From contig NZ_LMSP01000008.1 of assembly GCF_001429545.1 (NCBI RefSeq), positions 50,445-114,444 of the forward strand: a DNA stretch of 64,000 nt, read 5' to 3'. Below the pieces are notes generated by a model, which did no database searches, was not told the DNA's origin, and worked only from the letters and a program-made list of their open reading frames with translations. Below are positions 1 to 64,000 of the stretch, one piece after another. A program made the translations under genes and the position numbers. The stretch comes from Paenibacillus sp. Soil787. Its GTDB lineage: Bacteria > Bacillota > Bacilli > Paenibacillales > NBRC-103111. The stretch's first letter is position 1; each line of letters starts with the position of its first letter.

Positions 1-345
1 GCTTGAGAAGTCGAAAATCGACTTCTCAGCAGCCCGTCCTGGCGCGTTAGTTCGAAATAAGCGCGGAAAACGCGCTTATTCTGGAGCGCCTGAGCCAATA
101 AGCGCGAAAACCGCGCTTTCAGCGAGAGCCCCGCGAGCTGAAGCTCGCCAAAAGAGCTTGAGAAGTCGAAAATCGACTTCTCAGCAGCCCGTCCTGGCGC
201 GTTAGTTCGAAATAAGCGCGGAAAACGCGCTTATTCTGGAGCGCCTGAACCAATAAGCGCGAAAACCGCGCTTTCAGCGAGGGCCCCGCGAGCCGAAGCT
301 CGCCAACAGAGCTTGAGAAGTCGGAAATCGACTTCTCAAGGTACC
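1..345. repeat. 155-bp tandem palindromic repeat array
   Basis: The motif GCTTGAGAAGTC recurs at 1, 156 and 311, giving two nearly identical 155-bp units and a partial third; the array probably continues left of the window. Each unit holds perfect hairpins such as GAGAAGTCGA-aaa-TCGACTTCTC and AATAAGCGCG-gaaaa-CGCGCTTATT. GC content is well above that of neighbouring genes. The minus strand is open here (up to about 454) but has no ribosome-binding site and ends in the repeats, so I do not call a gene. The same core hairpin recurs near 11570 and 40580. Nothing else is evident between 346 and 563. Confidence 0.9.
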
Positions 346-563
346 ATCTCGCAAGTCCGTGCTGGCGCGTTCTCTCGATGAAATCGAGCTTTTTGCCGAG
401 CGAAAAAAAGTACTCTTTTGCGTAATTGTTAAATTTTATGTGATGTGCTATCATTGAATAAAATTAATTTCAAACGGTTGTGAAGCACACACCGCTTTTC
501 TAGATCAGCAACAGCTGTCTGGAGGAGCGGTTTATTTATTTTCTGGAGGGGGCCTATCCATTT

Positions 564-1256
564 ATGAATGAATTTGAAAAAGCACATGAAGCTTTGTTAG
601 CTAAACACATTTCGATAAGGGGCGGGGAACGTTTAAAGCGACTTAAAGAGGGGCATGGACATGCGGAGAAGTTATTTCTTGAGCAGATTTGGTGGAGTGC
701 GTTTGGACATTTTCAAGACTTGCATCCAGAATATGAGATCAAAGATTTTCGCGATGATACGCACTTCTTGGATTTCGCCTTCCTTCGCCACTCACTCAAA
801 CTAGCCATTGAAATTGATGGCTTTGGTCCCCATTTCGCTGATATCAGTCGCACCCAATTCTCAGACCAATTAATCAGACAAAATTACCTTGTTTTAGATG
901 GTTGGAAAATTTTTCGGTTCGCTTATGATGACGTAAAAAACCGGCCTCGCATGTGTGAGCAATTACTCCAGCAATGCATTGGCAGACACTTTGGAGACGT
1001 ATTTAACCAAGAAATAGAGCTGAATTTTATAGAAAAAGAAATCATCCGTTTTGGCTTAACGTTGGGAAGACCAATTAAACCTACGGATGTTCAAAAACAG
1101 TTTCAGTTCAGACAAAGAAAAGCACAAGAAACGCTTAAGGGAATGTATCAGAAATCACTTCTTGAACCAGTTGGAGCAGGTCATGCTCGTGTGCGAGGCT
1201 ATAGTGTAGCACAGCACGTACTTGCGAGTTGGGAAGGTTTGGCGGATTGGGGCTGA
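564..1256 (+). CDS. DUF559-type PD-(D/E)XK nuclease-like protein
   Basis: This 230-residue protein starts at ATG behind a GGAGGGGG site. Residues about 70-140 look like the DUF559/Vsr-like endonuclease fold: LDFAF, then LAIEIDGFGPHF, then a LVLDGWKIFRFAYDDV strand, the usual order of acidic residues in this family. The last 80 residues are basic and helical (KEIIRFGLTLGRP, VQKQFQFRQRKAQETL) and could be a winged-helix-like DNA-binding tail. It stands alone between a repeat array and an amino-acid transporter. The fold is an inference from motif spacing; substrate and role are unknown. No restriction-modification partner is nearby. Confidence 0.6.
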   Translation: MNEFEKAHEALLAKHISIRGGERLKRLKEGHGHAEKLFLEQIWWSAFGHFQDLHPEYEIKDFRDDTHFLDFAFLRHSLKLAIEIDGFGPHFADISRTQFSDQLIRQNYLVLDGWKIFRFAYDDVKNRPRMCEQLLQQCIGRHFGDVFNQEIELNFIEKEIIRFGLTLGRPIKPTDVQKQFQFRQRKAQETLKGMYQKSLLEPVGAGHARVRGYSVAQHVLASWEGLADWG

Positions 1257-1451
1257 GAAGCAGATTTCTGGCCTTCATACTCTACTGATGAATTTCGTCA
1301 CGTTCGGCTTGTTAGTCTAAATTTTTAGCCCCGGATCACACATTATTCCGGCGCACATCTCCCCCAAATACATTTTTTTTCTTAAAATTCCTTCACATGG
1401 GGAATAATACCTTTAATTCAAAAAGGGTTATTTCACAGGGGGTTATTTAGG

Positions 1452-2234
1452 ATGAAAAAATTACTAGCAGCAACTTCAGTTACGGCATTACTCCTGACTT
1501 CGATAGGCTGTAGTTCAACTAAGCCAAACACAACACCGTCAGCATCCGCGCCGAGTAAGGCCGAAATTACGATCGGCACCGAAGGTACATATGCACCGTT
1601 TACTTTTCATGATAAGGCTGGCAAGCTTACGGGATATGATGTTGAGATGACAGAAGAGGTATGTAAAAGGATTGGCATGACGCCGCGTTTTGTTGAAACC
1701 AAGTGGGACGGCATGATTGCGGGACTCGATGCGAAGCGGTATGACATGGTGGCTAATGAAGTGGCTGTTCGGGCGGATCGTTTGGAGAAGTACGACATGT
1801 CGACGCCTTATATTGTTTCTCGCGCTGTTCTTGTTGTGCATGCGAATAATACGAATATCAAAACGTTAGATGACCTCAAAGGCAAGAAGGTTGGACAATC
1901 CCTTGATAGTAATTATCGGAAAATAGCGGAAGAGCACGGTGCGGTAAATACAGTTGTCGAAGGTTTTAATCAGGCGATTGATCTTCTGACTTCTGGCAGG
2001 ATCGATGCGACGCTTAATGATAGTTTGTCCTATTTGGATTTGAAAAAGCAGCGTCCCGAACTCCCGATCAAAACGGTTTATGAGGAGCCGTCCGCAACGA
2101 GCAACGCTTTTTTATTCCGAAAAGGAAGTACGGATTTAGTTAGTAAAGTAAATAAAGCGATAGCAGACATGAAATCGGATGGTACGTTGGTTCAAATTTC
2201 GCAAAAATGGTTCAATGCCGACGTAACGAAGTAA
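1452..2234 (+). CDS. tcyA: cystine/amino-acid ABC transporter substrate-binding lipoprotein
   Basis: A 260-residue lipoprotein with a signal peptide and lipobox ending LTSIGC, so the mature protein is lipid-anchored outside the membrane. The body is a family-3 solute-binding protein: GTEGTYAPFTFHDKAG, LTGYDVEMTEEV, MVANEV and a closing WFNADVTK. These stretches closely resemble Bacillus TcyA, hence cystine as the best guess, though other polar amino acids are possible. It is the first gene of a three-gene operon (12 bases to the permease, 12 more to the ATPase). The start follows a CAGGGGG site. No riboswitch was recognised upstream. Confidence 0.85.
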   Translation: MKKLLAATSVTALLLTSIGCSSTKPNTTPSASAPSKAEITIGTEGTYAPFTFHDKAGKLTGYDVEMTEEVCKRIGMTPRFVETKWDGMIAGLDAKRYDMVANEVAVRADRLEKYDMSTPYIVSRAVLVVHANNTNIKTLDDLKGKKVGQSLDSNYRKIAEEHGAVNTVVEGFNQAIDLLTSGRIDATLNDSLSYLDLKKQRPELPIKTVYEEPSATSNAFLFRKGSTDLVSKVNKAIADMKSDGTLVQISQKWFNADVTK

Positions 2235-2246
2235 GGACTCAGCCTA

Positions 2247-2927
2247 ATGACAAATGATCGTCTTGAGCGAATTATAGGGATCCTGTCCGATTCCTTCTTT
2301 CCTATTATAAAGGCGGGGCTTACGTACACAGTTCCGCTTACTTTAATCACATTTACGCTGGGACTTAGTTTAGCTTTCATCACAGCGCTTGCTCGCTTAT
2401 CGGATTTTGCCATACTACGAACGATAGCGAGATTCTATGTTTGGGTTTTCCGCGGCACGCCACTACTTGTCCAGTTGTTTATTCTCTTTTATGGTTTTCC
2501 GAGTTTGGGAATAACGCTGGATCCTTTTCCGACAGCCATTATCGGGTTTACGTTAAACAAAGGAGCGTATAGCTCTGAAATCATTCGCGCCGCGATATTG
2601 TCGATTCCCAAAGGCCAAAGCGAGGCAGCTTATTCGATCAATATGACGAAATGGCAGGCGATGAGGCGCATCATTTTACCCCAGGCTGTGCGAGTCTCTA
2701 TTCCTCCATTAGGAAATTCCTTCATTAGTTTAATCAAAGATACTTCTTTGGCCGCGACGATTACGGTTACGGAAATGTTTCAGAAAGGGCAGCAAATTGC
2801 GTCGGTTACTTATGAGCCATTATGGCTTTATATCGAGGTAGCTTTCGTTTATTTAGTTTTCAGTACCGTTCTTTCCTATTTCCAATCCAAGCTTGAGATC
2901 CACTATGAACGAAACATCGCGAAGTAA
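2247..2927 (+). CDS. tcyB: cystine/amino-acid ABC transporter permease
   Basis: A 226-residue HisM/GlnP-type inner-membrane permease with about five hydrophobic helices. It carries the family's conserved run FRGTPLLVQLFILFYG near residue 70 and the cytoplasmic EAA loop EAAYSINMTKWQAMRRIILPQA near residues 130-150 that docks on the ATPase. It would form the membrane channel for the lipoprotein upstream. Its position between binding protein and ATPase matches the tcyABC order of bacilli. Substrate identity is inferred from the operon. Confidence 0.85.
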   Translation: MTNDRLERIIGILSDSFFPIIKAGLTYTVPLTLITFTLGLSLAFITALARLSDFAILRTIARFYVWVFRGTPLLVQLFILFYGFPSLGITLDPFPTAIIGFTLNKGAYSSEIIRAAILSIPKGQSEAAYSINMTKWQAMRRIILPQAVRVSIPPLGNSFISLIKDTSLAATITVTEMFQKGQQIASVTYEPLWLYIEVAFVYLVFSTVLSYFQSKLEIHYERNIAK

Positions 2928-2939
2928 GGGGGGGCCAGC

Positions 2940-3692
2940 ATGATTCGAATGGAAGGCATACATAAACATTTTCATGACCTCCACGTCTTGAACGATATTA
3001 ATTTGGATGTTGAAAAAGGGAGCACGACCGTTGTTATCGGACCTTCCGGTTCCGGCAAAACGACCCTGCTAAGATGTCTGAATTTATTGGACTTCCCAGA
3101 TCAGGGGACCCTCTCAATAGCGAAAGCGACGATGACATTCTCAGGTGAAGTCAAATTGAATAAGACGGACATTCGGTCCATCCGGAAACACACGGGTATG
3201 GTATTCCAGAACTACAACCTATTTCCCCATTTAACCGTTTTGCAAAATATTATGGAAGGCCCTGTTATTGTCCTTAAACAATCCTCGAAAACCGCTAAGG
3301 ATAAGGCTTTATCTATCTTAGCAAAGGTTGGACTTCATGATCGTGCCGATTATTATCCTCATCAGCTGTCTGGTGGACAACAGCAACGGGTAGGAATTGC
3401 TAGGGCAATGGCGATGAATCCCGAGGTGTTTTTATTCGATGAACCGACGTCTGCGCTTGACCCGGAACTGGTAGGCGAAGTGCTTAAGGTGATGAAGGAT
3501 CTAGCTTTCGAAGGCATGACGATGGTCATTGTGACACATGAGATGGGCTTCGCCAAAGAAGTAGCGGATCAAGTTGTCTTTATGGATCAAGGCGCGATTG
3601 TCGAGAGAGGAACGCCAGCCGACATTTTTGATGCTTCAACGAATGAGCGGACCTTGCAATTTTTGAGAAAAGTGAATCGGAAAGCAGATTAA
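2940..3692 (+). CDS. tcyC: cystine/amino-acid ABC transporter ATP-binding protein
   Basis: A 250-residue polar amino-acid ABC ATPase. Visible motifs are Walker [16 protein letters not shown], the Q-loop in [13 protein letters not shown], signature [14 protein letters not shown], Walker [13 protein letters not shown] and the switch histidine in VTHEMGF. It energises import through the preceding permease. A ribosome-binding site (AAGGGGGGG) overlaps the permease stop region, so translation is probably coupled. No terminator hairpin with a T-run is evident immediately downstream. Confidence 0.9.
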
Positions 3693-3807
3693 GATTAACT
3701 ATGCATTTTTAATATTTAAGGCTTCACGCTGACAGCGAGAAGTCCCTTTAGACTGAAAATCCCCGAATGGGTGAAAGGCATGCTTTAATAGAAAGGATGG
3801 AAGGAAA

Positions 3808-3870
3808 ATGAAATTTTTTGTCGAATGCTATATCCAGCCTATTAAGTTGCCAGTTAACAGATTGTTGTAA
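3808..3870 (+). CDS. putative 20-residue leader peptide
   Basis: A 20-codon frame begins MKFFVECYIQP and ends at TAA, 19 bases before the start of the GGDEF-EAL gene. Its AAAGGATGGAAGGAAA ribosome-binding region is better than that of most genes here. Several small stems lie just upstream (3727-3790, e.g. CGCT-gac-AGCG, CCC-cgaat-GGG). It could be a regulatory leader or simply the 5' end of a longer transcript. The peptide matches nothing I recognise. Confidence 0.4.
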   Translation: MKFFVECYIQPIKLPVNRLL

Positions 3871-3889
3871 GTATAGAGGGGTCGTTTAT

Positions 3890-5530
3890 ATGATAAATCC
3901 TACGAATAGATTACTTGATATTAAGACACTCCTAAGCATGATGGATAATATGGAAGACTCGATTTATATCATGAGTGTTGATGGATCGGATATCAAATAC
4001 TATTATGTAAATCGCGCTGCTACGAAATTTAGTGGAATTACAATGGATGCTGTCGGTCTAACATTTTTTGATACAAACACGAGTCAAATGGCGAACTACT
4101 TACATAAGAAATATACGAGGGTGGTTACCGAACGACGAACCATTAAGTATGAGGATGGCGTTATGCTGCCCAACGGTAAGTTAAACGGAGAAAGTGTACT
4201 TACGCCTATTTTTAATGAAAGCGGTGACATGGAGTTCATCGTCACAGTAACTCGTGATATTACCGAGCGAAAACAACATGAAAATTTGCTTTATCATTAC
4301 GCCTATCATGACGATCTTAGCAAGCTATATAATCGAAGATTCTTGCTTGAGCATGTACACAATCCAGCGATCATATATCTGCTTGATCTGGACTATTTCA
4401 AAAACATTAATGATATTTTCGGACATGCTGTAGGTGATACCGTCCTCGTGGAGGTCGCTAACCGTCTTGTTGAGAAATTTGGTGCGGCGTATATACTTGT
4501 ACGTTTAGGCGGAGATGAGTTTGTCGTCGTAGCAATGGGCGAACCTGGCTCAGCTGAGGCGACTGCTGACCAAATTAATCAACTTTTCGTGGCTCCCTTT
4601 ACGGTAAACGATCATCCAATGAAGTTAAGCGTAAGTATTGGTGTGGCCCAAATTGTGAATAATGAAACCATCCAAACTCTTTTAAAACAAGCAGATATTG
4701 CTTTGTATAAGGCCAAAGGGGCGGGAAGAAAAAGATTTCACATTTATGAAGCTTCATCTAAATACGACCATGTTGAGAATTTCATACATGAGCTTGCTCT
4801 CTCAAGTGCGATTGAGAAAGAAGAACTACATTTGCATTATCAGCTTATTTATAATCCGGTTCGGGAAGAAGTCATTGGAGCCGAGGCTCTACTAAGATGG
4901 AACTCAGCCAACATGGGAATGATCCAGCCCAATGATTTTATTCCGGTCGCTGAGGATACTGGATTGATAATTCCGATTGGATACTGGGTCATCAGGCAAG
5001 CTTGTAAGGATTGGCATCTTTTAAAAGCGGAATATGGTCCTCAATTTAAAATTTCGGTTAACATTTCGAGGATTCAATTAAATGAACCCCTTTTCGTAGA
5101 TCAAATGCTTCAAATATTGGAAGAGGAGCATGTGGACCCACGTGTGATGGAGTTAGAAATAACAGAAAGCACGACGATGCACTCGATGGAAGATGTCCAA
5201 CAAACGCTGCGTAGATTGCGCGCGGAAGGATTTACGATTGCCTTAGATGATTTTGGAACCGGCTATTCCTCGTTAAGCATGTTAACCTTGCTGCCTATAG
5301 ACAAGTTGAAGATTGACAGATCTTTCATTTGGGATATGAATGTCTCTCTCATTTCAGCCATTTTAGCCATGGCCCATGCACTGAACCTGCAAGTAATCGC
5401 AGAAGGCATCGAGACCTATGAACAATATAAGATGTTAAAAGAAATGAATTGTTGGGGAATACAAGGTTATTATATCAACAAGCCAGCCCAATATGAATGG
5501 TTACCCAAACAGTTGGTTGTTAAAAAGTAG
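3890..5530 (+). CDS. PAS-GGDEF-EAL cyclic-di-GMP turnover protein
   Basis: A 546-residue cytoplasmic protein. An N-terminal PAS sensor (about residues 15-130, ending VTRDITERK) precedes a diguanylate cyclase domain with intact GGDEF at residues 207-211, and an EAL phosphodiesterase domain (AEALLRW near 332, then LEITEST, ALDDFGTGYSSL, KIDRSF, VIAEGIE). Both catalytic signatures look complete. I see no RxxD inhibitory site before GGDEF, so the cyclase may lack product inhibition. There are no membrane segments. ATG at 3890 is chosen because of the GAGGGG site; an in-frame TTG at 3818 overlaps the leader ORF. A link to EPS production is possible but unproven. Confidence 0.85.
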   Translation: MINPTNRLLDIKTLLSMMDNMEDSIYIMSVDGSDIKYYYVNRAATKFSGITMDAVGLTFFDTNTSQMANYLHKKYTRVVTERRTIKYEDGVMLPNGKLNGESVLTPIFNESGDMEFIVTVTRDITERKQHENLLYHYAYHDDLSKLYNRRFLLEHVHNPAIIYLLDLDYFKNINDIFGHAVGDTVLVEVANRLVEKFGAAYILVRLGGDEFVVVAMGEPGSAEATADQINQLFVAPFTVNDHPMKLSVSIGVAQIVNNETIQTLLKQADIALYKAKGAGRKRFHIYEASSKYDHVENFIHELALSSAIEKEELHLHYQLIYNPVREEVIGAEALLRWNSANMGMIQPNDFIPVAEDTGLIIPIGYWVIRQACKDWHLLKAEYGPQFKISVNISRIQLNEPLFVDQMLQILEEEHVDPRVMELEITESTTMHSMEDVQQTLRRLRAEGFTIALDDFGTGYSSLSMLTLLPIDKLKIDRSFIWDMNVSLISAILAMAHALNLQVIAEGIETYEQYKMLKEMNCWGIQGYYINKPAQYEWLPKQLVVKK

Positions 5531-5536
5531 ATGAGA

Positions 5537-5578
5537 GGTCAACGTCCAGTGTGCACGCTGATGATGTTGATCTTTTTT
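5537..5578 (+). terminator. terminator of the GGDEF-EAL gene
   Basis: The hairpin GGTCAACgTC-CAG paired with CTG-at-GAtGTTGATC is followed by six T residues, seven bases after the stop codon. Confidence 0.7.
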
Positions 5579-5604
5579 GCATAGCATGAGGAATATGATA
5601 CAAT
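5577..5604 (+). promoter_or_regulatory. sigma-A-like promoter of the quinone oxidoreductase gene
   Basis: TTGCAT at 5577 and TACAAT at 5599 are separated by 16 bases, 33 bases before the next start codon. The -35 box overlaps the T-run of the preceding terminator. Confidence 0.5.
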
Positions 5605-5637
5605 TTTTAAGCAAAATTAGCTTGTTGGAGGTAGTCA

Positions 5638-6606
5638 ATGAAAGCACTAATTTTTGAGCAATTTGGTGGGCCAGAGGTCCTGCAGTATGTGGACATTCCT
5701 GATCCTAGCTTAGAACTAGGCCATATCCTAGTGAGAACGGAAGCCATCGGCTTGAATTTCGCCGACATATATAGGAGACGAGGCAACTATCATCTGGCTG
5801 GGAAGCCACCCTTCATTCTAGGGTATGAGGGAGCTGGGATTGTTGAGCAAGTAGCTTCGAATGTGGACCAGATCGAGGTCGGAGACCGAATTGCCTTCGT
5901 TGATGTTCCTTTTGCCAATGCGGAATTGGTTGCTGTGCCTATAGATAGAGCTATTCCCTTGCCAATGGATATCAAGTTCGAACACGCCGCGGGTATTTTG
6001 CTTCAAGGAATGACGGCGCATTATCTGGTAAATGACAGCTACCGCGTTCAATCTGGGGACGAAATTGTCGTACATGCCGCAGCAGGGGGCGTTGGACAGA
6101 TTTTGACGCAGCTATGTAAAGGTAAAGGCGCAAGAGTCATCGGTTTGACCTCTTCGGAAGCCAAAAGGGAAATCGCCTTAAAGGCTGGTGCTGATGAAGT
6201 TCTAAGTTACGAAAGCGATTGGGTAAATGGAGTCAAACATTGGTCCAGCGACCATCAGGGCGTAGATGCCGTTTACGATTCAGTTGGGTCCACCTTAATG
6301 GATAGTTTCGCTGCAGCCAAAACGAAGGGGACGGTCATTTTCTATGGCATGGCTGGAGGAGATCCGCCTCCTATTGACCCAAGAATGCTCATGAACACCT
6401 CAAAAACGCTGACAGGAGGCGACTTGTGGAACCATGTGATATCCTTGCAGAATCGAATCGAGCGTTCAAACGAACTATTTGATGCACTGCGGCGAGGGGT
6501 TATTCAAATAGAGAGCTTTACATGCTTTCCCTTGAAGGAGGGGGCGGAAGCCCATAGACTCTTAGAGAGCAGGAAAAGCACAGGGAAAATCTTATTAATC
6601 CCTTAA
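5638..6606 (+). CDS. zinc-free quinone oxidoreductase (MDR family)
   Basis: A 322-residue medium-chain dehydrogenase/reductase. The GroES-like half has GLNFADIYRRRGNY, typical of NADPH:quinone reductases, and lacks the cysteine cluster of zinc alcohol dehydrogenases. The Rossmann half has VHAAAGGVGQILTQL for NADPH binding near residues 145-160. It probably reduces quinones or enals in the cytosol. It is a single-gene unit with its own promoter, a GGAGGT site and a strong terminator. The physiological substrate is unknown. Confidence 0.85.
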   Translation: MKALIFEQFGGPEVLQYVDIPDPSLELGHILVRTEAIGLNFADIYRRRGNYHLAGKPPFILGYEGAGIVEQVASNVDQIEVGDRIAFVDVPFANAELVAVPIDRAIPLPMDIKFEHAAGILLQGMTAHYLVNDSYRVQSGDEIVVHAAAGGVGQILTQLCKGKGARVIGLTSSEAKREIALKAGADEVLSYESDWVNGVKHWSSDHQGVDAVYDSVGSTLMDSFAAAKTKGTVIFYGMAGGDPPPIDPRMLMNTSKTLTGGDLWNHVISLQNRIERSNELFDALRRGVIQIESFTCFPLKEGAEAHRLLESRKSTGKILLIP

Positions 6607-6612
6607 CAGGGG

Positions 6613-6657
6613 AAAAGGCGGCAGAATACGGTATTTAACGTATTGTGCCGCTTTTTT
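6613..6657 (+). terminator. terminator of the quinone oxidoreductase gene
   Basis: A long stem (AAAAGGCGGCAGAATACG against CGTATTGTGCCGC) is followed by a run of T residues, a clear intrinsic terminator. The remaining stretch to 6929 shows no gene or repeat that I can support. Confidence 0.9.
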
Positions 6658-6929
6658 AGGTATAAGAATTTTAATAGTTGGAGACCGCTACTAACCACGA
6701 AAGTCCAATTTACCCTCACGAGGTACAATTTTCGCTTATTAATTACAATCTAATTAAAAGAAACGGGCTAGTCAATATTTGGTTTATATTCAAAGAACAA
6801 AGGTCACCTGGAAAATGAAATCCTTTTTTTGACCATATAATCCATGGAAATGCTCATCCTATGCATTCTACCTCAGCAAAAATCATGCTATCCTGATTGC
6901 ATATGACTCGAAGGAGGCAAGTATTAGTA

Positions 6930-7994
6930 ATGAGCATAAACAAATTGAGAATTGGTGTAATCGGTGCAGGATCGATTTCTGATATGCACTTTGAGTCCTA
7001 TGTGAAGCAAGCAGACACAGAATTGGTAGCCGTGTGTGATTTGAATCGTCAAAGAGCGGGGGATAAAGCCGCCAAGTATAATGTTGAGCATATTTACACC
7101 GATTATCGGGAGCTTCTGGCCAATCCAGAGGTCGATGCTGTAAGTATTTGTACATGGAATAATACACATGCTGAGATTAGTATTGCAGCTTTGCGTGCTG
7201 GCAAGCATGTTCTTGTAGAGAAACCACTTTGCAAAACCGTGGAAGAGGCTGAGCGCATTCAAGAAGCCGTTCGTGAAACGGGGAAAATTCTGCAGGTTGG
7301 TTTTGTACGGAGATACGATACCAATGCTCAACTCGTTAAGCGCTTTATCGACAATGGCGACTTGGGAGAATTGTACTATGCCAAAGCTTCGTGTCTTCGT
7401 CGATTAGGTAATCCAGGAGGCTGGTTTGCAGACTCGGAACGATCTGGCGGCGGACCTTTAATCGATATTGGTGTACATGTGATTGACTTATGCTGGTATT
7501 TAATGGGGAGACCGAAGCCTGTATCGGTCAGTGGTCATACGTATAACAAGCTCGGGAATCGGGCGAATGTGCGCAATCTTTCCTTTTACAAAGCAGCCGA
7601 TTATGATGTTGATTTGAATACCGTTGAAGATATGGCCAATGCCTTAATTCGGTTTGAAAATGGGGCTTCGCTTATGGTTGATGTTAGCTTTACCCTGCAT
7701 GCCAAAAAGGATGAAATCGCGGTCAAGCTATACGGAGATAAAGGCGGAGTAGAATTGGAGCCTGAGCTTGTCCTCGTTACGGAAATGCTGGATACCATTT
7801 TGAATGTAGCGCCACAGACTGACAGCAAATCTATCAATATAACAGAAGCTTTTAGTCAGGAGATTAGTCATTTCTTAAGCTGTTGCCGAACTGGGAATTC
7901 GCCGATTAGTCCTGTAGAAGATGGACTTACGATGATGAAAATTCTTTGCGGTATTTATGAATCAGCTGCCAAGGGTCAGGAAATCAGATTATAA
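6930..7994 (+). CDS. Gfo/Idh/MocA family NAD(P)-dependent sugar dehydrogenase
   Basis: A 354-residue protein. IGVIGAGSISDMHF is the dinucleotide-binding motif and VLVEKPLCKTVEEAE carries the conserved EKP near residue 95. The C-terminal half has the GGGPLIDIGVHVIDLCWYL motif of the family, including the catalytic-region D and H. ATG at 6930 is used because AAGGAGG lies 12 bases upstream; a TTG at 6897 lacks a site. It heads an operon with two TIM-barrel isomerases, so it probably oxidises a sugar or polyol (inositol-like) that these then isomerise. The exact substrate is not readable from sequence. Confidence 0.85.
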   Translation: MSINKLRIGVIGAGSISDMHFESYVKQADTELVAVCDLNRQRAGDKAAKYNVEHIYTDYRELLANPEVDAVSICTWNNTHAEISIAALRAGKHVLVEKPLCKTVEEAERIQEAVRETGKILQVGFVRRYDTNAQLVKRFIDNGDLGELYYAKASCLRRLGNPGGWFADSERSGGGPLIDIGVHVIDLCWYLMGRPKPVSVSGHTYNKLGNRANVRNLSFYKAADYDVDLNTVEDMANALIRFENGASLMVDVSFTLHAKKDEIAVKLYGDKGGVELEPELVLVTEMLDTILNVAPQTDSKSINITEAFSQEISHFLSCCRTGNSPISPVEDGLTMMKILCGIYESAAKGQEIRL

Positions 7995-8024
7995 CTATCT
8001 AGGATCAGATATGGAGGAACGGAT

Positions 8025-8885
8025 ATGAAACTTGGCGTTAGTACATATAGTTTATTTCAAGCTCTGAAGTCTGGAGAAATGGACATTTTTGGTGCTATTG
8101 ACTGGATTGCTGACCAGGGCGGCGAACATGTTGAGATCGTGCCGCTTGGCTTTGATTTACCCGGGAATCTGGAACTTGCAGATGAGATACGACTTAAGGC
8201 GCAGTCACGCGGTATCGAAATATCTAATTATGCGATTGGAGCAAACTTTCTAACGGATTCTCAAGAGGCATATGAACAAGAAATTAAACGGGTCAAAGGG
8301 GAAGTCGATCTCGCTGCTAGGCTTGGTGTAGAGAGAATGCGCCATGATGTCGCATCAAGTGAGGATCGTTCGATTGCGAACTTTAACAAAGAGCTTGAAC
8401 GCATGGCGGAGGCCTGTCGGCAAATTGCTGATTATGCTTCGCAATATGGCATCATTACGAGCGTTGAGAATCACGGATACTTTGTGCAGCATAGTGACCG
8501 CGTTCAAACGTTAATTCAAGCTGTAGACCGTCCTAATTTCCGCACAACGTTAGATGTGGGCAATTTCATGTGTGTAGATGAAGATTCCGTTGCTGCAGTG
8601 AAAAATAATCTACCCTTCGCTTCGATGGTCCATGTGAAAGATTTCTACCTTCGACCTTCTTATCAAAATCCAGGCAAGGGTTGGTTCCAGACCCTGCAAG
8701 GCAATCATTTGCGCGGCGCTATTGTGGGCCATGGGGATATTGATATGAAAGAAGTATTACGCGTTATTAAAAGCTCCGGCTATGACGGATTCATTTCCTT
8801 GGAATTCGAAGGCATGGAGGAATGCAAAATAGGTACGATGATTGGGTTGCAAAATATTAGAAGGCTATGGGATGATGTTGAATAG
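8025..8885 (+). CDS. sugar phosphate isomerase/epimerase (TIM barrel)
   Basis: A 286-residue xylose-isomerase-like/AP-endonuclease-2 fold protein. Metal-ligand strands appear in the expected order: SVENHG, TLDVGN, MVHVKDFY and SLEFEG. Such proteins act as divalent-metal sugar isomerases, epimerases or dehydratases (IolE/IolH-like). It lies 30 bases after the dehydrogenase behind a GGAGG site and is followed 40 bases later by a second family member, pointing to one catabolic pathway. The substrate is unknown. Confidence 0.8.
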   Translation: MKLGVSTYSLFQALKSGEMDIFGAIDWIADQGGEHVEIVPLGFDLPGNLELADEIRLKAQSRGIEISNYAIGANFLTDSQEAYEQEIKRVKGEVDLAARLGVERMRHDVASSEDRSIANFNKELERMAEACRQIADYASQYGIITSVENHGYFVQHSDRVQTLIQAVDRPNFRTTLDVGNFMCVDEDSVAAVKNNLPFASMVHVKDFYLRPSYQNPGKGWFQTLQGNHLRGAIVGHGDIDMKEVLRVIKSSGYDGFISLEFEGMEECKIGTMIGLQNIRRLWDDVE

Positions 8886-8925
8886 GCAATAGAATTCAGC
8901 GAATCGAAAGGTGTGTTGATGAAAT

Positions 8926-9795
8926 ATGGGGAATCCGATTGGCATTATGGTTGACAGTCTGCGTCTAAACTTGCGCGATGGTTTGAAGAAAGCCAAAGAG
9001 CTCGGTGCAGACGGCGTACAAATATATGCAGTTTCAGGCGAGATGGATCCGGCGAATTTAACACCTCAAGCGCGTAAGGAACTGAAAGCATACATCGAGT
9101 CGTTGGGGCTGAGCATCTCTGCTTTGTGTGGGGATCTAGGCGGTCATGGCTTCCAAGATCAGTCCGTGAATGCCAACAAAATTGAAAAATCAAAGCGTAT
9201 TCTCGACCTTGCGGTTGAACTGGGAACCAAAGTCGTAACCACTCACATTGGTGTCGTACCTGAGCAGGCTGATGGCCCAATCTATGAGACGATGCTGCAT
9301 GCGTGTGAGGAATTAGGTATGTATGCAAGCGGCTTAGGCGCTTATTTTGCCGTGGAAACCGGTCCAGAAACAGCTGTTCACTTGAAGAGCTTTCTAGATG
9401 CGTTGTCCACCAATGGCGTTTCTGTTAACTTTGATCCGGCGAATATGGTGATGGTGACTGGCGATGATCCTGTTCAAGGGGTTATCACACTGAAAGACTA
9501 TATCGTCCACACACACGTGAAGGACGGTATCCGACTTCGTCAGGCAGACCCTCGTGAAGTCTACGGTTCACTTGGTTATCAGCCAATGAGTCACGAGCTT
9601 ATCGCCGAGGCAGCGACATCAGGACCCTATTATCGAGAGCTCGCTCTAGGTGAAGGTCATGTCGATTTCGAGCGCTATTTTCAAGCGCTTCGTGACATTG
9701 GGTATACGGGCTATTTGACCATTGAGCGTGAAGTTGGGGAGAAGCCTGAGGTAGACATTGCCAACGCGATTGCGTTTATTAGGAAATATTTGTAG
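8926..9795 (+). CDS. sugar phosphate isomerase/epimerase (TIM barrel), second copy
   Basis: A 289-residue TIM-barrel isomerase. Metal-site strands are VETGPETA, NFDPANM, HTHVKDGI and TIEREVG. It shares the fold but little sequence with the gene upstream, so the pair is functionally split rather than a recent duplication. It is last in the three-gene operon and is followed by the 11-bp repeat tract rather than a clear terminator. An upstream ATG at 8914 is out of frame. Confidence 0.8.
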   Translation: MGNPIGIMVDSLRLNLRDGLKKAKELGADGVQIYAVSGEMDPANLTPQARKELKAYIESLGLSISALCGDLGGHGFQDQSVNANKIEKSKRILDLAVELGTKVVTTHIGVVPEQADGPIYETMLHACEELGMYASGLGAYFAVETGPETAVHLKSFLDALSTNGVSVNFDPANMVMVTGDDPVQGVITLKDYIVHTHVKDGIRLRQADPREVYGSLGYQPMSHELIAEAATSGPYYRELALGEGHVDFERYFQALRDIGYTGYLTIEREVGEKPEVDIANAIAFIRKYL

Positions 9796-9829
9796 ATCGT
9801 CCGGAAAAGCTCGGTATCGTCAGGGGATT

Positions 9830-9906
9830 ATCAGAAAAGTATCGGTAAAATATCAAGAAACTATCAAAAAACTATCGAGAAATCATCGGTAAATCATTAG
9901 AAATGA
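9830..9906. repeat. seven tandem 11-bp repeats (ATC-A-tract)
   Basis: Seven consecutive 11-bp units all begin AT(C/T) and carry an A-tract in the same place: ATCAGAAAAGT, ATCGGTAAAAT, ATCAAGAAACT, ATCAAAAAACT, ATCGAGAAATC, ATCGGTAAATC, ATTAGAAATGA. The tract starts 35 bases after the last isomerase gene. The period is close to one helical turn, so the A-tracts are in phase and should bend the DNA. Confidence 0.85.
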
Positions 9907-10002
9907 CAAGGATCATCGCAATTTTATAACGGGTTCCGTTTTGAGGTGCTAAAACTATTTTTGACGCTCAAATTGACAGCTACTTTGGTATAATAAAATG
10001 TA

Positions 10003-10030
10003 AAAAGGATGGCGAAAACGTCATCCTTTT
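10003..10030 (-). terminator. terminator of the hydrolase gene
   Basis: AAAAGGATG pairs with CATCCTTTT across a 10-base loop, ten bases beyond the hydrolase stop. A/T runs on both sides make it usable in either direction. Confidence 0.75.
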
Positions 10031-10040
10031 GTGCGCTAGA

Positions 10041-10874
10041 TTATAGGGCTTGTTTAAAATAATTTATGATTTCATTTTTCACTTGTTCTCTTGGTTCTAG
10101 AACATCGTGACCTGCTTGATCCACTATAATAACCTTTGGATTATGTTTCTGATATTCTTTCAGATGGTCATCGTTTAGTAAAGAGCTATTCTCAGCACCT
10201 TTCAGAATAAGCAGCTGTCCCGCGATATTGTCAAGGGCTGGTGAAAGGTCACAATCTTCTAGTTCATTCAGCAGACGCATCGGCAATTCTTTGGCAAATC
10301 TTTTATATATGATACCATCTTTTTCGATGTAGAAGGTATCTTTCTTAATTTCAAATTCTTCACGGCTTAGTTCATGGACTGCCGTTATAGCTGCATATAA
10401 GTGATCCCATGTTTCATATGTTTCGTAAGAATCTGTAAGTTTCTTAGCCCACTCCTCTTTTACCTTTGGGTGATGCGCTTGAAAGTCTCCAACCACAAAT
10501 CCTTGAACGGTATTAGGATATAGTGAGGCATATTTCAATACATAGGATACTCCTCTTGAATGAGCGATGAAATGCGCTTTGTTTATCCCTAAATGTTTCA
10601 TTACAGCCTCAATATCTGTTGCCATATGCTCAAGTGTAAAGCCATTTTCGGGCATTTCACTTTCGCCACAGCCTCTAATATCAATCGCTATTACATGTCT
10701 AGGATTTTCGTCTCGTCCAGAGGAGAGTTCTTCACCAATCCATTTATACGTTCTTGCATTAGAAAAGGTCCCATGAATACAAATTACAGGGAGCTTATTG
10801 CTTGTTGTTTCAGGTTTCCATTCTAAATAGTGAGTTTGAAGTCCTTCAGATCTATTAACGAAATAACTTTGCAT
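10041..10874 (-). CDS. alpha/beta hydrolase
   Basis: A 277-residue alpha/beta-fold hydrolase. Visible elements are the oxyanion loop HGTFSNARTY, DIRGCGESEMPENGF, the nucleophile elbow AHSRGVSY (serine in H-S-R-G rather than G-x-S-x-G) and the catalytic histidine in DQAGHDVL near the C-terminus. The start follows AGGAGG; longer upstream frames cover the promoter and are rejected. It is the only cargo of the inverted-repeat cassette. Likely an esterase, lactonase or epoxide-hydrolase relative; substrate unknown. Confidence 0.8.
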   Translation of the reverse strand: MQSYFVNRSEGLQTHYLEWKPETTSNKLPVICIHGTFSNARTYKWIGEELSSGRDENPRHVIAIDIRGCGESEMPENGFTLEHMATDIEAVMKHLGINKAHFIAHSRGVSYVLKYASLYPNTVQGFVVGDFQAHHPKVKEEWAKKLTDSYETYETWDHLYAAITAVHELSREEFEIKKDTFYIEKDGIIYKRFAKELPMRLLNELEDCDLSPALDNIAGQLLILKGAENSSLLNDDHLKEYQKHNPKVIIVDQAGHDVLEPREQVKNEIINYFKQAL

Positions 10875-10920
10875 CAATCTCAATCCTCCTAGTAGTGGTA
10901 GTAGTAACGCCATTTCCAAA

Positions 10921-10948
10921 ATTATACTACAAAAACTTAAATTGACAA
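10921..10948 (-). promoter_or_regulatory. promoter of the hydrolase gene
   Basis: On the minus strand TTGTCA and a perfect TATAAT are 16 bases apart, about 45 bases upstream of the hydrolase start. The -35 box coincides with one of the TTGACA-like boxes of the cassette. Confidence 0.6.
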
Positions 10949-11107
10949 CTATCTTCATGCCATGTAAACGATTATTGACACTATTTTTGGCATTGAAATT
11001 GACAGTGAATTGACGAAGTAAATTAGTTAATTTACAGTTAACTCTCATATGTTAATTACCGGTCAATTTTCTAACAAAATTTTTCTGCAAACCCAATAAA
11101 TACAACA

Positions 11108-11148
11108 AAAATGGAGTGTCAAACTGTTGCCAGTTTACACTCCATTTT
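11108..11148. terminator. long hairpin near the right end of the cassette
   Basis: AAAATGGAGTGT-c-AAACTG pairs with CAGTTT-ACACTCCATTTT around a TTGC loop, giving an 18-bp stem with one bulge. A/T runs at both ends fit a bidirectional terminator. It lies 18 bases inside the right inverted repeat and may insulate the cassette from outside transcription. Confidence 0.6.
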
Positions 11149-11569
11149 CACGTCAATTCTAATTTTGCACCTCAAAACGGAACCCGTTAGCAATTTAAAT
11201 ATGTGGGCTCTTTCCAAAGTCCCGGATTTGGTTTGAGCACTGTTTCTGTTTCGATGCTTGATAGAAAATTCCCTGGGCTGGCTAAAGTGAAAAATAAAAA
11301 TCGTATATAATTTGCCTTTTGCCATGAATAACGCAAATTATGTTCGAAAAATCGTATATATCAATAGACAATAAAATGGATTTGCTTCTTGCTCTCCCAC
11401 GAACTCCTTTCGTCGGTGTTCTTATTCACCCGCAGGGTGATTTTGTTCTCGTATGGAAAATTGAGGAGATTATGAAAGATGCCCATCTGTGGATAAGTAT
11501 CGTAAAATGAACTGGGGGATAGGAAGATGAACAAGTACTATCTTACAAAAAGAAAAGGACGGTCAGTTG

Positions 11570-12170
11570 AAAAGTCGATTTCCGACCTCTCCGACATTGT
11601 CGACGATCTTCGGCTCGCAAAGCTTCCGCTGTAAGCGCGTTTTTCGCGCTTATTTGTTCTTGGTCAGGTTTGGCGGTCAGAGAAGTACCGCTCAAGGTCA
11701 AAGCGGTAGAGAAAGAGCTCTGAGAGGTCCGAAAAGAGACTCTAAGCAGTAAGCGAAGCGAACCAAAGCTGGCTCGCGATTGAGCGGTCGATAATAGACC
11801 GCACAAGGTCAAAGCGGTAGAGAAAGAGCTCTGAGAGGTCCGAAAAGAGACTCTCAGCAGTAAGCGAAGCGAACCAAAGCTGGCTCGCGATTGAGCGGTC
11901 GATAATAGACCGCTCAAGGTCGAAGCAGTAGAGAAAGAGCTGTGAGAGGACCGAAAAGAGCCTCTCAGCAGGAAGGTGAAGCGGACAAAAGCTGGCTCGC
12001 GACTTGAGAGGTCGAAAATAGACCGCTCAAGGTCAAAGCGGTTGAGAAAGAGCTGTGAGAGGACCGAAAAGAGACTCTCAGCAGTAAGCGAAGCGAACCA
12101 AAGCTGGCTCGCGATTGAGCGGTCGAAAAAGACCGCTCAAGGTCGAAGCGGGGGAGAGGTATGAGAGCTC
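11570..12170. repeat. 111-bp tandem palindromic repeat array
   Basis: The motif AAGGTC(A/G)AAGC recurs at 11694, 11805, 11916, 12029 and 12139, so units are 110-113 bp. Each unit holds GAGCGGTC-gataata-GACCGCTC and CTGAGAG...CTCTCAG hairpins. The left edge (11570-11680) resembles the family at 1-345: both read KSISD...LRLA...ARFSR in one frame, here on the plus strand. A 35-codon frame with a decent ribosome-binding site (11527-11634) runs into the array, but I do not call it. No gene is evident at 11190-11526 or from 12171 to 12452. Confidence 0.85.
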
Positions 12171-12452
12171 CCAATTCGAGCTTTCGTTCAGAGTTGATCG
12201 AAATTGGCTCGAAAATCGAGCCTAAGGTACGCGAAACCCGTGTCAAGGCTGGAGTATGGATTCTGAGAGGTTGTTTTCCGAGCTTACGGCAGCAGTGAGC
12301 GAGGAGTATTGGTGTTTGGTGTTTAACCTCAAAACCGAACCTAACAAAATCCGTAGTAAAACAAGAATTATGTCAATATCTGTTTCTAAGCTTTTCAAGG
12401 TGAGCTAAACCGTGTTTATGTGCGCCAAAACAGAATTTTTTGGAGGAAATTT

Positions 12453-12545
12453 ATGGTGCTAAAGGATGATTTTTTTTATAGCATTGAAATCCCTTTCAGT
12501 TTTTTACTCGCCAAAAGGTTAGGTCTATGTAATCAAAACGACTAG
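12453..12545 (+). CDS. possible 30-residue small protein
   Basis: A 30-codon frame beginning MVLKDDFFYSIEI sits behind a near-ideal TTGGAGGAAATTT site. It is hydrophobic in the middle (FSFLLAK). There is no recognisable relative. It lies 180 bases before the two-component system and could be chance. Confidence 0.25.
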   Translation: MVLKDDFFYSIEIPFSFLLAKRLGLCNQND

Positions 12546-12631
12546 ACCAATACTCCTGAATATCATTATTTTCCATTTAATGAGACACAAAACTACAAAT
12601 AATACGAAGTATATAATCATATTCAGCCCTT

Positions 12632-12659
12632 TTGACTGTAAAAATTTAACTGTTATGAT
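12632..12659 (+). promoter_or_regulatory. promoter of the sensor kinase/response regulator operon
   Basis: TTGACT at 12632 and TATGAT at 12654 are 16 bases apart, about 65 bases before the kinase start. Confidence 0.45.
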
Positions 12660-12723
12660 AATGGTAAACTTAGGTATTGTTTAAGGAACCAAATACAAAT
12701 ATCGGTTAAAGGATGATTACACG

Positions 12724-14379
12724 ATGAGAAAGATGTTCTCTGGTGGAAGTAAAGTCTTTTACTTGTACCGGTATATTTCACTTGGTGGAACTTCGTTAGT
12801 GTATGCCATTGAGGATCGTGGCCCCCCGTTAAGTATCAAAATTGGCATCATCTTGGCGCTATTCATCTTTGCCAAGTGGATTACGGACAAGTATAGCCGA
12901 TGTGGCCAAACCTCTCGCACAATTAAAATAACCGTAGGCTTGGAAATGACCGGGATGATGATCCTTCATCTTCTAAGCGGCGGTATGGACAGTCCGTTTC
13001 TGTGGTGTGTATTCAATCCCGCCTGGATGGCTGCCAGCTATCTTTCCTCGGTTTATTGCTGGTTTATGATGCTGAGTTACTTCTTATTCGTCACCGCATT
13101 TTCCTACTTTTTTGTCAATGATCAATCGCTAACCACTATTTTGCTAGAAGAAAATCGATTTTATTTGATGCTATTGTTCATGACGCTTTCGATTCAACTA
13201 TTAGCTGGCGTCAAAAGTAGGCTTGAGATTGCGAACGCTCGAACCACGGAGACGATGGAGCATATGAAATCGCTGTACCAAATCGTGGAAGCAGCCACGC
13301 ATAGCGAATCAGAGAATTTGAAATTGATATTTGCTGAATTTGCTTTAAAGCTGACCAAGCTCAAGATGTCCTTCTTCTGGGATGTTAATGGGTATGGCGG
13401 AAATGATCCACTTATTACCCAGGGTGTTACGCCAGTTGGCGTAGAAGCTTCCTTGACTACAGCTATTGAAATGCATGCAGCTGAGCTTAGACAGCTCGAT
13501 AGCTGTATGGTGATGAATTTACCTGAACATGGTGATTTCCTTGTGATTCCCATCAAGTCGTCGACCCGATTCTGGGGAGTGATGGGAGTGAAGATTGAGC
13601 GCACCAGCTATGAGGAAGGCAGGCATTGGTTCGTCAAACAGCTGTATTTTCTATCTGAGCTATGTGCCGTCATTTTGGAGAGGCATCAGCTCGAGCGTAT
13701 CGAGAACCAGTTGATGATTATCGAGGAGCAGAATCGGATTGCCGATGAGATGCACGACAGTGTTTCGCAGTACATTTTCGGAATTGTGTATGCCGTACAT
13801 TCACTGAGTCGCAAATGGAAAGACATTTCAACCGATCAGATCAAGGATCAGCTGCAAATCATCCAAGAGTCATCTGTAGCGGCATCTCAAGAGCTTCGTT
13901 CCACCATTTATAGTCTGAGCTCGCGGAAAAATGGCGGTGCTTTTTGGATCACAACCGTCAAATCTCATCTAGACAGCTTGTCCAAGCTGCACGCTGTGAA
14001 AGTAACCTTGAATGTTACTGGAGATGATCATGGTCTACAGGTCAATTATCAAAAGGCATTGTTTAGAATCATTTCGGAAGCCACTGGAAATGCCATTCGT
14101 CATGGTCGAAGCAGTCACATTAAGGTAGATCTCAGTATGAAGTCAGATGAGGTGAAGCTTTCGGTACTGGATAACGGAAGTGGCTTCAGTGTAACAGAGC
14201 GTCTGTCTGATCCTAAGGTATCCGGGCTTGGCGTGAATAACATGGAGCTGCTCGTTCAGTCTTTTGGCGGAACGATTAACATTCAGAGCACGAAAGGAAC
14301 AGGTACACTTATTCAAGTGACCCTCCCATCCGGGCATCAAGATAAAAAGGAACTAAATGAATTTCAGATGATGGGCTAA
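12724..14379 (+). CDS. NarL-type membrane sensor histidine kinase
   Basis: A 551-residue kinase. Residues about 30-165 hold five or six hydrophobic helices (MASE-like sensor), followed by a GAF-like region (about 190-330) and a HisKA_3 dimerisation domain with RIADEMHDSVSQ; H344 is the predicted phosphorylation site. The ATPase domain has EATGNAIRHG, VLDNGSGF and GLGVNNMELL. It is in the DegS/LiaS class. The response regulator begins within 50 bases, so the two form one system. Directly upstream of the EPS cluster, it is a likely EPS regulator. Confidence 0.85.
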   Translation: MRKMFSGGSKVFYLYRYISLGGTSLVYAIEDRGPPLSIKIGIILALFIFAKWITDKYSRCGQTSRTIKITVGLEMTGMMILHLLSGGMDSPFLWCVFNPAWMAASYLSSVYCWFMMLSYFLFVTAFSYFFVNDQSLTTILLEENRFYLMLLFMTLSIQLLAGVKSRLEIANARTTETMEHMKSLYQIVEAATHSESENLKLIFAEFALKLTKLKMSFFWDVNGYGGNDPLITQGVTPVGVEASLTTAIEMHAAELRQLDSCMVMNLPEHGDFLVIPIKSSTRFWGVMGVKIERTSYEEGRHWFVKQLYFLSELCAVILERHQLERIENQLMIIEEQNRIADEMHDSVSQYIFGIVYAVHSLSRKWKDISTDQIKDQLQIIQESSVAASQELRSTIYSLSSRKNGGAFWITTVKSHLDSLSKLHAVKVTLNVTGDDHGLQVNYQKALFRIISEATGNAIRHGRSSHIKVDLSMKSDEVKLSVLDNGSGFSVTERLSDPKVSGLGVNNMELLVQSFGGTINIQSTKGTGTLIQVTLPSGHQDKKELNEFQMMG

Positions 14380-14426
14380 ACAAGGTCATGAAGGCAATTC
14401 CCATTCTAACGAAAGCAGGTGGTACT

Positions 14427-15047
14427 TTGAAAGTTGTTATCGTAGATGATCATCCGTTGGTGCGAAAAGGATTGTCGGCTGTGCTAAAGCTTGAAGCTAA
14501 CATCGAAATTTCTGGTGAATCGGAGACGGTGGAGCACGCGCTGGAGTTAATCAAGGAAACGAAACCGGATCTGGCTATTGTTGATCTTAAGTTGGGTAAT
14601 CGCTCGGGTCTCGAAGTGGTTGAGAATATCAAGGATTCGTCATGCCGAAGTATCATTCTGACCTCATCGACCATGGAGCAGGATGTAAGAAGGGCAGAGG
14701 CTGTGGGTGCGGATGGATATGTACTCAAAGAAGCGCTGCCAGAAGAGTTGCTGCTTGCCATTAAATTGATTTTCAAAGGGAAAAAGTATTACGATCCAGG
14801 ATTAATGGAAATGTTGTTCAAGAAAGAGGAAGAGGATAGCTTCAGTAAGCTTACGCCGAAGGAGCGGGAAGTGTTAATTGGTCTTGGAGAAGGTTTGTCC
14901 AATCAAGGAATGGCCAAGAAACTAATGGTAACTGAGTTTACAGTCAAGAAGCATGTTAGCCAAATTCTAAACAAATTATCCGTCAACGATCGTACGCAAG
15001 CGGCTTTGTTAGCGCAATCCAAGGGACTAGTCAGCAATTTTCAGTAA
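14427..15047 (+). CDS. NarL/LuxR-family response regulator
   Basis: A 206-residue regulator. The receiver domain starts KVVIVDDHPLVRKGL, with D53 in AIVDLKLGNRSG as phosphoacceptor. The C-terminal LuxR helix-turn-helix reads LTPKEREVLIGLGEG...VKKHVSQILNKL. I use TTG at 14427, behind GCAGGTGG, because the receiver begins at once; an in-frame ATG at 14388 would add 13 residues. It pairs with the kinase upstream, and the EPS promoter candidate lies about 60 bases after its stop. Confidence 0.85.
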   Translation: MKVVIVDDHPLVRKGLSAVLKLEANIEISGESETVEHALELIKETKPDLAIVDLKLGNRSGLEVVENIKDSSCRSIILTSSTMEQDVRRAEAVGADGYVLKEALPEELLLAIKLIFKGKKYYDPGLMEMLFKKEEEDSFSKLTPKEREVLIGLGEGLSNQGMAKKLMVTEFTVKKHVSQILNKLSVNDRTQAALLAQSKGLVSNFQ

Positions 15048-15109
15048 GCCATTCAAGCCTTCATGGTCCGAAAGTATACCATCGCTTTATTACATATAAC
15101 CATTGGTGG

Positions 15110-15139
15110 TTACACGAAATAGACCCTAAAAATTATAAT
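15110..15139 (+). promoter_or_regulatory. candidate EPS operon promoter and long leader
   Basis: TTACAC at 15110 and TATAAT at 15134 are separated by 18 bases. This would give a leader of about 300 bases before the first EPS gene (15445). The leader holds a CTAGCTAGCTAACTAACT run near 15267, and a four-codon frame MSVR at 15321 behind AAAGGAG. No known riboswitch was recognised. The length suggests post-initiation control. Confidence 0.45.
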
Positions 15140-15444
15140 ATCGAGTAATATCATAATTCTGGGAATTCATATAGTATTTGTGTATAACCAACTAACTGAC
15201 AAAAAGCGGCATTCTTCATTCCTTTTGATCGTAGAGTGCTTCACTTAAGCTACTTGCTAGCTAGCTAACTAACTCTGTCGAAAAGAGATTGATGAATGCT
15301 CCAGCTAAAGGAGTGATTGAATGTCGGTTCGATAGTGGGGATACAGGTAAGTGAAACGCTTTCATTGCAAATATCATAGCTCAATTTTTGGGGAAAAGCA
15401 AGACTGTATTCATCGATTCTTAACTATTTTTTTGGGAGGGTACC

Positions 15445-16188
15445 ATGGAGAAATCGATCTTGGATTACTTTGTACTCATTCGCAAAAAGCTGTGGATGAT
15501 TGCACTGTTCGTTCTACTCTCGTGTCTGACAACGTTCTATGTCAGCAAATCTTTCGTCGAGCCTGTTTACAAGGCGAACACACAAGTGCTGGTTAGCAGC
15601 ACGTTCAAGAGTGAAGAGGCGATAGATCTTAACGATGTGTCGATGAACTTGAATTTAATTGAGAGCTACAAGGAAATCATGAAATCAGATCATATCATTC
15701 AAATGATGCTGCAGAATCACCCCGAATTCGGAATGACCCAGAAGGAGCTGCTGAAGAATCTGAAAGTGAGCTCCACGGATAAAACACAAATTATCAAAAT
15801 TGAACTTGAAGATCATAGCTATGAAAAAGCGGTTGTGATTACCAAGACACTTGCTGATACGTTCATTAGTGAAGTGCCAAGCTTGATGAATATGAATAAT
15901 GTCAAGATTCTTTCTAGTTCGGATGCTGCTGTGAAGCCATTGCCAGTCAATTCCAGCGTAATTATCAATCTTGCTTTGAGCTTCATTTTATCGGCGATGG
16001 CAGCCATTGGTGTTTTCTTCTTTTTTGAAAATATGAATGACACGATTCGTTCTGAAAAAGAAGCCGAGCATATCGTTGGGCTGCCGGTACTCTCTTCCAT
16101 CGGAACGATTAAAAAGGGCAAAACATCGAAACCTTCGCGTGCACGAAGCAGAGAGGTAGGGGAAAAGGCATATGTCACAGCTAAGTAA
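15445..16188 (+). CDS. YveK/Wzz-family chain-length determinant, kinase modulator
   Basis: A 247-residue membrane protein of the polysaccharide co-polymerase class. Helix 1 is at about 17-35 (LWMIALFVLLSCLTTFYV) and helix 2 at about 170-195, followed by a basic cytoplasmic tail. The extracytoplasmic part has VYKANTQVLVSS, typical of the Wzz domain. In Firmicutes such proteins activate the neighbouring BY-kinase and set chain length. It starts at ATG after GGGAGGG and overlaps the kinase gene by 17 bases, so the two are coupled. It is the first EPS gene. Confidence 0.85.
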   Translation: MEKSILDYFVLIRKKLWMIALFVLLSCLTTFYVSKSFVEPVYKANTQVLVSSTFKSEEAIDLNDVSMNLNLIESYKEIMKSDHIIQMMLQNHPEFGMTQKELLKNLKVSSTDKTQIIKIELEDHSYEKAVVITKTLADTFISEVPSLMNMNNVKILSSSDAAVKPLPVNSSVIINLALSFILSAMAAIGVFFFFENMNDTIRSEKEAEHIVGLPVLSSIGTIKKGKTSKPSRARSREVGEKAYVTAK

Positions 16189-16807
16189 TGATCTTGTGGC
16201 TGAGTTGGATCCGATTTCGTCGGTCTCCGAAGCCTATCGTTCCTTGCGTACAGCGGTACGCTATAAAAAGGTTGTACCAGCAGGGCAAGGAATGGTGCTC
16301 ATGGTTGCATCTCCCAAGGCGCAAGAAGGCAAGACGACGACCCTTGCTAATCTGGCTATTACCTATGCTCAAGAAGGCAAGTCTGTCTTAGTCATTGATT
16401 GTAATTTACGGCAACCAGCCCTGCATGAGATGTTTGGTGCTAAGAATACGAAAGGCCTGATCCACTTTTTAAAACAGGGGCAAACCGCCCAAGAAATCAT
16501 TACACCGACAGGCATCATCGGGCTGGATCTCATTGCCAGCGGTGGTCAACCGCTGAATCCATCCGAGCTGTTAGGCTCCGCCAATATGGATGCCTTGATA
16601 AACGGTCTCAGACAACGATATGAAGTTATTCTCATCGATTCGCCGTCAACGCTTGACTATACAGATGCTTGTTTACTTTCAGAGTATAGTGACGGCGTGA
16701 TGCTAGTTGCCAAGAATGGCAAGACGAAGCGAGAATGGGCGAAGCAAGCGAGAACACAGTTAGAGCAGTCTGGAGCCAGAATGCTTGGCATTGTTTTCAA
16801 CCAATAA
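16172..16807 (+). CDS. CpsD/EpsB-like BY-kinase
   Basis: A 211-residue cytoplasmic P-loop kinase that would regulate EPS polymerisation with the upstream modulator. Walker A reads SPKAQEGKTTT, with Q where most family members have G before EGK. Walker A' is VLVIDCNLRQP and Walker B is VILIDSPST. The protein stops right after LGIVFNQ and has no tyrosine cluster at the C-terminus, unlike typical BY-kinases that autophosphorylate there. No cognate tyrosine phosphatase gene is visible in the window. It may signal through other sites or be a degenerate regulator. Confidence 0.8.
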   Translation: MSQLSNDLVAELDPISSVSEAYRSLRTAVRYKKVVPAGQGMVLMVASPKAQEGKTTTLANLAITYAQEGKSVLVIDCNLRQPALHEMFGAKNTKGLIHFLKQGQTAQEIITPTGIIGLDLIASGGQPLNPSELLGSANMDALINGLRQRYEVILIDSPSTLDYTDACLLSEYSDGVMLVAKNGKTKREWAKQARTQLEQSGARMLGIVFNQ

Positions 16808-16862
16808 TTGCATACATTAACGGCTAGACTTTCCATAATCGGTAGCGGATGCTTACGAAGTT

Positions 16863-16885
16863 AGTTTTGCTAAAGCAAAACTTTT
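16863..16885 (+). terminator. hairpin before galU (attenuator-like)
   Basis: AGTTTTGC-taaa-GCAAAACTTTT is a short hairpin with a T-run inside the EPS operon, directly ahead of the galU ribosome-binding site. It may partially terminate transcription or modulate downstream levels. Confidence 0.45.
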
Positions 16886-16900
16886 AGGAGGATGAGAGAG

Positions 16901-17839
16901 ATGAAAAAGGTGAAAAAAGCCATTATTCCGGCCGCAGGTTTAGGAACGAGATTCCTGCCTGCTACGAAAGCGATGCCCAAAGAGATGCTCCCGATCATCA
17001 ACAAGCCGACTATTCAATACATCGTGGAAGAAGCCATCGAATCCGGAATCGAAGATATTATTATTGTTACGGGTAAAGGGAAGAGGGCAATCGAAGATCA
17101 CTTCGATAATGCTTTCGAGTTAGAAAACAAGCTGTTGGAAACAGGGAAGCTGGAGCTTCTCAAGGAGGTTCAGCGTTCATCCAAGGTAGAGATTCATTAT
17201 ATTCGTCAAAAGGAACCCAAAGGTCTGGGACATGCGGTCTGGTGTGCAAGAAGGTTCATTGGGAATGAACCATTCGCTGTGCTGCTAGGTGATGATATTG
17301 TCACAGGGAAGGTGCCTTGCCTAAAACAGCTCATTCAGCAATTTGAATTAACAGAAAATTCAGTTATCGGAGTGCAAACCGTACCGCCAGAGCTTACCAA
17401 TCGTTACGGCATCATTGATCCTGGTGAGCAAAACAACCGCCTTTATCAAGTGAAAGACTTTGTTGAGAAACCCAAATTAGGCACTGCCCCTTCCAATCTT
17501 GCGATTATGGGCAGATATGTGTTCTCCCCTAAAATCTTTGAATTTTTGGAGCTTCAGGAGAAAGGTGCTGGCGGAGAAATTCAGCTGACAGACGCGATTC
17601 AGAAGCTTAATCAAATAGAACGAGTGCTAGCGTATCATTTTGACGGTATCCGTTATGATGTGGGTGAACGTCTCGGTTACATTCTCACGACAATGGCATT
17701 CGCCTTGGAGAGTGAAGATCTTCGGCCCGATGTACTTGAAGCGATGGCTGCCATCCTTATTAAGGAGCAATATGTACCAATTCTAGAGCATCTGGGAGGT
17801 GGAGACCATGAGCTTGCGCGAACTGCAGGAGGATTATGA
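16901..17839 (+). CDS. galU: UTP-glucose-1-phosphate uridylyltransferase
   Basis: A 312-residue nucleotidyltransferase that makes UDP-glucose, the precursor for glucose and, via Ugd, glucuronate residues. It begins with the family signature [20 protein letters not shown], and [19 protein letters not shown] and FVEKP follow in order. Length matches GalU/GtaB. ATG 16901 is preferred over 16892 because AGGAGG ends immediately before 16892. Its 3' end overlaps the sugar transferase gene by 32 bases. Confidence 0.9.
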
Positions 17840-18524
17840 GTACCTGGGACCTCAGAAAATTTCCCGGAAGAGCTACTACACGGCTGCTACCTCTAGACCG
17901 CAAGAAAGGAAAAGCGCTGCTTCCTATTTGATCGTAAAGCGTATGCTTGATATTATGCTATCCCTCATGGGCCTTTTCTTCCTGACACCGTTATTTATCA
18001 TCATTGCTATTTGGATTAAGTTGGAAGATCCGAAAGGCTCCGTTTTCTTCAAACAAAATCGAGTAGGTAAAGACGAAGCACTTTTTCCGATGTATAAGTT
18101 TCGCTCGATGGTGTCCAATGCGGAAGAGCTAAAGCAGCAGTTAATGAGTCAGAATGAAGTTGAAGGCGCGATGTTTAAAATGAAAAATGATCCTCGCGTT
18201 ACACGCGTCGGACGATTATTGCGCAAAACAAGTATAGATGAGCTGCCACAATTGTGGAACGTACTTGTCGGTGATATGAGCTTAGTCGGACCAAGGCCCG
18301 CTTTGCCGAGCGAAGTTAGTGAGTACACACCTTACGAGAAGAGACGTTTAGTCGTTACTCCTGGTTGCACGGGTTTGTGGCAAGTAAGCGGACGAAGTAA
18401 TTTAAGCTTCGGGCAAATGGTTGAACTTGATTTGACTTACATCAGAGAACGAAGCATTTTCTATGATTTGAAAATCATCTTGAAAACCGTTTCGGTCCTT
18501 CTTGGCTCCAAAGATGCCTTTTAG
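17808..18524 (+). CDS. undecaprenyl-phosphate sugar-1-phosphate transferase (priming)
   Basis: A 238-residue monotopic bacterial sugar transferase that would start repeat-unit assembly by loading the first sugar phosphate on undecaprenyl phosphate. It has one membrane segment near residues 45-70 ([20 protein letters not shown]), then [26 protein letters not shown] and [16 protein letters not shown]. It lacks the extra helices of WbaP-type enzymes. ATG at 17808 follows GGGAGGTGG. The first sugar (Glc or Gal class) cannot be read from sequence. Confidence 0.85.
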
Positions 18525-18553
18525 AGAACAGAAGGGAAAGGAGTAACACCATC

Positions 18554-19486
18554 GTGTTCATTCAGTCAAAACCAAGGGTATCCATCGTCATCTGTACCTA
18601 TAATCGTGCGGATTTGCTTCAAATCACTTTGAACTCGTTACCTGCTTTAAAGGCGATAGACAAGGCTGAGATTCTCATTGTGGATAACAATTCGACAGAT
18701 CATACGCGTGAGATTTCACAATTGTTTATTCAGAGTCAATCAGGGGTGACTGACGTTTATTATCTATTTGAACAGACCCAAGGGCTTTCGGCTGCGCGAA
18801 ATAAAGGTATTCAAGAAGCTAAGGGTGATATTGTTGCCTTTCTCGATGATGATGCAGTTCCTTGCCTGGAATGGATTCGCACCATCATAGACACCTTGGA
18901 TAGTCGGGAAGATGTCTATGCGCTGGGAGGTGTGATTCGACCTCGTTTCGAAAGTGAACGACCGAAATGGCTGATTAAATCGCTAGAGCTGCCCTATACG
19001 ATTGTTGATAGGGGAGCAAATGTGCATGAGTATCCGATGGACAGGCATCCATTTGGCGCGAATATGGCGATACGCAAATCCTTTCATGACAAATACTTGT
19101 TCCCAACCGACCTAGGAAGGAAGGGGACACTGCTGTTGTCTGGGGAAGAATCCTGGATATTTGATCATATGAAGAAAGAAGGGAAGGCTATTCTTTATCA
19201 GCCTTCCATGGTGGTTGATCACTTCATCCCGGATAGCCGGTTGACGAAGGATTGGATCAAGCAGCGCTATTATTATCAAGGTGTTACGAATGGCTCGATG
19301 CATAAGAGTCGTATCAGCAAGCTTGTTCTTCTCGGTAAGGTTGCCAGCAAGGTGCTCTACATTGCCGTAGATGCCTTGTTCGCACGTACCGAAGGAAGAA
19401 AACTGCTGATCACATGCCGATTGCAGAGCATACGAGGCACGCTAGACACGCTCAGCAGACGTGGAAAAATGCGCTTGACAGGGTGA
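18554..19486 (+). CDS. family 2 glycosyltransferase
   Basis: A 310-residue GT-A fold transferase. It opens VSIVICTYNRADLLQ, has VDNNSTDHTRE for nucleotide binding and FLDDDAVPCLEW as the DxD metal motif. It is cytoplasmic, possibly peripheral. GTG start behind AAAGGAG. It sits right after the priming transferase and may add the second sugar; donor and linkage unknown. Confidence 0.85.
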   Translation: MFIQSKPRVSIVICTYNRADLLQITLNSLPALKAIDKAEILIVDNNSTDHTREISQLFIQSQSGVTDVYYLFEQTQGLSAARNKGIQEAKGDIVAFLDDDAVPCLEWIRTIIDTLDSREDVYALGGVIRPRFESERPKWLIKSLELPYTIVDRGANVHEYPMDRHPFGANMAIRKSFHDKYLFPTDLGRKGTLLLSGEESWIFDHMKKEGKAILYQPSMVVDHFIPDSRLTKDWIKQRYYYQGVTNGSMHKSRISKLVLLGKVASKVLYIAVDALFARTEGRKLLITCRLQSIRGTLDTLSRRGKMRLTG

Positions 19487-19494
19487 GGATACTG

Positions 19495-20838
19495 ATGACG
19501 ACGGATCTTCCAATTCAGCTCAAAAAACCGATGTATTATGGTGCGCTCTATGTCCTTCTTGCCGTCATGGTGGGCATAGCAGCTGCTTATCAGCCTCTGT
19601 TCAGTATCTTGGGGCTGGGCATGCTTTTCCTATTCGTGTATGCCATCTATCAGCCGAAGAAAATGAGTTATCTAGTCCTGCTTTCAACCGCTATATCGAT
19701 TAACTATATCGTCGAAGCGAATGTGCCTGGGCTTGAGATTATTTCTCTTTATAAACTAGGGATTTTGATTCTGTTAGTTCCTAGTATGCTGAAAAACGGA
19801 CTTCGGTTGAAGTTCATCTATCCCATAGCAGCTATCGCCAGCATGTTATTCCTTACCTTGTTCTTCTCAGAATGGCATCCAAGGCTGACGTTATCACTCA
19901 CCTTGAAAGCATTTATCGGACTGACGCTTCCTTTCTTTTTTCTTATGATCAAATGGAAAAAAAGGACAGCGCAAAGGCATATCCGGATTATTTGCCTGCT
20001 GCCATTGGTAAGTGTTGGAACTGGGGCATTGCTTCAATTGGCTCATCTGTATTCGTTTCTCAATGTTGAGTTCACGGGAGCGATTCGGGTTCAAGGGGCG
20101 AATATCGCACCCCATTTGGCGATGCTGGCTTTTCTAGGCATTACCGTTGCCTTAATAGAGACCAAACGCAATCCGCTGCAAGCCAGGTTCTATTATTGTA
20201 CATTGGCTGCTAACTTTGCGATTCTGATCGCTACGGGAACTAGAGGGCCAATCCTCGCCATGCTGGCCATGGCTGCTTATTATTTCTTCGATATGGTTAA
20301 GCAGTACATCAAAGGGAAGCTAATCTTAATTATCCCGCTGCTTTGTTCCTTCGCCTTGATCGGCGGGGCCGTCTACGTACAGTGGGACAATATGACAAAG
20401 CGTTCGTTCGAACGCCAAACCGGTACGGGTATTGACTTGTCAGGAAGAACCGAAGCTTGGAGCTATTTCTTGAAAGGCGTAAAAGATTCCCCCCTGACAG
20501 GCAGAGGGCTAGGTGCGGTTACCGTTGCGAATGACGGAAGTTTATATGAAGGTTTTGTGGTTCCGCATAACGAGTACATCCGCTTTTATTATGATGCTGG
20601 TTATATCGGGTGCAGCCTGTTGTTTCTATCATTGCTAGTCTTATTTGGAATGATTTATCGAGTAATCCCGCAGAGAATTAAGATTTACTACGTGGCGTTC
20701 ATCTTGGCGTTCTTTCTATATTCCTTGTCGGATAACACCTTATCGACTGTTCAATTCATCATTCCTTTTTGCTGGTATTTGAATAGCTTGTATATTCTGT
20801 CAGCGACAAATTCGAAAAAAGAAGAAGTGATCAGATGA
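19495..20838 (+). CDS. O-antigen ligase/Wzy-like polymerase (first)
   Basis: A 447-residue integral membrane protein with about ten to twelve hydrophobic segments. The large outside loop has SGRTEAWSYFLKG, GRGLGAV and VPHNEYIRFYYDAG, the Wzy_C/O-antigen-ligase signature. It would polymerise lipid-linked repeats outside the membrane. ATG 19495 follows GGGTGAGG; an upstream in-frame ATG at 19414 lies inside the preceding gene. The stop overlaps the next start by four bases. Confidence 0.8.
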   Translation: MTTDLPIQLKKPMYYGALYVLLAVMVGIAAAYQPLFSILGLGMLFLFVYAIYQPKKMSYLVLLSTAISINYIVEANVPGLEIISLYKLGILILLVPSMLKNGLRLKFIYPIAAIASMLFLTLFFSEWHPRLTLSLTLKAFIGLTLPFFFLMIKWKKRTAQRHIRIICLLPLVSVGTGALLQLAHLYSFLNVEFTGAIRVQGANIAPHLAMLAFLGITVALIETKRNPLQARFYYCTLAANFAILIATGTRGPILAMLAMAAYYFFDMVKQYIKGKLILIIPLLCSFALIGGAVYVQWDNMTKRSFERQTGTGIDLSGRTEAWSYFLKGVKDSPLTGRGLGAVTVANDGSLYEGFVVPHNEYIRFYYDAGYIGCSLLFLSLLVLFGMIYRVIPQRIKIYYVAFILAFFLYSLSDNTLSTVQFIIPFCWYLNSLYILSATNSKKEEVIR

Positions 20839-21620
20839 GAAGAGTGACTATGTTCGATGTACATTTTGATAATTATGATTTTCTGGACTTGCTTGCCTAT
20901 ATGGATGAGGTCATTCGTCAGAAAAATCATTCTTACATTTTGACCTGTAATGTCGATCATTTAATCAAGCTCAGAAAGGATGTTGAGTTTCAAAAGGTGT
21001 ATTCAGGTGCAGGTGCCATTGTTGCAGATGGTATGCCGATCATATGGGCATCGAGGATGCTCCGTAAACCGCTCAAGCAGAAGGTATCCGGATCCGACTT
21101 GTTCACTAAGTTAGGCGAAGCTTTCGCAAGCAGGCAATACAAGCTCTTTTTCTTAGGATCAGCTGCCGGTATTCCGGAGCAAGCGGTAAAGAATCTGAAG
21201 CTCGTATTTCCAAATCTGAATATCGTTGGCTGTTATTCACCCTCCTATGGTTTCGAAAAGAAAAAAGAGGAGAATGAGCAAATTGTTCAGATGCTGATTG
21301 ATACGCAGCCTGACATTGTGTTCGTGGGTGTTGGCGCTCCGAAGCAGGAGAAGTGGATCTACCAGAACTATCTTCAGTATAAAGTCCCGATCTCGATTGG
21401 CGTTGGCGCAACGTTCGATTTCATTTCGGGCACAGTGAAGAGAGCACCGAACATTATGCAGAAAACAGGATTCGAATGGTTCTGGCGTCTTGCCCAAGAA
21501 CCGCGAAGATTGTGGAAGCGTTACTTGGTACACGATGCAATGTTTGCGGTCCTGCTATGGCGGGAAGTTATTAAGCAATTCAAGATGAAACGGGAGGGGA
21601 CGGGAATCAACAGTGGATGA
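20835..21620 (+). CDS. WecG/TagA/CpsF family glycosyltransferase
   Basis: A 261-residue GT26 enzyme, peripheral to the membrane. The family hallmarks are NVDHLIKLRKD, IVADGMPIIWASRML (catalytic-region aspartate), KVSGSDLF and GVGAPKQEKWI. Relatives transfer ManNAc(A) or glucose-type residues to lipid-linked sugars. Its ATG overlaps the previous stop (ATGA-type coupling) and its end overlaps the next gene by eight bases. Confidence 0.85.
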   Translation: MRRVTMFDVHFDNYDFLDLLAYMDEVIRQKNHSYILTCNVDHLIKLRKDVEFQKVYSGAGAIVADGMPIIWASRMLRKPLKQKVSGSDLFTKLGEAFASRQYKLFFLGSAAGIPEQAVKNLKLVFPNLNIVGCYSPSYGFEKKKEENEQIVQMLIDTQPDIVFVGVGAPKQEKWIYQNYLQYKVPISIGVGATFDFISGTVKRAPNIMQKTGFEWFWRLAQEPRRLWKRYLVHDAMFAVLLWREVIKQFKMKREGTGINSG

Positions 21621-23124
21621 AATAAGCAAATTGATTAAGCCCCCTTTTATCATGAAGCAGGCTAGTCGGATGACAATCCTGTTGGTTGGAATGGCTTTGT
21701 TCGTCTCTTTACTCATCGGTTATTCTAGCGCAACGCTGAGTCCTGAACTTAGTATTCAAATCACGATTCTGTCGATGCTGCTGTTTCCCGCATTTGTGAT
21801 GGCCTTGCTAGATTCGCGTCGATTGATTCCTTATATTCTGCTCGTTTGGGTCATTTGCCCGGAAATCCGGAGAATCCAGGATTGGACGGAAGGTACCTAC
21901 CATTCTGTTTCCTTGTTGAGCATCGCCCCGCTGTTAACGAGTGCAGTGCTTATCATTCCAGTCCTTGCTAAGTTTCATCAGATGGAATCACGCATATACA
22001 AGCTGCTCATCTATGTGGGTATTGTGCTGCTATATGGAAGTCTGATTGGTGCAGCTAAGAATGGGAGCGGAGCCTTCTATGACTTAGCTAACTATGTGAT
22101 TCCATTATTGTTAATCCCTTATGCTGCCTTATCTCATTTCGATAATAAAGCGCTGGACCGATTAATTGTCGCATTCTCCAACACCGCCATCTTGGTTGCC
22201 GTTTATGGCATTATCCAATATGTGATGGTACCGCCCTGGGATGCATTCTGGATGAACCATGTGGAGATGACCTCAATTGGTCAGCCGTTTCCCTTGGAAA
22301 TCCGAGTGTTCTCTACATTGAATTCCCCAGGACCAGCAGGGATGTATATGGGAACTGCGCTTGCGCCGATGATTCTGGAAAAAAGATGGCGGGGACCGCT
22401 GGGCTGGATCGGCATTATTCTGGTAACGGTAGGGCTGCTCATCACGCTTGTTCGATCTGCTTGGGTTATGTTATTCATCGATATCGCCATTTACACGGCT
22501 GTTTCTGCGGGTAGACAGAAATGGAAATTGATTGCTCAATTAACTGCGGTTATCGCAGCCATGTATCTGATTATTCCAAAGCTGCCTGGTGCGCAGGGGC
22601 TGATCGCCCGATTGGATACAATGACAGCCATTCAAGACGATCATTCCTACAATGAAAGATTGGATTTCTTTCATACCGTTTTCCCAATGTTGTTTGCTAA
22701 ACCGCAAGGGTTAGGTCTTGGGAGTATTGGTGTCGGCACCAAGTTAAGTAACGGAGGAGCACTTGGTGAATATGGCATTTTCGATAATGGATTCGTTGCC
22801 ATTTTCCTTACCTTTGGTATTCTTGGAGGCTTGCTGTTTCTATGGGCCTTATGGCTCGTCACCCGCTTTCTTTTATCCCAAAAGAAACAACCGGGCGGTA
22901 TAACAGCTTACGGAAAACTGGGGCTCTCAGCTTTGCAAGGAAGTATCGTTTGTCTCGTGTTCGAAAATGGGTATACGGGTTTGAAAGGCTTTCTACTATG
23001 GATGGTTGTAGGAATTGGAATCATGGCGCATCAAACGATCGTTCAAGAGAGGAGGCAAATTCCGGATGCAGCAACCAGTCAACTTGAAAATAGTTCGCAT
23101 AAAGCCTCTATTCGGCTTCATTAA
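21613..23124 (+). CDS. O-antigen ligase/Wzy-like polymerase (second)
   Basis: A 503-residue membrane protein with about twelve hydrophobic segments. The outside loop NERLDFFHTVFPMLFAKP, then GLGSIGVGTKLSNGG and EYGIFDNGFVAIFL, follows the O-antigen ligase pattern. It is clearly diverged from the first polymerase in the cluster. One could polymerise while the other ligates or tethers the polymer. GTG at 21613 follows GGGAGGGG. Confidence 0.75.
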   Translation: MDEISKLIKPPFIMKQASRMTILLVGMALFVSLLIGYSSATLSPELSIQITILSMLLFPAFVMALLDSRRLIPYILLVWVICPEIRRIQDWTEGTYHSVSLLSIAPLLTSAVLIIPVLAKFHQMESRIYKLLIYVGIVLLYGSLIGAAKNGSGAFYDLANYVIPLLLIPYAALSHFDNKALDRLIVAFSNTAILVAVYGIIQYVMVPPWDAFWMNHVEMTSIGQPFPLEIRVFSTLNSPGPAGMYMGTALAPMILEKRWRGPLGWIGIILVTVGLLITLVRSAWVMLFIDIAIYTAVSAGRQKWKLIAQLTAVIAAMYLIIPKLPGAQGLIARLDTMTAIQDDHSYNERLDFFHTVFPMLFAKPQGLGLGSIGVGTKLSNGGALGEYGIFDNGFVAIFLTFGILGGLLFLWALWLVTRFLLSQKKQPGGITAYGKLGLSALQGSIVCLVFENGYTGLKGFLLWMVVGIGIMAHQTIVQERRQIPDAATSQLENSSHKASIRLH

Positions 23125-24433
23125 AGCATTCTTTTCAAGCAAGAGTCATATCTCGGCTTCTATCAGAACGATGTTTTTCAGTGTACTCATCTTAGTGATT
23201 AATATGCTTACAGGTATTCTTACAGCACGTTTTCTAGGACCATCCGGCCGAGGAGAGCAAGCGGCTATGGTTTTATGGTCACAGTTCCTAGCCTTTAGTT
23301 TCACTTTCGGTTTGCCTTCCGCCATTATTTACAACGTGAAAAAGAACATGAAAGATTCCGCCAAGCTTTATTCGACCGCTGTTCTCATGGGTTTGTCTGC
23401 AGGCATGCTTGCGATGAGCTTGGGGATATTGGTTTTACCCTATTGGCTCCGAACGTATTCAGACAACGTGGTCCTTTTCTCCCAATGGTCCATGGTGCTC
23501 GTACCTCTCATTGTATTGTCTCAGATTAATAATGCGATGATGCAGGTGAGAGGCGAATATAAGCTGTTCAACCGTCTGCGCTTTCTTATTCCGCTTAGTA
23601 CGCTCATCGGCTTAGGGCTGCTAATCCTAACAAGAACAATGACTCCTTACACGTCAGCCGTGGCTTATCTCGCTCCGGCGGTTCCCTTTTACATATGGAC
23701 GACAGTGCGCTTACTTAAGCAGTACGAATTCGTGATTAAGGATGCTTTTCAATCCTTCAAGACATTAATCCGGTACGGTATTGGATCCTACGGAAATGAT
23801 TTAATGGGCAATGTCTCCTATTATATCGATCAAATTGTTATTATCGGTCTCCTTAATCCATCGGAGCTTGGACTGTATGCGGTGGCGGTAAGCCTTTCCC
23901 GTGTAGTCAACATTTTCTCTACATCCATTATCGTGGTGTTGTTCCCGAAAGCCTCGGGTTTACCTAAGGATAAAGTCGTTGAAATGACCTTCCGTGTTTA
24001 CAGGATCAGCACATGTTTCGCTTTGCTTTGCTCATTGATGATTATGCTGGTTGCACCTTTCGTAATGCCATTGCTGTATGGCCCTGATTTTAAGGAAGCG
24101 ATCAGTGTTTTTCGAATGCTGCTCCTCGAAGTTTCCATATCCGGTGGAACCATGGTGTTGGCTCAAGCGTTCATGGCATTAGGCAAGCCCAAGATTGTTA
24201 CGATTCTGCAAGGGATAGGGCTGCTAATCGTCATCCCTTTACTAACGGTACTGATTCCGAAGTTTGGATTGCTCGGAGCGGGAATGGCCATATTATCATC
24301 AGGTTTACTGCGATTCGTCTTTATTCTACTTAATGTCAAATACACCTTAAAGACGAAACTTCCTAAATTATTGATTAATAAAGATGATGTGCGTTGGTTA
24401 CTTTCGGCAATATCAGCATATAAAGCCAAATAA
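23066..24433 (+). CDS. Wzx-type polysaccharide flippase
   Basis: A 455-residue MOP-superfamily exporter with twelve to fourteen hydrophobic segments, including GILTARFLGPSGRGEQAAM near the N-terminus, typical of Wzx/MviN-like proteins. It would flip the undecaprenyl-linked repeat to the outer face. ATG 23066 follows AGAGGAGG. The gene overlaps the end of the second polymerase by 59 bases. Confidence 0.85.
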   Translation: MQQPVNLKIVRIKPLFGFIKAFFSSKSHISASIRTMFFSVLILVINMLTGILTARFLGPSGRGEQAAMVLWSQFLAFSFTFGLPSAIIYNVKKNMKDSAKLYSTAVLMGLSAGMLAMSLGILVLPYWLRTYSDNVVLFSQWSMVLVPLIVLSQINNAMMQVRGEYKLFNRLRFLIPLSTLIGLGLLILTRTMTPYTSAVAYLAPAVPFYIWTTVRLLKQYEFVIKDAFQSFKTLIRYGIGSYGNDLMGNVSYYIDQIVIIGLLNPSELGLYAVAVSLSRVVNIFSTSIIVVLFPKASGLPKDKVVEMTFRVYRISTCFALLCSLMIMLVAPFVMPLLYGPDFKEAISVFRMLLLEVSISGGTMVLAQAFMALGKPKIVTILQGIGLLIVIPLLTVLIPKFGLLGAGMAILSSGLLRFVFILLNVKYTLKTKLPKLLINKDDVRWLLSAISAYKAK

Positions 24434-24464
24434 TTTGTTTGAAACTGGGGGAGGGGCGAACGAA

Positions 24465-25301
24465 ATGAGTCACTATAGTGACGCTGTGGGAGAGAATCGG
24501 ATTTCTGTTGTCATCATTGCACAAGACGATGAAACGAGAATAGCGAGTGCGATTGCCTCCTGCAAGCCTTTTGCAGACGAAATTGTTGTCATTGACGGCG
24601 GGAGCGAGGACGGAACTGTCCGTGTATCTGAGCAGTTGGGCTGCAAGGTATATGTGAACGCTTGGCCTGGTTATGCAAAGCAGCGTATTTATGGCAGTGA
24701 TCAAGCTGCCTATGATTGGATTTTCGTTATTGATACCGATGAGGTTGTTAGTGAACCTCTTGCAGATTCGATTCAGAAGTTGAAAAGTAACTTATCTGAT
24801 CCGAGCAAAGCTTATGCTGTCTTGCGTATTGGTGACTTTCTAGGACGCTGGATGGGCAAGGGCGAGAAGCTTGTCCGTCTATATAACCGTACCGAAATTC
24901 AGTACCGGGAAAGTCTTGTGCATGAAATACCGGATGTCGCAAGTGAGAATATCACATATGTGTCAGGTGTTCTATGGCATTATGGTTTCCGCAGCATTCA
25001 TGATCACATGGAGCGGTTTAATAAGTATACCGATCTGGAAGCGGAAGGCGCTGTTGCTGCTGGGAAACGATTTAGCCTGCTGCGAATGATCGTCCGTCCT
25101 CCCTTGCGATTTGTACAGAAATATATCGTTCATGGCTTGTATAAGAAAGGTATTCCAGGACTTGCGGTATCCCTCTTCTGGGGAATATACGAATTCCTAG
25201 TATGTATGAAACAGTATGAGCTTGGGCTTGCTCGAAAAAGAGTGAAACAGTCCCAGGAAGAGCCAATAAAGGAGGGGAAAGCTTATGCTACACTGCAATA
25301 G
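24465..25301 (+). CDS. family 2 glycosyltransferase (WaaE/KdtX-like)
   Basis: A 278-residue GT2 enzyme. ISVVIIAQDDETRIASAI opens the domain, VIDGGSEDGT follows, and VIDTDEVVSE is the metal-binding motif. The arrangement resembles the WaaE group. A hydrophobic C-terminal helix (GLAVSLFWGIYEFLVC) may anchor it. ATG 24465 follows GGGGGAGGGG. The next gene starts inside its last 17 bases. Confidence 0.8.
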   Translation: MSHYSDAVGENRISVVIIAQDDETRIASAIASCKPFADEIVVIDGGSEDGTVRVSEQLGCKVYVNAWPGYAKQRIYGSDQAAYDWIFVIDTDEVVSEPLADSIQKLKSNLSDPSKAYAVLRIGDFLGRWMGKGEKLVRLYNRTEIQYRESLVHEIPDVASENITYVSGVLWHYGFRSIHDHMERFNKYTDLEAEGAVAAGKRFSLLRMIVRPPLRFVQKYIVHGLYKKGIPGLAVSLFWGIYEFLVCMKQYELGLARKRVKQSQEEPIKEGKAYATLQ

Positions 25302-26547
25302 TTTGCGGATCCTGTGCACAGGAATGGGTTGGCCATCTGCACAGCCTGGAGGACTAAACACCTATTTCAAACATATTTGCGAAAGCTTAGCTACCCGTCA
25401 TGAGCTGGAGGCGCTGGTATGCAGTTCGAATAAACCGGTCGTTCAAGACGACATCCGCGTCACGAATGTAGCCGCCACTGATTTGAAGTTAAGTAAAAGA
25501 CGAGATGCCTTTCGGAAGCACGCTGCAGAGATGATGAATGGGCAGGACATCGACATCGTTTATTCCCACTTTGCTCCCTATAGTATTGGAGTTGCCATGG
25601 AGGCCAAAGCGCGAAATATTCCTGTGGTAATGACGTTTCATGGTCCTTGGAGTGAGGAAATCAGGCTCGAAGGCAAGGGACTTAAGCATCGAATCAAAAC
25701 AATGATCGCTAAGAGCTGGGAGATGAAAGCTTATCGGCTGGCGGATGCCTTCATTGTGTTAAGTGAAACCTTCCGCGATATTCTTCATCACCAATACGGT
25801 GTCCCGCTTTCAAAGATTCACATCATTCCAGGCGGAGCTGATGTTGCCCGGTTCAAGCCGGCTGCGGATCGCATAGCGATAAGAAGGAAATTGCAGCTGG
25901 AGGAAGGGACGACAGCGGTGTTGACCTTAAGAAGATTGGTCAACCGAATGGGACTTCTTCAATTACTGGAAGCTTGGAAAGAGGTGGCGAGAACGGTTCC
26001 GGATGCTGTCCTCTTTATTGGGGGCAAAGGGCCGCTGCACGGAGAGCTGGAAAGCCGAATTGCTGAATATGGACTCCAGTCCCGCGTCCGATTGCTTGGC
26101 TACATCCCTGATCATGAGCTTGCTGACTATTATCAGGCCGCTGATCTGTTCGTTGTACCTTCCCAAGCGTTGGAAGGCTTCGGATTAATTACCGTAGAAG
26201 CAATGGCAGCCGGGGTTCCAGTCATTGCGACTCCAATTGGAGGCAACCGTGAAATTCTTCAGAAATACCGACCAGATATGCTCTTTGCAGGTAAAAACAG
26301 CGAAGATATGGCTTCAGGTTTAATTCGCTTATTGCGGCACCGTGAAATGTGGCCAACTGCAGAGCAATGCAGAAGCCATGTGTTGGAGAATTACACCTGG
26401 GATCGCGTATCCCAACAGGTAGATACTGTATTTAATCACGTCATCGATCAACATTTGATTGCTCACGGCGGCAGTCGTCAGGAAACCGCTGGGAAGAAAG
26501 GAGGACGTGAACAGGATGAGGGTAGCTTATTTGGATCATACCGCTAG
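25285..26547 (+). CDS. family 4 glycosyltransferase (first of three)
   Basis: A 420-residue GT-B fold enzyme. The N-terminal domain has GGLNTYFKHICESL and VMTFHGPWSEE. The C-terminal donor domain has LRRLVNRMGLLQLLEAW, VRLLGYIPDHELADYY and the EGFGLITVEAMAAGVPVIAT signature with the E-x7-E pair. Start behind AAAGGAGGGG. Retaining mechanism expected; sugar unknown, mannose plausible given the nearby GDP-mannose gene. Confidence 0.85.
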   Translation: MLHCNSLRILCTGMGWPSAQPGGLNTYFKHICESLATRHELEALVCSSNKPVVQDDIRVTNVAATDLKLSKRRDAFRKHAAEMMNGQDIDIVYSHFAPYSIGVAMEAKARNIPVVMTFHGPWSEEIRLEGKGLKHRIKTMIAKSWEMKAYRLADAFIVLSETFRDILHHQYGVPLSKIHIIPGGADVARFKPAADRIAIRRKLQLEEGTTAVLTLRRLVNRMGLLQLLEAWKEVARTVPDAVLFIGGKGPLHGELESRIAEYGLQSRVRLLGYIPDHELADYYQAADLFVVPSQALEGFGLITVEAMAAGVPVIATPIGGNREILQKYRPDMLFAGKNSEDMASGLIRLLRHREMWPTAEQCRSHVLENYTWDRVSQQVDTVFNHVIDQHLIAHGGSRQETAGKKGGREQDEGSLFGSYR

Positions 26548-27670
26548 ATGGAGCGGGGGAGAAGTCGCACTGTATAACATTATTACCCATCTCGGTAATG
26601 AAGTAGACCCACTAGTCATCGTGGCCGAGGAGGGTGATCTCGTAGATCGGTTAAGAGACAAAGGTATCGACGTTCGCGTCTTGGCTTTAAGCGATAAGGT
26701 ACGCAATCGCAACCGGAATACCGTAAATTTGCAAGCTGTATCAGCTGCTTTTGAGCTTCTCACCTATGGAAAGAGGCTCTCCAAATTATTGAAAGCAGAA
26801 CAAGTCGTCTGTGTGCATACCAATTCGTTGAAATCTGCTTTTTATGGAGCCGTAGCTGCTAAATTGGCAGGTATACCTCTCATCTGGCATATTCGGGACC
26901 ATATCGGAGTTCCGTACTTGAAACCGATCGTCGCTCAGGCGATACGATGGATGTCCCGCTTGCTGCCTAACGGCGTCATTGCGAATTCAAATTCAACCTT
27001 GAATGCTCTGCATTTGCCGAAGACGAAAAAAACGTTAGTGGTGTACTCGGCTTTCGCAAAAACGAAGAATGCAGGAACTGCTGTAGAGAAAAAAATAGAT
27101 AAAAAATGGATGAAGCCCTACGTTGTTTTGCTGGTTGGAAGGCTAGCGGAGTGGAAAGGCCAACATATTTTACTCGAAGCAGCCAAGTCGTTTCTACCCG
27201 ATCAGCAGGTTCAGTTCTGGTTAGCCGGGGATGCCTTGTTCGGGGAAGATGCTTACAAGCAGCAACTGCTTCAGCAAATGGCAGATGACAAGCTGTACAA
27301 TGTCACTTTATTGGGACATGTAGATGACATTCAAACCTTAATGCAGCAAGCGGACCTTCTGGTGCATACTTCCATCACACCGGAGCCATTTGGTCAGGTC
27401 ATTGTAGAAGGTATGGCGGCTGGATTACCTGTGATTGCTTCTAATGAAGGCGGTCCGACTGAAACGGTAGTGAATGGCGAAACGGGACTTCTCATCACAC
27501 CCGGTGACCCCAAGTTGCTTGCCGATTCCATACACTACCTGCTGGAGCATCCAGAGGAGAGGCGCAGAATGGGCGAGAATGGCATAAAACGCGTGGAACA
27601 ACACTTTGTCATCGAACGAACCGTTACCCAAATCACTCATTACTATGCAGGTTTAATTGCTAACTCGTAA
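26516..27670 (+). CDS. family 4 glycosyltransferase (second of three)
   Basis: A 384-residue GT-B enzyme. WSGGEVALYNII and LIWHIRDHIG lie in the acceptor domain; LVGRLAEWKGQHILLEA, VTLLGHVDDIQTLMQQAD and EPFGQVIVEGMAAGLPVIAS lie in the donor domain. ATG 26516 follows AAAGGAGG, giving a 32-base overlap with the gene upstream. Donor unknown. Confidence 0.85.
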   Translation: MRVAYLDHTARWSGGEVALYNIITHLGNEVDPLVIVAEEGDLVDRLRDKGIDVRVLALSDKVRNRNRNTVNLQAVSAAFELLTYGKRLSKLLKAEQVVCVHTNSLKSAFYGAVAAKLAGIPLIWHIRDHIGVPYLKPIVAQAIRWMSRLLPNGVIANSNSTLNALHLPKTKKTLVVYSAFAKTKNAGTAVEKKIDKKWMKPYVVLLVGRLAEWKGQHILLEAAKSFLPDQQVQFWLAGDALFGEDAYKQQLLQQMADDKLYNVTLLGHVDDIQTLMQQADLLVHTSITPEPFGQVIVEGMAAGLPVIASNEGGPTETVVNGETGLLITPGDPKLLADSIHYLLEHPEERRRMGENGIKRVEQHFVIERTVTQITHYYAGLIANS

Positions 27671-27701
27671 TTAACCTACTAGTAAAAAAAGGATGGATCA
27701 A

Positions 27702-28802
27702 ATGAAAATAGCAATCGCGCATGATTATTTGGTTCAAATGGGCGGGGCAGAAAGAGTGGTTGAGGTCTTTCACCAAATGTACCCGAGTGCTCCCATCTAT
27801 ACGACCATGTTTAGCAATAATCGGCTGCTCGATGAGCTAAGAGATGCGGATATTCGAGCTACCTGGTTGCAAAAAATGCCAGGAGGGAAAAGCCATTTTA
27901 AAGAAATGCTCCCCCTATATCCATTTGCGATTAAGGATTTTGATTTCCGAGAATTCGATATCGTGCTTAGCTCAAGCAGCGCTTTCATGAAAAGTATTCA
28001 GGTTCCGAAGGAAACGTTTCATCTCTGTTACTGCCATACCCCGATGCGATTCGCTTGGGATTATGACACCTATATGGAGCGACAATCCAATTCAAGCGTG
28101 ATGAAGCGGCTTTTGAAGATCTATATCGATAGGCTTAAGCAATGGGATCAAAAAACGTCGGCTAACGTGAATCAGTTTATCGCTAATTCCTCCGTCGTAA
28201 AAAATCGCATTCGTAATTATTACCAACGCGATTCCGATGTTATTTTTCCACCGATTAATACGTCGCGCTTCCATAGCTCAACTTCCATTGAGGATTATTA
28301 TTTGATTGTGTCGAGACTTGTTTCGTACAAGCGAATTGATCTGGCGGTAGAGGCTTTTAATCAAAATGGACTGCCTTTGTACATTGTTGGAGAAGGACCC
28401 GATATGGCGAGGCTTAAGTCAATGGCCAAAGGGAATATCCGTTTCTTGGGAAGGTTGGATGACGGTTCGGTTACCCAAATGATGGCGCAGTGTCGAGCGT
28501 TAATCTTTCCTGGTGAGGAGGATTTCGGCATTACACCGCTTGAAGCGAATGCTGCCGGAAGACCCGTTGTCGCCTATCAAGCAGGAGGTGCATTAGACAC
28601 GATAGTGTCTCATGTGAATGGTGTGTTTTTCAAACGGCAAGAGGTAGAAGATCTGCTGCTTGCGATTCAGGAAGTGGAAAACCATGCATGGGATGTAAGG
28701 CAAATCGTGAAGCACGCGCAGAAATTTGATGAGAAAACATTCATGGATAAGCTAAAGGACTACATGGGTAAAGCCTACCAACAATTCAGAGAGGGGCATT
28801 GA
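27702..28802 (+). CDS. family 4 glycosyltransferase (third of three), mannosyltransferase-like
   Basis: A 366-residue GT-B enzyme. It begins MKIAIAHDYLVQMGGAERV, followed by FHLCYCHTPMRFAWD, a pattern I associate with EPS mannosyltransferases of the WbaZ/EpsF kind. The donor domain has VSRLVSYKRIDLAVEAF and FPGEEDFGITPLEANAAGRPVVAY. ATG 27702 is used since AAAAAGG directly abuts the alternative ATG at 27693. A mannosyl role is an inference. Confidence 0.8.
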   Translation: MKIAIAHDYLVQMGGAERVVEVFHQMYPSAPIYTTMFSNNRLLDELRDADIRATWLQKMPGGKSHFKEMLPLYPFAIKDFDFREFDIVLSSSSAFMKSIQVPKETFHLCYCHTPMRFAWDYDTYMERQSNSSVMKRLLKIYIDRLKQWDQKTSANVNQFIANSSVVKNRIRNYYQRDSDVIFPPINTSRFHSSTSIEDYYLIVSRLVSYKRIDLAVEAFNQNGLPLYIVGEGPDMARLKSMAKGNIRFLGRLDDGSVTQMMAQCRALIFPGEEDFGITPLEANAAGRPVVAYQAGGALDTIVSHVNGVFFKRQEVEDLLLAIQEVENHAWDVRQIVKHAQKFDEKTFMDKLKDYMGKAYQQFREGH

Positions 28803-28806
28803 TCAT

Positions 28807-30138
28807 ATGGATATTGCAGTAATCGGGACGGGGTATGTGGGGTTAGTTTCCGGGGTCTGCTTCGCAGAAGTGGGCAATAACGTCATCTGTGTGGATCATG
28901 ATGAACAGAAAATTGAAAAGCTGCAAAACCTGATTTCTCCGATCTATGAACCAGGTATTGAGCAGCTGATGGAAAAGAATCTGAATGCCGGTCGGTTGGC
29001 CTTTACCTCTGATTTGGCACAAGCCATCAGTCAATCCGACCTTATTATCATTGCGGTAGGCACACCTTCTTTACCAAATGGAGAGGCTAATCTGGCCTAT
29101 ATCGAGCAGGCGGCTGTGGAAATCGGGAAAGCAATGAATAGCTATAAAATCATTGCAACGAAAAGCACGGTTCCTGTGGGTACGAACGAACATATTCAAA
29201 TGATTATTGCCATGAATACGATGCAGTCTTTCGACGTCGTATCGATTCCAGAGTTTCTGCGGGAAGGCTCGGCGATCGACGATACCCTTCATCCGGATCG
29301 GATTGTGCTCGGGATTGAAAATCCAAGCTTAGCCGCACCTCTCACGGAGCTGCACCGTTCATTTACCGATCAAATCTTCGTTACAAGTATTCGCAGCGCG
29401 GAGATGATCAAATATGCTTCGAATGCTTTTCTAGCGACCAAAATTTCCTTCATTAATGAAATATCGAATATTTGCGAGAAAGTTGGCGCTGATGTCACCG
29501 AGGTTGCCAAAGGAATGGGGCAAGATAAGCGAATTGGCTCTTCCTTCCTGAGTGCGGGTATCGGCTACGGGGGTTCTTGTTTTCCCAAGGATACAGACGC
29601 GTTGATTCAAATTGCCGGTAATGTCGACTATGAGTTTCAATTGCTAAAGTCGGTTGTCGAGGTGAATAAATCGCAGCGGTATAAGGTGATTTCCAAGCTG
29701 GAGGAGTCCCTCGGACTGCTAAACGGCAAATCCGTTGGTATCTGGGGATTGTCTTTTAAACCGAACACGGATGACATTCGTTATGCACCTTCCATCGAAA
29801 TCGTAGAAACCCTGATTCGTGCGGGAGCGCAGCTGAAGCTGTATGATCCCATAGCGATGGAGAAATTTAGAGAACGCATCGACCATCCGGCGATTCAGTG
29901 GTGTGAGAATGCCCTTGAGGCAGCCACGGGGTCCGACGCCATATGTTTACTTACGGATTGGGAAGAATTCAAATCAGTTCCTTTGTCACAGCTCATTTTC
30001 GTTATGGAGCAGCCGATTCTTATTGATGGTCGCAATGTGTTTAGCAAAGAGCAGGTTCAGGGAACTGGACTCAAATATTATTCCGTAGGAAGACCTGACT
30101 TGATCGGGGCATCCCGTCCCAAAGCGTTGGCTAGATAA
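28807..30138 (+). CDS. ugd: UDP-glucose 6-dehydrogenase
   Basis: A 443-residue enzyme oxidising UDP-glucose to UDP-glucuronate with two NAD+. It has the N-terminal GTGYVGLVSGVCFAE nucleotide site, EFLREGSA, and the catalytic-cysteine motif GIGYGGSCFPKDTDAL near residue 260. It closes with GLSFKPNTDDIRYAPS. It follows the third GT4 gene after four bases. With galU upstream it supplies the acidic sugar of the EPS. Confidence 0.93.
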   Translation: MDIAVIGTGYVGLVSGVCFAEVGNNVICVDHDEQKIEKLQNLISPIYEPGIEQLMEKNLNAGRLAFTSDLAQAISQSDLIIIAVGTPSLPNGEANLAYIEQAAVEIGKAMNSYKIIATKSTVPVGTNEHIQMIIAMNTMQSFDVVSIPEFLREGSAIDDTLHPDRIVLGIENPSLAAPLTELHRSFTDQIFVTSIRSAEMIKYASNAFLATKISFINEISNICEKVGADVTEVAKGMGQDKRIGSSFLSAGIGYGGSCFPKDTDALIQIAGNVDYEFQLLKSVVEVNKSQRYKVISKLEESLGLLNGKSVGIWGLSFKPNTDDIRYAPSIEIVETLIRAGAQLKLYDPIAMEKFRERIDHPAIQWCENALEAATGSDAICLLTDWEEFKSVPLSQLIFVMEQPILIDGRNVFSKEQVQGTGLKYYSVGRPDLIGASRPKALAR

Positions 30139-30170
30139 AAGTCAAATAAACCGAGTGGAGTGTGGTATTC

Positions 30171-31541
30171 ATGAAATTGGTTCTTCTTTCCGGCGGGTCG
30201 GGTAAACGACTGTGGCCATTGTCCAATGATTCCAGATCTAAGCAATTCTTAAGGGTACTTGAAGATGCTGAAGGCAGAAGCGAATCCATGGTTCAACGCG
30301 TATGGAGACAACTGCAGAATACGGGCCTCGGCGATGATGCTTACTTAGCGACGAACCGCTCTCAGGTAGAGATGATCATTAGTCAATTGGGTGGCGATGC
30401 CCCGCTTATCGTCGAGCCAGAGAGAAGAGATACCTTCCCTGCAATCGCGCTTGCTGCTGCTTATATGTATGATGTCGAAAGTTTGCCCCTGAACACTGTG
30501 ATTACGATATTACCCGTAGATCCTTATGTCGATGAGGCTTTCTTTCAGAAAATCAAACAGCTAGAGTATGTTCTGCACGAAACGGATGCGAATTTAGCAC
30601 TAATGGGTGTTGTTCCAACGGTACCGTCTGAGAAATACGGGTATATCGTTCCCTCTGACAAACGCAGTGAACGGTCAGAAGCACTTCACGTTAACCATTT
30701 TGCTGAAAAGCCGAATCGTGAACAAGCAGCTGCCTTGATTGAACAGAAGGCGCTTTGGAACTGCGGTGTCTTCGCTTTCCGACTAGGCTATCTCATTGAG
30801 GTCATGGTGGAGAAGGGCATCCCGATTCAGTATGAAGAAATACTTAAAAACTATCATAGATTAACGAAAATTAGTTTTGACTACGAAGTTGTAGAGAAGG
30901 AAGCCAGCTGTGTTGTCGTCCCTTACGACGGCTATTGGAAAGATCTTGGCACCTGGAATACATTGACTGAGGAAATGAGTCGCTCCCAGATCGGAACGGG
31001 CATTGTGACCGAGGATTCCGAGAATACCCATTTGATTAATGAGCTGGACATTCCTGTTACGGTGATTGGAATTAAGGACGCTGTCATTGCTGTCAGCCCT
31101 GATGGGATTCTAGTAACGAACAAGTCGGAAAGTCCACGCATTAAGGAAGTTATGAATAAAATTGAACACCGTCCGATGTACGAGGAGCGCAGGTGGGGAC
31201 GTTATCGCGTGATTGACTACGTCAAATATGCCGAAGATAACGAGGTGCTGACCAAACGGATTCTCGTTCATGCAGGTAAAAATATAAGCTATCAGCTGCA
31301 TTATAAACGCAGTGAAGTGTGGACGATCGTAAGCGGCGTTGCGGATATTGTCATTAATGACAAGCTCTATCAAGTGAAGCCAGGTGATGTCGTTCGAATA
31401 CCAGATGGAACCCGGCACAGCATTCGAGCTATCACGGATGTTGAATTTATCGAGGTCCAGAGCGGATCTGAATTAGTAGAAGAAGACACGGTTCGTATTT
31501 GTATGGCATGGAAGGATATCCCTCTTCACCAATTTATTTAA
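30171..31541 (+). CDS. manC: mannose-1-phosphate guanylyltransferase/mannose-6-phosphate isomerase
   Basis: A 456-residue protein of the AlgA/ManC type. The nucleotidyltransferase part opens LVLLSGGSGKRLWPLSND and includes FAEKP. The C-terminal cupin part has RRWGRYRVIDYV, ISYQLHYKRSEVWTIVSG and RIPDGTRHSIRA, the type II phosphomannose isomerase signature. It makes GDP-mannose, so the polymer probably contains mannose. No phosphomannomutase gene is present here. It appears to be the last gene of the biosynthetic operon. Confidence 0.9.
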   Translation: MKLVLLSGGSGKRLWPLSNDSRSKQFLRVLEDAEGRSESMVQRVWRQLQNTGLGDDAYLATNRSQVEMIISQLGGDAPLIVEPERRDTFPAIALAAAYMYDVESLPLNTVITILPVDPYVDEAFFQKIKQLEYVLHETDANLALMGVVPTVPSEKYGYIVPSDKRSERSEALHVNHFAEKPNREQAAALIEQKALWNCGVFAFRLGYLIEVMVEKGIPIQYEEILKNYHRLTKISFDYEVVEKEASCVVVPYDGYWKDLGTWNTLTEEMSRSQIGTGIVTEDSENTHLINELDIPVTVIGIKDAVIAVSPDGILVTNKSESPRIKEVMNKIEHRPMYEERRWGRYRVIDYVKYAEDNEVLTKRILVHAGKNISYQLHYKRSEVWTIVSGVADIVINDKLYQVKPGDVVRIPDGTRHSIRAITDVEFIEVQSGSELVEEDTVRICMAWKDIPLHQFI

Positions 31542-31563
31542 GATTTGTTTTGAAACAACGAAC

Positions 31564-31596
31564 CGCCTTCTATTCGACTTTGGCGAATGGAAGGCG
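31564..31596 (+). terminator. hairpin at the end of the EPS biosynthetic operon
   Basis: CGCCTTCTATTCG pairs with CGAATGGAAGGCG across a seven-base loop. The T-run is poor (GATTCC), so termination may be partial. Confidence 0.5.
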
Positions 31597-31623
31597 ATTC
31601 CTTGTTTGAAAGCATAACTGAAA

Positions 31624-31653
31624 TTGGAAAAACTTTCAAAACATTTATATAAT
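31624..31653 (+). promoter_or_regulatory. promoter of the glycosidase pair
   Basis: TTGGAA at 31624 and a perfect TATAAT at 31648 are 18 bases apart. This suggests that the two secreted glycosidases are transcribed separately from the EPS biosynthesis operon. Confidence 0.5.
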
Positions 31654-31766
31654 GCTTATACAAATCTAATATATGACCTGTATGGTAGATTAAGCAGGAT
31701 GAACACGTGTGTTAGAAGCGTAAATCGGGGTTCATTGTGTCAATCTACGATACTGGAGGAAAGATG

Positions 31767-33278
31767 ATGATCGATTTTTTTGGAAAGGCGGGTGTGCGTA
31801 AGAAGGTGGTTTCCTTATTGTTTCTACTCTCTTTGCTAGCACCGAATTTCTTGCTTCACCCGAACGTAACGAATGCGTCAGTTGTTCCTATCAACTCACA
31901 AGCAACGTACGAGGCTAAGGCAGTACTGCAGCATTTGTATGCCATTTCGGGTGTAAGCATCATTAGCGGGCAGCATGATTACCTAGAAAGCCCGGATGAA
32001 TGGACGAATCAAGTCAAAGGCATGACAGGTAAATATCCGGGTCTTCACGGTTATGAATTCGGTGCTATTATGGATCAATCGGAAAGTCAATTAGCAGATC
32101 AAAGACAAAAGGTGGTTAATAGTGCGATAGCATGGAACAAGGCTGGCGGACTGGTAACGATATCATTTCATGAAAGTATTCCCGGAACGTGCCTTTGCTG
32201 GTCGAATGTAAAGAAGGAAATGAACCAAGCCGATTTTGATAAGTACGTTACGCCAGGTACACCCCAGTACACGCAATTGCTTGCAGATCTCGATAAAGCA
32301 GCTGTGTACTTGGGGAAACTTAGGGATGCAGGTGTTCCTGTCCTATGGCGCCCGTATCATGAAATGAATGGGAATTGGTTCTGGTGGGGCAAGAAGAGCA
32401 ACTTCCCTGCACTTTGGAATATCATGTACGACCGCTTCGTTCTTGTGCATAAGTTGAATAATTTGCTTTGGGTTTGGAGCCCGAATGCACCGAATGCATG
32501 GTCCGACTCGTATACAGCCACTTATCCTGGAGAAAATAAGGTGGATGTTCTCGCCGTTGATATCTATGACAATGATTACCATCCGGATTATTATGCGAAA
32601 ATTGTTGAATTGGCGAATGGTAAGCCTGTAGCCGTGGGAGAAAATGGTGAGCTGCCTAGCAGCACTATTTTGAATGAGCAGCCCAAATGGGCTTATCTGA
32701 TGACATGGGGCAAAATGCTGACCGAAAATAATAACCTACAAGAAATCGAATCCTTCTATACGAATTCAAAATCGCTGACAAGAGAGTCTCTTCAACCTAT
32801 TAAAGCTCCTGTCTCACAACCTGTCTTACAGGATGAGAGATACGGGTTGCGAGCAGAATATTACGATAACAAGGATTTGACCGCGCTGAAGGAAACGAGG
32901 ATGGATGCCAAGATTGATTTCAATTGGACCACGACGGCTCCCTTTCCTTCTATGCAAGCAGATACGTTTTCCGTGAGATGGACGGGTAAACTTAAGCCCA
33001 AATATACGGAAACCTATAAGATTTCTACCTTGAGTGACGATGGCATCCGAGTTTGGGTGAATGGCGTGTTGGTTATTGATAGTTGGTTTAATCAAAGCTG
33101 GGTGGAACGATCCGGAACCATTGCATTAACCGCTGACGTGCCTGTTGATTTCAAGGTCGAATATTATGATAATACGAATGGTGCTGTTGCTAAAGTCATG
33201 TGGACGAGCCCGTCCCAAGTGAAAGAAATTATTCCCGCGAGTGTCCTATTACTTCCATTATGGTTGAGAGGTATCTAA
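31767..33278 (+). CDS. secreted GH26 beta-mannanase-like enzyme with PA14 domain
   Basis: A 503-residue exported enzyme. A signal peptide (about 1-35, cleavage near TNASVVP) precedes a GH26 TIM barrel. WRPYHEMNGNWFWW carries the acid/base E199, and AVGENGELPS carries the nucleophile E292. A PA14 carbohydrate-binding domain follows at about 358-495 (LRAEYYDNKDLTAL, TFSVRWTGKL, DDGIRVWVNGVLV). Substrates of GH26 are mannans and some mixed glucans. Next to a GDP-mannose gene it probably cuts the cluster's own polymer. ATG 31767 follows GGAGGA; 31764 is an equal alternative. Confidence 0.85.
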   Translation: MIDFFGKAGVRKKVVSLLFLLSLLAPNFLLHPNVTNASVVPINSQATYEAKAVLQHLYAISGVSIISGQHDYLESPDEWTNQVKGMTGKYPGLHGYEFGAIMDQSESQLADQRQKVVNSAIAWNKAGGLVTISFHESIPGTCLCWSNVKKEMNQADFDKYVTPGTPQYTQLLADLDKAAVYLGKLRDAGVPVLWRPYHEMNGNWFWWGKKSNFPALWNIMYDRFVLVHKLNNLLWVWSPNAPNAWSDSYTATYPGENKVDVLAVDIYDNDYHPDYYAKIVELANGKPVAVGENGELPSSTILNEQPKWAYLMTWGKMLTENNNLQEIESFYTNSKSLTRESLQPIKAPVSQPVLQDERYGLRAEYYDNKDLTALKETRMDAKIDFNWTTTAPFPSMQADTFSVRWTGKLKPKYTETYKISTLSDDGIRVWVNGVLVIDSWFNQSWVERSGTIALTADVPVDFKVEYYDNTNGAVAKVMWTSPSQVKEIIPASVLLLPLWLRGI

Positions 33279-33279
33279 C

Positions 33280-35901
33280 ATGATGAGATATGTGATTGTA
33301 CCAACTGCCTTGTTGATCTTACTAATCCTGACCTCGGCTTCGAATAACTACGGTGCATCGGCAAAAACAGATTTGGCAAAAGTGATGACAGTGTCCAATC
33401 AGATTGGTAATCAAATATGGATGTTGGGCAATCAGAACGATTCCTATTTGGAATTTGGTAAAGAAAGCACAGGACAGAGCAGCTACACCATAACAACCGA
33501 CTTGAAGCAGACGGATGCTTGGGACAAGGTGCCTCAGGGTCTTAATAAATCCTTGAATCCTGCCTTTGCAATCAACTTCCCGCTCACTGAAATACCCGAA
33601 TATGGTGTTCATTTCCGAGTTCGAATTCTGGATGCTCATAAAGCAGTTCCACAGATGGCGGTTTTCTCCAACAAGATGCTTTCTGGCATTATCCAGATTG
33701 CTGGAGTCGGGGGGACAACAAGCTCATACCCATATAAGAAATTATATGAGCTTTATATTCCTAAGGAGCAGCTGCAGCTGGGAACGAACGAATTGAAGCT
33801 GTCAACCGTAGGTTGTTTGTATTGTTCCGCAGATGAGAATAAATTTCTCTGGTGGAAATGGGATTACCTAGCCCTTGATGCACTGTCTTCTCCTGCCGTA
33901 GAACCAATTCATGGGAGATATGTGGAATCCGGTACGAAGGTAAGCAATCTGTCATTCTACTATGATCAGGGAGCAGTCAAGCACCTTCCTTATGTATTGA
34001 AATGGTTAGGAATCGCCTACAGCGGCAATGTGATGAGGGTAGATTGTGCGACTGATGTGAAGATGGGGTGCTCATCGATCAAGTCTTATTACGAAACCCT
34101 GCGCGATTACAATACCCAGGCAGTAGCTCTTCATTTGCATACAGGAAATATTAAGCTAAAAGAGGATGGCACACTGCCAGCAGATGCAGAGAATAAATTA
34201 TTGGATTATGTGAAGCAGTATGGGTCCATGTTTCAATACTATGAGATTGATAATGAGCCAGGCTTGTTCAATCGCTCCAAAGGGGTGAATCTAGCCATTG
34301 CGAAGTGGTTAAAAACCCATCTTCCTGAGCTTGCTCCTCATGTGAAAACAGTGGCCCCCGGCTGGGCATATGCACCAAAGTACAACATTAGATCATGTAG
34401 AAATCAATCTTCTTCTGGCACGTTTAAATGTGGAGATCCCGACGGGTGGGAAGACGATAAGGAGCAGCGAATGGAGCTAGAAGAGTTGACAGATCTAACG
34501 AATGGGCATGCTTACGGGAATTCGTATACCGATAATAAGGACGGAAGCTTCTTAGAAAATCTGCAAACCTTCGGAGGGTCAGAGGATGGCCTCAAGAAGC
34601 AAATGTTGAATACGGAGTATGGAACTTCGGATAGTCATACGGATCCTAAAGAATTTGGTGCTGCGCAGCCCCATTCGGCGGTCTTCGATCGCATCATGAG
34701 GGCTCATATCGGTTATGCTGATATGTTTATGCAGCATGCAGCGTTTTATCCGCAATATGCTTTGTTTGAGTCGGGGATTGATTTGAATAATCAAAACCCA
34801 GCGCAAATGAAGATTCATAAGAACGTGGTGGACCAAGATACACGAGTTGGGATTATGCGCAGGTTGAATCTTGCCTATGCCACGCATGGGAAACCGCTAG
34901 TGTATGAGCTAACCAATAAGTCTGAGTTGGCTGATAAACTTGTTTATTTTCGCGGCGTGGATACGTCGACATTGCCTGCACTGCCCGGATCAGGAGCGAA
35001 GTCGAATAAAATTCTGCTGAACTTCGTAAATTTTGGGACGAGTACGCAAACGATACACGCCAAAGTAACTATGCCTGAAGCTGGTTTGTACGAGGGAGAA
35101 CGATTCGGGGCGGGTGATACCTATGCATCAGCCCGTACGTATTTGACAGGACTGCAAGCAGCCCCTGAGCTTGAAGTCAAGGAAACGCTGCTTCCAGGTG
35201 AAGCTGTCCAGTATATCCTGACGCTGACAGATCGGGTAAAACCGATTGCACCTTCGTGGATTCAGGCAAAGTCTATAGAGAATCACGCGATTGAGCTTAG
35301 CTGGAAGGAATCGGAAGGAGCACATAGTTACGATGTTTTACGGAAAATAGGTACGGCTGAAGGCGGCTATGAGGTAATCGCTGAACAAGTGGCAGATACA
35401 GGCTTTGTCGATGCGGATACGTTGGTTGGAAACACATACATGTATCAGGTCAGAGTATCAGGTACCAAAGAGATTTCACCAGCGGCAACGGCGACTGCTG
35501 CTGATGTAGTTGCCCTGAACCGAGCAGAGTGGGAAGTAAGCAGCAGTTCTGGCAAACCGCAAGGTGCGATTGATGGCAGCCCCTATACTCGCTGGGATAC
35601 AGGGACAGCTCAAGCAGCCGGGCAATTTTATCAAATTGATATGAAGAACTCGTTCACAATCAACAAAATGGTGCTGAGAAGTGAGAACTCGCCGAATGAT
35701 TATCCAAGGAAGTATGAGGTATTCGTATCTAATGATGGCTTCAATTGGGGATCTTCAGTCGCATCGGGAGTTGGCACAAACGTACTAGAAATCAACTTGA
35801 AGCCACAAAATACACGTTACGTAAAGATCATCCAAACATCCAGATCTGGGAATTATTGGTCCATTCATGATTTGCAAATTTACGGTCACAAAACGGATTG
35901 A
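33280..35901 (+). CDS. secreted clan-A-like glycosidase with FN3 and F5/8C domains
   Basis: An 873-residue exported protein starting one base after the GH26 stop. A signal peptide (about 1-26) is followed by a beta-rich domain (30-200), then a probable TIM barrel. Two glutamates fit clan GH-A: E326 in YYEIDNEPGLF and E446 in MLNTEYGTS, 120 residues apart. Then come an FN3-like domain (about 655-745) and a discoidin F5/8C domain (about 750-870: AIDGSPYTRWDTG...NYWSIHDLQIYG). I cannot assign a GH family. It resembles PslG-type EPS hydrolases in logic rather than in sequence. Confidence 0.65.
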   Translation: MMRYVIVPTALLILLILTSASNNYGASAKTDLAKVMTVSNQIGNQIWMLGNQNDSYLEFGKESTGQSSYTITTDLKQTDAWDKVPQGLNKSLNPAFAINFPLTEIPEYGVHFRVRILDAHKAVPQMAVFSNKMLSGIIQIAGVGGTTSSYPYKKLYELYIPKEQLQLGTNELKLSTVGCLYCSADENKFLWWKWDYLALDALSSPAVEPIHGRYVESGTKVSNLSFYYDQGAVKHLPYVLKWLGIAYSGNVMRVDCATDVKMGCSSIKSYYETLRDYNTQAVALHLHTGNIKLKEDGTLPADAENKLLDYVKQYGSMFQYYEIDNEPGLFNRSKGVNLAIAKWLKTHLPELAPHVKTVAPGWAYAPKYNIRSCRNQSSSGTFKCGDPDGWEDDKEQRMELEELTDLTNGHAYGNSYTDNKDGSFLENLQTFGGSEDGLKKQMLNTEYGTSDSHTDPKEFGAAQPHSAVFDRIMRAHIGYADMFMQHAAFYPQYALFESGIDLNNQNPAQMKIHKNVVDQDTRVGIMRRLNLAYATHGKPLVYELTNKSELADKLVYFRGVDTSTLPALPGSGAKSNKILLNFVNFGTSTQTIHAKVTMPEAGLYEGERFGAGDTYASARTYLTGLQAAPELEVKETLLPGEAVQYILTLTDRVKPIAPSWIQAKSIENHAIELSWKESEGAHSYDVLRKIGTAEGGYEVIAEQVADTGFVDADTLVGNTYMYQVRVSGTKEISPAATATAADVVALNRAEWEVSSSSGKPQGAIDGSPYTRWDTGTAQAAGQFYQIDMKNSFTINKMVLRSENSPNDYPRKYEVFVSNDGFNWGSSVASGVGTNVLEINLKPQNTRYVKIIQTSRSGNYWSIHDLQIYGHKTD

Positions 35902-36042
35902 CAGAGCTTATCAGAAATAGTATTGATAGAAGATCCTAGAGAAAGTGAGCGACATTAATGTGCGGAAGTTCACACTGCAGCACTAACGGAATACACTTAG
36001 AATAGATGATATTTAACAACGGTGTGACGAGGAGGCGTACAG

Positions 36043-36543
36043 TTGAAATATACAGTGCAATATATACCTCTAAGTAAGATTAAGCCTGAAAGCATCGCTG
36101 CTAAGACCGCACTAAGAAATAAGGAGTTTAAAAAAGTTGCGCAAGATCTAATGCACCTGTTGATTGTGCGTAAAAGCAGAAAAGAAGGTGGTTACGTCAT
36201 CCTAGGCGGACATCATCATTTCGATTTCCTCAAAAAGCATACAAAAAAAAGTTCTGCTGTATGTCTTGTAGATGAAAGTAAGATTTCTGCAAGTGTAGGA
36301 ATATGGATTAATCGCTTCAGGAAACGACCACTGCCTTATGATATACCTGAAATCTCACCGGATCGGATTGCAGTTAACAGCTGGTCTATCATTCGTACTT
36401 TTCTGAAAAGGGAGCCCCGATTTCGCAGGCTTTCCCGAAGACAGCAATTGAAGGTACTTCGGCTTGGTATTCAATATAGGAAAACAACGATACGATCCAT
36501 GCAAGCAAAAGTAGAAGATCTATTAAAAAAGATTGTGCATTGA
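36043..36543 (+). CDS. ParB/Srx-fold-like protein of unknown function
   Basis: A 166-residue basic protein with a TTG start behind GAGGAGG. The first 70 residues follow the ParB N-terminal pattern: YIPLSKIKPES, LLIVRKSRKEGGYVILGGHHHFDFLKKH, with HHH where ParB proteins have GERR-like residues. The rest is basic and helical (KREPRFRRLSRRQQLKVLRL). Length is short for a chromosome-partition ParB and there is no ParA neighbour. It may be a small nuclease or DNA-binding regulator. Confidence 0.55.
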   Translation: MKYTVQYIPLSKIKPESIAAKTALRNKEFKKVAQDLMHLLIVRKSRKEGGYVILGGHHHFDFLKKHTKKSSAVCLVDESKISASVGIWINRFRKRPLPYDIPEISPDRIAVNSWSIIRTFLKREPRFRRLSRRQQLKVLRLGIQYRKTTIRSMQAKVEDLLKKIVH

Positions 36544-36547
36544 ATAC

Positions 36548-36640
36548 AAAAAAGGAAGGGGCTGCCGCGGTGAAGTGACCCCAATTGTTAGACACAGTCT
36601 AACAATTGGGGTGCAGTTCACGGGCAGCTCCTTCCTTTTT
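36548..36640. terminator. bidirectional terminator with inserted palindrome
   Basis: AAAAAGGAAGGgGCTGCC (from 36549) pairs with GGCAGCtCCTTCCTTTTT (to 36640). The stem lies between the convergent ParB-like and GT-C genes. A 50-bp palindrome sits in its loop. Without that insert the stem would close on a loop of about three bases. Confidence 0.85.
36571..36620. mobile_element. 50-bp MITE-like palindrome with IS3-type ends
   Basis: TGAAGTGACCCCAATTGTTA and the inverted TGAACTGCACCCCAATTGTT face each other around ACA. Both resemble ends of IS3-family (IS150 group) elements. CGG occurs directly on both sides (36568-36570, 36621-36623), fitting the 3-bp duplication of that family. No transposase remains. 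Confidence 0.6.
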
Positions 36641-36647
36641 CTCTAAA

Positions 36648-39600
36648 CTAAAAAAACGTCCATGACGTAGACCATTTTAGAAAATGGCTGACGTAGTTTT
36701 TATTGATGACAGCACCAGATAATATCGGATAAAACATGATAAACAGTAGAAGCACTGTGCCCAAATACATATAGATCCATTTTGCTCGAAGCTTCAAATG
36801 TTCATGGGCATATTTAATGACGTAAGTGATACATAGGATCATAAAAGGAACGGTTGCGAAAAAGTGGTAAATAAAGGTGAGCCGAGGCACGCCGACCCAT
36901 GGCAAATATTCTGCCGCTAGTCCGATAAGGACAACGATCATCCACTTATCTTTCGTCTTCAGGCTAATATAGATAGCTGCAAAAACGGCTAAGATACCGG
37001 GCCACCAAATGGCTGGATTTCCCATTGCGACAATGCTGGAAACTTGGTCCGGGGCGAGTGAAACTTGCCCATAGTACCAAATCGGTTTCCGAATAATGGG
37101 CCACTCCCACCATGAGGAGGCAAATGGATGGGTAGCTACAAGGTGACTGTGGTAGTTGTACATAGATTTTTGGAAAGAGAGTATAGCCGATAAGTCGTGT
37201 CCTGGTCCGGGAACATTTAAAAAGGGAATATAACTTAACGTGTAAATGACAACCGGGACAAGAGCGAACATGGCGAATGCCGTACAGATTGTTTTCCATA
37301 ATAAAGGACGAAAACTGTGAGCGAAAGTTTGCGTTTGACGAATAGCCGATGTGTTCGATTTATGTTTGGCTTGTGTTGTTAGAATAAGTGTTGTATGTCG
37401 ATATTCTTTATATTTTTCATATAAAACTAAGCCTAGAATAACGGCCAAACCGACTCCAGCGTAAAGATCAATCCATTTACAAGCAGCGCCGATACCAAAA
37501 AATAACCCGGATAAGCTAAGCGAGATCAATGCAGTTTTGAGTGGAGCTCGGCTGAGGCTGAGTACGTAATATTTGTACATAAAGTAGTACATCATCATAA
37601 TGAAAAATACACCGTATACATCAATGGTCGCAATCCTTGTCTGAGTAAAATGCATAAAATCGCAGGCCAGTAAAAAAGCGGCAATAAACCCGTATTCGGT
37701 TTTTCCGAACAATTTTTTAGCGAACAGATACATAAGCGGAATCATGGCAATGCCAAAAAGTGTGCCCACAATTCTCCATCCGAACGGATTCATGCCAAAT
37801 ATGGCGATACCCATGGAAATTAGCACTTTTCCTAGTGGCGGGTGGGTTGTTTCGTATGGCTCTATGCTGTGTAAATGCTCATAGGCTGTTCTGGCGTGAT
37901 AGATTTCATCAAAATACATGCTGTTCATAAACGAAGGTTGGCGTGGAACGGTGTCGGGTTCGTTAAATAGGTTTTGTGCTTGTGCCAAAGCATCATTGCC
38001 CATGTTCAATGGGATCTGTTTGAAAATAGGGATGGGTTCCTTCTGCTGATCGTTCATAAATGCAAGCTCATACAGCGATGCACCAGGTTTAACTACGGTA
38101 ATCTTAGCAAATTGCGCTGAGAAAGAAACAGACGACTGCTTCCACTGAAAAACGGTGCCCCCATTCAAGGTAATAGTGGTCACGGGTGTCCAATGGATCG
38201 TATCGTTCGACTGTTCGATTTGAAATTGGCCATCTCCGATACCGCCATACCACATGACACGATTGACGGATTCGATGTGGTTGAAATCTACGTAGAAGCT
38301 TTCTTGTGCTAGCTTTGGCTTCCAATCTTTTTGAGGAGCGCTGAATGAGCCGAGCTGGTATAGAGCAATGGCGGCGTACAGCAGCGTCAAACCGGTCATG
38401 GCAATTTTATCTTTTTTCGTTAGGTTGGTGAGCAGTTTCATTGGAGCTACGGCTTGCGCCGCATTCTGTTTGGACAGTGATTTAGGGAATTTGATCTCCT
38501 GCGGATCTGATTTTCTGGACTTAAAGTGCTGAACCTTGTTTCTGATGTAAATATCCCATCCTACATAAATGGCATAAACAGCTAGAATCACATGGCATAG
38601 GGACACTATCTTCATAAAAATATCAGGGCCATTCGTGAAATATTGCTGGTCCAAACTTAATTTGAATACATAAGCTACGTTAGCAAATTGGGTGAAGCTT
38701 AGCGAAATGAACAAATATAGGATTCTTTTATCTTTTATCCCTAAATAACTAATCAGTGAAAGCAGAATGACAGGATACCCATATCTCTCGTGCATACCGG
38801 TTTTGAATACGAAAACTAGCAAACAGACGAGAAATGCAGAATAGTAAAATCTCGAAGTGTCCCGACTTTTGAAAAACAAAAATGCGGTAATAGCTACAAT
38901 AGCCACTACAATTATATTTCCCCAAGTGTTCATACTCATAAAAAGCCACTTCGTTGAGGCTGGCGATCCGTTGAAGCCGAATAGGGTATACAGGTTAGCC
39001 GCATTCAAAGATGCGTAAGGATAACTTAGAAACATGGTTTTATACAGATCCAGAATCCAATACCATGGTTTGTGAAGTGAGAAGGGAAGCACGCCAAGGA
39101 CAAAAACAACTGCACTCATGGCAAGTGAAGAAACCCACGTTTTCACATTTTTTTGTTTGATTAATGGATACAGCAGCAGCGGGGTGAAAATAATCGCTTG
39201 TGGTTTGATCAGGAAGGCTAAGGCCAATATCCCAGCTGCTTTTGGAACTTTTTTATCGGTAAGAGCAATAATCATTAAGAAAACTACAAGTGTATAGACG
39301 GAATCAATCTGCCCCCAAACCGTAGAGTTTAGGTAGACACTGGGGTTTATGAGGTATAGGAAAGCAAATAGGGCGGAAACTTGATGGTTCATGTGTTTTT
39401 TGGCTAGTCCATAAATCAGATACGAAGTGAGAAGATCGGCAATGATGGCAGGGAGTTTGATCAAAATGACGGCAGCCGCTGATTGATAATTGAGAGAGAA
39501 AATATGCTTAATCGCCCCGATCACATAGAGGATGTAGATGTAGCCGGGGGGATAATCGACAAACATTTGATCATTGTAAAAGCCGGACAAGCCTGCCGAG

Positions 39601-40466
39601 AATGCATGCTCGGACCAAGCGCTGAAATCAATAAAATCAATGGGATGCCCTTGAATGAGGGGGGCGCCAATAATTCTTAGGGCAAAGCCTGCAAACATTA
39701 ACAGTCCGATATAGGTGGGAACAACGTTTTTTGGTTCTGTAAGTCTACCATTGTGGTCACTTGCTTTTGCTGCCATTCGAATACAAACAATTAGAAATAA
39801 GAGAGAAAATAATAGGGTAAATAGGAAAAATCCTGTATGAGAGCTCAGGTTGGCATGGTTAGTAACGGAACTGGGCTGATCGTCTGGAGAAACGGAAAAG
39901 ACTTGTACCCCAGCTGGAACAGCGGCCACTTCCTCCAGTGAAAAATCATCGAAATCAGCTGCGCCTGTATTCAAACTGCCATACCCTCCGAGGCGCACAG
40001 CAACGACAATCTCCTTCTGGTTGGCACCTGTTTTTCCATAAAAATTGACTAGTTCCCACTTCCCGTTCGTATCTTTGATGTCCCGGGACATGGAACCTAC
40101 GCCAAGTACTGAAATGTTAGCACCAGTCTTATCAGATCCGATACCGCTAGCCCTAACCCAACTGGAGAGCTTATAGATGGCGCCGGATTTTACTTGTACC
40201 CGCTGTATCCACCTGGCGTCATTAGGTTGAATATTATGTATGCGCAAAAAGTGGCTGCCTGCATGTGCCTGACCGCTTTCCAACGTAAATTTGCTCACAT
40301 CAGAGCCTTGCTGATAAGCATCTTGCGTCCATGCGGTTGGCTTATCTGATTCCACAGATTCAAATGAACCGTTTATTAATCCAATGCCATTCTCAATTGA
40401 GTACGCATTCAAACCGGGGATTAATAAAAATAAAAATAAAAAAAACAGTGCCAAGCTTTTCTTCAT
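36648..40466 (-). CDS. giant double GT-C membrane glycosyltransferase with carbohydrate-binding domains
   Basis: A 1272-residue protein. Order: signal peptide; CBM4/9-like beta domain (about 27-190, LINGSFESVESDKPTAW); a first GT-C module with about ten helices (about 210-660, VDYPPGYIYIL); an F5/8C-like beta domain (about 720-830); and a PMT/GT39-type module (about 860-1272) with FDEIYHARTAYEH and ETTHPPLGK. GT-C enzymes use lipid-linked sugars outside the membrane. It is encoded alone, opposite to the EPS cluster. Two GT-C modules plus binding domains in one chain is unusual. Acceptor unknown: protein or surface glycan. Confidence 0.75.
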   Translation of the reverse strand: MKKSLALFFLFLFLLIPGLNAYSIENGIGLINGSFESVESDKPTAWTQDAYQQGSDVSKFTLESGQAHAGSHFLRIHNIQPNDARWIQRVQVKSGAIYKLSSWVRASGIGSDKTGANISVLGVGSMSRDIKDTNGKWELVNFYGKTGANQKEIVVAVRLGGYGSLNTGAADFDDFSLEEVAAVPAGVQVFSVSPDDQPSSVTNHANLSSHTGFFLFTLLFSLLFLIVCIRMAAKASDHNGRLTEPKNVVPTYIGLLMFAGFALRIIGAPLIQGHPIDFIDFSAWSEHAFSAGLSGFYNDQMFVDYPPGYIYILYVIGAIKHIFSLNYQSAAAVILIKLPAIIADLLTSYLIYGLAKKHMNHQVSALFAFLYLINPSVYLNSTVWGQIDSVYTLVVFLMIIALTDKKVPKAAGILALAFLIKPQAIIFTPLLLYPLIKQKNVKTWVSSLAMSAVVFVLGVLPFSLHKPWYWILDLYKTMFLSYPYASLNAANLYTLFGFNGSPASTKWLFMSMNTWGNIIVVAIVAITAFLFFKSRDTSRFYYSAFLVCLLVFVFKTGMHERYGYPVILLSLISYLGIKDKRILYLFISLSFTQFANVAYVFKLSLDQQYFTNGPDIFMKIVSLCHVILAVYAIYVGWDIYIRNKVQHFKSRKSDPQEIKFPKSLSKQNAAQAVAPMKLLTNLTKKDKIAMTGLTLLYAAIALYQLGSFSAPQKDWKPKLAQESFYVDFNHIESVNRVMWYGGIGDGQFQIEQSNDTIHWTPVTTITLNGGTVFQWKQSSVSFSAQFAKITVVKPGASLYELAFMNDQQKEPIPIFKQIPLNMGNDALAQAQNLFNEPDTVPRQPSFMNSMYFDEIYHARTAYEHLHSIEPYETTHPPLGKVLISMGIAIFGMNPFGWRIVGTLFGIAMIPLMYLFAKKLFGKTEYGFIAAFLLACDFMHFTQTRIATIDVYGVFFIMMMYYFMYKYYVLSLSRAPLKTALISLSLSGLFFGIGAACKWIDLYAGVGLAVILGLVLYEKYKEYRHTTLILTTQAKHKSNTSAIRQTQTFAHSFRPLLWKTICTAFAMFALVPVVIYTLSYIPFLNVPGPGHDLSAILSFQKSMYNYHSHLVATHPFASSWWEWPIIRKPIWYYGQVSLAPDQVSSIVAMGNPAIWWPGILAVFAAIYISLKTKDKWMIVVLIGLAAEYLPWVGVPRLTFIYHFFATVPFMILCITYVIKYAHEHLKLRAKWIYMYLGTVLLLFIMFYPILSGAVINKNYVSHFLKWSTSWTFF

Positions 40467-40569
40467 AATTCACCTGCCAGTTTATGTATATTGCTTATAC
40501 GCGTATTATCTTGGACGAGATCAATAAAGTCAATCAACTTTTTCCTTTGAAAAATTGATGTAATGGACG

Positions 40570-40800
40570 CGCGGGATAGTCAGCCGAGAAGTCAATTTCT
40601 GACTTCTCGGACTTAGTGGGCGAGCTTTGGCTCGCAGAAAATTGTGCGCAAGGTCGTCGGATCGGCCGCCACCGGGCGCTAGCGCACAAAAATTGTGCGC
40701 AAGGTCGTCGGATCGGCCGCCACCGGGCGCTAGCGCACAAAAATTGTGCGCAAGGTCGTCAGATCGATCGCCACCGGAAGCTAACCTACAAGGTAGTACT
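40570..40800. repeat. palindromic hairpin plus three 51-bp tandem repeats
   Basis: CCGAGAAGTC-aatttct-GACTTCTCGG at about 40578-40610 matches the core hairpin of the first repeat array. ATTGTGCGCAAGGTCGTC then recurs at 40641, 40692 and 40743, giving exact 51-bp units with GCGCACAA-aaa-TTGTGCGC hairpins between them. Fifty-one bases is 17 codons, so the frame stays open on either strand, but no ribosome-binding site supports a gene. Confidence 0.85.
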
Positions 40801-40938
40801 TCTTTCATGTGGTCACTCAACTTTGAGCGGTTTCGATACGATAGAGGTTTATTCATTGGTTGAGTTTTGCTGATGAGTCAATCAATCCCAACCAGTCTCT
40901 AACCGTATTTTCGATAGCTTTTGTCGGCGCGGGCCAAG

Positions 40939-41340
40939 TTATGAAAGCAACTTCATCTCACTTAATTTATCAAAAATGACTTGGCAAACAGGAGAGACAC
41001 GATCCCGGTCATGATAGGTTAACCAGACCAACTCATCTATTTCAGAAGCTGATCTCAGCTCTCCTTCAAAATCCCCCGTGTAACATGTCATTTTTACTTG
41101 CATACCTTCCGATTTACCATGCGCCCCAGCTTCGAACGTGCCAAAATACAAGACGGTTTCTGGCTTTATTCGAACGGATAATTCCTCTTCTATTTCTCTT
41201 AAAAGAGTGTCGATATCGGTTTCATCGGGTTCTCTTTTTCCGCCAGGTAAATAATAGATGTCTTTTCCTTTGGAACGAGCGCCTAATATTTGACCATCAA
41301 CAACGTATATCCAAGCAATTTTATCTATGAATGTAGTCAT
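40939..41340 (-). CDS. NUDIX hydrolase
   Basis: A 133-residue NUDIX protein. The box reads GGKREPDETDIDTLLREIEEEL at about residues 32-53, with the REIEEE metal core intact. It hydrolyses a nucleoside diphosphate linked to another group; which one cannot be told. Single gene. No membrane segments. Confidence 0.85.
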   Translation of the reverse strand: MTTFIDKIAWIYVVDGQILGARSKGKDIYYLPGGKREPDETDIDTLLREIEEELSVRIKPETVLYFGTFEAGAHGKSEGMQVKMTCYTGDFEGELRSASEIDELVWLTYHDRDRVSPVCQVIFDKLSEMKLLS

Positions 41341-41557
41341 CCAGTACTCCTTTAGATTATTTTTCTGAAATTATAGCATAACGGCATATAAGAGTGAACT
41401 AATTGATCAGGCTGCTCGGCGGGCAATTGATTATAATTGAAGTAACAGGAGATTAGTTTTGAAAAAGGTATTTCAACAAATGAAACCGAAATAGATATAG
41501 TGTAGGGAGAGTATGGAAATGCACTATCATGTACCACGTTGCACTGGATGGCCAAAT

Positions 41558-41590
41558 AAAAAAAGGTCAACCCGTTAAAACTGGCTGACC
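41558..41590 (-). terminator. terminator of the pentapeptide/YkgJ-like gene
   Basis: On the minus strand GGTCAGCC pairs with GGGTTGACC around AGTTTTAAC, followed by seven T residues. The rest of 41341-41605 shows no gene. Confidence 0.8.
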
Positions 41591-41605
41591 TAATTATATA
41601 ATGTT

Positions 41606-42484
41606 CTATGCTCTGAAAGTGGACCAGTGCATTGGTCGAGTGAGCGACGGTGGTAACTTGGTGTCGCCATCTCCCTTCGCCGCGTTGAGTTGGGCTTGGG
41701 TGAGAAAGATACTATCGGTGAGGTTAGCACCGCTAAGATCAGCGTCACGGAAATCAGCCCCGATGAGGTCAGCCACTCTCAGGTCGGCACCTCTGAGGTT
41801 AGCTGCAATAAGGCAGGCCCCTCTCAAGTTAGCGCCTCTGAGGTCGGCGCCTTTGAGGTTGGCACCGATGAGGTCTGCTCCTCTACCGTAGGTCTTCTTA
41901 CGCCCAGCGGGGTTCTTCTGCTTGCGAAGGGATTCGGCTCGCACCAACTCGCTCGTCCGTAGAAGCAGAACATTGACATCGGATCGGTGAGCTGCCACGT
42001 CCAGTTCCATGAGAGATCCGGCACTTAAGTGAGTGAGGCGTTCTGTATCGTCGAGTGCAGTGCTGAGTTCACCGTGGATAGGACGGGCCGGCTGCAATGT
42101 CAGCGCTTCACTCAGATACCAAAGCAGCTCATGGAGTTGCCGCATGATCGGGAACACCTCGAACATTTGCTTCGCGGACCCTGGAACTTGACGCCAGTCG
42201 TGTCCGCCGAAGGTACCATGGGAAACCTTTTGCCCCGCGCCGAAGCAGTCGTAAACCGTACAACCTCGAAAGCCCAGCTGTCTGAGGTTAGTGTGAACGC
42301 CGCAGCGGAAGTCCGCTTGCAGGTTCGGACAAGGCTGGCCGGCATCTTTGTCGATCGCGAAGTCTGACGAAGCCGCGTAGGGCAGTGCGACACAACACAA
42401 GCCGAAGCAATTCTCACAGTCGGATTGCAGACGGAGGGGATTCCTGCCGTTTAAAGTTTCTGCATATTCGTGATTCTCAGACAT
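41606..42484 (-). CDS. YkgJ-like cysteine cluster fused to pentapeptide repeats
   Basis: A 292-residue protein. The N-terminal half has [18 protein letters not shown] and CTVYDC, a cysteine spacing like the YkgJ family of putative metal/Fe-S proteins. The C-terminal part (about 205-270) is a run of A(D/N)LxG pentapeptides ([19 protein letters not shown]) forming a right-handed beta-helix. ATG 42484 follows GGGAGGAGG. GC content and codon use are clearly higher than in neighbours, suggesting transfer, perhaps from an actinobacterium-like donor. Confidence 0.75.
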
Positions 42485-42679
42485 TGTTAGCCTCCTCCCG
42501 CTATACCATAATCTCATACTTGTCTATTTTAATGGGCAAGGCTATGTGATGGTCATAGAATACTTTTTTATGGATAAATAATGAATGATTTATTCAATTC
42601 TATTATAGTATTACTGAAAATTTTTTCTGTCAATCTTTGTCTATGACTAGAGAGGGCTTAAACGAAGGAGTAGATATCT

Positions 42680-43276
42680 ATCAGCAGTAATTGGTTCGTT
42701 CATAATTATGATAGACTTATGAAACCCTTGGAGACCAAAAGATTTATAAATATTCGCTCCGAGTTAATTAACAAAGCAAAAGGAGAAGTCTTGGAAATCG
42801 GATGCGGAACAGGGATTAATTTCAGCTTCTATAAGAATGTGTCTGTAACAGCAATTGAGCCGAATCCACTTCTAAGGAAGACCTCGCTTGAGCGGGCTTC
42901 CGTAGCCAAAGCGCCTATCCATGTCATGGAAGGTTATGCTGAGCAATTGCCATTTGCAGATCATTCGTTTGATACGGTGGTTGGAACACTAGTTTTATGT
43001 ACGATACCCAACCCAGTAGAAGCGATTAGAGAAATAAGTAGAGTATGTAAGCCTACTGGAACCATTTTATTATTTGAGCATGTTCGACATGAAAATAGGC
43101 TATTGGGGAAGCTGCAAGATCTCCTGACTCCGATCTGGAAACGAGCTTGTGATGGGTGTCATTTGAATAGAGATACCATTCACTTACTGAGACAAGAAGA
43201 TATAGAAATAATTGAAATAAATAAACATTTAGGAAACATTTTTATAACCATTGAAGCTAGAAAAAAACAGATGTGA
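42680..43276 (+). CDS. class I SAM-dependent methyltransferase, probable ATC start
   Basis: A methyltransferase of the UbiE/phospholipid type. VLEIGCGTGINFSFY is the SAM motif, IEPNPLL follows, and FDTVVGTLVLCTIPNP is motif II/III. The first ATG (42719, 185 residues) has no ribosome-binding site. GAAGGAG at 42664-42670 fits ATC at 42680, which adds SSNWFVHNYDRLM; this kind of N-terminus (W..hNYDrlM.PlE) is expected in the family. No ATG, GTG or TTG exists in between, and TAG at 42671 closes the frame. The start is therefore likely non-canonical or mutated. Confidence 0.7.
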   Translation: MSSNWFVHNYDRLMKPLETKRFINIRSELINKAKGEVLEIGCGTGINFSFYKNVSVTAIEPNPLLRKTSLERASVAKAPIHVMEGYAEQLPFADHSFDTVVGTLVLCTIPNPVEAIREISRVCKPTGTILLFEHVRHENRLLGKLQDLLTPIWKRACDGCHLNRDTIHLLRQEDIEIIEINKHLGNIFITIEARKKQM

Positions 43277-43307
43277 GTATAAGTAGATAATAAGGGGATG
43301 TTTACAC

Positions 43308-44717
43308 TTGATATTGAAAGAACATCTAATCGATTCCTTTATGAATTTAACCTCAGATGGAATTGTCATCGTTGATGTGAATGGAAAAGTGTTAGAGGTG
43401 AATAAGAAGTTTGAAGAATTACATGGCTGGACAAGAGATGAAGTGATCGGGCAAGTATTGCCGATGACTCCTGATAAATATAAGGAAGATGCTCTTCGGC
43501 TCTATCAGTCTTTAATAGATGGACAGCAAATTTCGGATTTCGAAGCGTTAAAATTAAGAAAAGATGGTTCTACCTTTTATGCGAATGTGACGGTCTCCCC
43601 AATGAAAGATAACGAAGGAGCTGTTATTGGGTTTATTGGTGTGGAAAGGGACATCAGCGAAAAGAAAAGAGCCGATGAGGAGCTTTTAGAAAGAGAAAAG
43701 CAATTTAGAAGGTTGATTAAGCTTAATCCAGAACCCATTGCTCTGCATAAAGATGGTTTCATCCAGTTTGTGAATGATGCCTGTTGTACACTGTTCGGCG
43801 GTGTTTCCTCAGATGACTTCAAGGGAAAACCCGTCTATGATTTTTTCTGTTTATGTGATAAGGATTTCATTTTGGAGCGGCTTCAGTATGTGATGCAGTC
43901 TGATTCTTATACGGAGTTTAAGGAGATAAAGCTGCGAAAGATAGATGGAACTCTATTTGATGCCGAAATATCATCCATTTATGTCCACAAAAACATGGGG
44001 GATCCTATCGTACAGACCGTGATACGTGATCTCACTGAGCGCAAAAAGTCTGAAGAAGCCCTTATTAGATCAGAAAAACTGTCACTCATCGGTCAATTGG
44101 CAGCAGGGATCGCACATGATATACGTAATCCATTAACCTCCTTGAAAGGTTTTGTGAAATTATTAAAGGCGAAAAATGCAGACTACGTGGATGTCATGCT
44201 GGAAGAATTGGAGCATATTAACTATGTTGTCAATGAATTCATGACGCTAGCTAAGCCACATCTGAATTGTTATATGGAGAGTACTTCCCTAGGACTTGTC
44301 AAAAGTGTGGTTGGTTTTCTGCAACCTCATGCCCATCTCTACAACGTTCAAATACATATAGATATGGATCCAGACATACCCGCCATTTATTGTAACCCGG
44401 ATCAAATCAAACAAGTTTTAATTAATATTTTAAAGAATGCCATCGAGTCGATGCCTAATGGGGGAATTATTAAAATCGCTATCCGAAATCCAATCCAGCA
44501 AGGTGTGGTGATCCGCATCGAAGATCAGGGTATAGGCATTTCTATAGAGAGGTTATCCCAGTTAGGAGAACCGTTTTATACGACTAAAGTGAATGGCACT
44601 GGTTTAGGGCTTATGGTTTGTAAACGGATAATCGAAGGGCACGGAGGCAAATTGTTAATTCAAAGCAAAATTAATGAGGGTACTACGGTGGAAATCGAAT
44701 TGCCTTTTAGAAAATAG
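43308..44717 (+). CDS. PAS-PAS sensor histidine kinase (sporulation-kinase type)
   Basis: A 469-residue soluble kinase. Two PAS domains (about 8-120, ending VERDISEKK; about 125-245, ending VIRDLTERK) precede a HisKA domain with GQLAAGIAHDIRNPLTSLKG (H270), then ATPase motifs NILKNAIE, EDQGIGI and GTGLGLMVCKRI. The layout resembles KinA/KinE-type kinases feeding the sporulation phosphorelay. No response regulator is adjacent, so an orphan kinase. TTG start behind AAGGGGATG. Confidence 0.85.
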   Translation: MILKEHLIDSFMNLTSDGIVIVDVNGKVLEVNKKFEELHGWTRDEVIGQVLPMTPDKYKEDALRLYQSLIDGQQISDFEALKLRKDGSTFYANVTVSPMKDNEGAVIGFIGVERDISEKKRADEELLEREKQFRRLIKLNPEPIALHKDGFIQFVNDACCTLFGGVSSDDFKGKPVYDFFCLCDKDFILERLQYVMQSDSYTEFKEIKLRKIDGTLFDAEISSIYVHKNMGDPIVQTVIRDLTERKKSEEALIRSEKLSLIGQLAAGIAHDIRNPLTSLKGFVKLLKAKNADYVDVMLEELEHINYVVNEFMTLAKPHLNCYMESTSLGLVKSVVGFLQPHAHLYNVQIHIDMDPDIPAIYCNPDQIKQVLINILKNAIESMPNGGIIKIAIRNPIQQGVVIRIEDQGIGISIERLSQLGEPFYTTKVNGTGLGLMVCKRIIEGHGGKLLIQSKINEGTTVEIELPFRK

Positions 44718-44728
44718 CGCAAAAAACT

Positions 44729-44771
44729 AAAAACCGACTCTTCCGCATAAACTGCGTCAAGAGCCGGTTTT
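44729..44771. terminator. bidirectional terminator
   Basis: AAAACCGaCTCTT pairs with AAGAGcCGGTTTT between the convergent kinase and L25 genes. Confidence 0.8.
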
Positions 44772-44800
44772 ATTATTCCTGTTTCAGCGTGGCAATCACT

Positions 44801-45400
44801 TTAAGCATTAGACGGGGCAGCTTCCTCCGCCTGTTCTGCAGCTGGTACAACCGCCGCTTCAAGCTTCTGCATGCCAAGTATGGTGACCAGAATGGTTTCA
44901 GGATCACTTAACACTTCAACATGCTTGGGTACTTCAAGATCAGCAACAGTCATATGTTCGCCGATACTTAGCATACTAATATCAATGGCAAGATGTTCTG
45001 GCAGCTTGTTCGGCATACAGCGGATCATGACCTCATGTGTTTCTATTTGGAGAATACCGCCTTCCTTGGTGCCCCTAGCTTCCCCCGTGAAATGGATGGC
45101 TATCGATGTATCGAGCTGTTTTTTCATATTAATTTGAAGAAAATCAATATGCAGTAATTGACCCGTTAGGCTATCCTTTTGGATTTGCTGGACGATTACC
45201 GGCAGTCTGGTTTTGGACGGCAGGGTAACATTCAGAATGGCGCGCGGATTGCGTTTCAGTGATGCGCGGATTTCTTTTTCCGGGACAGTGACATGTTCGG
45301 AATCCATACGTGAGCTATACACCACAGCAGGAATATGCCCCTCAGCTCGCAGCTTCTTTACAGGACCTGATCTTTCGGATAGTAAAATCGTTGTAGTCAT
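44801..45400 (-). CDS. rplY: ribosomal protein L25/general stress protein Ctc
   Basis: A 199-residue two-domain L25 (TL5/Ctc) that binds 5S rRNA. The N-terminal domain has GPVKKLRAEGHIPAVVY and LHIDFLQI; the C-terminal domain has GTKEGGILQIETHEVMIRCMP and an acidic alanine-rich tail (AAEQAEEAAPSNA). The start is ATG 45400 behind GGAGGT rather than an upstream GTG that overlaps that site. In bacilli ctc is sigma-B controlled and lies near pth; neither pth nor a sigma-B site is seen here. Confidence 0.9.
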   Translation of the reverse strand: MTTTILLSERSGPVKKLRAEGHIPAVVYSSRMDSEHVTVPEKEIRASLKRNPRAILNVTLPSKTRLPVIVQQIQKDSLTGQLLHIDFLQINMKKQLDTSIAIHFTGEARGTKEGGILQIETHEVMIRCMPNKLPEHLAIDISMLSIGEHMTVADLEVPKHVEVLSDPETILVTILGMQKLEAAVVPAAEQAEEAAPSNA

Positions 45401-45565
45401 GCGTTGCACCTCCGTAGCATTTGTAAGAGCGGCTTTCAGCCCTATTGTTCATTTACCCGATAAATGGTGCATTGAAACAGGGGAGGAGCCAGGAAAAAAT
45501 TTCGTTTTGGGCTTCTTTATCTCTTCATTTGATAGTAAAATAGAGGACAAGAGGAGGATTGATAA

Positions 45566-45859
45566 ATGATGAGTACACTGAAGAGTTTCACTGATTCAGA
45601 TCAACAAATATCGTTGGAGTTAAGAGATGATCATTTAACTGTGCTTCGGTTCTACGGTGAAACGTCCATTTACCCGTTCAAAAATATTTCTCTTGCCTCT
45701 GAGCCTATTCCAGAATATCCACTCAATCGTGTGGCTTTAACGGTTATTGATTTCAACACTGGTGTAACCGATTTCAAATTCTCTTCTAGTAAAAATGGTT
45801 TTGAGGTATTCGTCCAGAAACTGATCGAAATTCATAGTGAATTTATTCCGAACCACTAG
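45566..45859 (+). CDS. hypothetical 97-residue protein
   Basis: A small soluble protein behind AGAGGAGG. It has mixed beta/alpha character: LELRDDHLTVLRFYGETSIYPF, then FKFSSSKNGFEVFVQKLIEIH. No family recognised. A clean terminator follows, so it is a real transcription unit. Confidence 0.6.
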   Translation: MMSTLKSFTDSDQQISLELRDDHLTVLRFYGETSIYPFKNISLASEPIPEYPLNRVALTVIDFNTGVTDFKFSSSKNGFEVFVQKLIEIHSEFIPNH

Positions 45860-45886
45860 TTTTTTCGGTAATAGCCCAATGCTACC

Positions 45887-45920
45887 AAGGACAGACGATC
45901 CCAATCGCTCTGTCCTTTTT
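45887..45920 (+). terminator. terminator of the 97-residue gene
   Basis: AAGGACAGA pairs with TCTGTCCTT and is followed by TTTTT. Confidence 0.85.
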
Positions 45921-45939
45921 GTATTCGCTTATGCAAAAA

Positions 45940-46500
45940 CCAAAATAACGCCCCCTCGTTCCGCGTACGAGCCCTGCAACGGTATAACCACCGAAATAGC
46001 GGCTCCTCGTTCCACGTGATCCTCAGATTAGCCGCTTATATGCCGAAATCACTCCACAGAGTCTCGCTTTCTAGCCGACCTATAATCCATGGATTTGACC
46101 AGATGTTTATCTGTATTTCAACAGACTTCTATCTACCTGTCCTCGCACCAAACTTTCTGCTAAACATTCCGATAACGGAGCACGTCACATGGCCCAATCA
46201 CAGGCAGGCCGCACCTTTAGTTCTTCTCTCTGCATCCGAAATTCAATCCGAACCTGACATTACTAGATTTTCGCGGAACGTAGATGTCTTATGTTGTTTA
46301 TACGTTTGGAGTTGTACTACGTACAACAATTTCCTTGGTTTGAGCTAGGAAAGTAGAAGATGTTGTATGTTGTACAACAATTCAGCCAGTTTTATTGGTT
46401 ATTGGGCTAATTTTGGCTGGAATTGTTGCATTTTCTGCAACAATCGCTCGGAAAACGTGTATTTTCTTGCGAATTGTTGTACAACGTACAACATTCAGGA
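45940..46500. repeat. intergenic palindromic repeats (TTGTACAAC family)
   Basis: No gene is supported at 45921-46524. At 45950-46030 a GC-rich CTCGTTCC(G/A)CGT motif occurs twice. At 46310-46493, GTTGTAC...GTACAACAATT, TGTTGTACAACAATTCAGCC and GAATTGTTGTACAACGTACAAC are copies of one palindrome. Between them CAACAATT-cAGCC pairs with GGCTg-GAATTGTTG, giving a large stem-loop just downstream of the hybrid kinase (minus strand). Confidence 0.65.
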
Positions 46501-46524
46501 GTAACCCCCTTGGATTCCCCACCT

Positions 46525-48441
46525 TTAGCCTATAAGGTGTTTATTGTCCATATAGGTCCCGATAATATCGAGAAGAGATTTATTTTTGATCGGTTTGCTC
46601 AAATAATCATCCATGCCCGCAGCAAGGCAGCTTTCGCGATCTTCTTTTAAAGCGTTGGCAGTTACAGCGACGATCAGGGGACATCGTTCTGGCGGGAGTG
46701 ATTGTTTAATTATTGCGGTTGCATCTAATCCGTTTATGATCGGCATTTGGAGATCCATAAATATAATATCAAACCGATCTCTTAAGGCGAACTTCACCGC
46801 TTCTTCCCCATTAGAAGCAACTGTAATGATATGCCCCTGCTTCTCTAGCATTTTATTTAAAACAAATTGATTAATGGCATTGTCTTCGGCGATAAGTATG
46901 TGTAGGGAAGCATGCGCAATACCTTCATTCGTATTACCCTGATACACATCTGAATGATGATCCTCTTTGAGACAAAGGGTGAAGAAGACCGTAGTACCTG
47001 GCTCTTCGGCAGGCTCTACCCAAATATCGCCTCCCATGAGTCGGACCAGCTTTTTCGAAATCGCTAAGCCAAGGCCTGTACCCTCGTATTTGCGCGTCAT
47101 CACATGATCGACTTGATTGAAAGGCTCGAAGATATAACTTCGCATATCAGTGGGAATACCGATTCCGCTATCTTTTACAATGAATTCTAGTTGTATGACG
47201 TGATCTTCTTGTATCCGTTTATTGACGTACACGGAGATTCCACCGAAAGGCGTAAACTTGACCGCATTGCCAACCAAATTAATAAGTATCTGTTTCAACC
47301 GTTCTGAATCACCAACCAAAGAGTGCGGGACGTCGGGATTTACTGTACATGTCATGAATAACTGCTTTTCATCCGCTATGGTCGATAAAATATGAAACGT
47401 TTCAGCGATCGTTTCTCGTATATTGAAAGGGATTTCGTGTAATTCCGTTTTCCCGGATTCGATTTTGGAGAAGTCTAAAATGTCATTAATGATACGGAGC
47501 AGCGTTTCACCGCTCTTATGAATAATCTCGACGTACTCTTTTTGCTCATCGTCTAACGTTGTCGTTTGCAGCAAAAGGTCTGTCATTCCGATAACGCCAT
47601 TCATCGGCGTTCGAATTTCATGGCTCATCATTGCCAGAAATTCACTCTTTGCTTTATTCGTATTCTCAGCTGTTTCCTTCTCAATCATTAATTTCTTCTG
47701 TTCCGTCATGTCCTTGGCAATGATATAGAACCCAACATTCATTTCGTTCATGATGATGGGAGCAATCGTCGTCAGTACTTCAACGATAGGACCATTGATT
47801 TGACGAATATGATCAATCTTTTTCTCCATGGAAGCATCTAATAGGGAGTCGGTAAGGAATTGTTTCACATTGTTTTTGCCAACAAATCTGGAAAAAGGCA
47901 TTCCTACGAATTCATTGTTGTAGAAGCCTAACAACTCCTGTGCCCGCGTATTGCCATTGACAATAATTCCGTCCAAATCAAGCGAAATGACGGCATCATG
48001 TGTATGCATTTTCAGAGGTGTATACCGATCAATGGACTCTTGAAGCTTCTGTTCCACAGACTTGAGCTGTGAAATATCCGTCATGTGAACGATACCATAA
48101 AGAGGAGGCCCGGTTTGAGCATCGCCAACGAATGTGAGCTGGATGGAAGTCCAAATGATGCCGCCATTCTTGTGCACATATCGGGTTTCCATTGTAAAAG
48201 AAGAGACCTGACGAGCTATCAAGTTTTGAACTTGATCAGAGTATGGGAGCCAATCATCAAGAAAGGTGATTTCACGAATGTTAAGCTTCTCGAGCTCATA
48301 TTCCGAATACCCCAGAATCGAGCCATAAGCTGGATTTACTTTCAGTAGGGACCCGTTTAGGGATAAACAGGCAATCCCATGAGGAGAGAACTGAACCATC
48401 TGCTCGAAGAAACGATGTTTATCGAATTGTAAGCTGCTCAT
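46525..48441 (-). CDS. hybrid sensor histidine kinase with two PAS and a receiver domain
   Basis: A 638-residue soluble hybrid kinase. Two PAS domains (about 10-130 and 140-255, the second ending AKDMTEQK) precede HisKA (FLAMMSHEIRTPMNGVIGMTDLLL), HATPase (NLVGNAVKF, VKDSGIGI, GTGLGLAISKKL) and a receiver domain with IIFMDLQMPIINGLDA. No partner regulator or histidine-phosphotransfer gene is adjacent. ATG 48441 is chosen six bases after GGGGG; ATG 48444 is the alternative. The signal is unknown. Confidence 0.85.
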   Translation of the reverse strand: MSSLQFDKHRFFEQMVQFSPHGIACLSLNGSLLKVNPAYGSILGYSEYELEKLNIREITFLDDWLPYSDQVQNLIARQVSSFTMETRYVHKNGGIIWTSIQLTFVGDAQTGPPLYGIVHMTDISQLKSVEQKLQESIDRYTPLKMHTHDAVISLDLDGIIVNGNTRAQELLGFYNNEFVGMPFSRFVGKNNVKQFLTDSLLDASMEKKIDHIRQINGPIVEVLTTIAPIIMNEMNVGFYIIAKDMTEQKKLMIEKETAENTNKAKSEFLAMMSHEIRTPMNGVIGMTDLLLQTTTLDDEQKEYVEIIHKSGETLLRIINDILDFSKIESGKTELHEIPFNIRETIAETFHILSTIADEKQLFMTCTVNPDVPHSLVGDSERLKQILINLVGNAVKFTPFGGISVYVNKRIQEDHVIQLEFIVKDSGIGIPTDMRSYIFEPFNQVDHVMTRKYEGTGLGLAISKKLVRLMGGDIWVEPAEEPGTTVFFTLCLKEDHHSDVYQGNTNEGIAHASLHILIAEDNAINQFVLNKMLEKQGHIITVASNGEEAVKFALRDRFDIIFMDLQMPIINGLDATAIIKQSLPPERCPLIVAVTANALKEDRESCLAAGMDDYLSKPIKNKSLLDIIGTYMDNKHLIG

Positions 48442-48523
48442 CATTAACCCCCAATCATTTTACCCATATTTAACCATCATAGCTTTTTTTGAAACGAAAA
48501 CGAATGTCATGTAGACAATCGAA

Positions 48524-49384
48524 TTAACGGAAATCTTCCGATTGGTTCTTTTTGTTGTATTGATTTCTGAAAACTTCGGGGGTCAGACCTACGGATTTGC
48601 GAAATGTTGAGATGAAATGCGAAGCGTCGAGGAAGCCGCTCGCGTCAGCGATCTGTTTCACCGTTTGATTAGGCTGGGCAATCAGCAATTCCTTGGATTT
48701 CTGTAGGCGCAGCTGCAATAAGTATTGGTAAGGAGAGAGACCAAATGCTTTGCGGAACAATGTATTAACGTGTTGAGAGCTTATGCCAAGCAACTGAGCC
48801 ATCCATCCGAGCCCTACGTCGGAAGATGCGAAGCTAATCTCAAGCTCCAACAAAAGCGGCAGTAAACGCTCGTGACTTTGGGAAAAGGATGCACTTCTAT
48901 TTACGTTGCCGTGCTTTTTGAGCAGAGTAAGGAATTGATAAATTTCGAGTGAACCATTCATGCCCGTGAAGTCATGGCTGAAGCGGTACTTTTCGTAATA
49001 GTACTCATGAATACTAGCGAGAGGGGTTTCCATGCCCCAGCTAATTGGTGTGGATAATGGTATTTCTAAGGCATATACAATGGAAGCAGCGAGCGCACCA
49101 TCGAAAGTTAAATACCACGTCGACCACTTGGCAGCCGTGATTTTATATTCATGCGGGACGCCCGCAGGGAGGAGCATGCCTTGATTCTCACTCAGCTTGA
49201 CGGATCCGCTTTCGAGGATGATCTCTCCGCTGCCGTCAATCGTTTGGAGCCAATGAAAGCAGGGATAGCCTTCTTCTCGCTTGTAGAACTGCTGCTCATT
49301 TTCGTAACCGACTGTTTCCAGGATGAGTGGAAGCTTCCGATCCGTTTCTGTAATGACGAAAAATTTTCTGTAGTCGGTTGCCAT
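48524..49384 (-). CDS. AraC-family transcriptional regulator
   Basis: A 286-residue regulator. The N-terminal half is a cupin-like sugar-sensing domain (HWLQTIDGSGEIILESG, MLLPAGVPHEYKI). The C-terminal AraC double helix-turn-helix has GLGWMAQLLGISSQHVNTLFRKAFGLSPYQYL and DASGFLDASHFISTFRKSVGLTPEVFR. It is divergent from the beta-galactosidase with 135 bases between, so it probably controls that gene in response to a galactoside. Confidence 0.85.
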   Translation of the reverse strand: MATDYRKFFVITETDRKLPLILETVGYENEQQFYKREEGYPCFHWLQTIDGSGEIILESGSVKLSENQGMLLPAGVPHEYKITAAKWSTWYLTFDGALAASIVYALEIPLSTPISWGMETPLASIHEYYYEKYRFSHDFTGMNGSLEIYQFLTLLKKHGNVNRSASFSQSHERLLPLLLELEISFASSDVGLGWMAQLLGISSQHVNTLFRKAFGLSPYQYLLQLRLQKSKELLIAQPNQTVKQIADASGFLDASHFISTFRKSVGLTPEVFRNQYNKKNQSEDFR

Positions 49385-49507
49385 CGATCTAAGGTTCACT
49401 CTTTCATTTTTTGATATGTAATGCGTAGTATCTTATATTTTAAAAGAAATTATTGTCTTGTACAATAAGAAGATAGTTGTTGAAATTTATATAACCTATA
49501 GAAGTGA

Positions 49508-52663
<3,156 letters not shown>

Positions 52664-52676
52664 CGAATTGGAAATG

Positions 52677-52727
52677 AAAAGTGCCACTTCATCTACAGTT
52701 TTGCTGTAGTTGGAGTGGCGCTTTTTT
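52677..52727. terminator. bidirectional terminator between lacZ and the exporter gene
   Basis: AAAAGTGCCACT...CTACAG pairs with CTGTAG...AGTGGCGCTTTTTT, with A and T runs on opposite sides. Confidence 0.9.
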
Positions 52728-52730
52728 GTT

Positions 52731-54260
52731 CTAATGTGACATAGCTGCTTCTGTTTCTTGGGCTGGATCCAGCTTCTCTTTGCTCATCACGATGGCACAA
52801 ACGAAGGCAAGAACAGCAGGAAGTATAGTCCAAGCAAAGGTGAGAACGATAGATGACGATAAGGCGGTTGTGATTTTCTCGAGAACAGGTGCAGGAATCT
52901 CCATTCGTTTCGCGGGATCAAGCAGCGTATGCGGGTCCCCGGACGGTATGGCAGCTCCAGTTTGATCTTGGCCTGCAAATACATCCGTCAATTTTCGCGT
53001 TAAAGCATGACTCTGAACAATTCCGAATACGGTGATACCCAGCGTCATCCCCAAGGAGCGGAGGAAGTTTAGTGTTGAGGAGGCTGAACCGCGCTGCCGC
53101 GGCTCGAACAGATGAATGGCTGCATTACTTAAGACAGAGAAGGAAGCACCGATGCCAAGTCCGATAATGATCATGTAAATTGTTACAAGCCAACGCGGGG
53201 ATTCTGGCGATAACGTTGTCAAGAGAGCTGTTCCGACAATAAGGAGGAAGGTTGTTGGAATCATAATCGCGCGATAACTCATTTTATTCATTAAGAAACC
53301 GCCGCCTGTTGCCGTTACAACGGAGCCTAACATCATAGGAAGAAGAACTAAGCCGGAATTGGTAGCGGTCCCGCCTAATACACCTTGAATGAAAATGGGG
53401 ATATAGACAGATGCTGTGATAAAAGCTGCGCCGCTAAAAATGGCAACGGCATTGCTTGATGCATACAACCGATTTTTGAACATTGCAAAAGAGATAATTG
53501 GTTCTGCAGCCCGACGTTCAACGAAGACGAAGATGATTGCTAACACCGCAAACAGCGCGAATAAACCAAGGATAACTGATGAATCCCAAGCGTATTCCTT
53601 GCCGCCTAATTCCAGAGCGAACATGAGGGATACGATGGCACCAACGAGTGTAAAAGCGCCCCACCAATCGATTCTTTGTTTAGAGTGCTCAACCGATTCG
53701 CGATAGAAGAAGGCGACAAAAACAAGTGAGATTAGACCAAGCGGGAGGTTAATGTAAAATACCCATTTCCAGTTCACATAATCGGTAATATAAGCGCCAA
53801 GAAGGGGTCCAAAAATGCTGGACATGCCGAACACGGCTCCGAATAATCCACCAAGTTTGCCGCGGCTTTCTGCAGGAACGGCATCGAACATAATCGTGAA
53901 AGCAACCGGCATCATGGCGCCGCCGCCGATTCCTTGAATAGCGCGATAAATGCTTAGCTCTATAATTGAACTTGCTGTTCCACATAGGATGGATCCAAGC
54001 ATAAACACGATAACACCAAAGATGAAAAACTTTTTGCGTCCGTACATATCGGAAAGCTTGCCGAATATCGGCATGCCGGCCATTTCCGCGACCATATAAG
54101 CCGAAGTGACCCAAACGAATTTATCCAATCCGCCTAATTCACCGATGATGGTACCCATGGCTGTGGCTACAATGGTATTATCCATAGCAGCCATTAGGAT
54201 ACCCAGCAATAACCCGGCGATGACAATGCCTAAGCTTTTGTTTTTGTTTTGCGCTGCCAT
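52731..54260 (-). CDS. DHA2-family (EmrB/QacA) MFS drug exporter
   Basis: A 509-residue protein with 14 hydrophobic helices. Motif D1/A region: AMDNTIVATAMGTI and GKLSDMYGRKKFFIFG; motif C: GAVFGMSSIFGPLLGAYITD. It would export drugs or other lipophilic compounds using the proton gradient. ATG 54260 follows GTGAGGA; a GTG at 54278 is possible. The PadR/HAAS-pentapeptide pair lies just upstream on the same strand and may share a transcript. Confidence 0.88.
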   Translation of the reverse strand: MAAQNKNKSLGIVIAGLLLGILMAAMDNTIVATAMGTIIGELGGLDKFVWVTSAYMVAEMAGMPIFGKLSDMYGRKKFFIFGVIVFMLGSILCGTASSIIELSIYRAIQGIGGGAMMPVAFTIMFDAVPAESRGKLGGLFGAVFGMSSIFGPLLGAYITDYVNWKWVFYINLPLGLISLVFVAFFYRESVEHSKQRIDWWGAFTLVGAIVSLMFALELGGKEYAWDSSVILGLFALFAVLAIIFVFVERRAAEPIISFAMFKNRLYASSNAVAIFSGAAFITASVYIPIFIQGVLGGTATNSGLVLLPMMLGSVVTATGGGFLMNKMSYRAIMIPTTFLLIVGTALLTTLSPESPRWLVTIYMIIIGLGIGASFSVLSNAAIHLFEPRQRGSASSTLNFLRSLGMTLGITVFGIVQSHALTRKLTDVFAGQDQTGAAIPSGDPHTLLDPAKRMEIPAPVLEKITTALSSSIVLTFAWTILPAVLAFVCAIVMSKEKLDPAQETEAAMSH

Positions 54261-54320
54261 AATGATTGTTTTCCTCACTTTCTCTGAATCCGATTTAATT
54301 TTTATCTATGTGGTTGGTTA

Positions 54321-55043
54321 CTAAATGATAGTAACCTGACTTAAGTTAGCTTTAAACCCTTTTAACAAAGCATAGGTCACTTTATCCATCTTGGCACCAT
54401 CGAAGATTGTTTTCTTGATGTCAGCTTTGAAGGAACAGCTTTGAAGTGTGGTATTTCGGAACGTGGTTCCTTTTAGATTTGAATGATGAAAAGTAGTTCC
54501 TGTAAAGAGTAGGTTATCCATACATACACCAGTTAAATCGCAAGAACGGAATTCTATAAGGTCTAACGTACAATTCTTGAAGCTGACACCTCTAAGATTG
54601 GATTTAGAAAACTTCGTTCCCGTCAAATTCGCACCGTCGAACTTAACCCGATCTAAGTTGCTGCATTTAAACGAAGCATTGGTTAAGTCCGAATTGCTGA
54701 AATCGGAATCCTGAAGATTGCTGTAATTGAACTTGCCATCATGGACTTGGATAGACTTTAGGTCGGATTTTTGTAAATTCTGCATAGAGAAATCAATGCC
54801 AATGATTTGTTGGAGCTTCGTGGTGTTTGCATGAATGCTTTCGATCAACTCGGATATTTCGCCGATGGATGCGATCGTCCTTTGAAAGGCAGCTTCTTCA
54901 TCGAAGCCATCTTGTTGCAGATCTTGGAGTCTTTCCTGCAAATCAGTTAAAAGCTCTTCTTTTAATTCCTGGATGGGTCTCAAATCTTCATAATGTGAAA
55001 AAACATCATTCAAATACGCAATGAGCCTCGGGTTTGGTTTCAT
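54321..55043 (-). CDS. HAAS-like domain fused to pentapeptide repeats
   Basis: A 240-residue protein. The first 75 residues (LNDVFSHYEDLRPIQELKEEL, LLTDLQERLQDLQQDGFDEE, TIASIGEISELI) resemble the HAAS/permease-prefix domain that accompanies PadR regulators. The rest is pentapeptide repeats (NLQDSDFSNSDLTNASF, GANLTGTKFSKSNLRG), a beta-helix. The PadR gene lies 16 bases upstream, so the two are one unit. Confidence 0.8.
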   Translation of the reverse strand: MKPNPRLIAYLNDVFSHYEDLRPIQELKEELLTDLQERLQDLQQDGFDEEAAFQRTIASIGEISELIESIHANTTKLQQIIGIDFSMQNLQKSDLKSIQVHDGKFNYSNLQDSDFSNSDLTNASFKCSNLDRVKFDGANLTGTKFSKSNLRGVSFKNCTLDLIEFRSCDLTGVCMDNLLFTGTTFHHSNLKGTTFRNTTLQSCSFKADIKKTIFDGAKMDKVTYALLKGFKANLSQVTII

Positions 55044-55059
55044 CCATCATACCGCCTTT

Positions 55060-55380
55060 CTAAATGAGCAAATCGAGAATGGTCTTCGCATGTTCCCAAT
55101 TTAACTTGTTGAGCTTAAAAGCTTCTTTGCCCTTATCGGTAATGCGATAGTACTTTCTACGGCCACCTTGCGTTTCATCCCCCCAGTAAGAGGTTATGCT
55201 TTCTTCCTGTTCCAGTCGCTTGAGGCTGGAGTACATGGTTGCTTCCTTCAGTTCATATTCCCCGCCTGAAATAACATACACCAGCTTTGAAATTTCATAG
55301 CCATATTTATCTCCGGAAATTAAAAGCTTCAGAATAATAGTGTCGGTGTGTCCTCGAATGAGATCGGACGTTATTTTCAA
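55060..55380 (-). CDS. PadR-family transcriptional regulator
   Basis: A 106-residue PadR repressor: SDLIRGHTDTIILKLL, DKYGYEISKLV, ELKEATMYSSLKRLEQE, GGRRKYYRITDKGKEAF. There is no ATG near the conserved start; AGGAGGTGAGG precedes ATT-ATC-GTT-GAC-TTG, and I use the TTG. It probably controls its own operon with the HAAS-pentapeptide gene and perhaps the exporter downstream. Confidence 0.8.
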   Translation of the reverse strand: MKITSDLIRGHTDTIILKLLISGDKYGYEISKLVYVISGGEYELKEATMYSSLKRLEQEESITSYWGDETQGGRRKYYRITDKGKEAFKLNKLNWEHAKTILDLLI

Positions 55381-55566
55381 GTCAACGATAATCCTCACCT
55401 CCTGAACTATAATATACAACGGAATACTATGTCTGTCAAAGTAATTTTATTTTGGTTATACATTTAGGTATGAGCACAGTTTGACCAGATACACAGACGG
55501 TGATAACTTAAGAATGAAACATATTCGAAATTCAGTTACTTGTTAAAATGAGAGGTGGCATTCATT

Positions 55567-56448
55567 GTGGTAATCAATCCGGCGCAAACGATTGTGGGCT
55601 TAGTAGGGACAGGTGTCATGGGCAAAAGTATGGCAGGCCATTTTATTCAAGCAGGCTACGAGGTACATATATATAATCGAACGAAATCCAAGGCAGAGGA
55701 CCTGTTGGATCAGGGTGCTCACTGGCAGGATTCACCAGGAATATTAGCGCAACAATGTGATGTAATTATTACAATGGTAGGCTTCCCTAATGACGTAGAA
55801 GAGATTTATTTAGGCGAAAATGGTATTCTTGCTAACACTAAGCCGGGCAGCTACGTCATTGATATGACAACGTCTAGTCCGATGCTGGCCAAACAGATTT
55901 ATGATAAAGCATTCGCACGTCAAGTGTTTTCACTAGATGCACCTGTTTCAGGTGGAGATATTGGAGCTAAGGAAGCGAGACTTTCGATTATGGTTGGGGG
56001 CTCGCGTGAAGCTTTTGATGCCATACTGCCGCTTTTTCAGAAGATTGGCACGAACATCGTCTACCAAGGAGAAGCGGGTGCAGGCCAGCACACGAAAATG
56101 TGTAACCAAATCGCAATTGCAAGTAATATGATGGGCGTTGTTGAAGCGCTGGTATATGCGAAGAAATCAGGACTCGATCCTTCGACTGTGCTCAAAAGTA
56201 TTGATTCGGGCGCTGCGGGCAGCTGGTCCTTAAGCAACCTGGCCCCGCGCATCATCGCTGGGAATTTTGCTCCAGGATTTTATGTGAAACACTTCATCAA
56301 AGATATGAAGATCGCGCTCCAATCTGCCGAAGAAATGAAAGTGGAGCTGCCTGGACTAACATTGGCGAAATCCCTTTATGAGAAGCTAGCAGCGAGCGGT
56401 GAAGAAGACAGCGGTACTCAAGCGTTGTTTAAGATTATTGATAAGTAG
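55567..56448 (+). CDS. beta-hydroxyacid dehydrogenase (3-hydroxyisobutyrate dehydrogenase family)
   Basis: A 293-residue NAD(P)-dependent dehydrogenase. VGLVGTGVMGKSMAGHF is the nucleotide site, DAPVSGGDIGAKEARLSIMVGG the substrate loop, and GAGQHTKMCNQI carries the catalytic lysine. The C-terminal helices (GFYVKHFIKDMKIAL) are typical. GTG 55567 follows AGAGGTGG. Substrate could be tartronate semialdehyde, 3-hydroxyisobutyrate or succinic semialdehyde. Confidence 0.88.
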   Translation: MVINPAQTIVGLVGTGVMGKSMAGHFIQAGYEVHIYNRTKSKAEDLLDQGAHWQDSPGILAQQCDVIITMVGFPNDVEEIYLGENGILANTKPGSYVIDMTTSSPMLAKQIYDKAFARQVFSLDAPVSGGDIGAKEARLSIMVGGSREAFDAILPLFQKIGTNIVYQGEAGAGQHTKMCNQIAIASNMMGVVEALVYAKKSGLDPSTVLKSIDSGAAGSWSLSNLAPRIIAGNFAPGFYVKHFIKDMKIALQSAEEMKVELPGLTLAKSLYEKLAASGEEDSGTQALFKIIDK

Positions 56449-56474
56449 CTCAAAATAATGAGCAGCTGAAGGAG

Positions 56475-56499
56475 GGCATCCCGGGAGGGATGCTTTTTT
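56475..56499 (+). terminator. terminator of the dehydrogenase gene
   Basis: GCATCCC-ggga-GGGATGC followed by six T residues. Confidence 0.9.
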
Positions 56500-56649
56500 G
56501 CCACGCCAGAAAGTATAAGTTCTCGGTATCCCAAAACCGCTATCTTATCGGCGATAAAACCTAATATAGGGATCTTTGGTCGTAGGCCAAAGTCTCTCCT
56601 TATTAATTTGGGTTGGAGCGAACTTTAACGAGAAGAAGTGATTACGGTT

Positions 56650-56840
56650 GTGATAAACCTGCAATTATACATGCTTTTTTTCTTTGATTATCTCCAATTC
56701 GTAAATTCCTGCAATTGTGCAGGCTTTTTTCGGTTTTTTTTTAGTTCCAGTATGGTAAAGCTAAAAATTCCTGCATATTAACAGGCTTTTCCTCTATTCA
56801 AACGATTTTTAGCAAAATACCTGCACTTTCGCAGTTATTT
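56650..56840. repeat. four CCTGCA hairpin-plus-T-run repeats
   Basis: AAATTCCTGCA-type hairpins occur at about 56658, 56708, 56770 and 56820, with spacings of 50, 62 and 50 bases. The second is perfect: CCTGCA-ATTG-TGCAGG-CTTTTTT. The others are decayed copies followed by T-rich tails. Apart from these, 56500-56990 shows no supported gene. Confidence 0.65.
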
Positions 56841-57022
56841 TGGGTGTCCCTATCCTGATTTCTTGTTGGAGGCGTTGTTCGGGGACGCAGCATCATATCA
56901 TGACAGGCTCTCGAATACACATGAATTAGGGAAATGGAAGGTTGTCACATATATAATCCTGTTGAGCGAGTGAGAGCGCTTTTGACAGAGTTTCAACATT
57001 TTACTGAAGAGGTTATACGACA

Positions 57023-57150
57023 ATGAGTACGGAAAAAACAAGCTTACGACCAGTTGGGGAGCTCCAGTAGGGGACAACCAAAACTCGATAACGGCGGGGG
57101 CATGGGGCCCAACGTTGATTCAAGATGTGCAGCTAGACAAACGCGCTCGT
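57023..57150 (+). pseudogene. katA: catalase N-terminal relic
   Basis: A GAAGAGG site and ATG at 57023 open MSTEKTSL. One base appears to be lost near 57045. The shifted frame from 57046 reads [18 protein letters not shown], then [11 protein letters not shown], which is the hallmark N-terminus of small-subunit catalases. A stop and further frame loss follow by about 57155. The heme pocket and the rest of the gene are absent. This is a decayed hydrogen-peroxide catalase. Confidence 0.8.
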
Positions 57151-57226
57151 CCCTGAAGGACGATGGAGTCGTTTATCCTTGGCGGCATATGCTGTAGGGA
57201 GCAAGGCATAATCCGAAGAGGTGATC

Positions 57227-57721
57227 ATGGTGGGAACTCGTTTATTATCCGAGCAGCTTGTGAGAAATCGTTTTCCGCATTTAAGATATATAAGGATTCA
57301 TACACCTGAAAAGCATAAAGCGACGATCTACGCTTGGAATGGAGATTTGTACTTACCTGAGAATGATGTTCAAAGGGTACAACATTATGCAAGCGGTTAC
57401 TTGTATCCCTATGTCAACTTTCAAGTAAAGGCATATAGCGCAGTTCAACCCGACAAAGTTCCACAACTGCAAGAAATACCGGCAGCTATCATCCAAACAG
57501 CGATGCGCAGAAATTTGAATCAATATGGCATTTTAGAGGCGATAAACCGATTATTTCCTTATGGTCGTTTAAAATTTAACAGATATCAAGCTGCGGATAG
57601 TATCATCCATTTTGATTTTCATGCAATTAGATTACTCCATGATAAGGAAAAAAGGGCCATGCACGATTATTTACAAGAATTGATTCCGCTTGGTTCCTAT
57701 TGTGAGGTTACCTTTTATTAA
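57227..57721 (+). CDS. hypothetical 164-residue protein
   Basis: A soluble protein behind GAAGAGGTGATC. It is rich in R, Y and H (RNRFPHLRYIRIHTPEKHKA, ATIYAWNGDLYLPENDVQRV). No family recognised. Its stop overlaps the stop of the minus-strand gene downstream, so the two genes are convergent without a spacer. It directly follows the catalase relic. Confidence 0.6.
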   Translation: MVGTRLLSEQLVRNRFPHLRYIRIHTPEKHKATIYAWNGDLYLPENDVQRVQHYASGYLYPYVNFQVKAYSAVQPDKVPQLQEIPAAIIQTAMRRNLNQYGILEAINRLFPYGRLKFNRYQAADSIIHFDFHAIRLLHDKEKRAMHDYLQELIPLGSYCEVTFY

Positions 57722-57936
57722 GATTGATTGTTGGAACGTTCCTCAATACGGAACTCGCTTTCATCCCGCAAATAATTCGTTTCGCCAATCTTTACGTAAT
57801 GAGTCGAATACTTTTCGATTACACCTGAAGCGATGAAGACGGGGATATCATCTGCTGTATGTTGAATGACGGCTACCCTAACTTGCGATAACGCAGCCGC
57901 GAATAATTCCATATCCGTTGTCAGTGTCTTGTTCAT
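57718..57936 (-). CDS. hypothetical 72-residue protein
   Basis: A small protein beginning MNKTLTTDMELFAAAL, with ADDIPVFIASGVIEKYSTHYVKIG in the middle, suggesting a small beta-barrel-like domain. ATG 57936 follows GGAGGT with good spacing. No relative recognised. It is convergent with the 164-residue gene. Confidence 0.6.
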   Translation of the reverse strand: MNKTLTTDMELFAAALSQVRVAVIQHTADDIPVFIASGVIEKYSTHYVKIGETNYLRDESEFRIEERSNNQS

Positions 57937-58049
57937 TGAGCTTTTCACCTCCGGGCTCCATGTCTCGTTAAGCCATCCTCTGATTCTAGCACAGGAACAT
58001 TAACGTTAAAAGAGTCCGGAACGGTTCATACTGATTTCCAGCTGAAACG

Positions 58050-59171
58050 CTATCGAATCATGCCATAATCACGAATTGTGGTGTCTACTTCTACACGGAT
58101 ATCAGCACGGGGATACATCGATTTCCAATGCAAATTATTCCATTTCTCATAGCTCATACTGTTGCGGACGTAAGTTCCGATTCCCAAGTTATCCCCACCG
58201 ATGCGCTGCACATGGCTAACTATCGCTTGTAGCTGTTCGCGAATGGCATCTGACAAATCCTGATCTAATTTTTTCTGCTCTACCGCTTTTTTGAATGTTG
58301 ACTTTCCTGTGTATTCCAAAATAATGCCGCTCAATCGAATACGGATGACGACTTGAGGGACGGAGCTTTCACGTTCCTGCTTGTTAACAATGACTTCTCT
58401 TTTGCTTGCGATTGAACTAATCATCGCCTTTTCTTTCCGTCCAGAGGAATGATCCATGAATGTAATAATGAATTCACCCATTTTTAGGCTTTTACTAAGA
58501 ATAGTAAACAGTACGGTTTGTTCTGCTCTAATTTTGCCAATGTAACGATCTTTTTTGAAAAGAGCAATCCCGTCGATTTCAACATTATCACCTTTTACTA
58601 CAAGCATAGGGGCAATTGGATCCGTACCATCGTCAAAATAGTCGCGTACGAAACTGTAGAGAGATACGTCAGGAGCCTCATGAATTTTGGACTCTTGGGT
58701 TATTAACTGATCAATATGACTCCCGACGGATCGTATTTGAGCATATTTATGGGTCAACATGTCTACAGCACTGCCGTTAACTACGACAATTTTCATTCGT
58801 TCTCCAACAGTATAATCGCGGCGATAGGAATCAAGTTCCTTCCAAATCCCCTGTTTAGCCAATTCTTTCCCGAATAATATACTTCTCAATTGCCCTGAAA
58901 CAAGGGTTTTGTTAATTTTACGGGACAATTTGCTTCTCCCATCTTTAGGAGATTCAGCTATGGTTTGGAGAATTTCTGCTTGCTGTTTATCCATTGTTCC
59001 TGCTTTCGGGATGGCGATAGCGATAGACACGTCCTTTTCAGAAGGTTTTCCATTCTCTTCATAAACGGAGTCTATAGCAACGGTATCAGACATGCCTAGT
59101 TTTTCAATGCGATTTTGTTCGACACAACCGGTTAGACATAAAAGTACGGCAACCATAACCCAACTACGCAT
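58050..59171 (-). CDS. spore germination lipoprotein, GerAC/GerKC family
   Basis: A 373-residue Ger(x)C lipoprotein. The signal peptide ends in the lipobox CLTGCVEQ. Family stretches are AIDSVYEENGK, ALFKKDRYIG and the C-terminal LHWKSMYPRADIRVEVDTTIRDYG. It is the C subunit of a nutrient germinant receptor in the spore inner membrane. It is last in a compact A-B-C operon and overlaps the B gene by eight bases. Confidence 0.9.
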   Translation of the reverse strand: MRSWVMVAVLLCLTGCVEQNRIEKLGMSDTVAIDSVYEENGKPSEKDVSIAIAIPKAGTMDKQQAEILQTIAESPKDGRSKLSRKINKTLVSGQLRSILFGKELAKQGIWKELDSYRRDYTVGERMKIVVVNGSAVDMLTHKYAQIRSVGSHIDQLITQESKIHEAPDVSLYSFVRDYFDDGTDPIAPMLVVKGDNVEIDGIALFKKDRYIGKIRAEQTVLFTILSKSLKMGEFIITFMDHSSGRKEKAMISSIASKREVIVNKQERESSVPQVVIRIRLSGIILEYTGKSTFKKAVEQKKLDQDLSDAIREQLQAIVSHVQRIGGDNLGIGTYVRNSMSYEKWNNLHWKSMYPRADIRVEVDTTIRDYGMIR

Positions 59172-60252
59172 AATCCCGCCCTCTATATTTGTTAATTATA
59201 AGGAGTACGATAAGGAAGATCGGCAGCAAGAAAGCAACCCCTGCTTCAGATATTCCAAACAGACCTAACCAATGGATGGTCTTTTCAAGCGGAGAAGGAA
59301 TGACAATCAAGGCAGTTAATGGGAAAATCGCAAAAATAGCATAGGGGATCCACTGTTTGTTTGAAGCTGGCAGGAGCCATTTTATCGTTTCAATCGCTGC
59401 CCAACCGAATACGACATTCGTAATAAGGACTCGAAATAACGTTATATTAAATACGAGATCATCGACTCGTTTCAAAAAGGGGAGTTCCACATAGGAGAGC
59501 AAATTGAGTACAGGATACTTCATATGCTGAAGTTGATGCAGGCTGAAAAAGCCAAAGGAAGCAAATGCAACTATCGTATAAGTAAATGTGGTGATTAGAT
59601 TTGCAATTTGAAAAGCACGGATTAAGTGTGTTTTTTCATTCGTATAAGGAAATAGCAAAAGGCATAGTTCATAACCCAGAAAAGCAATGTAAACCTCAAT
59701 CCATCCTTTGAAGGAATGAGTGACATCCTTAAACCAAAAGGTAGTCATTCGCGATAGTTCAAAATCGCTAATGGCATAAAATAAGAGTAAAAAATTCCAA
59801 ATAATTACACAAAAAGCGATGACCGCGGTTCTGGAGATACTCATAATGCCCTTAGTCAAAAGCAAGAAAACTAGAAGCTCGAACAAAATATACAAATAGG
59901 CGGGGTGGAGCGAGGGGAATGATAACGATTTTAGAATTAAAATATATTCTTTACCAACCAAGCTGCCTAGCATTGCCCATAATCCAGCTAGAACCCCGAA
60001 AAAAGGAACTAAAATGAATTTCGGTAAAGCAGATTGTGAAATTTCGAAAATAGATCTCCCTCTACCTAATCGATAAACGAATGAAATGAGCAGTAGATTG
60101 AAAGCGGCAACGGATGAACAGATTAGTAAAGCTGCCCACCCATTTGTACCGATATTCTCAGATAATAGCCGAGGAAGGCTGAATACGACGACACCGGTTT
60201 GAGCGAAGTTCGCCATAATGGTGGTCTGATAAAATGGAAGCTTAGCGCGCAT
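59164..60252 (-). CDS. spore germination permease, GerAB/GerKB family
   Basis: A 362-residue APC-like membrane protein with ten hydrophobic helices (FAQTGVVVFSLPRLLSENIG near the N-terminus). It is the B subunit of the receptor and may bind germinant. ATG 60252 follows AAGGAGAC; the ATG at 60267 lies before this site. It overlaps gerC-like by eight bases. Confidence 0.88.
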   Translation of the reverse strand: MRAKLPFYQTTIMANFAQTGVVVFSLPRLLSENIGTNGWAALLICSSVAAFNLLLISFVYRLGRGRSIFEISQSALPKFILVPFFGVLAGLWAMLGSLVGKEYILILKSLSFPSLHPAYLYILFELLVFLLLTKGIMSISRTAVIAFCVIIWNFLLLFYAISDFELSRMTTFWFKDVTHSFKGWIEVYIAFLGYELCLLLFPYTNEKTHLIRAFQIANLITTFTYTIVAFASFGFFSLHQLQHMKYPVLNLLSYVELPFLKRVDDLVFNITLFRVLITNVVFGWAAIETIKWLLPASNKQWIPYAIFAIFPLTALIVIPSPLEKTIHWLGLFGISEAGVAFLLPIFLIVLLIINKYRGRDYA

Positions 60253-60263
60253 AAGTGTCTCCT

Positions 60264-61667
60264 TCATTTGTTCGAATTATTGGTGCTAGGCTTTTTGAGT
60301 TTGGTCAAAATCTGTATGGGTGCTCGGATAATAAGTTCTAACCAACGACTTGGTTTCGAAGGAGCAATTGGGTATAAATAAGAGATCCCGAACATGTTAA
60401 AACCAGAAAGTTGAATCATAATAAAACTGAGTCCAAACACCAGTCCGAAATTTCCGAGGAGACCGGCCATCAGAATGATCGCAAATCGCAGCAAGCGGAT
60501 GGAAGAGCTCATGATATAACTTGGTATGACGAAGGAAGCGATAGCTGAAATAGCTACCGAGATGATGAGAATATTGCTTGTAATACCAGCCTGAACGGCC
60601 GCTTGTCCGATGACGATCCCGCCGACGGTGCCGATGGTCGTACCGATTTTGGTAGGTAAACGTGCGCCTGCTTCGCGAAGCAGCTCGATGGTCATTTCCA
60701 TAACAATGGCCTCTAGAAGAGGGGAGAAAGGTACTTTATTCCGGGATTCCATTAAGTTTAACAACAGAGATGGTGGAATCATTTCATAATGATAAGTTAC
60801 TAGAGATACATAAAATGCTGTGAAGCAAAGTGTGATGAATAAGGCGATGAAGCGTAGAATGCGAACCGCTGAGGCCACGGCCCAAGGTTGATAATAATCG
60901 TCAGGCGATGAGAAAAATTCAATAAACGAGGTTGGTGCGCTGAAAGCGACTGGACTCCCGTCGAGCAGCCCCACAATTTTGCCGCTTGTCAGCTTGTCTG
61001 CTATATGATCAGGTCGAACGCTTGTTAGGAATTGCGGGAAAATTGATAGTTTGTCAGGGGTTAAATGTTGTGTAAGTGTATTCGTATCATAGATCGTTTG
61101 GATATCAAGCTTTTCAATCATTTCGCTTAAATGCTGCAAATGCGCGGGTTCTGCAAGTTCCTCCAAATAAAGGAGAACCATCGTTGTTCCTGTTCTTGTA
61201 CCAATGGTGAAGGTGATTGCTTTTAATCCAGGATCCCTTATACGTCTCCGTATCAAAGACAAATTTGTACTTAACGACTCGGTGAACGAGTCCATGGGAC
61301 CATTTATGACGCTTTCTATCTCTGAATTTTGAATGGATCGCGATTCAGGTGAGTAAGCTTCATGCAAGTAACCTCTATTTTTATAGTAAATAGCGATATT
61401 TCCAGCCAAAATGCCTGTAACAAGTTCGCTTGCTTCCAGTTTAAGTATATAGGAAGATTGGCTCAGGATAGAAACCATATCAGCATCTTTATTATTAAAG
61501 GGCTCTAAGGCATCTTTTCTAAGAATCTCTGTGCTGACAAGGTGACCGAAATAAATGAGATCAATTTGCTGAAGCGGGAGATGCAGATGAGATAAATCGG
61601 AGCAATCGCAGAGCAATTGCAAAGTTTGCTCTAGAAGACTATGTTCACTCTTCAAGTCTACGCTCAT
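60264..61667 (-). CDS. spore germination receptor subunit A, GerAA/GerKA family
   Basis: A 467-residue GerA protein. A soluble N-terminal half (FTIGTRTGTTMVLLYLEELAE, IVGLLDGSPVAFSAPTSFIE) precedes five or six C-terminal membrane helices with the family core TKIGTTIGTVGGIVIGQAAV. It is the first gene of the receptor operon. With the B and C genes it makes a complete germinant receptor; the germinant is unknown. No spore-sigma promoter was identified with confidence. Confidence 0.92.
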   Translation of the reverse strand: MSVDLKSEHSLLEQTLQLLCDCSDLSHLHLPLQQIDLIYFGHLVSTEILRKDALEPFNNKDADMVSILSQSSYILKLEASELVTGILAGNIAIYYKNRGYLHEAYSPESRSIQNSEIESVINGPMDSFTESLSTNLSLIRRRIRDPGLKAITFTIGTRTGTTMVLLYLEELAEPAHLQHLSEMIEKLDIQTIYDTNTLTQHLTPDKLSIFPQFLTSVRPDHIADKLTSGKIVGLLDGSPVAFSAPTSFIEFFSSPDDYYQPWAVASAVRILRFIALFITLCFTAFYVSLVTYHYEMIPPSLLLNLMESRNKVPFSPLLEAIVMEMTIELLREAGARLPTKIGTTIGTVGGIVIGQAAVQAGITSNILIISVAISAIASFVIPSYIMSSSIRLLRFAIILMAGLLGNFGLVFGLSFIMIQLSGFNMFGISYLYPIAPSKPSRWLELIIRAPIQILTKLKKPSTNNSNK

Positions 61668-61882
61668 GCTAATCGATCTCCTTTCGGCAAAGAATACAGA
61701 TTACCCAATATTTCCATTCTTTATTATGGTTCTTTTGCGAATTCACTATTCGAGTTCACGGAAAATAACCCAATTAAGCGTCTAATTTTCCATACATCGC
61801 CTTATGGGTTGAATCATATGTTATCATGATGAATGAATAAGAGAATGATCTAAGCGTTATTAAAAAAGGAGCTCGAATCTAT

Positions 61883-62812
61883 ATGATCAAACATTCCCCC
61901 TACATTCTGCTAGTTCTCGCCACATGTATATGGGGAGGTAATTTTGTTGCTGGCAAGGCGCTTGTCCTTCATATTCCACCGATTACACTGGCTGCCTTAC
62001 GTTGGAGTATTGCTTTTCTTTGTCTTCTGCCATTCTTTGGCAAGCAGGCTTGGCAGCTTAGAGCTGAATTTCTCCGCAGCTGGAAAATGATTCTTTTTCT
62101 GTCCGCAACCGGTGTTGCGGGATTTAATACCTTAACCTATGTGGCTGTCCAATATACAGGTTCGATTAATGCTTCATTAATGAATTCGGCCACGCCTATC
62201 CTGGTTGTGATTTTAACCTGGTTAGTTATGAAAGAGAGGTTCGCATGGTCGGCTTTACCAGGAATTTTGGTGTCCATGGCTGGTGTGAGCTGGATTATTA
62301 GTCGGGGGAGTGTGTCGGCGCTCTTGAGTCTTTCTTTTAACAAAGGCGACTTGTTTATGCTAGTGGCCGTTCTGTGTTGGGCTCTATATTCGGTAGGTAT
62401 GAAAAAGATGTCAGGACGATTCCCATCCAGTCCTTTTCTACTAATTCAAATGACTGTGGCTTTAGTGCTGCTGCTTCCGCTTTCGGCAATGGAGTGGGCG
62501 CTGAAATCGCCACACGTTGATTGGAGTCCTTCTCTTGTAACAGGACTTATTTATATTGGTTTGTTTGCATCGATTGTAGCTTTCTTGAGCTGGAATCGCG
62601 CCATTGAGCTTGCTGGGCCTCAGCGTTGTGCGGGTTTTCTGAATCTGATTCCGATGTTCAGTGCGGTTTTTGCAACAGCTTTTACCGGGGAAGCGTTAAG
62701 GATGTATCATCTTTTAGGGGCGATTTGGATCGTTGCAGGGGTGTACATCACGAATTATGCAATAAAGAAGCAGCAAACGAAAGATGCAAGAATAGAGATA
62801 GCAAAAACCTAG
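61883..62812 (+). CDS. EamA/DMT-family transporter
   Basis: A 309-residue protein with ten hydrophobic helices in two EamA repeats (WGGNFVAGKALVLHIPP near the start, WALYSVGMKKMSGRFP and VAFLSWNRAIELAGPQR in the second half). It probably exports amino acids or other metabolites. Single gene behind AAAAAGGAG. The terminator stem begins inside the last codons and includes the stop. Confidence 0.88.
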   Translation: MIKHSPYILLVLATCIWGGNFVAGKALVLHIPPITLAALRWSIAFLCLLPFFGKQAWQLRAEFLRSWKMILFLSATGVAGFNTLTYVAVQYTGSINASLMNSATPILVVILTWLVMKERFAWSALPGILVSMAGVSWIISRGSVSALLSLSFNKGDLFMLVAVLCWALYSVGMKKMSGRFPSSPFLLIQMTVALVLLLPLSAMEWALKSPHVDWSPSLVTGLIYIGLFASIVAFLSWNRAIELAGPQRCAGFLNLIPMFSAVFATAFTGEALRMYHLLGAIWIVAGVYITNYAIKKQQTKDARIEIAKT

Positions 62813-62833
62813 CGGAGCTTCCGCTAGGTTTTT
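62803..62833 (+). terminator. terminator overlapping the EamA stop codon
   Basis: AAAAACCTAGCGGA-gc-TTCCGCTAGGTTTTT. The A-run on the left makes it usable from both sides. The small minus-strand gene at 62907 ends about 75 bases away. Confidence 0.85.
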
Positions 62834-62906
62834 CGCTTCAAGTAAGGCCCAATGTGCATACTGACGCTCCACCGTGGAACATTTCAAAGAAAAATAGGAC
62901 TATTAT

Positions 62907-63116
62907 TTAGACTTGTGGGGCGCTTTGAAGCGAAGAGTATACTTGGCTTACCATTGTTTGCGCCTGGGCTATCTCAGCAGAGGCTGCTTTTAAAGCTTGT
63001 TCACATAACGTTTGGTTTGCAGCAGATTGTTCGATTGCTTGAGCAATCATGTCTTTGGCGATTGATGAAGATGCTTCTGCCTTTTTTAACAGGTCTGTGT
63101 CGATTTGTTGGGCCAT
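62907..63116 (-). CDS. small alpha-helical hypothetical protein
   Basis: A 69-residue protein with a long amphipathic helix pattern (DTDLLKKAEASSSIAKDMIA, QALKAASAEIAQAQTMVSQV), rich in A, Q and S. ATG 63116 follows GGAGGAG. No family recognised. Its neighbour is a sporulation lipoprotein on the opposite strand, so a spore role is possible but unproven. Confidence 0.65.
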   Translation of the reverse strand: MAQQIDTDLLKKAEASSSIAKDMIAQAIEQSAANQTLCEQALKAASAEIAQAQTMVSQVYSSLQSAPQV

Positions 63117-63321
63117 TTCTTTCTCCTCCATCCAGATAATTATTTAATAACGAACATAATATATCCCATCTTAATAAAAAAAAACTGGAAATAAATAAGT
63201 CAACGAAAGGATTGAACGTTGGAAAGTTTCGTTAGAAATCAACCGCCTGAGAGGAATGAATATATGATTGATTAAGCATACTAAACACACAACACAGATT
63301 GCATATGAGGGGTGTACTAAG

Positions 63322-63804
63322 ATGTTTATAACCAAAAGATCTCACAAAGCTTTGATTTTAACCGCAGCGACCATATCCATTATTGTATCGGGATGTGCAG
63401 CTAAACCAAATAACCTAAAACAGCAAAATGCACCAATTAAACAGCAACAAGTACAACAACCGGGTACTGAGGATAATCGCATCCAAATAGCGAAAGAAGC
63501 GGCAGCGAAAATTGCAACGCTAGACAGCGTAAAACAAACAAATGTGCTGGTAACCAAAAGAAATGCCTATGTTGCTGCTGTGCTAAAAAACAATCAACAA
63601 TTAACACGTAATATTGAAGACCAAATTGCCAATCAAGTCAGAGCAACGGACCCGAATATCCAGAATGTTTACGTCTCAACGAATCCAGATTTGGTGAACC
63701 GCTTCAATACTTATGTACTTGATGTTCAACAAGGAAGACCAGTTGCCGGTTTTGTTGACCAGTTTAAAGAGATCGTAGCTAGAGTTTTCCCGACCGCCAA
63801 ATAA
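63322..63804 (+). CDS. YhcN/YlaJ-family sporulation lipoprotein
   Basis: A 160-residue lipoprotein. The lipobox is IIVSGCAAKP. The mature part has RIQIAKEAAAKIATLDSVKQ, AYVAAVLKNNQ, then VRATDPNIQNVYVSTNPDLV, the YhcN/YlaJ pattern. Relatives are found in forespore or spore membranes. ATG 63322 follows GAGGGGTG. Confidence 0.85.
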   Translation: MFITKRSHKALILTAATISIIVSGCAAKPNNLKQQNAPIKQQQVQQPGTEDNRIQIAKEAAAKIATLDSVKQTNVLVTKRNAYVAAVLKNNQQLTRNIEDQIANQVRATDPNIQNVYVSTNPDLVNRFNTYVLDVQQGRPVAGFVDQFKEIVARVFPTAK

Positions 63805-63833
63805 TTTCTTATCAGGGATGGAAAAAGTTTATG

Positions 63834-63868
63834 AGCAGGCAGCCGGCATTATTAGCGGCTGCCTGCTT
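63834..63868 (+). terminator. terminator of the YhcN-like gene
   Basis: AGCAGGCAGCCG pairs with CGGCTGCCTGCT and is followed by TGCGTTTT. A second stem (ACGGCTcAGT / ACTcAGCCGT then TTTT) lies at about 63881-63918. Nothing else is seen to 64000. Confidence 0.8.
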
Positions 63869-64000
63869 GCGTTTTCAGGCACGGCTCAGTTGGTATGATA
63901 GTCATCACTCAGCCGTTTTCTCCAATTACAAAAGATTAGATTCTTTTATTTCTGTTCTCAGCATATTAATCAGACAAGCCTTTTACAGGAGCTGGTTGGT

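Follow-up and report, generated by a model that had tools for sequence, protein, structure and literature searches.

A 50-bp palindrome of insertion-sequence ends in the loop of a Paenibacillus terminator suggests an IS3-family element that seeks out terminator loops

Introduction

How does a palindrome made of transposon ends come to occupy the loop of a transcription terminator, and does the element behind it target such loops or merely tolerate them? The question is raised by a single long hairpin between two convergent ORFs (plus-strand stop at 36541-36543, minus-strand stop at 36648) in the window, i.e., the whole stretch of 64,000 nucleotides of Paenibacillus sp. Soil787 analyzed here. 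A sequence-only reading had described this hairpin as a 50-bp palindrome derived from the ends of an insertion sequence (IS) and situated in the loop of a bidirectional terminator, a description borne out by reading of the sequence, by folding and by comparison with IS ends. Judged from sequence, these 50 bp were inserted, with duplication of a 3-bp target, and are built from the ends of an IS3-family element. With high probability, it represents a non-autonomous mini element of IS3-family (IS150-like) ends whose transposase selects the loops of intrinsic terminators, and the comparisons suggest a family of mobile elements that seeks out transcription stop signals in many bacilli.

Results and Discussion

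Parts of the hairpin

The features of the locus are as follows.

36043..36543, plus strand: upstream ORF of 166 aa, with its stop 4 bases before the terminator; query for the orthologous sites
36548..36566, no strand: host terminator, 5' half with its A-run and GC arm, AAAAAAGGAAGGGGCTGCC (sequence read; empty orthologous terminators)
36568..36570, no strand: CGG, left copy of the 3-bp target duplication (sequence and empty-site comparison)
36571..36620, minus strand: 50-bp mini element, running from the left IS tip (36620) to the right IS tip (36571)
36571..36593, plus strand: arm TGAAGTGACCCCAATTGTTAGAC, a right-end type tip TGAAGTGACCCC fused to core AATTGTTAGAC
36594..36596, no strand: loop ACA (sequence, folding)
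36597..36620, minus strand: arm GTCTAACAATTGGGGTGCAGTTCA, with left-end sequence TGAACTGCACCCCAATTGTTAGAC
36621..36623, no strand: CGG, right copy of the target duplication (sequence and empty-site comparison)
36623..36640, no strand: host terminator, 3' half with its GC arm and T-run, GGCAGCTCCTTCCTTTTT; it overlaps the end of the duplication by its first G
36648..40466, minus strand: convergent long ORF of 1272 aa, ending beside the terminator

The outer hairpin (36548-36566 with 36623-36640) is an ordinary bidirectional terminator, consisting of A-run, GC arm, GC arm and T-run, and its sequence, a GC-rich hairpin and then a T-run after a gene, is that of an intrinsic terminator. Removal of the 50 bp and one CGG leaves GCTGCCGCGGGCAGC, in which GCTGCC-GCG-GGCAGC closes on a loop of 3 nt, in agreement with the loop of about three bases that had been predicted. 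The region 36520-36670 folds at -72.1 kcal/mol, and none of 200 dinucleotide shuffles was as stable (z -10.5). The tips of the element are TGAAGTGACCCC and TGAACTGCACCCC, and its cores mirror each other; since the left IS tip lies at 36620 and the right one at 36571, the element points along the minus strand. The 50 bp hold no ORF and no transposase of their own, which makes the element an IS derivative and not an IS.

The 15-base core matches the window twice (at most 2 mismatches, 0.08 expected), solely in the two arms, and a search of the 7.66-Mb draft genome (47 contigs) at up to one mismatch returned the window site alone. The 23-mer of the arm at 36571-36593 is found exactly in genomes G005 and G011 and with 1 mismatch in G058. 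A scan of the window against Rfam gave nothing at gathering scores. Elsewhere in the window, at 40530-40873, short ORFs on both strands contain a repeated motif, GGGRSDDLAHNFCALAP..., apparently an intergenic tandem repeat.

Empty sites in related genomes

Orthologous loci were retrieved by means of the 166-aa upstream gene, which is present in 20 of 30 same-genus genomes, its own included. The comparison set comprised 20 other loci from 19 genomes, one of which gave two hits, and the 180 bases downstream of the gene were read in each. Within this span the 50-bp insert is absent from all 20 loci; the one match to the core at up to 3 mismatches in the orthologous loci, in L243, lies more than 1 kb away from the site. 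An uninterrupted terminator stands in six of the closest relatives: it reads AAGGAGCTGCCGCGGGCAGCTCCTT in L239, L243 and L244, GGGGCTGCCGCGGGGCAGCTCC in L240, and is slightly altered in L241 and L242. L245, which is also close (86%), has no such hairpin at the site. Empty sites, which the sequence-only reading had proposed to look for, thus exist, and the observation that it named as refuting, a long hairpin common to all relatives, was not made. Because the orthologous loci are without the 50 bp and six of them retain the uninterrupted terminator, the insertion most likely arose on the branch of the window strain.

The full-length parent element

The exact two-arm pattern of the window element gave no match across the genome contigs, after which a single left end was used as query. 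Left tip and core together occur exactly in at least 120 stretches of genome contigs and in 29 genomes of a class-wide sample of 398, and at up to one mismatch in 46 of 104 family genomes. Among 238 unique left-end anchors, 113 had less than 1.6 kb of sequence inside. Left and right ends were paired without use of flank symmetry, which yielded 43 pairs, and target duplications of at least 3 bp flank 33 of them (including L061, probably a false pairing). Thirty of these 33 measure 1430-1453 bp. A full IS3-family element with the same ends, for which the sequence-only reading had proposed to look, does exist, at ~1.44 kb. Its right ends are mostly TGAAGTGACCCC, after which come an A-rich stretch and GTTAGAC.

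The full copies show two separate ORFs. In the two copies scanned (L156 and L235) OrfB scored 363.6 and 348.1 bits against NF033516 (cut-off 160) and Pfam rve was matched, i.e., they possess the DDE integrase core and fit the IS3 transposase model. The ends likewise conform to the IS3 pattern of 5'-TG...CA-3' inverted repeats with duplications of 3-5 bp, the duplications in the 33 pairs being of 3-4 bp. Identity to the OrfB of L156 is 53% for ISEcB1, ISKpn1 and IS150 and 48% for IS1397. In the tree, which does not include L038 (its match being short) or IS2 (which gave no hit), these four group together, next to or within the Bacilli copies and well away from IS3; a number of forks are open, and the exact place of IS1397 is unsure owing to its long branch.

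Since many of the genomes are drafts, full copies may be missing from them, the window strain included. No close transposase was found in its draft, which has a distant one (38%) and, beside a transposase scrap, a decayed right end. The decayed right end, TGAAGTGACCCCAAAAAGTTAGAC, is located at L237:1447-1470 (G000:C22, about 24.1 kb) near the scrap, and is the only other trace of this kind of IS seen in the genome. For the genome's other IS3 transposase (C13, 38% identity) the best inverted repeats are unrelated.

The mini elements and their origin

Seventy units were collected, from which 32 left ends of full copies and one decayed right end (L237) were split off. The remaining 37 mini elements measure 47-53 bp, and 34 are non-orthologous once three that share a locus with a fourth are dropped. 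Two IS ends face to face around ACA and flanked by CGG had been proposed, and this arrangement stands for the window; most comparable minis, however, resemble the left-end hairpin of the IS, with an inner arm ending in TTCA. With respect to tip types, six of the 37 combine one left and one right tip (the window, L005, L010, L142, L148 and L158), while both tips are of right type in L262 and of left type in the other thirty. Paired changes that preserve the stem were observed in L004 and L170 (GGA with TCC) versus L017 (GCA with TGC), and in L169 (CGG with CCG). A phage search with one mini locus found nothing.

Two routes to such an element have to be weighed. In one of them, to which we give a little less than an even chance, a full IS entered the loop and then lost its body in situ by deletion between the left-end inner arm and the right end. 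These two stretches repeat each other directly, if imperfectly, over ~23 bases, and what stayed behind would be 50 bp that still have both tips and the duplication. Such a deletion would account for the constant 47-53 bp and the intact tips. The left-end inner arm, GGAGG-like box included, is retained in most minis, whose sequence ends precisely in the IS tip, and L158 carries a full right-end arm, as another crossover point would yield. Yet in the window, L005 and L010 a right-type tip is joined to the outer left core while the loop has the left-end orientation; one simple deletion is insufficient for this tip order, and more than one step would be needed. Moreover, the fetched loci include no site at which one genome has a full copy and another genome a mini.

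Alternatively, the 50-bp unit may have been inserted as such, as a mobile MITE served in trans by a related transposase, which is nearly as likely to be right as wrong. The window element has the IS-like ends, the lack of coding capacity and the target duplication of a MITE; its tips, one left-type and one right-type, are intact as in the full IS, its hairpin is near-perfect, and duplications of at least 3 bp flank 13 of the 34 minis (21 are without). A distant transposase and a decayed right end are all that its own genome shows, which also speaks for supply in trans. Instead of several dispersed copies, however, this draft genome holds a single one (core at up to one mismatch). IS ends 3 bp apart are perhaps too close for synapsis, which counts against insertion of the unit as such, as do the similar minis of G014 and G016 (L169 and L171), which share ~180-200 bp of flank and on that account may belong to a larger repeat.

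Flanks of ~200 bp are 84-98% similar between genomes at L003, L004, L017 and L170, and also between L169 and L171. In the latter two the flank is shared in opposite orientation, and it may represent a larger dispersed repeat that contains the mini. In L260 (positions 1458-1538, G011), the mini is flanked by a 15-base direct repeat, AAAGTTCGTTCAATC, which is identical to the complete loop of the terminator there, as though all of that loop had been duplicated.

Insertion into terminator loops

Terminators were judged by stem and A/T-runs, and the flank stem score also counts these runs, as a result of which shuffled flanks outscore random positions. Over the 43 pairs the mean score is 9.65, and the highest shuffled-flank mean in 500 shuffles is 6.3. 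Scores of at least 9 were reached by 28 of the 43 pairs and by 26 of the 33 with duplications, versus 99 of 5760 random positions (1.7%), a comparison in which copies within one genus or genome are partly dependent and may share ancestry. Seven of the 33 and eight of the ten pairs without duplications score below 9. The 34 minis have a mean score of 9.97 (highest shuffled mean 6.62, 500 shuffles), with 19 at 9 or above and 15 below; in the control, where the flank of the left end of a full copy was set against the IS interior, 0 of 32 reached 9.

One-sided flanks show an A-run with a GC arm in 110 of 194 cases versus 874 of 9636 random positions. The longest A-run on the left averages 5.1 and the longest T-run on the right 4.6, versus 2.5 for A on the right and 2.3 for T on the left. 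Target terminators show no orientation bias: with L061 left out, the A-run is longer in 15 of 32, the T-run in 12 of 32, and the two are equal in 5 of 32. The pattern is also seen within single genomes. All five paired copies of G259 score at least 9, and its two unpaired anchors have a left flank like half a terminator; in G495 four of six paired copies do so, and its one unpaired anchor is without such a flank.

The sequence-only reading had left open whether the element targets or tolerates terminator loops. It is conceivable that the IS inserts anywhere and that copies in terminator loops survive as harmless, and filling of a site by a mini does deepen the predicted fold (in the window from -30.4 kcal/mol emptied to -67.8 filled). 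This explanation is nonetheless improbable. The 26 of 33 full copies in rebuilt hairpins, against the random rate, argue for targeting and not for mere tolerance; full copies part the arms by 1.4 kb and so are no harmless stem extensions; and other intergenic DNA should be equally tolerant, so that insertions would not be expected to be confined to loops of a few bases. A chance palindrome or an assembly artefact can practically be dismissed, even though the assembly is a draft of 47 contigs, given the failure of all shuffles to fold as well, the exact IS ends and the comparable minis at 33 other non-orthologous sites.

The left end and a possible mechanism

Selection of terminator loops by the transposase, the preferred reading, would depend on recognition of a symmetric hairpin, as an extruded cruciform or as a symmetric duplex, rather than of a sequence, since the stems differ between sites. 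A mini copy would then extend the stem and thereby keep a terminator; that termination continues and that the insertion is neutral are predictions from folding. A full copy parts the arms of the terminator but would offer a hairpin of its own. The left end of a full copy forms a hairpin with a U-run and then a start codon behind it in 31 of 32 cases, and the inner arm of this hairpin bears a GGAGG-like box, likely the ribosome-binding site of orfA, in 31 of 32. Left ends fold at a mean of -31.0 kcal/mol versus -15.2 for right ends. Read-through RNA from a flanking gene would tend to end at the left-end hairpin, and for this reason the terminator position would not be left bare by a full insertion; in the same RNA the hairpin would bury the ribosome-binding site of the transposase. 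A buried ribosome-binding site has been reported for ISPpu9, an IS whose insertions lie in REP sequences (PMC8450116). An element that resides in terminators would be well served by a left end joining a terminator-like hairpin to a buried ribosome-binding site.

A broader proposal, which we put forward tentatively and hold to be rather less probable than not, is that this Bacilli branch of IS3 elements reads DNA shape, takes almost any intrinsic terminator hairpin and swaps in its own left-end terminator, while its 50-bp hairpin offspring insert as stem extensions, thus remodelling terminators. Target choice guided by structure suggests a route by which a transposon avoids genes and terminators grow.

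Comparison with known elements

Insertion within palindromes by related IS is already known. IS1397 and ISKpn1 are reported to insert into palindromic REP units (PMC1525189), and the copies inspected here lie in a long palindrome with a stem score of 11 (IS1397) and in an imperfect one with a score of 6 (ISKpn1). They resemble the Bacilli IS in transposase (48% for IS1397 and 53% for ISKpn1 to the OrfB of L156), in left tips (TGAACTGCACCCCAA, TGGACTGCACCCCAA), in length (~1.43-1.45 kb), in duplications of 3-4 bp and in insertion within a palindrome, the last being shared, with a short duplication, by the 26 full copies and the window element. Their targets, however, are reported to be REP units of one sequence family (PMC1525189), whereas those of the Bacilli IS are intrinsic terminators rather than REP units, judging from stems whose sequence changes from site to site and which have A- and T-runs at their borders.

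ISEcB1, a name taken from the RefSeq annotation, has matches in 117 records of E. coli; among the matches listed (60), 12 hits and L318 were read. Ten of these represent the yfbM-nuoN site; with the remaining three, the distinct sites among the matches listed number four. In E. coli B REL606 (L322), ISEcB1 lies in the loop of the nuoN terminator at yfbM-nuoN, with CATG duplicated and a score of 9, and E. coli K-12 has the empty nuoN terminator. Another copy lies in the loop of the fumC-fumB terminator, a six-pair hairpin, with CCGA duplicated and a score of 7. A plasmid site, with the duplication GTTC and a score of 5, is doubtful; that at ybcW of BL21(RP) has neither palindrome nor duplication (score 4). 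ISEcB1 is thus like the Bacilli IS in its OrfB (53%), its left tip, which is the same, its length (1441 bp) and its use of terminator loops with 4-bp duplications at two of the four distinct sites among the matches listed; it differs in a left-end inner arm which, judged by eye, is less complementary to the tip. The IS1397, ISKpn1 and ISEcB1 sites make it possible that the whole branch chooses palindrome loops, terminators being the main target in Bacilli.

Structure-guided target choice by a DDE transposase is known, to our knowledge, from few cases, and it could be tested at once with ISEcB1 in the nuoN loop of E. coli B and the empty site of K-12. Searches of the open-licence PMC literature brought up no report of IS3-family insertion into terminator loops. 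Other elements approach the terminator differently. IS1272 and TnSha1 are reported also to target inverted repeats, terminator hairpins included, without sequence specificity, yet to insert at the base and replace or delete the hairpin, with no target duplication (PMC5678879, PMC4923244). The window element is no stem-loop replacer of the IS1272 type, for it lies in the loop, preserves both arms and has CGG duplicated. Group IIC (bacterial class C) introns share the terminator as insertion landmark, but are described as RNA retroelements that insert downstream of it (PMC3522654), whereas the window has a DNA element in the loop. MITEAba12 is, like the window mini, without transposase, bounded by IS ends and flanked by target duplications in part of its copies; unlike it, MITEAba12 is reported to measure 111-114 bp and to have 9-bp duplications and many copies, with no predicted terminator (PMC6382973).

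The left tip is also found with another interior, AGTATGGTATACTG, in elements from Clostridiales/Papillibacter records (L025, L033, L036, L039, L043, L081, L105 and L119), several of which start next to GC arms that resemble half a terminator.
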